Part shown: one piece after another, positions 1 through 46,918 of the stretch | Layout: each line of letters starts with the position of its first letter | How positions within the stretch are numbered: the stretch's first letter is position 1 | DNA from: Campylobacterota bacterium | Lineage (GTDB): Bacteria; Campylobacterota_A; Desulfurellia; JAADFJ01 | Assembly: GCA_013152955.1 (NCBI GenBank) | Contig: JAADFJ010000088.1 | Location: forward strand, 1-46,918 | Direction: 5' to 3' | Length of the DNA stretch: 46,918 nt | The notes under the pieces: model-generated | The model's database searches: none | Seen by the model: the letters and a program-made list of their open reading frames with translations, nothing else | What the model was told of the DNA's origin: nothing | Translations under genes and position numbers: made by a program

Positions 1-297
1 CATACTGCAAGTTTGGGAAACGGGCCTGTCAGTGCTTTTGATCAGGCGCTAAAAGCAGCTCTCGGGCAGTTCTTTCCTACACTTTCAGAATGCAGACTTA
101 CCGATTATAAAGTTAGAATTCTTGTACCGGAGAATGGAGCAAAAGCATCCATAAGAGTTCTTATAACAACAAAAGATTCCGAAACAAGCTGGGAAACGGT
201 TGGGGTTTCAACCGATATTCTGGATGCAAGCAAAGATGCAATTTGTGATTCAATTATATACAAACTGCTGAAAGATAAAACGAAGGTAAAAAAATGA
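1..297 (+). CDS. cimA: (R)-citramalate synthase / 2-isopropylmalate synthase-like protein, C-terminal regulatory domain (5' truncated by window edge)
   Basis: Frame is open from base 1; GNGPVSAFDQALKAAL...DYKVRIL...ITTKDSETSWETVGVSTDILDAS is typical of the LeuA/CimA C-terminal domain. Confidence 0.75.
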   Translation, partial: HTASLGNGPVSAFDQALKAALGQFFPTLSECRLTDYKVRILVPENGAKASIRVLITTKDSETSWETVGVSTDILDASKDAICDSIIYKLLKDKTKVKK

Positions 298-1241
298 TTC
301 ATCTGCTTCCTTTTGAAGAGCCGATAGCCGAGCTTGATAAAAAAATAGAGGAACTTGAGGCTCTGCAGGGTAAATTTGATATAAATAATGAGATAGAGAT
401 TATCAGAAAACGACGCAATCAATTGTTGAAAGAGCTTTATAATAGTCTTACTCTAAGGGAGCGCATTCAGATTGCAAGGCATCCCGACAGACCGCATACG
501 GATTTTTATATTGAGCAGCTTATAGAAAATTTTACAAAACTCTCCGGCGACCGACTGTTTAAAGAAGATGAGGCGATAGTTGCAGGAATTGGCAAATTCA
601 GCGGCATGTCTGTAGCTGTCATAGGTCATCAAAAAGGCGAGACTACCAAAGATAATTTGAAATATAACTTTGGAATGGCTCGTCCCGAAGGATATAGAAA
701 AACTCAAAGAATAATGGGTCTGGCCGAGAAGTTCAGGCTGCCTGTAATAAATTTTATCGATACACCGGGAGCGTATCCCGGTCCTGATGCAGAAGAAAGA
801 GGTCAGGCAGAGGCTATAGCAATGAATCTCTATAAGATGTCATCACTTAAAACTCCTATAATTTCCATTATAACAGGAGAGGGGGGATCAGGGGGTGCAC
901 TTGCAGTAGCGGTAGCAGACAGAATTGCAATGCTTTCGTATTCGATATACGGGGTTATATCTCCCGAAGGATGTTCATCCATTCTATGGAGATCAGCCGA
1001 TCATGCAGAACAGGCGGCGAGAGCTATGAAAATCACCGCGAAAGACCTTTTGCAGTTTGGAATTATTGATGAAGTTATAGACGAACCTCCGGGCGGAGCC
1101 CACAGAGATAAGCTGCAGACAGCCAAGAATATTGCTGCTTTTATCAAAAAATCTTTAAAAGAACTGAAATCTTTAAAATCCGATAAAGTAGTAAAGGCAA
1201 GATATGCCAAACTTCGCAAGATAGGCGGCGATCTATTATGA
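294..1241 (+). CDS. accA: acetyl-CoA carboxylase carboxyltransferase subunit alpha
   Basis: ARHPDRPHTDFYIE, FGMARPEGYRK, FIDTPGAYPGPDAEERGQAEAIA, GEGGSGGALA motifs. Confidence 0.97.
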   Translation: MIHLLPFEEPIAELDKKIEELEALQGKFDINNEIEIIRKRRNQLLKELYNSLTLRERIQIARHPDRPHTDFYIEQLIENFTKLSGDRLFKEDEAIVAGIGKFSGMSVAVIGHQKGETTKDNLKYNFGMARPEGYRKTQRIMGLAEKFRLPVINFIDTPGAYPGPDAEERGQAEAIAMNLYKMSSLKTPIISIITGEGGSGGALAVAVADRIAMLSYSIYGVISPEGCSSILWRSADHAEQAARAMKITAKDLLQFGIIDEVIDEPPGGAHRDKLQTAKNIAAFIKKSLKELKSLKSDKVVKARYAKLRKIGGDLL

Positions 1242-2308
1242 AAAAGATAAGAGAAGAAATCAATCGCATAGATAAAGATATTGTAGAATTTTTAGATAAG
1301 CGGGCAAAATTGGTAAAAAAAATAAGTGAGGTCAAAAGAAAGGAGAGATCTCCCATATTTGCTCCTGAACGGGAAAAAGTTGTTTTTAACAGAGTGATGC
1401 AATTTTCCGAGGGATCGTTTCCGCAGGAAAGTCTAAAATTTATCTTCAGAGAAATCATATCTGCATCTATTCTGCTGGAAGGTGCTCTTAAGGTAGCATA
1501 TCTAGGACCTGAGGCAACATTCAGCCAGGAAGCGGCAATTTCTCGCTTTGGACTTAGTGCTAAATATTTTCCGCAGAATGATATCGAGCAAGTATTCTCG
1601 TCTGTCCAATCCGGCAGATCTGATATTGGAGTTATTCCTATTGAAAACTCAAATGAAGGCATTATAAATGATTCGCTGGATATTTTTCTTAAAACTAAGT
1701 CAAAGATAGTTTCAGAGATTGTACTTAAAGTTCACCATCATCTTTTAAGTCAGGAGAAATCTATTTCAGAAATTAAAAAAATCTATTCTCATCCATACGC
1801 ATTAGCACAGTGTAAAAAATGGATAAAAAATAATCTCAATGTAGAAACAATAGATGTTGCCAGCACAGCTAAAGCTGCAAAACTTGCATCCGGCGAACCC
1901 CAATCCGCTGCTATAGCATCTATAACGGCTGCTGATATTTATCATCTTAACCTTCTTGCTCCAAATATTGAGAATATGTCCGACAATGCAACCCGCTTTT
2001 TAGTTATCGGCAACTTCGACGCTAAACCATCAGGATCAGATAAAACATCTATACTTTTTTCAACCAGGAATAGAATAGGATTGCTATACGATGCACTGTC
2101 AATTTTCTCAAGATGGGGTATTGATTTAACCAGGATTATTTCACGACCTAACAAAAATGATCCTTGGAGCTATATTTTTTATATTGATTGTTACGGGCAT
2201 ATAAACGATGAAAATATCAAGAGAGCAATGGGCGAACTTGAGATGCAGTCAACAATTTTTAAGCATCTTGGTTCTTATCCTGCTCAAAGGCTGGAAAACA
2301 ACAAATAA
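1238..2308 (+). CDS. pheA: bifunctional chorismate mutase / prephenate dehydratase
   Basis: N-terminal chorismate mutase helix (IREEINRIDKDIVEFLDKRAKLVKKISEVK), then VAYLGPEATFSQEAA, IPIENSNEGIINDSLD and a C-terminal ACT region. Confidence 0.95.
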   Translation: MKKIREEINRIDKDIVEFLDKRAKLVKKISEVKRKERSPIFAPEREKVVFNRVMQFSEGSFPQESLKFIFREIISASILLEGALKVAYLGPEATFSQEAAISRFGLSAKYFPQNDIEQVFSSVQSGRSDIGVIPIENSNEGIINDSLDIFLKTKSKIVSEIVLKVHHHLLSQEKSISEIKKIYSHPYALAQCKKWIKNNLNVETIDVASTAKAAKLASGEPQSAAIASITAADIYHLNLLAPNIENMSDNATRFLVIGNFDAKPSGSDKTSILFSTRNRIGLLYDALSIFSRWGIDLTRIISRPNKNDPWSYIFYIDCYGHINDENIKRAMGELEMQSTIFKHLGSYPAQRLENNK

Positions 2309-2323
2309 ACAGAGGTAAAAGTA

Positions 2324-3421
2324 ATGAAAGTTAGAAATTGGGTTAAAAATTTGGTTACATACAAAGCCGGTAAACCTATTGCACATGCAGCAGGAGAAAT
2401 AGGTATGGCTGCCGATGAGATTGTAAAACTTGCTTCAAACGAAAACAGCTTAGGATCGTCGCCTCTTGCAGTAGCTGCATTGAAAGAGAATATCAATACC
2501 TTTTACAGGTATCCGGATGGCTCAAATTATGATTTTATAGGCAAGCTGTCCGGTAAGTATTCCGTTTTGCCGGAGCAGATTGCAGTAGGCAACGGTTCTG
2601 ATGAAATTATCAATCTTATATATTCTGCATTTTGCCAGGAAACCGATGAGGCGATTATGGCATTTCCATCATTTGCAGAATATTTGCTTATTGGAGCAGT
2701 TCACAGAGTTAATGTTCTCAGAGTGCCGTTGAAAGAATTCAAAACCGATCTTTATGCAGTTAAGGATGCAATTAATGAAAACACAAAGGTCATCTTTTTG
2801 AATTCTCCGAATAATCCGACAGGCACCATCATCAAGCATGACGAATTAATGGACTTTATGAAGAATATACCTGAGGATATTCTCGTGGTTATGGATGAGG
2901 CGTATTACGAATATGCGACAGGCAAACCCGATTTCCCCGAAACAATAGATTTTATACGCAAGTTTGATAATTTTCTGATATTGAGAACATTTTCGAAAGC
3001 ATACGGTCTTGCAGGATTAAGAATAGGTTACGCAATAGGAGATAAAGAGATTATAGATGCCATAAACCATGTAAGGCAGCCTTTCAATGTAAATAAAGCT
3101 GCCCAAATTGCCGCTTTTGCCGCATTGGATGACACTGAATTTTTATCCAAAGTAAGATTCATGGTAGAATCCGGTATGACTTATCTCAAATCTGAATTTG
3201 AAAACATGGGAATAGAATATACGGAAAGCTATGCCAATTTTCTGCTGATAAATTTAAAAACGGATGCAGAAAACATATCTGATAAACTGCTTCAAAAAGG
3301 TATAGTTGTCAGGAGTATGTCAGGATACGGCCTTAAGGAGTTTATGAGAATAACAGTTGGCAACGAAACCGAAAATGAAAGATTTATAGCAAGTCTAAAA
3401 TCTGTGTTAAACGAGGAATAG
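2324..3421 (+). CDS. hisC: histidinol-phosphate / aromatic aminotransferase
   Basis: KLASNENSLGSSPLA, NSPNNPTGT, DEAYYEY, RTFSKAYGLAGLRIGYA. Confidence 0.92.
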   Translation: MKVRNWVKNLVTYKAGKPIAHAAGEIGMAADEIVKLASNENSLGSSPLAVAALKENINTFYRYPDGSNYDFIGKLSGKYSVLPEQIAVGNGSDEIINLIYSAFCQETDEAIMAFPSFAEYLLIGAVHRVNVLRVPLKEFKTDLYAVKDAINENTKVIFLNSPNNPTGTIIKHDELMDFMKNIPEDILVVMDEAYYEYATGKPDFPETIDFIRKFDNFLILRTFSKAYGLAGLRIGYAIGDKEIIDAINHVRQPFNVNKAAQIAAFAALDDTEFLSKVRFMVESGMTYLKSEFENMGIEYTESYANFLLINLKTDAENISDKLLQKGIVVRSMSGYGLKEFMRITVGNETENERFIASLKSVLNEE

Positions 3422-4441
3422 ATGATGATTATTGTAATGAAACGCAGCGCAACCAAAGAACAGGTTGACGCACTAATCAAAAGAATAAATAGATGGGGCT
3501 TTGAAACTCATCTTTCCAAAGGTGACAATAAAACCGTAATTGGTGTGATAGGTAAAGGGGAAACGCTGCAAAGCAGAGCATTTCTTGCTTTTGAAGGTGT
3601 CGAAAATGTTATGCAGGTCAATAAACCGTATAAACTGGTCAGCAGAGAGTTTCATCCTGAGAATACCGTTATAGATGTAAAAAACGCTAAAATCGGAGGC
3701 AAAAAGATAACCGTTATGGCCGGACCATGTTCGGTTGAAAACGGAGATATGGTTATGAAGGTTGCAGAATCGGTTTCCGCTAACGGTGCTACAATATTGA
3801 GAGGCGGTGCGTTCAAACCGAGAACAAGCCCTTATTCTTTTCAGGGTCTTGGAGAAGAAGGCTTAAAAATTCTCAGAGAATCCGCCGATGCAACCGGAAT
3901 GAAAGTTATAACAGAAGTTATGGATGTAAGAGACGTAGAACTTATTGAAAAATATACCGATATTTTTCAAATAGGCGCACGTAATATGGCAAATTTTAGT
4001 CTTTTAAAGGAAGTTGGAAAAACAAAAAAGCCTGTTATGCTGAAACGCGGAATGTCTGCTACGCTTCAGGAGTTTTTGCTTGCCGCAGAATATATTATGA
4101 ACGAAGGAAACGAAGAAGTAATTTTATGCGAAAGAGGCATAAGAACATTTGAGCAGTATACGAGAAATACTTTGGATCTTGCCATTGTTCCTGCAATAAA
4201 AGAGCTTTCTCATTTGCCTATTGTTGTTGATCCCTCGCATGCAACCGGCAGAAAACATCTTGTTATACCTATGGCACTTGCTGCTATAGCTTCCGGAGCT
4301 GATGGTATTATGGTTGAGGTGCATCCAAATCCGGCTGAAGCATTGTCCGATGGTGTGCAAGCTCTTCTTCCATCTGATTTTAATACTATGATGAAGGCAA
4401 TAGAAATAATATCAAAAGCAGTTGGCAGAACAATTTCGTAA
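3422..4441 (+). CDS. aroF: 3-deoxy-7-phosphoheptulonate synthase (DAHP synthase, AroF/type I-beta, N-terminal ferredoxin-like domain)
   Basis: MAGPCSVEN, LRGGAFKPRTSPYSFQGLGEEGL, VDPSHATGRK. Confidence 0.96.
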   Translation: MMIIVMKRSATKEQVDALIKRINRWGFETHLSKGDNKTVIGVIGKGETLQSRAFLAFEGVENVMQVNKPYKLVSREFHPENTVIDVKNAKIGGKKITVMAGPCSVENGDMVMKVAESVSANGATILRGGAFKPRTSPYSFQGLGEEGLKILRESADATGMKVITEVMDVRDVELIEKYTDIFQIGARNMANFSLLKEVGKTKKPVMLKRGMSATLQEFLLAAEYIMNEGNEEVILCERGIRTFEQYTRNTLDLAIVPAIKELSHLPIVVDPSHATGRKHLVIPMALAAIASGADGIMVEVHPNPAEALSDGVQALLPSDFNTMMKAIEIISKAVGRTIS

Positions 4442-5875
4442 GTGTTTTCAAAAGTTTTTATAGTTGGGTTGGGACTTATCGGAGGTTCTTTAGCTTTAGA
4501 TATAAGAGAACATAAGCTTTCTGATAAAATAGTAGGGTATGATAGTGATCAATCCAATCTGAACGAAGCTGTGAGGCTTGGCATTATAGATGAAGCGGCA
4601 CCTTTGGAATCAGTCGGTCAAAGTGACTTTGTAGTTTTGTCGGTTCCGGTTGGCCAAATACCTAATGTATACAAAAAGATTGCACCAAAATTAAACGATA
4701 AAGCAATTGTTGTTGATACCGGAAGCGTTAAGAAATATATAATAAATCGGATTAACAGAATTGAAAACAGTCAGCATTTCGTGCCATGTCATCCGATTGC
4801 AGGAACCGAAAACAGCGGACCGTCGGCAGCTGTACCTGGCTTGTTTAAGAAAAAAAATGTTATTATTACAACAGAAAAAAAAGACAGCAGAATTGAAAAG
4901 GTATCGGAATTGTGGAGATCGGTTGGGGCAACTATTGTATTTATGAATGCGGAAAGGCACGATGAGATCTTTGCCGCAGTGAGTCATCTTCCGCATATAG
5001 CTGCGTATAGCCTTGTTGATTCCGTGATTGTAGACGGGCATCTGCCTCAATACATAGGGGGCGGCTTGGCGGATTATACCAGAATTGCCGCAAGTTCTCC
5101 GTCAATGTGGAACGATATCTTTATTTATAATAAAAAAAACCTGACCAAATCAATCGAAAAATACGAGAGAAGTCTGAATCGTCTGAAAGAATGCATAGAA
5201 AATGAGAGAGGAGTGTTGGAATTTCTTTCGGCTGCAAGAGATGCGAAATTAGAAAATATTGAAGATAAGCAGATCATTATTACCGTTGATGGTCCTTCGG
5301 GTGCGGGAAAAAGCAGCGTAAGTCAGAGGATTGCGGAGAAACTTAACTTTTTATATATAGACAGTGGTGCGCTATATAGAGCCAAAGCGATAATCAAAGA
5401 TATTGATGAGATGCGGCTCAAATTCAGAAACAGCGGCGGCAAATGGGATCTTTTTTATGGAGGCAAGAGCATAGAAGGCGATATACGAGGCGAAAAGGCA
5501 GCTGTTGCCGCAAGCAATATTGCCAAAGATTTAAAAGTAAGGGAAAACGTAAACGAAATGATATATCGGATGGTAGGTAAACGATCCGCAATTGTTGAAG
5601 GGAGAGACGCAGGAACTGCCATATTTCCAAATGCCGATTTGAAGCTGTTTTTGGATGCTCCGCTTGAGGTGCGTACTAAAAGAAGAGCAAAGGATGATAA
5701 GTTCGCAACCAAAAAGCAGTTGAGTGATAGAGATATGCAGGATATGAGCAGAGCTGTTTCGCCGCTTTCTATGGCAGCTGATGCCGTATATCTGGATACG
5801 ACTGCAAGTTACGACAGAGTTTTAAAAATGATTAATTCAATTATTCGCAATACTCTCAAAAAATCTGTCAGCTAA
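4442..5875 (+). CDS. prephenate dehydrogenase - cytidylate kinase fusion protein (GTG start)
   Basis: N-terminal TyrA (VFIVGLGLIGGSLALDI, CHPIAGTENSGP, HDEIFAAVSHLPHIAAY) continues in frame into CMK (IITVDGPSGAGKSSVSQRIAEKLNFLYIDSGALYRA, VEGRDAGTAIFPNADLKLFLDA). Confidence 0.93.
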   Translation: MFSKVFIVGLGLIGGSLALDIREHKLSDKIVGYDSDQSNLNEAVRLGIIDEAAPLESVGQSDFVVLSVPVGQIPNVYKKIAPKLNDKAIVVDTGSVKKYIINRINRIENSQHFVPCHPIAGTENSGPSAAVPGLFKKKNVIITTEKKDSRIEKVSELWRSVGATIVFMNAERHDEIFAAVSHLPHIAAYSLVDSVIVDGHLPQYIGGGLADYTRIAASSPSMWNDIFIYNKKNLTKSIEKYERSLNRLKECIENERGVLEFLSAARDAKLENIEDKQIIITVDGPSGAGKSSVSQRIAEKLNFLYIDSGALYRAKAIIKDIDEMRLKFRNSGGKWDLFYGGKSIEGDIRGEKAAVAASNIAKDLKVRENVNEMIYRMVGKRSAIVEGRDAGTAIFPNADLKLFLDAPLEVRTKRRAKDDKFATKKQLSDRDMQDMSRAVSPLSMAADAVYLDTTASYDRVLKMINSIIRNTLKKSVS

Positions 5876-6738
5876 TGAGACTTATACTTTCAAACAACAT
5901 CGGATTTTGTTATGGTGTCAAAAGAGCAGTTGGTATTGTTGATGAACTTTCGTCTAAATACAAGGTAAAAACATTCGGGCCGCTGATTCACAATCCTCAA
6001 ATGATTGAGAGATTGAGGAAGAAAGGTGTTCAGACGATTAATAGTGTAAATGATAAGACAAATAAGGATTACAAAATTGTTATAAGATCTCATGGAGTTG
6101 GCCCCGATACATATAATTTACTGAATAAGATTGGAATTGATTATATAGATGCAACTTGTCCCTTTGTCAAGAATGCCCAGGATTTTGTTAAACGAAAAAG
6201 TAGAGAAAAGATCACTGTTTTGATTTTTGGAGATAAGCAGCATCCTGAGGTTAAAGCAGTAATGTCGTATGCAAAAGATATTGTAGTTGCCGAATCGATC
6301 GAAGAGGTGAGGGCGCTTCCTAATTTTAAAAAGATTGCCGTGGTTTCCCAAACAACACAGTCGAAACAGCTATTCAGACAAGTTGTGATGGTGCTTCTTG
6401 ATAAAGCTGCCGAGGTTGATATATATAACTCTATATGCGGAGCAACCGAAAGCAGACAGACAGAAGCCGAAAAGCTGTCTTGTATGGTTGACATTATGCT
6501 TATTGTAGGCGGCAAAAACAGTGCAAATACAAGAAGGCTATACACCGTATGTCAAAATCATTGCGAAACATGCTATCATATTGAGACCGTTCGAGACATC
6601 GGTTTTGATTTGTTTCCAAGAAACAGCACAATAGGGCTTATTACAGGGGCATCAACCCCTGATTTTATAGTTGATGAAATAATAGATGCTATGGAACGTG
6701 AGTTCGGGACAGATCTATCGGTTGAAGCACTAAATTGA
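5875..6738 (+). CDS. ispH: 4-hydroxy-3-methylbut-2-enyl diphosphate reductase
   Basis: NNIGFCYGVKRAV, DATCPFV, NSICGATESRQ (three conserved Cys), HGVGP. Confidence 0.96.
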   Translation: MRLILSNNIGFCYGVKRAVGIVDELSSKYKVKTFGPLIHNPQMIERLRKKGVQTINSVNDKTNKDYKIVIRSHGVGPDTYNLLNKIGIDYIDATCPFVKNAQDFVKRKSREKITVLIFGDKQHPEVKAVMSYAKDIVVAESIEEVRALPNFKKIAVVSQTTQSKQLFRQVVMVLLDKAAEVDIYNSICGATESRQTEAEKLSCMVDIMLIVGGKNSANTRRLYTVCQNHCETCYHIETVRDIGFDLFPRNSTIGLITGASTPDFIVDEIIDAMEREFGTDLSVEALN

Positions 6739-7652
6739 TGGACAATTTGAGACATATCAAAATTGTAAGAAATTTTGATGACAGAATTTTGAAAAAAGGA
6801 ATGGCTGTGGCATTCGGAAGTTTTGACGGAGTTCATATCGGCCATCAAAAAGTATTAAACAGAGCATATGAAATTGCAAAAAAAGAAGCTTTGATTTCTG
6901 CTGTCTTTGTTTTTTGGCCGCACCCGAGATTTATTCTCAAACCGACACTTCCGTTTATAATATCGGGTTTCAGAGATCAGATTGAGTCTTTTAAAAAATC
7001 GGGAATAAAGGTTAGTATGATTAACAGGTTTAATGAAGCGATAAGAGATATGAATTACAATAGTTTCATAAAAGAATACATCCTGAAAAACATAAATATG
7101 AAATATGCAATTGTCGGGTATGATTATACATTTGGGAAGAACGCACAAGGTGATATAGAAAAACTTAAGATTCTGGGAAAACTGTACGGATTTAAGGTTG
7201 CGGTAGTTCCGCCTGTTATGGTTGATGGGGAAATAGTCAGCAGTTCTAAAATAAGACGATATCTTATGTCGGGCAATATGGAAAAGGCAGGTAGAATGTT
7301 GGGCAGGCACTACTCTGTTACATCCAGAGTAAAAAGGGGCAATGGAAGAGGCTCAAAAATAGGAATTCCTACTATCAATCTATATCCCAGAATCGGTTTG
7401 CCGGCAGATGGAGTGTATTGCGGTAATGCATCCATTAAAGATAAGACATATAAAGCGGCAGTAAATATTGGAACAAACCCTACATTCGGCGACTCAAGAC
7501 ATATAGAAGCTCATTTAATAAATTTTAGCGGAGATTTGGAGCGTAAGGTTGTAAAATTGGAGCTTATACGTTATATTAGAGGTGAAATACGGTTTAACAA
7601 TGCGAACGAATTGATAACCCGCATCAAAGAGGATATAAAAGAATGCAGATGA
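6735..7652 (+). CDS. ribF: bifunctional riboflavin kinase / FAD synthetase
   Basis: AFGSFDGVHIGHQKVL, VGYDYTFGKNAQGD, VSSSKIRRYL, IGIPTINL, DGVYCGNA, AVNIGTNPTFG. Confidence 0.96.
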   Translation: MMDNLRHIKIVRNFDDRILKKGMAVAFGSFDGVHIGHQKVLNRAYEIAKKEALISAVFVFWPHPRFILKPTLPFIISGFRDQIESFKKSGIKVSMINRFNEAIRDMNYNSFIKEYILKNINMKYAIVGYDYTFGKNAQGDIEKLKILGKLYGFKVAVVPPVMVDGEIVSSSKIRRYLMSGNMEKAGRMLGRHYSVTSRVKRGNGRGSKIGIPTINLYPRIGLPADGVYCGNASIKDKTYKAAVNIGTNPTFGDSRHIEAHLINFSGDLERKVVKLELIRYIRGEIRFNNANELITRIKEDIKECR

Positions 7653-7661
7653 GCTAATGAT

Positions 7662-8621
7662 ATGAAACGTATAGCAGTTTTAACGAGCGGCGGTGATTCG
7701 GCAGGCATGAATCCTACTCTCAAATCAATTGTTGAAGAATCACGCAGGGATAATATTTCCGTAACCGGTTTTTTAAGAGGCTATCTTGGTTTGGTCAAAG
7801 GTGCGGCTATTGAAATGTATTATAAAACCGTGTCGGGAGCTGCAAGAAAAGGAGGAACTCTCCTTAAAACATCTCGATTTCCGGAATTTGAAAAGGTTTT
7901 GATTCAGAAGCAGGCCGCTGTAGTGCTGCAAAAAAATGATATTGATGGATTGATAGTGATCGGCGGTGACGGGTCTCTTCATGGAGCAATGGCTTTAGAG
8001 TCAATAGGAGTACCGGTTGTGGCTATTCCGGCATCAATTGATAATGATATATATGGAACCGATATTGCATTAGGTGTTGATACTTCACTTAATACGATCG
8101 TACGCTCTATTGACAGCATAAAAGATACCGCTTCCTCTCATGGCAGAGCTTTTGTAATTGAAACTATGGGGCGGTCATCCGGATATTTGGCTCTTGTAGG
8201 AGCTATGGCAACCGGTGCGGAAGCGCTTATTATTCCTGAGGTGCAATACGATATTAAAAGTATTGCCGGAAGGCTGAAAAATGAGCATGAGAGAGGCAGA
8301 GAATACAGTATTATTGTAGTTGCCGAGGGAACCGGAGCAACAGCTGAAATGTCTGATGCTTTAAAAACCATCTCAAAATTTGATACACGCGTTACTGTTT
8401 TGGGACATCTTCAAAGAGGCGGATCTCCTACCGTATTCGACAGAATGCTTGGATTTCGACTGGGTGCTCAGGCGGTGAAAACACTTCTTGACGGTATAAG
8501 CGGGGTTATGGTTGGTCTTGCCGGAAATAAGATTGCCATAACATCGTTCAGAGAGGTTTTGGCGCACAAAAAGATATTGGGTGAGCGATATGTCGAGTAT
8601 GCAAAACGACTTGCCTGCTGA
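7662..8621 (+). CDS. pfkA: 6-phosphofructokinase (ATP-type signature)
   Basis: LTSGGDSAGMNPTLK, VIGGDGSLHGA (Gly after GGD, ATP-type), PASIDNDIYGTD, ETMGRSSGYLAL, LGHLQRGGSP. Confidence 0.93.
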   Translation: MKRIAVLTSGGDSAGMNPTLKSIVEESRRDNISVTGFLRGYLGLVKGAAIEMYYKTVSGAARKGGTLLKTSRFPEFEKVLIQKQAAVVLQKNDIDGLIVIGGDGSLHGAMALESIGVPVVAIPASIDNDIYGTDIALGVDTSLNTIVRSIDSIKDTASSHGRAFVIETMGRSSGYLALVGAMATGAEALIIPEVQYDIKSIAGRLKNEHERGREYSIIVVAEGTGATAEMSDALKTISKFDTRVTVLGHLQRGGSPTVFDRMLGFRLGAQAVKTLLDGISGVMVGLAGNKIAITSFREVLAHKKILGERYVEYAKRLAC

Positions 8622-9435
8622 TGTAAAACTTTTGGAAATAGCCGAACTGATTGTAAAAAGCGATAATACTGCTATTTTGACAGGTGCCGGAATATCCACT
8701 GAATCAGGTATACCGGATTTCAGAGGCGTCAATGGAATCTGGACAAATGACAAAGAATCAGAGGAGTACGCCTATCATCTTTACGAGCTTTTTTTAAAAA
8801 ATCCAAAAGCATATTGGGAAGCAATTCTTGATTTCGATTCAAGATATGGAAAATTTTACAAAACCCTAAGGAATGCGAAACCTAATAAGGCACATTTTAT
8901 CATAAGTTCTATGGAAAAAGAAGGATTTGTAAAATCTGTAATTACACAGAATGTGGATGGATTACACCGTAAAGCCGGTTCAAAAAATGTTATTGAATAT
9001 CATGGAAGTATTGATAAACTTAAATGTATCAATTGCGGTACTAAATATTTTTGGAATGAAGTAAATTTTGACAAACTTCCCCCTTTATGCCGTTGTGGAA
9101 ATGCTCTTAAGGATGATGTCGTACATTTTACAGAGCCCATTGATGAAGATATTATTGAAAACTCCATAAACGAGATGAGAGAGGCTGAACTGATTTTTGT
9201 ATGTGGCACATCAACTGTTGTTTATCCATTCGCCTCACTCCCAAGGATAGCAAAATATAAAAAACGTCCCGCTGTTGTGGTTGAAATAAATTTATCAAAA
9301 ACGGTTCTTACGGAAGACGGCATATCTGATTTTCTGCTTTGCGGAATGGTTGGTACCGTTCTTTCGGATATATATAAGCAGTTGAAAAATTTTTCTAATT
9401 ATCATCAATTTAAGGATACCTCTGTTAATCCATGA
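8581..9435 (+). CDS. NAD-dependent protein deacylase (sirtuin, Sir2/CobB family); start may be ATG 8590 or 8599
   Basis: TGAGISTESGIPDFRG, TQNVDGLHRKAG, YHGSI, zinc cysteines CINCG...CRCG. Confidence 0.93.
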   Translation: MSDMSSMQNDLPADVKLLEIAELIVKSDNTAILTGAGISTESGIPDFRGVNGIWTNDKESEEYAYHLYELFLKNPKAYWEAILDFDSRYGKFYKTLRNAKPNKAHFIISSMEKEGFVKSVITQNVDGLHRKAGSKNVIEYHGSIDKLKCINCGTKYFWNEVNFDKLPPLCRCGNALKDDVVHFTEPIDEDIIENSINEMREAELIFVCGTSTVVYPFASLPRIAKYKKRPAVVVEINLSKTVLTEDGISDFLLCGMVGTVLSDIYKQLKNFSNYHQFKDTSVNP

Positions 9436-9584
9436 ACTACTGTCTTGGGCTTAGAATTAGTTTTTTCTGCGTTGTAAATTTCGAAAATAGATGCTGCAAT
9501 TTGTGTTCTGCCGATGAATTGAACTCTTAATTTGAAATGCCCGGAATTAACAGAGATACCCTGAATAATTCGAAAGGAGATATA

Positions 9585-10772
9585 ATGAAACAATTTTATT
9601 TACCGGAGTATGAAATAGACAAAAGAATAAAGAATCTTCAATCTGCGCTGCAATATAATAATCTGGATGGTGCTCTTATAGCAGGCAGAATGAATCTTTT
9701 TTATCTTACGGGTACAATTGTAAATGCAATGCTGTTTGTCGAACCGGAAGGTCAGCCTAAGCTTTTTGTCAGAAAAAGTTTTTATCGAACAAAGCTTGAA
9801 TCGCCGATCAAAGAAATTTATCCTATGAAAAGTATGGGAGACATTACGGCCGTTATAGGAGATTGTTCGGGCAAGAAGATCGGCCTTGAGTTTATGCGCA
9901 TAACTTTACAGGTTTCGGCAAGATTATCAAAACGAATCAAAGCTGATTTTCAACCTATTGATTCTGTCATGGCGTATATAAGATCAAAGAAAAGCGACTA
10001 TGAGATTTCACTTTTAAAAAGAGCAGGAGAACTCCAGAAAGAGCTTCACGAAAATATTATACCGGAACTTATCAGAGCGGGAAAAACCGAAAAGCAGCTT
10101 GCCGCTGATATTCTTAAAGCGATGTTTTACGGTGAGCATGACGGCATCTGCCGCATGAATGCATTTGAGCAGGAGATACCTACGCCGACTATTGTTTCAG
10201 GAAAGGGAGGAAAATGTTATAGTGTTTTCGACGGAACTCCCGGCGGCGGTTGGGGAATTTGTCCTGCCAGTCCGTTTTTTGGAAGTCCTTTGATAAAAAT
10301 AGAAAAAAATTCTCCGATTATGGTTGATGTTCTATATGGATATCAGGGATATAAAACCGATAAGAGCACAACATATTCTATTGGGAATCTGCCCAGACAA
10401 ATGACTGATGCGCATCAATTCTGTATTGATATGAGAGACTATATAGCAGACAGACTTCATCCGGGTGAGATTCCTTCATCTATATATGAGAGCGTACTGG
10501 CAAAGGCGGCAAAAGCAGGATATGAAAAAGTTTTTATGGGACAAGGAGAATCGCAGGTACACTTTGTCGGACATGGTATAGGATTGGCTGTGGATGAGTA
10601 TCCTGTTCTGGCAAAACGTTTTGATGAACCGCTGGAAAAATCTATGGTGATAGCTGTTGAGCCTAAAATTGTTTTTGATGAAGGGGTTGTCGGACTGGAA
10701 GATACATATCTTGTCGGCGACAATGGAGGTGAAATATTGAACGGACAAGATGGAAAAATTATAATTATCTAA
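9585..10772 (+). CDS. Xaa-Pro peptidase / M24 metallopeptidase family protein
   Basis: Aminopeptidase P-like N-domain, VDVLYGYQGYKTDKSTTYS, HFVGHGIGLAVDE, AVEPKIVFDEGVVGLEDTYLV; SD aaaggaga just before ATG 9585, so the listed ORF start 9537 is too early. Confidence 0.85.
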   Translation: MKQFYLPEYEIDKRIKNLQSALQYNNLDGALIAGRMNLFYLTGTIVNAMLFVEPEGQPKLFVRKSFYRTKLESPIKEIYPMKSMGDITAVIGDCSGKKIGLEFMRITLQVSARLSKRIKADFQPIDSVMAYIRSKKSDYEISLLKRAGELQKELHENIIPELIRAGKTEKQLAADILKAMFYGEHDGICRMNAFEQEIPTPTIVSGKGGKCYSVFDGTPGGGWGICPASPFFGSPLIKIEKNSPIMVDVLYGYQGYKTDKSTTYSIGNLPRQMTDAHQFCIDMRDYIADRLHPGEIPSSIYESVLAKAAKAGYEKVFMGQGESQVHFVGHGIGLAVDEYPVLAKRFDEPLEKSMVIAVEPKIVFDEGVVGLEDTYLVGDNGGEILNGQDGKIIII

Positions 10773-10785
10773 AAAAGGTATAAAG

Positions 10786-12195
10786 ATAATAAAAGAACAA
10801 TTTAAAAAAAACAGTATCTTTTTTGAAAAAATAGCGTCTGCGGCATGCAGATATAAAGCCTATCTGGTCGGAGGATATGTTAGAGATCTAATTTTGGGAA
10901 GAGATGGTCCTGATTATGATTTTGTTGTTTTCGGCGAAGAATCGGAATTTATAAAATCTGTTGCAATGAGTCTCGGGGTATCTTTTTTTCGATTTGGAAA
11001 TGACAGATCCGTGTGGAGATCTTATGGGGCAGATTTTACAGTTGATGTTTCTTTGCCGAAAGCCGGTGATATAGAATCCGATCTGTTAAAAAGAGACCTG
11101 TCGATAAACGCAATGGCGTATGATTTTACGACTCAATCGATTATTGATCCTCTTAATGGAAAGTCCGATCTGCAAAACAGGATTATCAGAATAATAAGCG
11201 AAAATGCAATAAAAGATGATCCTTTGCGTATGCTGAGAGCTTTCAGAATAGCAGCTGAATTAAAATTTAAAATTTCCGACAGATCTTTAGTGCTGATTGA
11301 AAAAAACAAAAAATTGATCAGGCGCATTTCATCAGAAAGAATCGGCTATGAATTTTTGAGACTTATCACCACAGAAAGTTATGAATATCTTGTTGAAATG
11401 AACAGGGTAGGGCTTATTGATCAGATGTTTAGAAATTTTAGATATGCAAATGAATGTACTCAAAATAGATTTCATCTTTATGATGTAAAAGATCACTCTT
11501 TGCTGACTGTAAGAAAGATAGATGAGATGATTCGTGACATTGATAATATAATAAAGCATAATGCCGAATTGAAGGAATTGATTGAGAAAAATAGGATAAT
11601 ACTTAAAGTTGCAGCTCTCTTTCACGATATAGGAAAACCGTTTGTAAAAACCAACTACCGGGGTTCTATCCATTTTTACAGGCATGAGTTAAAAGGCGCA
11701 AAAATATTCAATGGGGAGATTGCGCCAAAACTCTCTCTTGCAAAGAAAGAGAGTATCGATATTAAGAAGCTTATTCTCTATCATCTCACAACTGCCGATT
11801 ATTTCAGGCTTTTTAGAGAAAAGAAAATGCTGAAAAAGCATAAGATAAGATTTTTCAGTAAATATGATGAACTTGGCATATTAATTCTTTTTTTATCAAT
11901 TGCAGATACTCTTGCAAAAGGACAAATATCGCAATCGCTCTTTGCAGATATGCATAAAATGTTTATAGAGCTTTCAGATTTTTATTTCAACTATTATTTA
12001 CCAAAAAAACAGATTGCTCCTCTGATAAACGGATATGATATAATAAGAGAATTTCAATTGAAACCGTCTCCGGTCTTTAAGACTATCCTCAGAAAAATAC
12101 GGGAAGAGCAGATTAAGGGGAATGTAAAAAATAGATCAGAGGCTATAAAATATGCAGCTGAAATTATAAGAAATCTTAAAAAGGCAGATATATAA
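10786..12195 (+). CDS. CCA tRNA nucleotidyltransferase / poly(A) polymerase family with HD domain; predicted non-canonical (ATA) start
   Basis: The conserved YLVGGYVRDLILGRDGPDYDF lies partly upstream of the first canonical start; RDLSINAMAYD, DPLRMLRAFRIAAEL, HD motif LFHDIGKP. Confidence 0.85.
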   Translation: MIKEQFKKNSIFFEKIASAACRYKAYLVGGYVRDLILGRDGPDYDFVVFGEESEFIKSVAMSLGVSFFRFGNDRSVWRSYGADFTVDVSLPKAGDIESDLLKRDLSINAMAYDFTTQSIIDPLNGKSDLQNRIIRIISENAIKDDPLRMLRAFRIAAELKFKISDRSLVLIEKNKKLIRRISSERIGYEFLRLITTESYEYLVEMNRVGLIDQMFRNFRYANECTQNRFHLYDVKDHSLLTVRKIDEMIRDIDNIIKHNAELKELIEKNRIILKVAALFHDIGKPFVKTNYRGSIHFYRHELKGAKIFNGEIAPKLSLAKKESIDIKKLILYHLTTADYFRLFREKKMLKKHKIRFFSKYDELGILILFLSIADTLAKGQISQSLFADMHKMFIELSDFYFNYYLPKKQIAPLINGYDIIREFQLKPSPVFKTILRKIREEQIKGNVKNRSEAIKYAAEIIRNLKKADI

Positions 12196-12313
12196 TGAGC
12201 TCCGAATCGGCCTCATTCGTGCTGCCAACTTTTGCAGTTTGCGCCTTATCGGAAGATTTGGATTTTCAGTGGGGCACTCAAAATTATATAGAATTACCTT
12301 AACCGGAGAATAA

Positions 12314-13051
12314 ATGAAGTCAGATATTTTAAATAAATTTACTGCATTTCGTTGGGACAACCGAAGTGAAAGAATCGTACCGGCAAAGAGCTTTAGAAGA
12401 ACTGAAACAAAATTGCTTGGCGTGGATAAGCAGAGAGATCTTATGGAAAAAAATTTGTCTGCATTTGTTAACGGAACCCCGACTGTGAATGTTCTGCTGT
12501 GGGGTGAACGAGGCTGCGGAAAGTCTACTCTTGTACATGAAATGATAGAGCGGTTTTCCGGCAGGGATCTTAAAGCAATAGAGCTTTCTGATCCTGAAGA
12601 GCTGCTAAAATTATCGGAAGAAATTTATAATATTCATTATCGATTTCTTATATTTATGGATGATTTGGGCCTTGACGATCCTAATATCTATCGTAATTTT
12701 AAGCGTTCGCTTGACGGAGGACTTTCGATGCTTCCCGAAAATGCACTCGTTGCGGCAACAGCAAATAAACGACATCTTGTTAGCGAAATCAATAATGATG
12801 ACATTCATCCGGATGAAACTTCCTCAGAAATTCTTTCTGTTTCTGCTCGCTTCGGTCTAATCATACCGTTTTATCCGCTTTCAAAAGAGAGATATCTGGC
12901 TATTGTAAAATATTACTTTAAAAAGTTGAACGTTAAGTGGGAAAAACGCTACGAAAAAAATGCTGAACGCTGGGCGCTTGCCCGTGCCGGAAGATCCGGC
13001 AGAGTGGCAATGCAGTTTGCTGTAAACTGTTTGAACGGAATATTTTATTAA
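12314..13051 (+). CDS. AAA-type ATPase, DUF815-like
   Basis: LLWGERGCGKSTLVHE, FLIFMDDLGLDD, KRSLDGGLSMLPENALVAATANKRHLV, SARFGLIIPFYPLSKERYL. Confidence 0.85.
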   Translation: MKSDILNKFTAFRWDNRSERIVPAKSFRRTETKLLGVDKQRDLMEKNLSAFVNGTPTVNVLLWGERGCGKSTLVHEMIERFSGRDLKAIELSDPEELLKLSEEIYNIHYRFLIFMDDLGLDDPNIYRNFKRSLDGGLSMLPENALVAATANKRHLVSEINNDDIHPDETSSEILSVSARFGLIIPFYPLSKERYLAIVKYYFKKLNVKWEKRYEKNAERWALARAGRSGRVAMQFAVNCLNGIFY

Positions 13052-13076
13052 CCGATAAAGGGAAACATAAATTTAG

Positions 13077-13799
13077 TTATATTCCCAAATAAGCCGATTG
13101 TATCTGTGGATCATCAAGCAGATCTTTTGATTTGCCTTTCATGACAACTTTGCCTGTTTCAAGCACGTATGCCCTTTTTGCAACACTTAAAGCTACCTGA
13201 ACATCCTGCTCAACCACAAGCAGTGAAGTGCCTGTTTTGCTAATATCATAAATTATTTCTATGAGAATATCAACGATTACGGGTGCCAATCCAAGTGATA
13301 ATTCATCTATCATAAGCAGTTTAGGTTTAGACATTAGAGCTCTGGCAATCGCAACCATCTGCTGCTCTCCACCGGAAAGCTTGCCTGCAGGATGATTTTT
13401 TCTCTCATAGACTCTTGGAAATAGTTCGTATACCTTTTCGAGTTCTTTTTTTAGCGTCTTCCTGTTGTTTTGCAGAAAAGCCCCTAAAGAGATATTTTCT
13501 TCAACTGTCATATTCGGAAAAAGATGTCTTCCCTGAGGTACAAGAGACATTCCGTTCTTTACTCTTTCTCTGGTGGGAATAGATATAGATGCAGAATCAT
13601 CATAGATAGGTTTGTTCTCAAGTTCTATCAATCCTGAAATCGGTTTGACAAGACCGATTACGGTTTCAAGAAGCGTTGATTTTCCGGCTCCGTTAGAACC
13701 TACCAATGCAACAGTTTCACCTCTTTCTACCGATAAATTTATATCCCACAGAACCTGCGTATCCGCATAACCCGCTGAAAGTTTTTCTATTTTAAGCAT
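13077..13799 (-). CDS. livF: branched-chain amino acid-type ABC transporter ATP-binding protein (LivF-like)
   Basis: GSNGAGKSTLLETVIGL, LSGGEQQMVAIARALMSKPKLLMIDELSLGLAP; start reassigned to MLKIEKLSAGY. Confidence 0.93.
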   Translation of the reverse strand: MLKIEKLSAGYADTQVLWDINLSVERGETVALVGSNGAGKSTLLETVIGLVKPISGLIELENKPIYDDSASISIPTRERVKNGMSLVPQGRHLFPNMTVEENISLGAFLQNNRKTLKKELEKVYELFPRVYERKNHPAGKLSGGEQQMVAIARALMSKPKLLMIDELSLGLAPVIVDILIEIIYDISKTGTSLLVVEQDVQVALSVAKRAYVLETGKVVMKGKSKDLLDDPQIQSAYLGI

Positions 13800-14538
13800 T
13801 TTTTTGCCTCTTATACCGTTTTCCAAGATATGCCTTTATTACATTCTCATCATTTACGATGTCATTCGGTTTACCGTCTGCAATTTTCTCACCATGATGC
13901 AGAACTATTACTCTATCGGATATTCCCATAACTACTTTCATTACATGTTCTACAAAAAAGATCGACAAATCTCTCTGTTCGCGCACTTTAAGAATTAGAT
14001 CCATGGTAGTTTGAGTTTCCTTTAGATTCAGACCGGCCATTGATTCATCAAGAAACAGGAGTTCCGGCGAGAGAGCGATGGCTTTTGCTATCTCGAGCTT
14101 TTTTAATTCTGCAATTGAAAGAGAACCCGGTTTGTATGACGATTTATCATAAAGACCTACAGCCTCTACCGCCGATTTTGCATTTTCTCTGGTTTTAGAT
14201 TTGGGGATATGAATATTTTTTCCAAAAAGTGCAGCTGTTGCAACATTTTCAAGGACGGTTAATTCCATAAACGGTTTAACAATCTGAAATGTTCTGGCGA
14301 TTCCAAGTCTGCTGATTTTGTGCGGTGAAAGTCCGCTGATATCATGATTTTTATATAATATTTTTCCGCTTGTCGGTTTATAAAAACCGGTTATAACATT
14401 TATCAGTGTGGTTTTGCCTGATCCATTCGGTCCTATGAGTCCCAAAATTTCACCTTTATTGAGCTCAAAATCAACATTTTTCAATGCTACCAAGCCGCTG
14501 AAACTTTTTGTAATTTTTTCCCCTTTTATAATATTCAC
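13792..14538 (-). CDS. livG: branched-chain amino acid-type ABC transporter ATP-binding protein (LivG-like)
   Basis: GLIGPNGSGKTTLINVITGFYKPTSG, ARTFQIVKPF, LFLDESMAGLN. Confidence 0.93.
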   Translation of the reverse strand: MNIIKGEKITKSFSGLVALKNVDFELNKGEILGLIGPNGSGKTTLINVITGFYKPTSGKILYKNHDISGLSPHKISRLGIARTFQIVKPFMELTVLENVATAALFGKNIHIPKSKTRENAKSAVEAVGLYDKSSYKPGSLSIAELKKLEIAKAIALSPELLFLDESMAGLNLKETQTTMDLILKVREQRDLSIFFVEHVMKVVMGISDRVIVLHHGEKIADGKPNDIVNDENVIKAYLGKRYKRQKNA

Positions 14539-14540
14539 TT

Positions 14541-15488
14541 TTACACTCTATGTTTTCTTATATTTTCAATAAAATATTTCCACCCTATCCCTTTTTGGCT
14601 TAATACGTCCATAAGTCCTTTAGGCAAAAATATGGCTGTCATCACGATTAGTCCCCCAAAAAAGAATGTGTGCAGAATGGTGAAGTGAGTAGAAAGGAAA
14701 TCCGATAAAAACATAATAATAAATGCTCCCGCAACAGGGCCCAAGAGTGTTCCTGCGCCTCCAAAAACAGTCATAATTATCATTTTTATGCTTATTACGG
14801 GATCATAAACCGTTGGAGGATCTATAAATGTCGACCAGTATGCATAGATGCCGCCGGCTATAGCCGTAAAGAATCCGCTTATTGCGAATGCTTTTATTTT
14901 GACGGCAACGGTATCAATCCCCATCATTTTTGCAGCATCTTCATCTTCACGAACAGCTATCATTCCATAACCAAGGCGTCCGGAAAGTATAAATTTGAGA
15001 AAAACTATAAAGATTACCAGTACAATTAAACTGATATAATAAAACAGGTTCGGATTGATTGCCAAAGGAAGTGAAAGTCCTGCGCCTGTTCCGGTAAATG
15101 GAACATTGAACGTTATTGCCATCATTGTTTCGCCGATTCCCAGTGTCACTATTGCGAAATAGTGCCCTTTTAGTCTCAAAATAGGTATTCCGATAATAAT
15201 TGCAAATAAAGCACCGGCTATACTGGAAAAAACCAGGCTCAGAATAAATGGTGTATGAAAGTTTATCATACATAAGGCTGTAATATATGCCCCTAAGCCG
15301 AAAAATACAACATTACCAAATGAAGGGTATCCGGTATATCCTGCAATTACATTCCATCCTTCCGCCATTATTGCATACAGGATTACCCCTATCAAAAATC
15401 GTGTAATAAATGCCCCGGAATATAGCGGTACTGTTGCAACAAGTGCTGCAGTAACTGCAAGAAAAGCATATTTTAAAATTTTATTCAT
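14541..15488 (-). CDS. livM: branched-chain amino acid-type ABC transporter permease (LivM-like)
   Basis: Multispanning; GYPSFGNVVFFGLGAYITAL, AVREDEDAAKMMGID, TVFGGAGTLLGPVAGA. Confidence 0.92.
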   Translation of the reverse strand: MNKILKYAFLAVTAALVATVPLYSGAFITRFLIGVILYAIMAEGWNVIAGYTGYPSFGNVVFFGLGAYITALCMINFHTPFILSLVFSSIAGALFAIIIGIPILRLKGHYFAIVTLGIGETMMAITFNVPFTGTGAGLSLPLAINPNLFYYISLIVLVIFIVFLKFILSGRLGYGMIAVREDEDAAKMMGIDTVAVKIKAFAISGFFTAIAGGIYAYWSTFIDPPTVYDPVISIKMIIMTVFGGAGTLLGPVAGAFIIMFLSDFLSTHFTILHTFFFGGLIVMTAIFLPKGLMDVLSQKGIGWKYFIENIRKHRV

Positions 15489-16344
15489 TATTTTTACCTA
15501 ATATTCCCGTGGGCTTTATTATTAACGTGGCAACCAGTATGCCGAAAACTATCACATCGGCATATTTTGCTCCCAGGTGAAACGAACCGAATGTTTCTAC
15601 TAGACCCAGAAAGAGTCCTCCGACAAGCGGACCAAAAATTGTCCCCAATCCCCCTATGAGAGCTATCACAAATGATTTTAGCGTTAATATTTCACCCATA
15701 TGCGGAGTAATCGGTATCAAAACTCCAATCATTGATCCTGCTACACCGGCAAGACCGGCACCTATCCCAAAGGTTATGGCAAAGGTATTGGCAACGTTGA
15801 TCCCCATAAGTCTCGCTGCATCTATATCCTGACTAACCGCTCTTATGGCTTGCCCTGTTTTCGTTTTTTTCAGAAACAGATATAGCGCAAAAACCAGTGC
15901 GATAGAAATAGTAAATGCAGCCAATCTTACATACGGCACGGTTATTATGCCCAAAGAAAGACCGTCTGAGGCGTATGAAGGAGAGGTTTGCCTGAAGTTC
16001 GATGTCCATGCGGTCTGCGCAACATTGGTTATTAAGATATCCAGTCCAAATGTAAGTAAAAGCGTTATAAACATTTTTGCTCTTATTACAAAATTTATTA
16101 TATATTTTTGAATCAAAAAACCGAATACAAAAAGTACTGCAAATGAAGCGGCAAGCGAGACAAAAGGATCAAGATGCAATAGTTTAAAAAGCCAAAAAGT
16201 AGTGTATGCTCCAAGCATTATCAAAGCGCCATGAGCAAGATTGACGACATTGGTAACGCCCCAAATCAACGACATGCCTATAGCCATCAGAGCATATAAT
16301 CCGCCCAACAGTAACCCATTTATAATAATCTGAAGTTCAAACAT
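15481..16344 (-). CDS. livH: branched-chain amino acid-type ABC transporter permease (LivH-like)
   Basis: GLLLGGLYALMAIGMSLIWGVTNVVNLAHG, AVSQDIDAARLMGI, ALIGGLGTIFGPLVGG. Confidence 0.93.
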   Translation of the reverse strand: MFELQIIINGLLLGGLYALMAIGMSLIWGVTNVVNLAHGALIMLGAYTTFWLFKLLHLDPFVSLAASFAVLFVFGFLIQKYIINFVIRAKMFITLLLTFGLDILITNVAQTAWTSNFRQTSPSYASDGLSLGIITVPYVRLAAFTISIALVFALYLFLKKTKTGQAIRAVSQDIDAARLMGINVANTFAITFGIGAGLAGVAGSMIGVLIPITPHMGEILTLKSFVIALIGGLGTIFGPLVGGLFLGLVETFGSFHLGAKYADVIVFGILVATLIIKPTGILGKNNE

Positions 16345-16405
16345 ATTTTTTAGTCCGTATTAATTCTGATGTTCCGGATTGAGAGTTTAAATCCGTCGGT
16401 AAACT

Positions 16406-16444
16406 GCAAATCCCGGTAATAGTTTTTCTATTACCGGGATTTGC
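16406..16444. other. Perfect 17-bp stem / 5-nt loop inverted repeat between livK and livH
   Basis: gcaaatcccggtaatag-ttttt-ctattaccgggatttgc; no following T-tract on the minus strand. Confidence 0.9.
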
Positions 16445-16515
16445 GATGCAGAAGAAGCTAATTTGAAGAGCAAGATAATCGTTCATAGATTTAATGAGCA
16501 TCCTCTGCGCTTTAA

Positions 16516-17748
16516 TTAGCGCTTATCCCAGCTTGGAGCAGGATAAAGTAGTCCTTTTTGTGCGATCTGTTTTGGAAAAACTGCATAAGCTTTTCCGTTT
16601 TGCACCTGTATAACAGCCTGACCTTTTGCAATCTGGCCGTTTGCCTGGAATTTAACTTCACCGTACATTGTTTTTAAATCAAGCGATGCCAATGCATCTC
16701 TAACTTTTTTGGGATCAAGTGAATTAGCTTTGGTTATTGCGCTCTGAAATGCCAAAGCTCCGGCTACTGCCGATGCGGCATGATAATCAGGAGCATAACC
16801 ATAAGCTGCCTTGAATGTTTTGGCAAACTCGGAAGCTGTTCCAAACACAGCGCCTTTGAAATTCATCGATGCCAGCCACGGAGTAACTCCCACCGCATAG
16901 TTAGCGTCATTTCCTAATGACTGTCTAAAATCTACTGCCTGAACACCAACGGTAAATGCCATCAATTTTATATTTACCTTATTTTCTTTAGCTTGTTTGA
17001 TAAAGAGTAATGCATCATGTGTGTGTCCGGCTACAAGTACAACATCAGGATTACGTTCTTTGATTTTCGTCAAAACGCTTGACAGATCATTTGATCCGCT
17101 GGGATATTCCTGTACGCCGGTTAATTTTAGACCGAATGCTTTTACCCAACGTGCAGCACCTGCTGCAACGGCGTTATCAAATGCGGAATCGGAATGTACA
17201 ACTTCTATTGTTTTAGCTGAATTCTTACCGGTGTACGCCATCATATGCAGCATTTCGATAGTATTTTTGAAGTAGTTTCCGGCAGCCGGAAGCGTACCAA
17301 AGATATACTTATATCCTCTGCTGAAAATTTTCCCGGATGCTCCGCCTCCCTCTATCATGGGAATCTTATATCTTTCGGCTATTGAGCTATCCGGAATTGT
17401 TATACCGGAGCTATATGGGCCCAAAAGGAAGTTTACCTTATCTGATGTAACCAGTTTTTCATAAAGTTTTTGACTTTTTGCCGGATTGCTTTCATCATCA
17501 TAGATAATAACTTTTACTTTGTATGCCTTTCCGTTTACCTTGATGCCTCCGGCTTTGTTGACTGTTTTTTCCCACAGAATATATCCGTCTTTATAAAATT
17601 TCCCCTCTCTTGCGTACTTGCCTGTCAGCGACATGGCAGAGCCGAATTTTATTACACTTGGAGCCTTTTGCTTAGGTGCGCAGGCAGAAAGCAAAGCCAC
17701 GGATCCAACAACAAGAAACATCACAAAAACTGCAATAATCTTTCTCAT
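16516..17748 (-). CDS. livK: branched-chain amino acid-type ABC transporter substrate-binding lipoprotein (LivK-like)
   Basis: Lipoprotein signal (VGSVALLSAC), IKFGSAMSLTGKYAREGKFYKDGY, periplasmic binding-protein fold motifs. Confidence 0.92.
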   Translation of the reverse strand: MRKIIAVFVMFLVVGSVALLSACAPKQKAPSVIKFGSAMSLTGKYAREGKFYKDGYILWEKTVNKAGGIKVNGKAYKVKVIIYDDESNPAKSQKLYEKLVTSDKVNFLLGPYSSGITIPDSSIAERYKIPMIEGGGASGKIFSRGYKYIFGTLPAAGNYFKNTIEMLHMMAYTGKNSAKTIEVVHSDSAFDNAVAAGAARWVKAFGLKLTGVQEYPSGSNDLSSVLTKIKERNPDVVLVAGHTHDALLFIKQAKENKVNIKLMAFTVGVQAVDFRQSLGNDANYAVGVTPWLASMNFKGAVFGTASEFAKTFKAAYGYAPDYHAASAVAGALAFQSAITKANSLDPKKVRDALASLDLKTMYGEVKFQANGQIAKGQAVIQVQNGKAYAVFPKQIAQKGLLYPAPSWDKR

Positions 17749-17812
17749 AAAAACCTCCTCAAAATTTTGGAATTAATTTATAAATAATCAACTTTATTAA
17801 ACTTGCATCACA

Positions 17813-17840
17813 ACTATAATAAAATTTAGTTTTGTGTCAA
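17813..17840 (-). promoter_or_regulatory. Predicted sigma70-type promoter for livK operon
   Basis: Minus strand TTGACA - 16 bp - TATAGT, upstream of livK. Confidence 0.6.
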
Positions 17841-18030
17841 GAGCGGCAAAAACGGCGGAATGGTACAATTTTTATAAGACTTTGAATCTAATCAGAGAAC
17901 TAAAAATCATAGCCTAGTCATTACAAAATCAAAAAAATGGTTCCAAATGATTACATTGGGCGATGAAATTCTTTTTTTATGATTTTTATGAATGGTAATC
18001 GGACTGCTGTCATATTCCCGTATATAGGTC

Positions 18031-18059
18031 TTGAAAATATGCTTTTCATAGCATAGAAT
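18031..18059 (+). promoter_or_regulatory. Predicted sigma70-type promoter for HIT-lapA-lapB
   Basis: TTGAAA - 17 bp - TAGAAT. Confidence 0.5.
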
Positions 18060-18091
18060 AATTGACGGCTTGCATGCAGACGGAGGTGGTT

Positions 18092-18595
18092 TTGAACAAT
18101 CGAAGAATATGGGCTCCATGGAGAGCCGAATATATTTTAGACGAGAGCAAAAACGACAGCTGCGTTTTCTGCAAAGTCACAAATAGTACGAACAACGATG
18201 ACAATAAAAGGCTGCTTGTTTTGAAAAGAGGAAATTTTTCCTTTGTTATTATGAACAAGTACCCGTATAATCCCGGTCATCTAATGGTGGTTCCTTATAA
18301 ACATGCAGCTTATTTTGATGATCTGTCTTCTGAAATTATCAGTGAAATGATACAACTTAAGATCAGAGCAATAAATGTGTTAAGAAATGCAATGAACCCT
18401 GAAGGATTTAATATCGGGATAAATATTGGGCAGGCTGCCGGTGCCGGCGTCAAAGATCATCTTCATATCCATATTGTTCCAAGATGGAATGGAGACACAA
18501 ATTTTATGCCTGTTTTATCTTCATCAAGGGTAATATCTGAGGCACTTAATGTAACTTATGATAAACTATTCAATGAATTCAGGAGTATTCAATGA
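18092..18595 (+). CDS. HIT family hydrolase (Ap4A hydrolase/phosphorylase-like), TTG start
   Basis: RRIWAPWRAEYI, CVFCK, NPGHLMVVPYKH, HLHIHIVPRW; SD ggagg just upstream of TTG 18092. Confidence 0.88.
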   Translation: MNNRRIWAPWRAEYILDESKNDSCVFCKVTNSTNNDDNKRLLVLKRGNFSFVIMNKYPYNPGHLMVVPYKHAAYFDDLSSEIISEMIQLKIRAINVLRNAMNPEGFNIGINIGQAAGAGVKDHLHIHIVPRWNGDTNFMPVLSSSRVISEALNVTYDKLFNEFRSIQ

Positions 18596-18915
18596 GATTG
18601 GTCAAATTAATTATATGGATTGTAGTTTTGGTGGCTGGGATACTTTTCGCTTTATATAACAAGCAAACATTGCAGCTTAATTTCCTCATGCTTCATTCTA
18701 AAGTCTTACCGGTATGGTCTTTTCTTATCATAGCATTTGTTATAGGACTTATGATAAGTTTTTTATACGGCCTTATAGATATAATGAGGCTGAAAACTAA
18801 AATCAAAGGACAGGCAAATGAAATTGATGAATTGAAAAAGGAGATCGGTTATTTAAGAAATCTTACTATAACAAAAGAGGATAAAAGCGAGCAGATAACT
18901 GCAGACGATCAATAA
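18592..18915 (+). CDS. lapA: LapA-like (DUF1049) inner-membrane protein
   Basis: Two TM segments, NKQTLQLNFL, then a cytoplasmic coiled coil; directly precedes lapB. Confidence 0.75.
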   Translation: MRLVKLIIWIVVLVAGILFALYNKQTLQLNFLMLHSKVLPVWSFLIIAFVIGLMISFLYGLIDIMRLKTKIKGQANEIDELKKEIGYLRNLTITKEDKSEQITADDQ

Positions 18916-20045
18916 TGCTACTTACCTACATCAACCTCTCGTATTTGCTTGTTGGTGTTGTATGCGGTGTCATCATTTCATTTGCGATGAGGCCAAAAAG
19001 CAAGGCTGCAGAAAAAAGTCATCAGGATTTTTTAAAGTATGTGCAAAGCATCAACTATGTTATAGACAATGAGACAGACAGAGCAATCAACGAGCTTACA
19101 AATTTAGTAAAACTTAATCCGGAATTAATAGAAATATATCTTGCCATAGGAAATCTTTTCAGAATACGCGGAGAACTCAACAGAGCTCTTATTGTACATA
19201 AAAGTCTTATGGCAAAACCTCATATTGATGACAAGCTGAAGAGGGAAATAATTTTAGCAATAGGGACGGACTATGATAAGGCAGGTTTTCATCAGAAAGC
19301 GGCAGATAATTTTAAGCGACTGGTTGATATGGACGGATCAGATGAAGATGCTGTTCATCTTCTTAAAGAATCACTCGAAAAAAATCATGAATGGAAAGAA
19401 GCTCTTGATGTACTTAAAAATTTTGGACTGAAAAGAAAAAATGAGGAAGCGCATATTCTGGTAGCCATCGGAATGGAAAAAAAAGCGAACGGGGACAATC
19501 AGTCTGCAAAATCGTTTTTTAAGAAAGCTATAAAAACAGACAATGACTGTTTTGAAGCGTATTACGAACTTGCCAGATTGGAATACAATGAAAATAATAA
19601 AGAAAAGTCCTTAACGCTCATAAAAAAGGCTATAGAGAAAAATCACCGATTCGTATCTGTGGTTTCAGGTTTTGTTACTGAAGTGCTGAAGGAGGACTGT
19701 CTGGAATTCTATGAATCAATATTATCAAAATTCCCGAAGAGCCCTGAGCTGATTTTTGATCTGCTGCATCATTTGAGCAGCGAAAACCGTCTTTTGCTTG
19801 CAGAAGATCTCGTTGGGTCGGTAAGTTTTGAAGAAGAGGAATATATGAGGCTTTTGTATTATTGGAAATGCAAGATAGATATTATTAAAAAGAGTATTGA
19901 CAGCAGACCTGTATGGCAATTTCTTGATAATATCTCTGAGAAACCAAAATTTAGATGTAAATATTGCGGCTTTGTACAAAAGGAGGTGTTCTGGAAATGC
20001 CCTCAGTGCCGCAAATGGGACACATCGAAAGTAATTTTCAACTGA
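18915..20045 (+). CDS. lapB: LapB/YciM-like TPR protein with C-terminal rubredoxin-type zinc knuckle
   Basis: N-terminal TM, TPR repeats, C-terminal FRCKYCGFVQKEVFWKCPQCRKWDT. Confidence 0.88.
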   Translation: MLLTYINLSYLLVGVVCGVIISFAMRPKSKAAEKSHQDFLKYVQSINYVIDNETDRAINELTNLVKLNPELIEIYLAIGNLFRIRGELNRALIVHKSLMAKPHIDDKLKREIILAIGTDYDKAGFHQKAADNFKRLVDMDGSDEDAVHLLKESLEKNHEWKEALDVLKNFGLKRKNEEAHILVAIGMEKKANGDNQSAKSFFKKAIKTDNDCFEAYYELARLEYNENNKEKSLTLIKKAIEKNHRFVSVVSGFVTEVLKEDCLEFYESILSKFPKSPELIFDLLHHLSSENRLLLAEDLVGSVSFEEEEYMRLLYYWKCKIDIIKKSIDSRPVWQFLDNISEKPKFRCKYCGFVQKEVFWKCPQCRKWDTSKVIFN

Positions 20046-21147
20046 TTATCCTGACTGCAGAATTATTTTTTTCATTAAACATCGTCTCATAAGGGTCTGA
20101 GGCGTTTCCTTCAAAGAATAAAATAGGTGTGCAATATCCCTCCTTTAATATTCCAAAAGGGCGATTTAATGCAATTCCTGCATTTGACGTAGCAAATTTA
20201 ATTGCCGTTTTCGGTTTTATGCCGAAATTTTCAACAATATATTCTATCTCTTTAATCATGTTCAGATCTTTATTGCTCAAAAGCGAATCGGTTCCGGCAA
20301 CGACATTTATTCCTTTTTTCAAAAACCGATTAATTTTGGGTTTTCCGACACCGATATACTCATTGCTTCTTGGACATACGCATATCGTAGATCCTCTCTG
20401 TGCTATCAAATCAAGTTCTTTCTCAGACAGATGTACAGCATGCACCAAAATCGAATTTTTTCCCAATACGCCAAGCTTATCCAAATACAGTGCAGGCGTC
20501 AGATGAGGAATTATGATGCGCTTTAGATTGTCTGTTTCTTTCCAAAAATTGATGAATCTTCCTTTGCCGCTGCAGAATTCTATCTCATCACTTGATTCGG
20601 CCAGATGGATGCTCCAGGGCAAACTGCGCGTAGTGTTGTAACTGTAAGTTGCTTTAATTTTTGCGGGAGATGTTGAATATATTGCATGGGCGGCATAACA
20701 GCGAATAATATTGTTAATGCTGCCGATTTCTTTTATCGGCGCGCCGCCCCATCCTATTTGTTCGTAAAACGAAAAACCTGTCGAACTGTATTTGAGATCT
20801 TCGTGATTAGTTATATCGCAGACCAGACATGTTCCGTTTTCAGCAGATTTTTTTTCATTTTTTTGTAATTGAATTTGAAAATCAGCTTTGTTCATAGCCT
20901 TTACAGATTTCAGAAATGAATCCAGCCATGGCATAAATCCGTTTCGAGAAACTGTATCGATTTTAGGCATTTCCAGATGAGTATGAGAATTTATAAGAGC
21001 CGGCATTATTATGCCTTCTCCTAAATCCAATACCTTTCTGTCTGATTTTCTGCTGATTTTGATTATCTTCCCGTCTTTAATCTCAATTGAACCGTTTTCT
21101 ATCGGATCTCCTTCTATCGGTAAAATCCATTTTGCGCCATATTTCAT
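20038..21147 (-). CDS. amidohydrolase family protein, probable aminodeoxyfutalosine deaminase
   Basis: MPALINSHTHLEMPK, HLAESSDEIEFC, LVHAVHLSE, VAGTDSLLSN; overlaps mqnA. Confidence 0.75.
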   Translation of the reverse strand: MKYGAKWILPIEGDPIENGSIEIKDGKIIKISRKSDRKVLDLGEGIIMPALINSHTHLEMPKIDTVSRNGFMPWLDSFLKSVKAMNKADFQIQLQKNEKKSAENGTCLVCDITNHEDLKYSSTGFSFYEQIGWGGAPIKEIGSINNIIRCYAAHAIYSTSPAKIKATYSYNTTRSLPWSIHLAESSDEIEFCSGKGRFINFWKETDNLKRIIIPHLTPALYLDKLGVLGKNSILVHAVHLSEKELDLIAQRGSTICVCPRSNEYIGVGKPKINRFLKKGINVVAGTDSLLSNKDLNMIKEIEYIVENFGIKPKTAIKFATSNAGIALNRPFGILKEGYCTPILFFEGNASDPYETMFNEKNNSAVRIIS

Positions 21148-21893
21148 AAAAATTTAGGCTTTATTTTACCTATTAATCCATATTTATATGCAAGTTTGTA
21201 TTCAAGTTCTATGGCCTCTTTTTGAGCTTTATCAAGAGCATAGCAGATAGAGTTTTTCAAATAATCTTCAAAAAAATCGGCGTCTGCATATCTGTTTTTT
21301 AGCGAAAATTCTCTGGCAAATCTGTCTATTTGCTTGATTCCATCCCGTTTAGCCTCACTAAGCAATTTTGTAATCTTTTCGGGAAGGACTTTGTTTGAAG
21401 CCCAAAAAGCAAATACCGTCGGCAGTCCGGTGTAGTGTTTCCACAGTTTTGCTACATCATAAATTATAGAATCACTTTGTATGTAAATTTTTAGGGCATC
21501 ATCTCCAATGACTATTTTTCCGTCAGGGTCATCAAAGTTCCCAAATTTCAACCGTTCTGCTTTTAAAAATTCTTTGGCAATAATCTGAACAATAATATTT
21601 GAACTCATTGAATGAGGACTGATTGAGATGGTATTGCAATGCTCAATCGGTTTATTCAGTACCAATAATACGCTTTTTACACGGCTGTCAGATCCTATTG
21701 CCATATCAGGAACGATAAAATAGCTGTTTCTGTAGCCCATGATAGGAATAAGACCGATATCTACCAGACCGTCGGCAAGTTTTTTTGAACAGATCGCCGG
21801 ATAGTCAAGGCTTATTTCAAAAATATCGCTGTCTAATGTTTTATAAAGCGGGTATGAATTTAGATATTCTACAGCTGAAACTTTAAGCCGCAT
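21144..21893 (-). CDS. mqnA: chorismate dehydratase, futalosine menaquinone pathway
   Basis: VSAVEYLNSYPLYKTL, GLIPIMGY, SISPHSMSSN. Confidence 0.88.
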   Translation of the reverse strand: MRLKVSAVEYLNSYPLYKTLDSDIFEISLDYPAICSKKLADGLVDIGLIPIMGYRNSYFIVPDMAIGSDSRVKSVLLVLNKPIEHCNTISISPHSMSSNIIVQIIAKEFLKAERLKFGNFDDPDGKIVIGDDALKIYIQSDSIIYDVAKLWKHYTGLPTVFAFWASNKVLPEKITKLLSEAKRDGIKQIDRFAREFSLKNRYADADFFEDYLKNSICYALDKAQKEAIELEYKLAYKYGLIGKIKPKFL

Positions 21894-22842
21894 TTTGCCA
21901 ACACTTTATAGCATTCAAAGTTTCTTTTACGTTTAAGGAATTGCAAATCGAGATTTTAAACTGTTTTGAGTTTGAGAATTTATAAGAATAAAGCATAAGT
22001 TGTTTTCGAAGTTTTATCGCGGCATATTCGCCGTACAAAGATTCTGCTTCTGCGAGATGTTTAATCATAATTTCTGCAACAAATTTTCTATCAATTTTAA
22101 GAGGTTTTCCGGCCCAGCTTGAAAAAATCCATGGTGCTTGCGCGGCATATCTTCCTATCATAACTCCGTTTGCCGATGTTTTCTCGATAACGGTATCCGA
22201 ATAATCTTTGCTGTCTATGCTTCCATTGGCAAACAGAGGTATACTGATTGCCGATGTTATTTTTTTTAAAATATCCCAGTGACATTCGCCCGAGAACCAT
22301 TCATCTCTTGTTCTCGCATGAACAAATAAAGCCGATATGCCTATTGATTCAAGCTTTTTACAGATCTCCGTAATATTGTCGGCAATCTTTGTAAGTCCTA
22401 TGCGGATTTTTACCGTTATGGGCAGCGATGTCGATGCTTTTACCGCTTTGCAGATATCAAAAAGTCTTTCATAATCTTTCATAAGATATGCTCCGGAATG
22501 TTGAGATACTACTTTTTTAACAGGGCATCCTGCGTTTATATCAATGAAATCAACAGGGAATTGCGAAATAAAGCAAGCCGCATTCACCATTTTCTTCTTA
22601 TCGGAACCAAAAATCTGGGCACCGAAAATATAGCTTCCATCGGAATGATCATGCTGGGAAAGCGATCTGATTAAAAGATCCGAAGGTTTGCCGTAATAAA
22701 GCGCTTCAGATGAAATCATTTCAGATACTACAACCTTTGCGCCAAATTCTATATAGATTTTTCTAAGCGGCAGATCCGTAAGAGATGCCATTGGGGCAGG
22801 TATCAATTTTATATTGCTGAACATATTAAGCCTAATTTTCAA
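21883..22842 (-). CDS. tRNA-dihydrouridine synthase (DusB-like); start probably MFSNIKL at 22824
   Basis: APMASLTDLPLR, INAGCPVKKVVSQHSGAYLMKD, TVKIRIGL, ANGSI. Confidence 0.92.
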   Translation of the reverse strand: MKIRLNMFSNIKLIPAPMASLTDLPLRKIYIEFGAKVVVSEMISSEALYYGKPSDLLIRSLSQHDHSDGSYIFGAQIFGSDKKKMVNAACFISQFPVDFIDINAGCPVKKVVSQHSGAYLMKDYERLFDICKAVKASTSLPITVKIRIGLTKIADNITEICKKLESIGISALFVHARTRDEWFSGECHWDILKKITSAISIPLFANGSIDSKDYSDTVIEKTSANGVMIGRYAAQAPWIFSSWAGKPLKIDRKFVAEIMIKHLAEAESLYGEYAAIKLRKQLMLYSYKFSNSKQFKISICNSLNVKETLNAIKCWQNAA

Positions 22843-22851
22843 AACTCGTTA

Positions 22852-24114
22852 TTATCTATTCATCATATCCATAAATTCACTATTATTCTTTGTTTTTTTC
22901 AGTTTATCCAACAAAAATACCATGGCATCAACTGAACTCATGTCTGAAAGCATTTTCCTGAGAAGCCATATCTTTTGAAGACTATTATGCTCTATGAGAA
23001 GTTCTTCTTTTCTTGTTCCCGATTTTGTGATATCTATGGCCGGAAATATTCTTTTGTCGGAAATTCTTCTGTCAAGATGCATTTCCATATTACCGGTTCC
23101 CTTGAATTCTTCAAATATGACATCGTCCATTCTTGAACCTGTATCTATTAAAGCAGTTGCAATGATTGTCAGACTTCCGCCTTCCTCAATGTTTCTTGCG
23201 GCTCCGAAGAATCGTTTAGGTTTATGAAGTGCGTTTGCATCAAGACCTCCGGTCAGAACTTTGCCCGAAGGCGGTATTATGGCATTGTACGCCCTTGCTA
23301 CACGGGTTAAGCTATCCAGAAGTATAACGACATCCGTCTTATTTTCTACGAGACGTTTTGCCCTTTCCAGCACAATTTCCGCTACTTGAGCGTGGCGATT
23401 TGGAGATTCGTCAAATGTTGAGCTTACAACTTCAGCATCAACTGAACGCTGCATATCGGTTACCTCTTCAGGTCTTTCGTCAATGAGAAGAATAAAAAGT
23501 TTAACTTCAGGATGGTTGTGTGTAATGCTGTTTGCTATATTTTTTAATATAACGGTTTTTCCCGTACGCGGAGGTGCCACTATCATGCCTCTCTGACCTT
23601 TTCCAAGAGGCATCAGCATATCTACGATGCGCATGGCAAAATTGTCGCTTTCTGTTTCAAGCATGAGCCGTTCTTCCGGGTACAATGGTGTAAGATTGTC
23701 AAAATCGGCCCTTCTGACCTTTGGATCTAAAACTATTCCGTTGACAAAATTAATTTTTGCAAGAGCGGCATATTTTTCTCCTTCTCTGGCAGGCCTGATT
23801 GCGCCCGATACAAGGTCCCCGCTTTTTAAATGCAGCTTTCTTATCTGCATGGGAGAGATATATATATCGTTTTTCCCCGGAAGATAGTTATTTGTATAAC
23901 TCCTTAAGAATCCAAAGCCGTCCTGAAGAATTTCAAGTACTCCGCTTGCCTGACCCTCCTGATCTTCAGGAGTTAATGCTTTGCTGATCTGAGCTACAAT
24001 TTCTATCTTTCTCATTCCGCGGCGAAGCGGAATATCCAGTTGTTTTGCAATCTCGTAAAGTTCCGCAACCTTTTTATTTTGCAGTTGCTCGATAGACTCT
24101 ATAGATTTGTTCAT
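22852..24114 (-). CDS. rho: transcription termination factor Rho
   Basis: [68 protein letters not shown]. Confidence 0.98.
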
Positions 24115-24204
24115 AAAAACCCCTCAAATGATTTTGCTGTCATTTATTCTATTTTACGTGTATTGTAATTATCTTTTAATTAGAAAATTATAAAAAACGA
24201 TTTT

Positions 24205-24278
24205 TGGAGGCGGCACCCGGATTCGAACCGAGGTTCAGGGTTTTGCAGACCCGTGCCTTACCACTTGGCTATGCCGCC
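24205..24278 (-). tRNA. tRNA-Cys (GCA), CCA encoded
   Basis: Minus strand GGCGGCATAGCCAAGTGGTAAGGCACGGGTCTGCAAAACCCTGAACCTCGGTTCGAATCCGGGTGCCGCCTCCA; cloverleaf, U73. Confidence 0.96.
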
Positions 24279-24319
24279 ATCTCCCTCTGTGCATATTTGT
24301 GCATAAAAAAGATTGTTCT

Positions 24320-24394
24320 TGGAGCGGGAAACGGGATTTGAACCCGCGACCCCAACCTTGGCAAGGTTGTGCTCTACCTCTGAGCTATTCCCGC
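24320..24394 (-). tRNA. tRNA-Gly (GCC), CCA encoded
   Basis: Minus strand GCGGGAATAGCTCAGAGGTAGAGCACAACCTTGCCAAGGTTGGGGTCGCGGGTTTGAATCCCGTTTCCCGCTCCA. Confidence 0.97.
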
Positions 24395-24586
24395 ATGCCC
24401 ATTTTCTATCATCTGATTTAATAAATGTCAAGAGTCATTTTCCATATTTACAGAAGACCTTTGCTTTTATACTGACTTATTGTGCGGCGGTCTCATTATC
24501 CTAAGTCCCGTTCGTCTTCTCTTTTGCTGCAAATTCCGGCTATAATTTTACTGCTGCCTGCTTTGTGTCTTGATGAGATTTATCTG

Positions 24587-24608
24587 CGCCTGCCTGTGCG
24601 GGCAGGCG
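24587..24608. repeat. Short GC-rich palindrome
   Basis: CGCCTGCC-TGTGCG-GGCAGGCG, 8-bp perfect stem in an AT-rich intergenic region. Confidence 0.8.
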
Positions 24609-24886
24609 GATGCGGACCCTCACTCTTAACACTCATAATTAATAGAGTTGCTCTTTAAAAACCTCATAAAAAGATATGAATATGTTTACTGTGCCGCGGT
24701 CTCTAAATAAAAATCCGAGTTTAACTGTAAAAGGTGAGTTCGCGGCAGATTTGATATCTTATATTCCTGTATTTTTAAGCAAAAGTCGTAAATTGCAGGT
24801 ACAAACAACAGCGGGGCTTGCTGCTGCCGTGATTTGCAGCATACCGGAGGACTCAGACGGCTGTTTATGAATCAGATAGAGGTACC

Positions 24887-26080
24887 TTATGTTATTCCCA
24901 TCTCTTTTTTAACCTCTTCAAACTTCTTTATTGCATATTCTATATCTTTTTCTGTATGCGCCGCGGAGATCTGTACCCTTATCCGCGCTGTACCTTTCGG
25001 GACAACAGGGTAAAAAAATCCTATCGCATAAACGCCTTTTTTTAGCAATCTGTCTGACATTTCCTGAGCAATCTTAGCATCGCCGAGCATAATAGGAACG
25101 ATTGGATGATTTCCGGGTTTTATTCTGAATCCTGCTTTACCGATACCTTCGCGAAAGCGCTTAGTATTTTCCTCAAGTTTCTCTTTTAACTTTAAGCTCG
25201 AATCTAACAATTTCAACGTTTTAATTGAAGCGGCTGCTATGCTTGGGGCAAGCGTATTTGAAAACAGATACGGTCTTGATCGTTGGCGCAGCAGATCGAT
25301 AATAGTTCTGCGTCCGCTTGTGTAACCGCCGCTTGCGCCGCCGAGTGCTTTGCCGAGCGTTCCGGTTATTATATCGATTCTTCCCATTACGCCGCACTCT
25401 TCATGTGTTCCCCTGCCATGTTTTCCCATAAATCCTACAGCATGAGAATCGTCGATCATTGTCATAGCGTTATATTTATCAGCAAGATCGCAGATCTCTT
25501 TTAGCGGGGCGACAGATCCATCCATTGAAAAAACGCCGTCTGTGGCAATAAGCAATTTATCTGCATTATTCGATCCGGCTTCTTTTAACCGATTTTCGAG
25601 TTCAGTCATATCTCTATTTCTGTATCTGTATTTTTTTGCTTTACACAGCCTGATTCCATCGATTATGCTGGCATGATTCAGTTCATCGCTGATAACAGCA
25701 TCATTTTCTGAAAGGATTGTTTCAAAAAGTCCTCCATTGGCGTCAAAACAGGATGAATAAAGTATTGTGTCATCGGTTTCGAGAAACTCCGAGATCTTTC
25801 TTTCGAGTTCCTTGTGAATCTGCTGTGTTCCGCAAATGAAACGGACAGATGAAAGGCCGTATCCCCATTTATCCAAGCTCTTTTTCGCAGCTTCAATAAT
25901 TTCAGAATTGTCGGCCAGTCCAAGATAGTTGTTGGCGCACATATTCAGTACCTTCTGACCGTCGGAAACCTCAATATTCGCTCTTTGAGGGGTTGTTATT
26001 ATCCGTTCGTGTTTATAGAGTCCGTCCTTTTTGATTTGAGCCAAGACAGCCTCGTACTGATTTTTTGTTGATTCATTCAT
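24887..26080 (-). CDS. kbl: glycine C-acetyltransferase (2-amino-3-ketobutyrate CoA ligase)
   Basis: [69 protein letters not shown]. Confidence 0.95.
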
Positions 26081-26082
26081 AG

Positions 26083-27111
26083 TTAAATATTTGACCAGTC
26101 AAGTATCACCTTGCCGGATTTCTCACTTTTCATCAATTGAAACCCCCTGTCGAACTCCTTATATGAGAGCCTGTGGGTAATGATGGGTGCTATATTCAGG
26201 CCGCTTTGAAGCATAGCCTGCATCTTGTACCATGTTTCAAACATCTGGCGTCCGTAAATACCTTTCAAATTTAAGCCGTTGAAGATTACCTTCTGCCAAT
26301 TTATTGATGCTTCCGGAAGGAGACCCAGCAGTGCGATTTTGCCTCCATGGAACATCACATCTATCATATTGCCAAGTGCATCAGGATTGCCGGACATCTC
26401 GAATCCAACATCAAATCCCTCTTTCATATCAAGTTCCTTCATTGTATCGCGTAAATTTTCTTTTGTAACATTAACCGCTTTGTCGACACCCATTTTTTCT
26501 GCAAGAGTTAATCGATATTCATTGATATCCGTGATTACGATATGTCTTGCACCTGCATGTCTTGCTATTGCTGCAGCCATTATTCCGATTGGTCCTGCTC
26601 CTGTTATCAAAACATCCTCTCCCAGCAGATCATACGAAAGTGCCACATGAGTTGCATTCCCAAGCGGGTCAAAGATTGAAATAATATCGGTTGGAGTTGA
26701 TTTATCGCAATGCCATACATTGGAAACCGGAATTGACAGGTACTCTGCAAAACAGCCCGGACGGTTAACTCCGACTCCTTTTGCATTCGGGCAAAAATGC
26801 CTTCTTCCGGCGCGGCAGTTTCTGCATTGTCCGCATGTGATATGGCCTTCGCCGCTGACCAGCTCACCTATTTTTACATCTTTTACATTACTTCCTATCG
26901 CTTCGACTCTGCCGACATACTCATGACCTACAGCCATTGAAACAGGGATCGTACTTTGAGCCCATTTGTTCCAGTTATAGATATGAACATCGGTTCCACA
27001 GATAGCCGTTTTTTGAATCTTAATAAGAACATCATCAATGCCGATCTTCGGTATTGGTAAATCATCAAGCCATAAACCTTGTTTTGCATACTTTTTTACA
27101 AGCGCTTTCAT
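26083..27111 (-). CDS. tdh: L-threonine 3-dehydrogenase
   Basis: [31 protein letters not shown], zinc-cluster cysteines [28 protein letters not shown]. Confidence 0.96.
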
Positions 27112-27219
27112 CTAAACCCTCTTATTTTTAAAACTGTCTCTATCAATCTATGAACGATCCTCTTCGGCTCTGAATCCGGAACATTCAAATCAATAACAGC
27201 GACTTTAGTAATCTTATTG

Positions 27220-28554
27220 TTATTGTATCATCTGATTGGGAAGATAATAGACTATTTCCGGAAACAGTGTCAATATAACGATGGATAATATCATTATAAG
27301 AAAAAATGGAAAGCTATATTTTATGATATTGCTTGTTGTTTCGTTTGATATGCCCTGAATAACGAACAGGCTGAAACCAACAGGAGGAGTAATTTGTGCA
27401 AGCTCAACCATTATGACAAGGAAAATTCCGAACCAGAGAGGGCTAAAACCGGCAGAAACCATAATTGGTAAAATAATCGGCAGTGTCATTACTACCATAG
27501 AGATACCGTCCAAAACCATTCCCATCAGCATATACATAATGCCAATTACGACAAGAAGCATATATTTTGATAAACCTAATTTGGCTACAAACAGACTCAG
27601 AGCTCTCGCTATTCCTACAAATCCTACAACTTGAGAAAGAAATGCGGCGCCCATTACTATAAAGACAATCATTGCCGTTGTTTTTACAGAGCTCATAAAA
27701 GCATTTTTAAGCGTTGCGAGGGTCAAACTTTTAAAAAGCAGTGCTGTTATAAGGGATCCGACAACACCGAGTGCCGCAGCTTCCGTAGGGGTTGCAAAAC
27801 CGAGATAAATGCTTCCAAGTACGATTGCTATTAAAGCAAAAACAGGGATAATTCCAGCCGATGCGATTAATTTCTCCTTCAGACTTTGTTCTATAGTCTC
27901 TTTCGGCACAGTAGAAGGGTTTATCAGGCAGTAAATTGCTATATAGGTTGAATAAAATCCTCCAAGCATAAGTCCGGGAAGTATGCCGGCTGCGAACAGT
28001 TTCCCTATTGATGTATTTGACAGCACTCCATAGATTATCATTATGATACTTGGAGGTATCAAAAATCCTAGTGTGCCGGCTCCTGCAAGAGATCCTATCG
28101 ACAAACCTCTGTTGTAGCCTCTTTTTGATAATTCATTCAATGTAATTTTGCCTATTGTGGCTGTCGTGGCTGCGCTTGACCCGGAAACTGCCGCAAACAT
28201 CGAGCATGCTATAACATTTATGTGAAGCAGACGTCCCGGAACTTTTGTCAGCCATGGTATTAGTCCGTTAAACAGTTTTGATGAAAGATCCGTTTCGTAC
28301 AACAGTTCACCCATTAAAATAAAAAGTGAGAGTGATGCCAACGACCAGGAATCGGTGCTGTTCCATATTGAATTAGCCATAAGTCCGCCTATTTTATTCC
28401 ATATAAAGATGGCAGGCGGCAGATTAAAGTTATAAAGCAGCATCAAAGTGATTCCCGTGGAAAACAGAGAAAAACCGATCCAAAGACCTGATAATAAGAA
28501 TGTAAACAGTATCACAAAAAGCAAAACCGTTAGAGTTAGAGGATCGGAAATCAT
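27220..28554 (-). CDS. dctM: TRAP transporter large permease (DctM)
   Basis: Multispanning; SGSSAATTATIGKITLNELSKRGYNRGLSIGSLAGAGTLGFLIPPSI. Confidence 0.94.
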   Translation of the reverse strand: MISDPLTLTVLLFVILFTFLLSGLWIGFSLFSTGITLMLLYNFNLPPAIFIWNKIGGLMANSIWNSTDSWSLASLSLFILMGELLYETDLSSKLFNGLIPWLTKVPGRLLHINVIACSMFAAVSGSSAATTATIGKITLNELSKRGYNRGLSIGSLAGAGTLGFLIPPSIIMIIYGVLSNTSIGKLFAAGILPGLMLGGFYSTYIAIYCLINPSTVPKETIEQSLKEKLIASAGIIPVFALIAIVLGSIYLGFATPTEAAALGVVGSLITALLFKSLTLATLKNAFMSSVKTTAMIVFIVMGAAFLSQVVGFVGIARALSLFVAKLGLSKYMLLVVIGIMYMLMGMVLDGISMVVMTLPIILPIMVSAGFSPLWFGIFLVIMVELAQITPPVGFSLFVIQGISNETTSNIIKYSFPFFLIMILSIVILTLFPEIVYYLPNQMIQ

Positions 28555-29030
28555 TGCAGTTTCTTTAACAACATAGCAAACAGCTCAAGACTGAAAAGAA
28601 AAAATCCTATAGTGATAAAAAGTTGAGGTATAAACAGCTTTGTTTGGGCAACAGTGTCTGCGCGTATGTCAAGGCTAAAGGATTGATAAACCATAGCGGT
28701 AGAGAAATAGAGTATTATCAGACTGATAAACAGTGCTATGGCAGTTGCGGCAATTGATAGAAGTTTAGCAGCTTTTTTGCCAAGCGCAGATGAAAGCACC
28801 GTAATTTTTATATGAACACCCTCTTTTAGAGTAAAAGCAAGCGCAAACGTAACTACGCCGACAAACAGATAGGCGCTGTACTCATCGGTTATCAGAATAG
28901 ATGAGTGAAACAGAGATCTATATAGTATGTTTATGAAAATCAATAAAACCATAATTGACAATAATAAAGCGGATAGATATGCTCCTACTTTCGAAAGAGA
29001 CTCTACCCGCTTTATTATTTGATTTATCAT
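28551..29030 (-). CDS. dctQ: TRAP transporter small permease (DctQ)
   Basis: Four TM segments, FALAFTLKEGVHIKITVL; between dctM and dctP with overlaps. Confidence 0.88.
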   Translation of the reverse strand: MINQIIKRVESLSKVGAYLSALLLSIMVLLIFINILYRSLFHSSILITDEYSAYLFVGVVTFALAFTLKEGVHIKITVLSSALGKKAAKLLSIAATAIALFISLIILYFSTAMVYQSFSLDIRADTVAQTKLFIPQLFITIGFFLFSLELFAMLLKKLQ

Positions 29031-30010
29031 CTAATAAATTGTTCCACTACGTTTTTTTCCTGACTACTTGCATTTGCAAGAAATTTATTAATGACCTTTT
29101 TGGCGGCCTTATTCATAGCAGCTTTTAACTTGCTGTTTACTCCTGATACAATCATGCCATGATTCTTGATGGTTACCAGAGCATTTTTATTGTATGATCG
29201 GGATCTTTTCCATTGAAATCTTTCTGTTTCTCTTGCCGCTCTCAGCATTGCATGTTTTTGAGATTTCGATAATGCGTTCCAGTAGTCTAAATTGATTGTT
29301 ACCATATTAAGAGGATATGCGTAGTTAATCTTTTTGAAATGATTCAGCACTTCCCAGAATTTTCCGTTTTTTGTAGACTCTGCTGATGTTAAAACGCCGT
29401 TGACCAGTCCTGTACGCAGTGCCGAGTAGAGATCTCCCCATGGCATTGAGACGGCAGATGCTCCAAGATATCTCAAGAATTCAGCTCCATTTCTATCGTA
29501 TGTTCTAATCTTTACATCTTTCAGATCGCCGGCATTTTTTATCGGTTTTTTTGTAACAAGACCGCTTGGAGGCCATGGCGCAGCATACAGAAATTTCTGA
29601 TTCCATTTCAGGGCTGCTTTTTTGTAGAGCGGCTTTGACAGTCTGTAAAGCCTTTTAGCTGCTTTGTAGGAAAGTACAAGTCTTGGAAGCGAGCTGATGC
29701 CGAAAACATGCGCACTGCCTGATACCACACCCATCAAAATATCGGACATTGGTACCTGACCTTCCTTAACAACGCGCAAGAGCTCAGCGCCCTTGAATCC
29801 CAAGCTGCCTCCCGGATATACGGTTATTTTTACTGTGCCGTTTGTATACTTATCAACGAGTTTCGCAAAATGAATTGCTCCAAGTGTGTGTATACTTGTG
29901 GGTCCGTATATTGCATTGAGATTCATTTTTGTAATCTTAGCTGCTCTTGCATTATAACCCGCAAAACAGATTATTCCTGCAAGCAGTAAAATCGATAAAA
30001 TTTTCTTCAC
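29027..30010 (-). CDS. dctP: TRAP transporter substrate-binding protein (DctP), GTG start
   Basis: Signal peptide VKKILSILLLAGIICFAGYNARA; VYPGGSLGFKGAELLRVVKEG, KIRTYDRNGAEFLRYLGASAVSMPWGDLYSALRTGLVNGV; SD aaggag before GTG. Confidence 0.92.
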   Translation of the reverse strand: MKKILSILLLAGIICFAGYNARAAKITKMNLNAIYGPTSIHTLGAIHFAKLVDKYTNGTVKITVYPGGSLGFKGAELLRVVKEGQVPMSDILMGVVSGSAHVFGISSLPRLVLSYKAAKRLYRLSKPLYKKAALKWNQKFLYAAPWPPSGLVTKKPIKNAGDLKDVKIRTYDRNGAEFLRYLGASAVSMPWGDLYSALRTGLVNGVLTSAESTKNGKFWEVLNHFKKINYAYPLNMVTINLDYWNALSKSQKHAMLRAARETERFQWKRSRSYNKNALVTIKNHGMIVSGVNSKLKAAMNKAAKKVINKFLANASSQEKNVVEQFIR

Positions 30011-30029
30011 TTTTGTCTCCTTAATAATT

Positions 30030-31595
30030 TTATTTTTTTCCATATCCTCCACCACCAGGTGTTTCGATTCTTAGAATATCGCCCTCGTGCAGCTTTGTAT
30101 TAAATTTGGAGGGCATTTTAATAGTTTCCCCATTCATTATTATGATATTTTTGCCTTTACCCCCATTATCGCCTCCTTTCAAGCCATACGGTACCCCCTT
30201 TCTTCTTTCAGATAAAACCGTTACCTCTGCATCAGAGGTAAGCTGCAGCTCTCTTATTAAACCGTTCCCTCCGCAAAATCTGCCTTTGCCGCCTGATACT
30301 TTTCTAATAGAATATTCTCTTATTATGAACGGATAGCTGTATTCGAGTGCTTCAATTGGTGTGTTAAGTGTATTTGTCATATGAGAATGTACGGCACTTT
30401 CCCCGTTTCCCTTTGAAGAAGCACCCATTCCTCCTGCCAATGTTTCGTAATAAGTGAATGGATTACCCGTTTTCTTATCAATGCCTCCAATTGCAATATT
30501 GTTCATTGTTCCTTGTGATGCAGCAGGTATTATATCGGGTAACGCTTTTGAAAGTGCTCCTAAAATTACATCAACTATTCTTTGAGATGTTTCTACATTG
30601 CCCCCGGCAACAGCTGCAGGAAATGACGCGTCTACCACGCTGCCTTTTTGCGTTATCAACTCTATGGGTCTTAAACATCCTGCATTTGTCGGGATATTTT
30701 CCTTAACCAAGGATCTAAAAACATACAAAACACATGACAGGGTAATCGCATAGACGGCGTTAACGCTGCCTTCAACCCGATCATCGGATTTTGAGAAATC
30801 TATTATGGCTTTGTTGCCTTTGATCGTGATGTTGACATTTATCTTAATATTTTTTCTGCCAGTACCGTCATCATCAAGATAATCCTCAAATTCGTACTTA
30901 CCGTTAGGTATATTTTCTATCGTTTTGCTCATAATCTTTTCAGAATATTCAATTAGGCTTTTTGAGTAAAAATTTACCATATCAAGGCCGTATTTTTTTA
31001 TCAGCTCTTCGGTTCGCTTTATACCTGTTATGTTAGCCATAATTTGTGCTGAAAAATCCCCCTCTCTTTCGTAAGGCGTTCTGACATTGTTCAAAAAAAA
31101 GTCTACCAGTTTTTTATCCAATTTACCTTTTTCCATAAGCTTTAGGGGCGGTATAATAATACCTTCCTGAAAAATATTTGTAGAAAGCGGCATAGAACCT
31201 GCGCTCATACCCCCCACATCCGAGTGGTGAGCCCTGTTTCCTGCAAAAAATACAGGTTCGCGGACGCCCTCAGCAAAAATAGGTGCAACAATCGTAATGT
31301 CAGGCAGATGTGTTCCGCCTTTGAAAGGATCATTCAAGATAACCATATCACCTTTTTCAAATTCAAAATTCTTAATGGCTTCTTTTACGGAAAGAGGCAT
31401 GGAGCCTAAATGAACAGGTATATGCGCAGCTTGCGCTATAATATCTCCATTTTTATCAAACACTGCGCAAGAAAAATCGCGCCTTTCTTTTATATTCGGC
31501 GAAAATGCGGTTCTGTTGAGCGATACACCCATCTCTTCGGAAACAGAAGATAGCTTATTCTTAAAAACTTCAAGCAATATAGGATTAACCTTCAC
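30030..31595 (-). CDS. hyuB: hydantoinase B / oxoprolinase-type subunit, GTG start
   Basis: PILLEVFKNKLSSVSEEMGVSLNRTAFSPNIKERRDFSCAVFD, GNRAHHSDVGGMSAGSMP, GGYGKK C-terminus. Confidence 0.93.
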   Translation of the reverse strand: MKVNPILLEVFKNKLSSVSEEMGVSLNRTAFSPNIKERRDFSCAVFDKNGDIIAQAAHIPVHLGSMPLSVKEAIKNFEFEKGDMVILNDPFKGGTHLPDITIVAPIFAEGVREPVFFAGNRAHHSDVGGMSAGSMPLSTNIFQEGIIIPPLKLMEKGKLDKKLVDFFLNNVRTPYEREGDFSAQIMANITGIKRTEELIKKYGLDMVNFYSKSLIEYSEKIMSKTIENIPNGKYEFEDYLDDDGTGRKNIKINVNITIKGNKAIIDFSKSDDRVEGSVNAVYAITLSCVLYVFRSLVKENIPTNAGCLRPIELITQKGSVVDASFPAAVAGGNVETSQRIVDVILGALSKALPDIIPAASQGTMNNIAIGGIDKKTGNPFTYYETLAGGMGASSKGNGESAVHSHMTNTLNTPIEALEYSYPFIIREYSIRKVSGGKGRFCGGNGLIRELQLTSDAEVTVLSERRKGVPYGLKGGDNGGKGKNIIIMNGETIKMPSKFNTKLHEGDILRIETPGGGGYGKK

Positions 31596-33573
31596 TTTTT
31601 GCTCCCGGTACATCTATAATCAGATTTCCGAATTCATCTATTTTTGCAGAACTGTCCGGCGGCAGAACAATGGTGGATGAGTATTCCAAAATTATAGCAG
31701 GACCTTTAATTATATTACCGCTTAAAAGTTTGTTACGTAAGAGAATATCTGTCGCAACAGATTGTGAATCAAAAATAACCTTTTTTTTGCCGATAATAGC
31801 TTTCGGATCAATATCCCCGATTGCAATCCTATTTTTTTCAAATATAGGTTTTTCGGGAATGCCTCGTCCCCGCAGCCTGATATTTACTATCTCAACCTCT
31901 TTTCTTCTATTTGCATAGCCGTAATTTTTTTTATGCGACTTATGAAAACCGTCTATATAATTTTCATCAAAAGGAACCGTTATTTCATACGATTGTCCTA
32001 CGTATCTCATATCCAGATATCTTTCCAGATGCATTTTATTATGTCTGATGCCTTCCTTCGTTAGATCCTTGACAGCCTCTTTTTCCAACGGTTTAAAGAT
32101 TTTTTTCAGTCTGCTTGTATTTGTATCTTTTCCCTGCATCATCACAGTCAGCGAATAATCTTTAATTATATCAGCCATAAGCATTCCGATGGCAGATAAT
32201 ATACCTGGATTTTTAGGTACAAGTACGGTAGGTATGTGAAGAAGCCGCGCCAAAAATACGGCATGCATTCCTCCTGCGCCGCCAAAAGAGAAAAGTGTAA
32301 ACTCTCTCGGGTCAAATCCCTTCTCGACGGATATTACTCTTATGGCCTTTTCCATAGATGCATTTGCAACAGAGAGAATGCCTTCTGCAAGCTCCAATGC
32401 GGAGAGCCCGACTTTTTTTGCCATCTCTTCGAAATAGTGATCAAGTTTATCTGTACCGAGCTGCATATTGCCGCCCAAAAAATAGTCCGGAACAAGACGA
32501 CCCAGAAATAAATTTGCGTCTGTAACGGTTATCTTTTTGCCTTTTCCGTAACAGATAGGTCCGGGATCTGCTCCGGCGCTTTCCGGTCCCACGCATAACG
32601 ATTCGCCCAAATCCCGATAGGCAATAGAGCCTCCGCCTGCACCAACGGTATGTATATCTATCATTGGTACTTTGACGGGCAATTCGGATATTTTGGACTC
32701 AAAACTCAAAGGCAGATTGCCGTCAATCAGGCATACATCCGTAGATGTGCCGCCCATGTCAAATGTAATAAGTTTATTGTAACCTGCCATTTTGCCAAGC
32801 TCATAAGCGCCGACAGCTCCGCCGGCGGGGCCTGAAATAATAGTTCTTACAGACTCATTCATTGCTACATCGGCGGAGATACTTCCGCCGTTTGACTGCA
32901 TAATTCGCAATTCATTATTTCCGATATCGTCAATTATGCATTTTATATATTTTTTCATTTTCGGTGAGACATAGGCATTGATTATGGTTGTTGACGTGCG
33001 CTCATATTCTCTGAATTCGGCAACTATTCTGTGTGATAGAGAAATAGGTATCTGCAGTTTTTTGAGAGCTTCTTGAATCATCAATTCATGTTTCGGGTTC
33101 AGATAAGAAAATAAAAAGCATACGGCTATAGATTCAATTTGCTCCTTTTCCAAATTCCTTAGAATATCATTCAGTGAAGATTTATCTATCTCATCGATAA
33201 TTTCACCTTCAAAATTAACTCTGCATTTAACTCCGAATCTCAACTTATCCGGCACCAGAACAGGCTCCTTTCTATATGACAAGTTATAAAGTTCGCTTCT
33301 GTTTTGTCTGCCGATTTCGATAATGTCTTCAAAACCTTTGTTTGTAATTAGTGCACATTTTGCACCTTTTCTCTCTAAAATAGCATTGGTTGCTACTGTA
33401 GAGCCATGAATTATTTTAAATTCTTTAGAGCTTACCGCATGTTTTAGGCCTTTTAACACGGAATCTGCCGGATTTGCCGGAGAAGACAATATCTTGTACA
33501 CTCCCCATTTACCGTTTGACTTATATATGAAATCGGTGAATGTTCCGCCGGTATCTACTCCGATTATCTCCAT
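31585..33573 (-). CDS. hyuA: hydantoinase A / oxoprolinase-type subunit
   Basis: IIGVDTGGTFTDFIY, SGPAGGAVGAYELG, FDMGGTSTDVCLI, VGAGGGSIA, SFGGAGGMHA. Confidence 0.94.
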   Translation of the reverse strand: MEIIGVDTGGTFTDFIYKSNGKWGVYKILSSPANPADSVLKGLKHAVSSKEFKIIHGSTVATNAILERKGAKCALITNKGFEDIIEIGRQNRSELYNLSYRKEPVLVPDKLRFGVKCRVNFEGEIIDEIDKSSLNDILRNLEKEQIESIAVCFLFSYLNPKHELMIQEALKKLQIPISLSHRIVAEFREYERTSTTIINAYVSPKMKKYIKCIIDDIGNNELRIMQSNGGSISADVAMNESVRTIISGPAGGAVGAYELGKMAGYNKLITFDMGGTSTDVCLIDGNLPLSFESKISELPVKVPMIDIHTVGAGGGSIAYRDLGESLCVGPESAGADPGPICYGKGKKITVTDANLFLGRLVPDYFLGGNMQLGTDKLDHYFEEMAKKVGLSALELAEGILSVANASMEKAIRVISVEKGFDPREFTLFSFGGAGGMHAVFLARLLHIPTVLVPKNPGILSAIGMLMADIIKDYSLTVMMQGKDTNTSRLKKIFKPLEKEAVKDLTKEGIRHNKMHLERYLDMRYVGQSYEITVPFDENYIDGFHKSHKKNYGYANRRKEVEIVNIRLRGRGIPEKPIFEKNRIAIGDIDPKAIIGKKKVIFDSQSVATDILLRNKLLSGNIIKGPAIILEYSSTIVLPPDSSAKIDEFGNLIIDVPGAKSEG

Positions 33574-33700
33574 TCTTCTTTGCCCGTACAATTTTTAATC
33601 ATATAGAATCCTTGCTGCTGTTCTGCTCGATCGCACTAAAAGCACCCCCTATCAATTTATAAATGATCCATTGAGTCCCCAATCAGTCTTGTGATGTTAA

Positions 33701-33729
33701 AAGATAATTTAATATTTAACTTTTGTCAA
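33701..33729 (-). promoter_or_regulatory. Predicted sigma70-type promoter for hyuA operon
   Basis: Minus strand TTGACA - 17 bp - TATCTT. Confidence 0.55.
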
Positions 33730-33927
33730 GCCGAAATAAACTTGCTGCAGCGGGTGTAATCGGTTTGTGAATATAATTATTGTGCAGTGGTCTCACAGTG
33801 GTTTTATAATTAATTTCCGCTTGATGTTTTAACATTACAGTATTAAGCTATACGTGTTATCTACATATACGGTAATCGGAACTCCGAAACGTTATGTGAA
33901 CAGAAAAGTTAAAATGGAGGAATAGTT

Positions 33928-34344
33928 ATGATTGAAACTTATCGCGGAGTTGTGTATCCGAATCAGATAGATCATATGAATCATATGAATGTGCAGTGGT
34001 ACACCTCTAAATTTGATGAGGCTACATGGCATCTGTTCTCCGCAGTCGGGATTACCTCAAATTATATTCGCAAAAACAGTAGAGGTATGGCCGCTGTCGA
34101 ACAGATTACAAAATATAAAGCAGAAGCAATAGCAGGTGATCTTCTCGTTGTAAAATCAAAGATACTTGAAGCGGCGAATAAGACCATTAGATTTCTGCAT
34201 GCTATGTACAATTCCGAAACCGGTCTGGAGCTGGCTACTTCTGAGTTGGTTGCCGTACACATTGACAGAATAGCAAGGAAGGCCTGCCGTCTTCCGGATG
34301 ATATTAAAAATAGATGTGAACAGCTAATGAAAGCTGCCCCATAA
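33928..34344 (+). CDS. hotdog-fold acyl-CoA thioesterase family protein
   Basis: VVYPNQIDHMNHMNVQWYTSKFDEATWHLF. Confidence 0.85.
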   Translation: MIETYRGVVYPNQIDHMNHMNVQWYTSKFDEATWHLFSAVGITSNYIRKNSRGMAAVEQITKYKAEAIAGDLLVVKSKILEAANKTIRFLHAMYNSETGLELATSELVAVHIDRIARKACRLPDDIKNRCEQLMKAAP

Positions 34345-34437
34345 CAGAGCGTCAGCTTAAAAAATAATGGAAATACCGATCTATCTAATAGATGCTTTCA
34401 GGATAAAGAGCATCCAATAGGGGTCGTGCATTTCAAA

Positions 34438-34792
34438 TGGTGGAGGTGGCGGGAATCGAACCCGCGTCCAGTAAATGGTTACCCGATGAACGCTACATGC
34501 TTAGTCATCTTTGAGTTTTAGATTTTACCTTTAAGCTGACAAATCGGTAAAATCTTTAGCTTTGTAATACAAGTCTGAAATCACAAAGCCATTCATTTCA
34601 GACCGCCTTCCTTTTAATTAGAGATTATAAGCACCTCAGAAGGTTAAGTTGGATATAATCCCTTAGCTGTCTAAGCAGCTAACGCGTAACTATTTTCGTT
34701 TGCGTTTATTTGTTTTGCACCTGTTTAACGAGCACAGTGCAACCTCGGCATGCTCTCATCTTCCTCCATTTCTGTCGAGTCCAATCACCCCC
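34438..34792 (-). ncRNA. ssrA: transfer-messenger RNA (tmRNA); tag ORF GCA AAC GAA AAT AGT TAC GCG TTA GCT GCT TAG = ANENSYALAA at 34671-34703
   Basis: 5' GGGGGTGATTGGACTCGACAG and 3' ...GGACGCGGGTTCGATTCCCGCCACCTCCACCA; acceptor ends pair (GGGGGTG/CACCTCC); GCATGCCGAGG; canonical -ALAA tag. Confidence 0.96.
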
Positions 34793-35247
34793 TTTATCTG
34801 TCTCAGGGCATCTCTGTTTTGATCCTCTTTCTTGAGAACTTCACGCTTGTCGTATAACTTTTTTCCTTTAGCGATGGCGATCTCTATTTTTACCCTTCCA
34901 TTCCTAAAATATAGCCTGAGCGGGATAATTGTCAATCCTGTTTTCTTTATTTCCGAAGATATTTTTAATATCTCTTTTTTATGCATCAGGAGTTTTCTGT
35001 CTCTATCCGGATCAGGTATAAAACTGCCGCTGTTTGAATATGCGGCAATATGAAGACCGGTTATAAACAGCTCTCCCTTGATCAAGTAAACATATCCGTC
35101 TTTTAGAGATGCTTTGTGGGAGCGTATTGATTTTACCTCTGAGCCCAAAAGTACAATTCCGGCCTCGTATCTTTTAAGTATAATATAATTGTGGAAAGCC
35201 TTTCGGTTGGTTACCGCAATATTTTTGTTATCAGTTTTTGACGACAT
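34756..35247 (-). CDS. smpB: SsrA-binding protein
   Basis: NRKAFHNYIILKRYEAGIVLLGSEVKSIRSHKASLKDGYV, GLTIIPLRLYFRNGRVKIEIAIAKGKKLYDKRE. Confidence 0.97.
   Translation of the reverse strand: MSSKTDNKNIAVTNRKAFHNYIILKRYEAGIVLLGSEVKSIRSHKASLKDGYVYLIKGELFITGLHIAAYSNSGSFIPDPDRDRKLLMHKKEILKISSEIKKTGLTIIPLRLYFRNGRVKIEIAIAKGKKLYDKREVLKKEDQNRDALRQIKGVIGLDRNGGR
34908..34935 (-). promoter_or_regulatory. Predicted intragenic sigma70-type promoter for ssrA inside smpB
   Basis: Minus strand TTGACA - 16 bp - TATATT, about 110 nt upstream of the tmRNA 5' end. Confidence 0.6.
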
Positions 35248-37339
35248 GAGTTGTGATAAATATCAGCAGCTCATTTCTTGGATGCGATTCGCTTTTATTT
35301 TTGAAAAGCCATCCAAAAAAAGGTATCCTTGAAAGACCGGGGATGCCTGAGCTGCTACTCTTATCGGTCTTTGAAAATATACCTCCAAGAACTATCGTGC
35401 TATTGTTTTTGACGATTACATTGGATACAACTTGATTTGTATTAATAGCCGTAGCAGTTGAGCCGGGAACAATGGTCGGTGTATCCTTGGTAGCCTTGAT
35501 GTCAAGAAGTATTGTCCCGGAAGCTGTTATATGAGGTGTTACATCAAGTTCTAAATTTGCCTGCTTAAAATCTGTTGTTGGAGGGCCTCCGTTAGTACCG
35601 GCTATAATATAGGGTATTTGAACGCCTTGTTTTATAGTTCCCTTTTCATTATCAAGGGTAATGATTTTTGGTGTAGATATGGTTTTTGTATATCCATTGA
35701 TTTCCCCGAGTGAAAGTTTTAGAGACAGATTGTAAGTTCTTGACACATTTCCGATTGCAAGACCAATATTGCCCAATGGATTTGCGCCAGGAAGATTAAC
35801 AACAAAATTATCGCTGTTCGGAACGGCGCCTCCCAAAGAATTTGTACCTGTACTGCCGCCGCCAAGTGAAATCATAGTTGTGTTGTTTGAGATGTTATTA
35901 TTGAAGTTTCCTCCCCATTGAATTCCAAAATCTCTCTCATTTGTTTTTGTAACTTCTACAATCCTTGCATCAATCTCTATCACAGGTTTTCTTTTATCAA
36001 TCATTTTTATAACCCGTTTTATTTCCATGACATTCTTTTTGGTTTCCGAATAAAGGATAGCGTTGTTGCTTTCATCTGCAACGATAAAACCGTTTCCTTT
36101 TGACGAACCTGCATAAACAATTTTCTGAATTATAGATACTGCTTTGCCGGCTTTAATATAACTTAACGGGATTGTGCCTGTTATGGGTTTTTCTATTACG
36201 GATAAATGTTCTTTGGCTTTGATTGCAGCAAGTCTCTGCCGGCTTTGCCTTTCCATCACACCGATAGGCGCAATACGAATGACATTTCCGATTCTCTCTT
36301 TCTCCAATCCTTTTTGTTCCAATATAAGATCAAGAAGCTGATCCCACGGAATGTTTTTTACCTGGATAGTGATTTTCCCTTTTACCGAATCATCAGCTAT
36401 AATATTTAGTTTGCTGATATTCGCTATCATTCTAAGAAGATCTATCACATCTGCGTTTTTTACATTAACGCTGACCGGTTTTCCTGTATATTTGCTTGCT
36501 TTTCTGATTTTCCTGCTGTTTAGAATAACAGCTTTTATAGATTTTTTTGCATTTACCAGAGTAATATATATGTGAGTACTGTCAGATGAAAAATGTACAA
36601 AGCTGTGTTTTTTTAGTTTTATGTTGATTACGGATGTTGTTCCGTTTTGAGCGGTTGTTATTTGAGATATGATTTTTGATCTGTCCGAAACATTCCGATT
36701 GAATGTTACATTCTTTGCAAATTTCGAATTGCGAATTACAATTTTTATATCTCTGTTCTTTATTGTTTTGTTCCAGCCATCTATTCTGCTTGCTCTTACA
36801 GCAATCTGTTCATATCGTTTTTTGCTGAGAAACAGAATCTCTTTTATAGTATTTTGTCGAAGTTTATTGTTTTTGAAGGTGATTTTAAATTCTGTTTCAG
36901 CTGATTTATTGGAAAAGTGTACAGATTTAACAGTCCTGTTGAACGCAAAGACCATCCTGAAGAATCTCATCCTTCCTCTTTTACGAAAGGCATATCTGAC
37001 ATATTTAGTGTTTCTCATATTAAGCTGCTTTATGTCGTTCTTATCGTTGTAAAAATGTCTTATGCCTACAAGATCCACTGCCACTTTGTTTCCCCGTTTA
37101 AGAATAAACCATCTGCTTTTCAGTTTTTTTCCTATGAGTACTATTCTTGTCCGGTTGAGAGAATCGAAAACAGTTATGCCGTAAAGCTTTGAAGAATCCG
37201 TCTGAGTTGATCTTATTACCTGCGAAGCCCCAATGATTGCTCTGTTTTCAGTTTCTTCAGAGTACGCCTTAACTGAGAATAGACCTATCAATAAAAAACA
37301 GATAACTATTTTATATGAGAAACGCAACCTCTTATTCAT
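35231..37339 (-). CDS. pilQ: type IV pilus secretin PilQ
   Basis: AMIN-like N-domain; VSVNVKNADVIDLLRMIANISKLNIIADDSVKGKITIQVKNIPWDQLLDLIL; secretin C-domain (VVSNVIVKNNSTIVLGGIFSK...IPFFGWLFKN). Confidence 0.95.
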   Translation of the reverse strand: MNKRLRFSYKIVICFLLIGLFSVKAYSEETENRAIIGASQVIRSTQTDSSKLYGITVFDSLNRTRIVLIGKKLKSRWFILKRGNKVAVDLVGIRHFYNDKNDIKQLNMRNTKYVRYAFRKRGRMRFFRMVFAFNRTVKSVHFSNKSAETEFKITFKNNKLRQNTIKEILFLSKKRYEQIAVRASRIDGWNKTIKNRDIKIVIRNSKFAKNVTFNRNVSDRSKIISQITTAQNGTTSVINIKLKKHSFVHFSSDSTHIYITLVNAKKSIKAVILNSRKIRKASKYTGKPVSVNVKNADVIDLLRMIANISKLNIIADDSVKGKITIQVKNIPWDQLLDLILEQKGLEKERIGNVIRIAPIGVMERQSRQRLAAIKAKEHLSVIEKPITGTIPLSYIKAGKAVSIIQKIVYAGSSKGNGFIVADESNNAILYSETKKNVMEIKRVIKMIDKRKPVIEIDARIVEVTKTNERDFGIQWGGNFNNNISNNTTMISLGGGSTGTNSLGGAVPNSDNFVVNLPGANPLGNIGLAIGNVSRTYNLSLKLSLGEINGYTKTISTPKIITLDNEKGTIKQGVQIPYIIAGTNGGPPTTDFKQANLELDVTPHITASGTILLDIKATKDTPTIVPGSTATAINTNQVVSNVIVKNNSTIVLGGIFSKTDKSSSSGIPGLSRIPFFGWLFKNKSESHPRNELLIFITTHVVKN

Positions 37340-37360
37340 AATCTCTCCTTGTTCATTCAA

Positions 37361-37801
37361 CTATCTTGGTAATTCAAGCTTTACAACAACAGATTTTTCT
37401 ACATTTCCGTCCCTGTATGTTCCTTTTATGCTTATCAGTGAATTTTTTATTCCTACAACTGTTGCTTGTCTGCCGATATGATCATCAATCTTTACAATAT
37501 ATACATTACCGTTTGACACAATTAATGCTCTTTTGCCAAGTTTCCCCGTAATAATACCGACAAGTGATATGGCTCTTATTCTTGCAACAATTTCACTCTT
37601 ATTGGCATTTTCTTCGACTGTTCCTTTTTGTGCGTTTAATTGTTTCAATTTTTCAAGATTGATAAATGGATCTCTGCCGCTGTATCTGAATCTTTCGACC
37701 TGAGCGTTGCTGCCGGCGACTATAATTTTTACGGCCATTGCCGGATTAGGCAAAAAAATCAGACTTATGATAAATACCAATGTAATATAGTTGTTTTTCA
37801 T
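37361..37801 (-). CDS. pilP: type IV pilus assembly protein PilP
   Basis: Position between pilO and pilQ; YSGRDPFINLEKL, SLVGIITGKLGKRALIVSNGNVYIVKIDDHIG. Confidence 0.85.
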   Translation of the reverse strand: MKNNYITLVFIISLIFLPNPAMAVKIIVAGSNAQVERFRYSGRDPFINLEKLKQLNAQKGTVEENANKSEIVARIRAISLVGIITGKLGKRALIVSNGNVYIVKIDDHIGRQATVVGIKNSLISIKGTYRDGNVEKSVVVKLELPR

Positions 37802-38364
37802 TTTTTTTGACTATTTTTAAAATAGTATGTAGAAAGTCGGAGCGCTATATGAGCAGTCGCCAGATTTTCTGATTTTGTTGTTGCGCCCGTTATCAAAATT
37901 TTCCCGGGTATTATGATACGTTTTTCATCAGACAGGTCTGTAATAAATTTGCCCAAAGACGCATAATTTGAAATCAGATCCAGATCTATATTAACAGTGT
38001 TATAAAACTTTTTCTTATTGACAAAAAGTGAGGGATTGAAACGGTTAACGATAATTCCGTTTTTTTGAGCCAGACTTACAATCCTTTTAATGAGATTTGG
38101 TATCTCTTTTTTATCCGGTAAATTTTTAGATAAAATTTTAAACTGTCTTGTATACTGAGCCAGACTTTTTTTTACAAGAGGTAACTTATTGCTGATATTT
38201 TGAAGTTTGGTTACGTCTCTTTTTAATTGATTAAGTGAAACATTGTTCGGCAGATAACTGTAATTTGCAAAGAAATACAGCGGTACTGCTATAATTGCGA
38301 TAATGATTATAGCCTTTTGAATGAGAGGTGCTTCGTTAAGTGATTCCGATATAGGGTTTGCCAT
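37798..38364 (-). CDS. pilO: type IV pilus assembly protein PilO
   Basis: N-terminal TM, coiled coil, ferredoxin-like C-domain; operon position. Confidence 0.85.
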   Translation of the reverse strand: MANPISESLNEAPLIQKAIIIIAIIAVPLYFFANYSYLPNNVSLNQLKRDVTKLQNISNKLPLVKKSLAQYTRQFKILSKNLPDKKEIPNLIKRIVSLAQKNGIIVNRFNPSLFVNKKKFYNTVNIDLDLISNYASLGKFITDLSDEKRIIIPGKILITGATTKSENLATAHIALRLSTYYFKNSQKK

Positions 38365-38365
38365 C

Positions 38366-38878
38366 TTATTTAAACCTTATTCTGAACGAAACTATCGGAT
38401 TTTGCGGTGTACCGCCCGATCTTGATAAGCCTTTACCTTCAAAACTAACATTTTTGAAACCTCCTTTTTTCTCAAGAGAGATCATATATCTTGCGACGGA
38501 AGCATAGGAAAATGCCTTTCCCGAAACGGTTATTGTTCTGCCTTTTAAAAGATAGTCTATCCATATATTAGGCACAGTGGCGTCACCAAATCGATTCATA
38601 AAAGATATATCGCCATAACGCATTGATTGGAGCTTTTTTATGCTATTCGATTTAGATTTTACTATTTTTGTTTTATTCTCAAGTTTTTTGACAATAGAAG
38701 CAACATATTTTAAGCCGTTTTTTCTTGTCCGAAGAGAATTTATGGCAGAATTTTGATAGAAATAAGCTGCAGCAAAAGTAAATAGTTCAATTATAATAAT
38801 TGCTATAAGAATTATAGAATACGAAAGGGCAATATGTTTTTTAGGTTTTTTTGATTCAATAAGATTAATAAGTATCAT
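38366..38878 (-). CDS. pilN: type IV pilus assembly protein PilN
   Basis: MILINLIESKKPKK N-terminus, single TM; operon position. Confidence 0.85.
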   Translation of the reverse strand: MILINLIESKKPKKHIALSYSIILIAIIIIELFTFAAAYFYQNSAINSLRTRKNGLKYVASIVKKLENKTKIVKSKSNSIKKLQSMRYGDISFMNRFGDATVPNIWIDYLLKGRTITVSGKAFSYASVARYMISLEKKGGFKNVSFEGKGLSRSGGTPQNPIVSFRIRFK

Positions 38879-39928
38879 TTAAAATATGTTCCTCAGAGCC
38901 AATCCTATCGAAGTAGAATAGATGGCCTCTTTGCCTTTTATTGATCTAATGCTGACACCGGAGGGATCAACAAGAATGGCTTTAAATGGATTCATTACCA
39001 TTACATCTGTCGCAAGTTTTTCTTCAAAATAAGGCTGAAGACCGGATATTAAAGCTCCTCCTCCGGAAATATATATTGGAATTTGCTGTGATGCAGTATA
39101 TTCGCTTTCGTTGTTTTTTAAGAAGAATTGGATAGAGCTTGTTGCGGCTGCTACTATTGTTTCATAGCTTTCATCAAACATATTTTTTATTTCGGGATAG
39201 TTTTCTGTTTCTTGTTTATTTATGTCAAAATTTTGAACCAGATGCTCGGCTTTACTGATACCGATATTTAATCTTTTGGATATCTTGTTTATAAGCTCTG
39301 TTGTGCCTATAGGCATATCTCTTGCAAAAAGTGTTATACTGTTATCCACTATGTTAAGTTTAGTATAACTTTTGCCTATATCAAGCAAATATATAAGACC
39401 CTTTGCATCATCATCATAGTTTTGTTCAAAACAGTTGGCGATCGCGAGACTGTCTATATCGATAATCTCAGCATTCAAACCTGCTTCTCTAATAATTTCC
39501 TTACGTTTTTCAACCGTTTCTTTCTTGGCCGCCGCAATTAGAACATTTACTTTTTCGTTGTCATCCGATGGCAAAAGCTGAAACCCGATATTAACATCAT
39601 TTATATTGTACGGTATATATTGCTCTGCTTCCCAGATTACAGCTTGTTTGAGCTCAGACATATCTACAGCCGGCAATGATATATTTTTTACTATTACATC
39701 GTTGCCATGCAGTGATACGCAAACAGTTTTATCTTTTATCTTATTCTTTTTGAACAGCTTTTTGATAAATTCAGCTATAGATTTTGCGTTTAAATTTTCA
39801 TAGTCCAGATCGTCGGAATATGTTTCAATGGCAAGTTTGGTAACTATTATATCGCTCTTTGTGTGTTTTAGCTTTGCAACCTTAATGCTGTAGCTACCTA
39901 TGTCAAGCCCTACCATTTGACGTTTCAT
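38879..39928 (-). CDS. pilM: type IV pilus assembly protein PilM
   Basis: GLDIGSYSIKVAKL, AVIWEAEQYIPYNINDVNIGFQLL, ISGGGALISGLQPYFEEKL. Confidence 0.94.
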   Translation of the reverse strand: MKRQMVGLDIGSYSIKVAKLKHTKSDIIVTKLAIETYSDDLDYENLNAKSIAEFIKKLFKKNKIKDKTVCVSLHGNDVIVKNISLPAVDMSELKQAVIWEAEQYIPYNINDVNIGFQLLPSDDNEKVNVLIAAAKKETVEKRKEIIREAGLNAEIIDIDSLAIANCFEQNYDDDAKGLIYLLDIGKSYTKLNIVDNSITLFARDMPIGTTELINKISKRLNIGISKAEHLVQNFDINKQETENYPEIKNMFDESYETIVAAATSSIQFFLKNNESEYTASQQIPIYISGGGALISGLQPYFEEKLATDVMVMNPFKAILVDPSGVSIRSIKGKEAIYSTSIGLALRNIF

Positions 39929-39992
39929 CAGATTTAATACTCCTTTGCGGTTAAATCATATATATCAGCAACCTATAACAAGCATACTTAAT

Positions 39993-40021
39993 ATAATATC
40001 CATAGAATATTGTTCTGTCAA
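39993..40021 (-). promoter_or_regulatory. Predicted pil operon promoter P1
   Basis: Minus strand TTGACA - 17 bp - TATTAT. Confidence 0.6.
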
Positions 40022-40037
40022 ATTCTGCGATTAAAAT

Positions 40038-40065
40038 ATCATACAAATGCTATCTTGTTTGTCAA
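40038..40065 (-). promoter_or_regulatory. Predicted pil operon promoter P2
   Basis: Minus strand TTGACA - 16 bp - TATGAT. Confidence 0.5.
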
Positions 40066-40197
40066 ATTATACAAAAAACGGACTTGTTCACCAGTGCAGT
40101 TTTATTAACTCGCTTTACGCAACATCAGATATAAGTCTCGGCAAGCTGTGTGCGGCAGTTTGAGATATGAGTTACTTTTGCCGATCGTTTTGTGATG

Positions 40198-40404
40198 TTA
40201 TACTATTTTATGTACTGTACGCAGCAAGCGTAGGAACGTTGGATGAAGAATTGCGGCCGGCATTGCAGTTGTGACATTTTTGCCGATATTTGTAATATGC
40301 GGTGTACTTATGGCTGCATGACGAACAGGAGGCAACGGATCCGCTTTGTATCCGCAGCCTGCCAATAATATAAGTAGTAGAGCCGAAAAAAACTTTTTTC
40401 TCAT
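40198..40404 (-). CDS. small lipoprotein, LptM/YifL-like
   Basis: MRKKFFSALLLILLAGCGYKADPLPPVRH: signal peptide, lipobox LAGC, then a GYKxxPLPP-type motif. Confidence 0.65.
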   Translation of the reverse strand: MRKKFFSALLLILLAGCGYKADPLPPVRHAAISTPHITNIGKNVTTAMPAAILHPTFLRLLRTVHKIV

Positions 40405-40582
40405 TATCAACAATTATAAATAATAATTTCGTAAATGCCAGCAATGTTTTAATAAAAGTTTTAGATCAACTTGATGCGCCTTTGCAGGATGTCCGATTAC
40501 GCAGCGGTCTCATTGTGTTGATATAAAAGACAATTCTGTCAATTCCGGGCGTTCCGTACTGATTAACAAATGTCTCTGAATT

Positions 40583-41083
40583 TTACCCGTCAGCTCTTTT
40601 ATGCAGGTCCTGCTTTAATGATGTTATGCGATCAAGAAAAAGATAACCGTCCAAATGGTCTATCTCGTGCTGAATTGCCACCGATTCATATCCTTTTGTG
40701 TCTATTGCCTGAAAATTTCCATCTATATCGGTGTATTCCACTCTGATTCTCCTTGCCCTTGTCACAATTCCGAAATAATCAGGTACGCTCATACATCCTT
40801 CTCTTCCGATTTGCTCACCCTCTCTGTGGGTAATCTTTGGATTTATCATCAAAAGCTGTCCATGATTATTCCACCTTCCTTTTTTGTGTTTCGAGACATC
40901 TACAACTGCTATTCTTAGTAGTTTGCCTACTTGAGGAGCTGAAATTCCGATACCGTACGGCTTGTTTTTCATTGTTTCTACAAGATTATTGCAGAATTCT
41001 TTAATGTTTTCATCGATCGTATTAATGTACTGTGAAATTTTTTTGAGGATAGGATCCGGAAACAGAATAATTTTATATATCAT
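40583..41083 (-). CDS. def: peptide deformylase
   Basis: GIGISAPQVG, EGCMSVPD, QHEIDHLDG. Confidence 0.96.
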   Translation of the reverse strand: MIYKIILFPDPILKKISQYINTIDENIKEFCNNLVETMKNKPYGIGISAPQVGKLLRIAVVDVSKHKKGRWNNHGQLLMINPKITHREGEQIGREGCMSVPDYFGIVTRARRIRVEYTDIDGNFQAIDTKGYESVAIQHEIDHLDGYLFLDRITSLKQDLHKRADG

Positions 41084-41097
41084 TAGTCGTCCTTATA

Positions 41098-41628
41098 TTA
41101 AAGTGCAGTTCCGTTTAGTTGTTTAGCCGATATGTTCAAATTTTGTTCCGTTTTAATCTTTGCCATCAGTTTCTCCAGCATGTCAAAGGTATAATGCTCC
41201 GGAAGTTCGACCTCAAAACTTGCAATATAAGCCGGATTGTCTTCGCTTCCGACAAGTCTCGTGTCAAGGTTTATAATATTTATTCCATATTCGGCCAAAG
41301 GGGTGCTTACGCCGTACAAAATGCCGGGTCTATCGGCTGAATAGACGGTAATTAACGCATGCTCTTTGTCTTCTTTGACGGTTCTTGCACCTTCTATTTG
41401 ATGTATTGCAATATACAGATCAAGCGCTTCAGAAACACCCTTGAACGATTCTCTCAGATTATTCTGCGATATGTTTCCCGAAACAACTAAGATTGTAGAG
41501 AATTCGCCTGCCAGTATAGTGGAACTGCCATCCTCTATATTCATTCCGTTTTCATAAATTACCTTGCTTATTCCTGCTATTATTCCCGGTTTGTCTTTGC
41601 CTATAACAGCTACCATAAAATTTGCCAT
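41098..41628 (-). CDS. two-ACT-domain protein (GcvR-like)
   Basis: VAVIGKDKPGIIAGISKVIYENGMNIEDGSSTILAGEFSTILVV and a second ACT (ITVYSADRPGILYGVSTPLAEYGINIINLDT). Confidence 0.8.
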   Translation of the reverse strand: MANFMVAVIGKDKPGIIAGISKVIYENGMNIEDGSSTILAGEFSTILVVSGNISQNNLRESFKGVSEALDLYIAIHQIEGARTVKEDKEHALITVYSADRPGILYGVSTPLAEYGINIINLDTRLVGSEDNPAYIASFEVELPEHYTFDMLEKLMAKIKTEQNLNISAKQLNGTAL

Positions 41629-41667
41629 CATTCCTCCTGATTTTATCATACAAAATCCCCCCATCAT

Positions 41668-41696
41668 TTGACATTATAAGGTTACAAAACTATCCT
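41668..41696 (+). promoter_or_regulatory. Predicted sigma70-type promoter for the SPT-like gene
   Basis: TTGACA - 17 bp - TATCCT. Confidence 0.5.
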
Positions 41697-41735
41697 TGTA
41701 GGGTCAATACCAAAATGAAATGAAAAGGGGAATAG

Positions 41736-42935
41736 ATGGACCTATTTGAAAAATGCTATAATTTTGAAGAAGCGGATCAAGCGAAAGCAATGCATCTTTA
41801 TCCATATTTCCAGCCGATTGAAACAGAACAGGGAACAGAAGTGTCAATTGACGGGAAAAAGCTTTTAATGCTGGGTTCGAACTCATATCTTGGGCTGACC
41901 ACTGATGAACGAGTAAAGCAAGCATCAATAGAAGCCATCAGAAAGTATGGCACAGGCAATGCAGGTTCCAGATTTCTTAACGGAACACTTGATCTTCATG
42001 TGGAGCTTGAAGAAAAACTGGCTGAGTTTGTTGGAAAAGAGGCGGCTCTGCTGTTTTCTACCGGATTTCAGGCAAATCTTGCGATATCTGCTCTGGTGGA
42101 AAAAAACGATGTTGTTATTATAGATAAATCTGATCATGCAAGCATTATTGACGGAACAAGGCTTAGTTTTGGAAAAGTAAAGCGTTTCAGACATAATGAT
42201 ATGAATTCTCTTGAATCGGTAATAAAACGTTTAGATAGTCAAGCAGGTAAATTTGTTGTTGTGGATGGTGTTTTTAGTATGGAAGGAGATATAGTCAACC
42301 TTCCTAAACTTGTAGATTTGAGGGAGAGATACGGATTTAGAATAATGGTTGATGATGCGCATGCCCTCGGCGTAATAGGGAAGAACGGCAGCGGAACGGC
42401 CGATTATTTCGGACTTACCGCCCCAACTGATATTATTATGGGGACATTCAGTAAATCATTTGCTTCGCTCGGTGGATTTTTGGCATCGAACAAAAAGGTG
42501 ATTGACTATCTCAAACATCATGCGCGTTCGCTGATCTTTTCTGCAAGTATCACTCCTGCAGCTACGGCTGCAGTTTTAAAGGCGCTTGAGATAATGAAAT
42601 CGGAACCGGAAAGAATAGAAAAACTATGGGAAAATACAACATTTATGAGAAAGGGACTCGACGATCTGGGGTTCAATACCGGAAACAGCACAACTCCGAT
42701 AATTCCGGTAGTGGCCGGAGATACGATGAGAACATTAAGGATGTGGAGGACTCTTTTTGACAGCGGTTTATTTGTGAATCCTGTTCTTCCTCCTGCTGTT
42801 CCGCTCAATGAGGGATTAATCAGAGTATCATTGATGGCAACTCACACGAAAGAGCAGCTCAAAATAGCTTTAGAAAAATTTGAGCAGGCCGGTAAACAGA
42901 TAGGGATAATCGACAGATTGGAGACCGGGTTTTGA
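41736..42935 (+). CDS. alpha-oxoamine synthase, serine palmitoyltransferase-like
   Basis: [102 protein letters not shown]. Confidence 0.85.
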
Positions 42936-42963
42936 GAATAGTTTGCCCAAAAACTTTGTTTTG

Positions 42964-43043
42964 TTATTGCGAACATAGGAAGGGCGTACGGCAATCTGAT
43001 TCGGGAGAGATTGTCTCGATCGTTTTACTTTCTCACAATGATA
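42964..43043. repeat. Degenerate long inverted repeat (ATTGCGA...GCAATCT / AGATTGTC...CACAATGA)
   Basis: ttattgcgaacataggaagggcgtacggcaatctg-attcggga-gagattgtctcgatcgttttactttctcacaatgata; arms partly complementary. Confidence 0.55.
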
Positions 43044-43193
43044 TTTATCAACAGTCTGTTGAATACTGAGTTGTCTTTAAATTTCAGAATTTAGAAAGCA
43101 ATTCAGAGGGGAGAATTTGAACTTGATCTGTGCAGCGTTGTTTGATCTCCGATTGCGTTAAAAAAAGAGTATAGATTACTGGAGGCAAGATTT

Positions 43194-44300
43194 ATGATAG
43201 AAATTATAGATGCCGATGACAAACGATTAAGAGATGATTTTATAAATGTACCTTATTGTCTTTATCCGAAAAGCTCGTTTTGGGTGCCTCCGCTGAGGTC
43301 CGAAGAAAGAAAGCTATTTTCCAAAAAGAATCCGTTCTGGAAAGAAAATCTATTCAAGCTGTTTATAGCCCGAAAAGATGGCAGAAACGTAGGAAGAATA
43401 GCTGCTATTGTCAATAAAGAACACAATGATTACTATCACGACAGAACCGGTTTTTTTGGATTTTATGAATCGATAAACGATAATGCAGTATCATTATCCC
43501 TGATAAATACTGCAGCAAAATTTTTGGAAAACAGCGGATTAAAAACGATGAGAGGTCCTGTTAATCCATCAATGAATGATACTTGCGGGGTGCTTATTGA
43601 AGGCTTTTATCAGCCTCCTGTCTTTATGATGCCGTATAATTTTCCCTATTATGACAAGCAGCTAACCTCTGCCGGACTCTCAAAGGCGATGGACCTTTAT
43701 GCATGGTATCTGACGCTCATCAATCCTATAGAAAGACTTGAGAAGCTTGAGCAGAGAGTTATTAAGAGGGAAACATTATCAACAAGGAAGTTTTCAAAAA
43801 AGCATTTCAAGCGTGATATCGGATATATATGGGAGATTTATTGTGATGCATGGAAAGATAATTGGGGATTTGTGCCTCCCACGAAAGAACAGTTTTTTTA
43901 TGGAACCAAAGATTTTAAAGACATGCTGGAAGAAGATTTTGTTTTTTTTATCGAAAATAAAGGAAAACCGATCGCATTTTCTGTGTTTATGCCCGATTTT
44001 AATATTATCTTAAAAAAATATAACGGAAATCTGCATTTTTGGCAGCTGCCCTTTCTTCTTAGGTCGATAAAAAAGATAAAAAGTGCGAGAATGCCTCTTT
44101 TAGGTATACGGAACGGCTATCGCGGAAGAGGCATTGATCTGGTTCTCTATATTGAAGGTTTCAAGATTGCGAAAAAACACGGCTTTGCCGGCGGTGAAAT
44201 GAGCTGGATACTGGAAACAAACGGCCGTATGAACGGAGGAATAAAAAAGATGGGAAGTGAGCTTTACAAACGGTATCGGATTTACGAGAAAACGATATGA
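43194..44300 (+). CDS. GNAT-fold acyltransferase-like protein (candidate bacterial ceramide synthase-type)
   Basis: LRSEERKLFSKKNPFW, MRGPVNPSMNDTCGVLIEGFYQPPVFMMPYNFPYY, NGYRGRGIDLVLYIEGFKIAKKHGFAGGEMSWILETNGRMN. Confidence 0.7.
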   Translation: MIEIIDADDKRLRDDFINVPYCLYPKSSFWVPPLRSEERKLFSKKNPFWKENLFKLFIARKDGRNVGRIAAIVNKEHNDYYHDRTGFFGFYESINDNAVSLSLINTAAKFLENSGLKTMRGPVNPSMNDTCGVLIEGFYQPPVFMMPYNFPYYDKQLTSAGLSKAMDLYAWYLTLINPIERLEKLEQRVIKRETLSTRKFSKKHFKRDIGYIWEIYCDAWKDNWGFVPPTKEQFFYGTKDFKDMLEEDFVFFIENKGKPIAFSVFMPDFNIILKKYNGNLHFWQLPFLLRSIKKIKSARMPLLGIRNGYRGRGIDLVLYIEGFKIAKKHGFAGGEMSWILETNGRMNGGIKKMGSELYKRYRIYEKTI

Positions 44301-45202
44301 CGATAGACCCGCTTTTTAGAAAACCGGGTATAATAGCTCTTAGCTCTGAACACTCAATCCAGATTGTTCAAAATCTTATATCAATTCTTGGGAAATATAG
44401 AATAGAGCCGCTTCTTTACGGTAATACTGCAAAACTTTTAGAAAAAAAGGCAGATAGTAATTTTTTTAATCGAATATCTGTTTTAATAGTTCTGGGTGGA
44501 GACGGCACATTTATTTCAGCGGCAAGAGATGTTGCCGGACATAATATACCTATGATCGGGATAAATCTCGGAAGAATGGGTTTTTTGACTGAGATTCCGG
44601 TTTCGCGCATGGAACAGTTTTTTAATGATGCTGTTAATGGTCATTACAGCACGCAGAATAGAATGCTTTTTGAGTTGTCGCTAATTAGGAAAGAGGTTGT
44701 TTTTCAAAAATGGATTGCATTCAATGATGTTGTAATAAGCAGACATGCTTCAAGCGGCATCATTCATATACAAATTTTATCAAAAGAGGGAAAAATCGAT
44801 TGCCGGGGTGCGCTTGATACGGACAAACTCTACCCTGTCTCGGGCTTTAGAGCGGACGGAGTAATAATAGCAACGCCAAGCGGTTCAACGGCCTACAGTC
44901 TTTCAGCCGGTGGCCCGATAGTGACCCCCGGTCTTGCTGCAGTAATTATAACTCCCGTTGCGCCTCATACACTCTCAAACAGACCAATCGTGCTTCCGGC
45001 TGAGACAAATTTAGTGATCCAGGTTAAAGATTGCGATAATTTCCATCTTTCTGTTGATGGACAGATAGGTTTGGTGGCAGATGAGCAAGATCTGATCTGC
45101 ATCAGTCGTTCGGATAAATTTGTAAAGACGATCGGTTTTGAGAATAGAAACTACTTTGAAGTATTAAAAGAAAAATTAGGATGGGAAATAAGACAAATTT
45201 GA
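44297..45202 (+). CDS. nadK: NAD kinase
   Basis: LGGDGTFISAAR, GINLGRMGFLTEI, RADGVIIATPSGSTAYSLSAGGPIV, APHTLSNRPIVLP. Confidence 0.96.
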   Translation: MTIDPLFRKPGIIALSSEHSIQIVQNLISILGKYRIEPLLYGNTAKLLEKKADSNFFNRISVLIVLGGDGTFISAARDVAGHNIPMIGINLGRMGFLTEIPVSRMEQFFNDAVNGHYSTQNRMLFELSLIRKEVVFQKWIAFNDVVISRHASSGIIHIQILSKEGKIDCRGALDTDKLYPVSGFRADGVIIATPSGSTAYSLSAGGPIVTPGLAAVIITPVAPHTLSNRPIVLPAETNLVIQVKDCDNFHLSVDGQIGLVADEQDLICISRSDKFVKTIGFENRNYFEVLKEKLGWEIRQI

Positions 45203-46773
45203 TTGCATCGCTTGATATAAAAAATTTTCTAACCATTAAAGATTCAAAAATATTATTTTCGGATAATATTACATGCTTTACCGGGGAAAGCGGATCGGGA
45301 AAATCGGTTTTGGCATCCGTATTGATTTTTTTGTTTGGTGAGGAGATAAAAACTAAAATTAGTTTGAAGGATGTGTCAATTACCGCAAATATCAAATCTG
45401 CAGCTCTTGCGGAACACCTGCAGAATTCAGGTTTTCAGATAAAAGAAGATTTTTATCTTACTAGGGAATTCAAAGGCAATAGAAGCAGATTTCTTATTAA
45501 TAATAAACCTATCGGAAAATCCGATGTTAGGAATATTTTTCTTCCGTATCTTATAACTACTCATCAAAATCTCAACTATTTAAGAAATGAAGTTTATATA
45601 GAGCTGCTTTCGGATTTCGATATGTCAAAATATAAATTGCTTTTTGATAAACAGGCGGCGTTAAAAAAAAGATATCAAGAGGTCGGGGTAAAAATTGCAA
45701 AAGACAAAGGACAATATGAAAAATCAAAGGAACTGATAGAAAAAATTAAAAAACTAAAACCTTACAGAGGTGAAATAGAAGAACTCAGAAAGAAAATAAC
45801 CGGCATAAGATCAGCTGCAAAAATAAAAGAAATAGACGAGCAGATAAACACTCTTTTATATGAAGACGGCAAATTGCTCGAACATCTGCTGCTTTTCAAA
45901 AAACTTTTGATTCAAAAAGAGGAGCTTCAGGGAGGAGACTTGTCTGTATCTGTCGGGGACATCATAATAAATTTTGAAAATGGTGAGTTTCAGACTGATG
46001 ATGCTGCCGAAAGCGGGGAACTTGAGAAAATAAAAAAACGTTTGAGCGATCTCAGGATGCTTGAATTTAGGATGCAGCAGCCGCTTGATGAGGTTATGGA
46101 TAATTTGGCCGATATGGAAAAATTTGTCAGAAAATATGATGAGAATTGTGCAGAGCTTTCCGATATGAAGCAAGATATCAATCAGCTGCACAATAAGATT
46201 GTCGGGCTTGCCGATGATATACACGACAGACGTTTGAGGGCCGCGTTAGATATAGAAAAAAAATTAAGCGAAACGCTGAAGAGCCTCGGCTTAGATTGTT
46301 CTATCCGCTTTCATTTTGAGAAAATTGATCCGAACAGGTTTGGAACCGATAAGATAAGCTTTCTCTTTTCATCTAACCCTCAAATAGAGCCTCAAGAGAT
46401 AAACCTGGTTGCATCGGGGGGTGAAAAGAGCAGGGTTTTGTTAAGTTTATTGACAATTAAGGATAAAAACAAAATTTTAATTTTAGATGAGATTGACGAG
46501 GGAACAAGCGGCAGCACAACTCAAAAAATAGCTTCGATTCTTAGATTAATTTCGCAGCATTGCCAGATTATTATTATTACTCATAAACCTCAGATAGCGG
46601 CTGTTGCCGATATTCACTATAAAGTGAGTAAGCTTACGATTGACAATCGAGCCGTTACAACAATCGGAAGACTGTCTATGAAGCAGAGAGTCGGCGAACT
46701 TGCCTCATTAATAAGCACTGAGAGTTCATCCGAAGAGGCCAAACGATATGCAGAGAAGCTTCTTAAAAACTGA
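45181..46773 (+). CDS. recN: DNA repair protein RecN (divergent)
   Basis: TCFTGESGSGKSVLASVL Walker A, coiled coil, VASGGEKSRVLLSL signature, ILDEIDEGTSGSTTQKIASIL, THKPQIAAVAD. Confidence 0.9.
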   Translation: MGNKTNLIASLDIKNFLTIKDSKILFSDNITCFTGESGSGKSVLASVLIFLFGEEIKTKISLKDVSITANIKSAALAEHLQNSGFQIKEDFYLTREFKGNRSRFLINNKPIGKSDVRNIFLPYLITTHQNLNYLRNEVYIELLSDFDMSKYKLLFDKQAALKKRYQEVGVKIAKDKGQYEKSKELIEKIKKLKPYRGEIEELRKKITGIRSAAKIKEIDEQINTLLYEDGKLLEHLLLFKKLLIQKEELQGGDLSVSVGDIIINFENGEFQTDDAAESGELEKIKKRLSDLRMLEFRMQQPLDEVMDNLADMEKFVRKYDENCAELSDMKQDINQLHNKIVGLADDIHDRRLRAALDIEKKLSETLKSLGLDCSIRFHFEKIDPNRFGTDKISFLFSSNPQIEPQEINLVASGGEKSRVLLSLLTIKDKNKILILDEIDEGTSGSTTQKIASILRLISQHCQIIIITHKPQIAAVADIHYKVSKLTIDNRAVTTIGRLSMKQRVGELASLISTESSSEEAKRYAEKLLKN

Positions 46774-46782
46774 AGGTTATAG

Positions 46783-46918
46783 ATGAAAATGGAATTTTGG
46801 ATATTTATGAGATCACTGTACGGTAAACGTCTTCACAGTAATATCTGCTTTTTTATAGGCGAGGCAAACTTCTGCAGGATTAACCGATTAGTTCAAAGAA
46901 GTTCAACGCAGCGTATGG
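46783..46918 (+). CDS. open partial ORF, unknown product (runs off window)
   Basis: ATG 10 nt after the recN stop; 45 codons with no stop to the window end. Confidence 0.35.
   Translation, partial: MKMEFWIFMRSLYGKRLHSNICFFIGEANFCRINRLVQRSSTQRM

What the first reader, a model, noticed from the sequence alone, without database searches (positions are those of the whole stretch)
4442..5875. TyrA-CMK fusion enzyme replacing the expected tyrA-aroA-cmk array
A single 477-aa ORF joins prephenate dehydrogenase to cytidylate kinase. Flanking order pheA-hisC-aroF-[tyrA-cmk]-ispH matches the well-known arrangement in which aroA sits between tyrA and cmk. AroA-CMK fusions are familiar; direct TyrA-CMK is not one I recognise. 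The CMK half is compact: about 15 residues are missing after GALYRA, and the segment before SDRDMQD is shortened, relative to remembered E. coli CMK. This suggests aroA was excised, fusing its neighbours.
Basis: partly seen in the sequence, partly recalled or inferred. Interest (0 to 1): 0.62.

Follow-up and report, generated by a model that had tools for sequence, protein, structure and literature searches.

The report
Tyrosine-enzyme and CMP-kinase genes fused
In a small group of uncultured deep-sea-vent-related bacteria, two neighbouring housekeeping genes (one for making tyrosine, one for recycling the nucleotide CMP) have become a single gene for one two-headed enzyme; the fusion is real, shared by a whole genus and has arisen more than once in bacteria, but it looks like an ordinary operon-neighbour fusion and not an excision of the gene that used to lie between them.

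Summary
Window 4442-5875 (+) is one uninterrupted 477-aa ORF: prephenate dehydrogenase (TyrA, residues ~1-270), a ~6-residue linker, and (d)CMP kinase (CMK, ~278-470). It is not an assembly artefact: both other held genomes of the genus (92% and 64% identical) carry the same fusion. It is the only TyrA and only CMK match in each. Both halves keep their catalytic residues and are under purifying selection, so the best reading is a working bifunctional TyrA-CMK enzyme.

The proposed origin (aroA excised, joining its neighbours) is not supported. Separate tyrA and cmk genes of the class already lie side by side, typically overlapping by 8 bp out of frame, with aroA elsewhere. Only a frame-changing indel at that overlap was needed. 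The compact CMK is partly inherited too: the class is already about 8+5 residues shorter than E. coli, the genus a further 7+3.

The same architecture occurs in at least three other lineages outside this phylum. AU tests reject an origin shared with two of them, so it arose at least twice. TyrA-AroA, AroA-CMK, PanC-CMK and CMK-Der fusions have NCBIfam models; none appeared for TyrA-CMK. New variant of a known kind; modest interest.

The parts
4442..5875 (+). tyrA-cmk fusion gene, 477 aa, GTG start, TAA stop
   Evidence: same ORF in G001 and G002
4442..5254 (+). TyrA (prephenate dehydrogenase) part, residues 1-271: nucleotide-binding domain, dimerisation domain and C-terminal helix; catalytic/ligand residues S95, H117, H185, R214
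   Evidence: roles of the equivalents from PMC2954222
5255..5272 (+). linker, about 6 residues (NIEDKQ), poorly conserved; no ATG/GTG/TTG in frame here
5273..5872 (+). (d)CMP kinase part, residues 278-477: P-loop 283-290, CMP-site residues, shortened NMP-binding and lid stretches
1238..2308 (+). pheA (chorismate mutase-prephenate dehydratase-ACT), operon neighbour
2324..3421 (+). hisC-type aminotransferase, operon neighbour
3422..4441 (+). DAHP synthase (aroF); its TAA stop abuts the GTG start of the fusion
5875..6738 (+). ispH (LytB); its ATG overlaps the last base of the fusion's stop codon

Best explanation
A bifunctional enzyme made as one chain. The N-terminal half is a TyrA dehydrogenase (oxidative decarboxylation of prephenate to 4-hydroxyphenylpyruvate with NAD+), expected to dimerise through its C-terminal helical domain; the C-terminal half is the cell's (d)CMP kinase, tethered to the end of the TyrA C-terminal helix by about six residues. 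Shown: the continuous ORF, both domains, conserved active-site residues, purifying selection on both halves, and the same fusion in all three held genomes of the genus. Inferred: that one polypeptide accumulates uncleaved, that both activities are present, and that the domains work independently. Origin (inferred from comparison): in the class ancestor tyrA and cmk were adjacent with overlapping ends, cmk in the +1 frame; in this lineage an indel upstream of the tyrA stop brought the two into one frame. It was kept in the genus because it is harmless or gives stoichiometric co-expression, not because the two reactions are linked in metabolism.
For: Domains over cut-offs; CMK half over the TIGR00017 equivalog cut-off, 161.7 vs 135.55 bits. 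S14, K18, S36, Y40, R41, S101, R110, R131, D132, R181, D185, R188 of E. coli CMK all identical; D129 is E, as in some class relatives. Arg110, Arg131 and Arg188 are each needed for activity in the Yersinia enzyme (PMC3603445). TyrA S95, H117, H185, R214 align with A. aeolicus S126, H147, H217, R250 (equivalents described in PMC2954222; the A. aeolicus numbers H147 and R250 are from my own knowledge). G000 vs G002: dN/dS 0.17 (TyrA half), 0.18 (CMK half); the linker is freer. One TyrA/CMK match per genome in G000, G001, G002. 8-bp out-of-frame overlap in most unfused class genomes. aroA elsewhere. In a concatenated tree the fused genus is sister to the unfused class rows.
Against: No expression, protein or enzyme data. 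All three genomes of the genus are incomplete assemblies (87-94%), so a second tyrA or cmk could be missing, though not plausibly in all three. Internal initiation or proteolysis cannot be excluded: G000 and G002 have an in-frame GTG, and G000 a TTG, about 25 codons before the P-loop next to a purine-rich stretch. The shortened lid and NMP-binding stretches could alter CMK kinetics. The structure prediction failed (pLDDT 31), so domain arrangement is untested.
Confidence: 0.85

Rival explanations
1. The fusion arose when aroA was excised from a tyrA-aroA-cmk array, joining its neighbours directly.
For: tyrA-aroA-cmk order exists elsewhere, e.g. G038, and tyrA>aroF(EPSP synthase)>cmk is the ancestral proteobacterial order proposed in PMC1173090.
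Against: Unfused class genomes have tyrA and cmk adjacent without aroA; aroA is elsewhere in 24 of 25. Directly adjacent tyrA>cmk is also found in other phyla (G041, G580, G1134, G1105, G1088, G1193).
Confidence: 0.04
2. Assembly or sequencing artefact: a missed frameshift or stop between two genes.
For: Draft metagenome-type assemblies; relatives have the genes out of frame by one base.
Against: The same fused ORF with a conserved linker length in G000, G002 and G001 at 92% and 64% identity; silent changes dominate across the whole ORF; similar fusions in other lineages.
Confidence: 0.01
3. Only one half works: the other is a decaying or regulatory appendage.
For: CMK half shortened by 15 + 8 residues relative to E. 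coli; in P. syringae one domain of a TyrA-AroF fusion was lost (PMC1173090).
Against: All CMP-site residues intact, dN/dS 0.18 for the CMK half, no other CMK match in three genomes.
Confidence: 0.05
4. The ORF is continuous but CMK is also, or mainly, made separately by an internal start or by cleavage of the linker.
For: In-frame GTG (G000, G002) about 25 codons before the P-loop, preceded by AGAGAGGA.
Against: That start is absent in G001, which has only a TTG elsewhere; spacing to the purine-rich stretch is too short; it would start inside the TyrA C-terminal helix.
Confidence: 0.12

Closest known systems
TyrA-AroA (EPSP synthase) fusion, NCBIfam NF011381; pseudomonad tyrA-aroF supraoperon fusion (PMC1173090)
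   Same: TyrA fused at its C-terminus to the product of the next gene of the same supraoperon; TyrA half scores 259 bits to this model.
   Different: Partner is CMK, not EPSP synthase; no AroA domain present; score far below the 902-bit model cut-off.
AroA-CMK fusion, NCBIfam NF008816
   Same: CMK at the C-terminus of an aromatic-pathway enzyme encoded by the upstream neighbour.
   Different: Upstream partner is TyrA; no AroA domain.
PanC-CMK (NF010004) and CMK-Der (NF007071) fusions
   Same: CMK fused to a metabolically unrelated protein.
   Different: Different partners; in CMK-Der, CMK is N-terminal.
TyrA-CMK fusions found here in G111, in five genomes of family f414, and in G1083 (other phyla)
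   Same: Same domain order in one ORF; in G111 also followed by ispH.
   Different: Unrelated linkers, full-length CMKs; shared origin with the window genus rejected for G111 (AU p 0.028) and for f414 (p 0.018).

Membership tests
TyrA dehydrogenase | PDH_N and PDH_C domains over Pfam cut-offs | tested here: met
   135 and 85.7 bits; best solved relative A. aeolicus prephenate dehydrogenase (2g5c), E 4e-59
TyrA dehydrogenase | catalytic Ser, His and substrate-binding Arg conserved | tested here: met
   S95, H117, R214 (plus H185 of tyrosine inhibition) align with S126, H147, R250, H217
TyrA dehydrogenase | prephenate versus arogenate preference; NAD versus NADP | not testable with these tools
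   needs an assay
(d)CMP kinase (TIGR00017) | score over the equivalog cut-off | tested here: met
   161.7 bits alone, 157.5 in the whole protein, cut-off 135.55
(d)CMP kinase (TIGR00017) | P-loop lysine and CMP-binding residues | tested here: met
   12 of 13 positions checked are identical to E. coli; D129 is E
(d)CMP kinase (TIGR00017) | complete NMP-binding and lid domains | tested here: inconclusive
   both stretches shortened, partly shared with the class; model confidence too low to judge
AroA-CMK bifunctional protein (NF008816) | EPSP synthase domain | tested here: not met
   no EPSP_synthase match in the ORF; model score 98 vs cut-off 943
TyrA-AroA bifunctional protein (NF011381) | EPSP synthase domain | tested here: not met
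   257 bits vs cut-off 902, only model positions 3-281 of 733 matched

The most novel reading that the evidence does not exclude
The fusion is kept because it couples the two activities, e.g. tyrosine or prephenate binding to the TyrA dimer tunes CMP kinase (or forces it to dimerise), linking aromatic amino-acid supply to pyrimidine nucleotide recycling; the repeated appearance of TyrA-CMK would then reflect selection and not only gene adjacency.
Probability: 0.08. Interest if true: 0.55.

Novelty: new variant of a known kind. Interest (0 to 1): 0.3.

Why it matters
It adds a domain combination to the fusions of the aromatic supraoperon that I found neither in the passages read of the 2005 TyrA fusion survey nor among the NCBIfam fusion models hit, shows it arose at least twice, and gives a clean case in which the unfused overlapping ancestor can be read in relatives. 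It also warns that automatic annotation may label this protein with only one of its two functions, and that fusion-based ('Rosetta stone') inference could wrongly predict a functional link between tyrosine synthesis and CMP kinase.

Tried and rejected
aroA excision as proximate cause. Assembly artefact. Apparent fusions that are not: G055/L028 (stop TGA between the genes), G580/L108 (TAA, AGGAAG, ATG between), G1134, G1105, G1133, G1128, G1088, G1193 (one in-frame stop between adjacent genes). AlphaFold2 with two sequences gave pLDDT 31, pTM 0.22: discarded, no fold search made. Single-domain trees were too weak to separate fusion origins (AU p 0.26 and 0.43); the concatenated tree was better. 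G111, f414 and G1083 cannot be shown to be independent of each other (AU p 0.58 for G111 + f414, 0.11 for G1083 + f414). Paper searches for TyrA-CMK fusion found nothing relevant beyond PMC1173090.

Full report
What is there. The ORF 4442-5875 (+) runs from GTG to TAA without a stop and encodes 477 aa. Pfam finds PDH_N (17-166), PDH_C (170-256) and Cytidylate_kin (280-466), each far over its cut-off. The gene sits in a tight same-strand run: accA, pheA (chorismate mutase-prephenate dehydratase-ACT), a hisC-type aminotransferase, DAHP synthase, the fusion, ispH, ribF. The DAHP synthase stop abuts the GTG, and the ispH ATG overlaps the last base of the fusion's stop.

Is it real? The window is contig C88 of a 1.51-Mb, 88%-complete draft. 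The two other held genomes of the genus carry the same fused ORF at 92% (G002) and 64% (G001) identity, with the same gene order. The G002 contig has the length of CAJVZA010000007.1, labelled 'uncultured Hippea sp.' (Campylobacterota, Desulfurellia) from data set DRR093004, a hydrothermally inactive deep-sea massive sulfide deposit of the Southern Mariana Trough (PMC6946796). Between G000 and G002 both halves evolve under purifying selection (dN/dS 0.17 and 0.18) while the 11-codon junction is freer (simple NG86 counts). In each of the three genomes the fusion is the only match to either half.

Do both halves look functional? TyrA: S95, H117, H185 and R214 align with the Ser, His, His and Arg used in catalysis, ligand binding and tyrosine inhibition in studied TyrA proteins. 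CMK: all CMP-site and P-loop residues examined are present, with one Asp-to-Glu change also seen in some unfused class members. Arg110, Arg131 and Arg188, each essential in Yersinia CMK (PMC3603445), are conserved.

How did it arise? The class as held has 25 genomes and is also the whole phylum in this collection. Outside the fused genus, wherever the junction could be read, tyrA and cmk are separate and adjacent, cmk lies in the +1 frame, and the ends overlap by 8 bp (ATGnnTAr) in most cases, sometimes more. In G016 only the start of cmk is on the contig, and G024 was not read. An aroA gene above the curated cut-off is found elsewhere in 24 of 25 genomes; in this one it lies on contig C26. 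Excision of aroA is therefore not what joined the genes; a small frame-changing indel at an existing overlap is sufficient. The exact mutation cannot be read, because the junction has diverged. The halves are inherited with the class: the TyrA tree and the better CMK tree keep genus and class together (weak support), and in the concatenated tree the fused genus is sister to the class rows (SH-aLRT 88).

Is it unique? No. Scans over roughly 1,200 genomes (strict score limits, so a lower bound) gave uninterrupted TyrA-CMK ORFs in G111 (its TyrA cut by the contig end; followed by ispH and, by my reading of the ORF, rpsA), five genomes of one family (G1148, whose start is cut by the contig end, and G1150-G1153) and one genome of another family (G1083) of a different phylum. 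These have full-length CMKs and unrelated linkers. On a concatenated TyrA+CMK tree of 56 genomes the fusion label needs four changes, at least three forced by well-supported branches. Holding the window genus together with G111 or with the five-genome family is rejected (AU p 0.028 and 0.018). The other three are not shown to be independent of each other. So at least two origins, perhaps four. In several lineages the two genes are adjacent and in frame with a single stop between them, one substitution from fusion, which explains recurrence without a functional reason.

What is known. Song et al. 2005 (PMC1173090) list TyrA fused with AroQ, EPSP synthase, HisHb, ACT and REG, and note that partners are operon neighbours; in the passages read there is no CMK fusion. 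NCBIfam returned models for TyrA-AroA, AroA-CMK, PanC-CMK and CMK-Der, and none for TyrA-CMK among the matches shown (25 of 36 shown for the whole protein, complete lists for the halves). Literature searches in an open-access library found no description, which is weak evidence, as most subscription papers are not held.

Verdict. A true, genus-wide, very probably bifunctional TyrA-CMK fusion enzyme, a new variant of a well-known kind of operon-neighbour fusion. The most interesting open possibility, regulatory coupling between the halves, is untested and I think unlikely.

Noticed in passing
L093:3341-4945 (G044): A CMK-IspH (LytB) fusion in one 535-aa ORF: Cytidylate_kin 28-238 and LYTB 261-528. 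Another neighbour fusion from the same operon.
   Followed up: partly
L142, L143, L145 junctions (G1150, G1152, G1151): The TyrA-CMK linkers of this family are translated tandem repeats of about TTCAATC, giving NLQSSIFNLQS; the linker looks like former intergenic repeat DNA read through.
   Followed up: partly
window 3422-4441 versus L037, L038, L043: The DAHP synthase gene between hisC and tyrA is present in all three genomes of the window genus but no match was seen there in the three class relatives examined, G004, G005, G006.
   Followed up: no
L035 (G060:C1:720609-722317): Two CMK-like matches close together in one genome, in open frames of 404 and 439 aa; not resolved.
   Followed up: no
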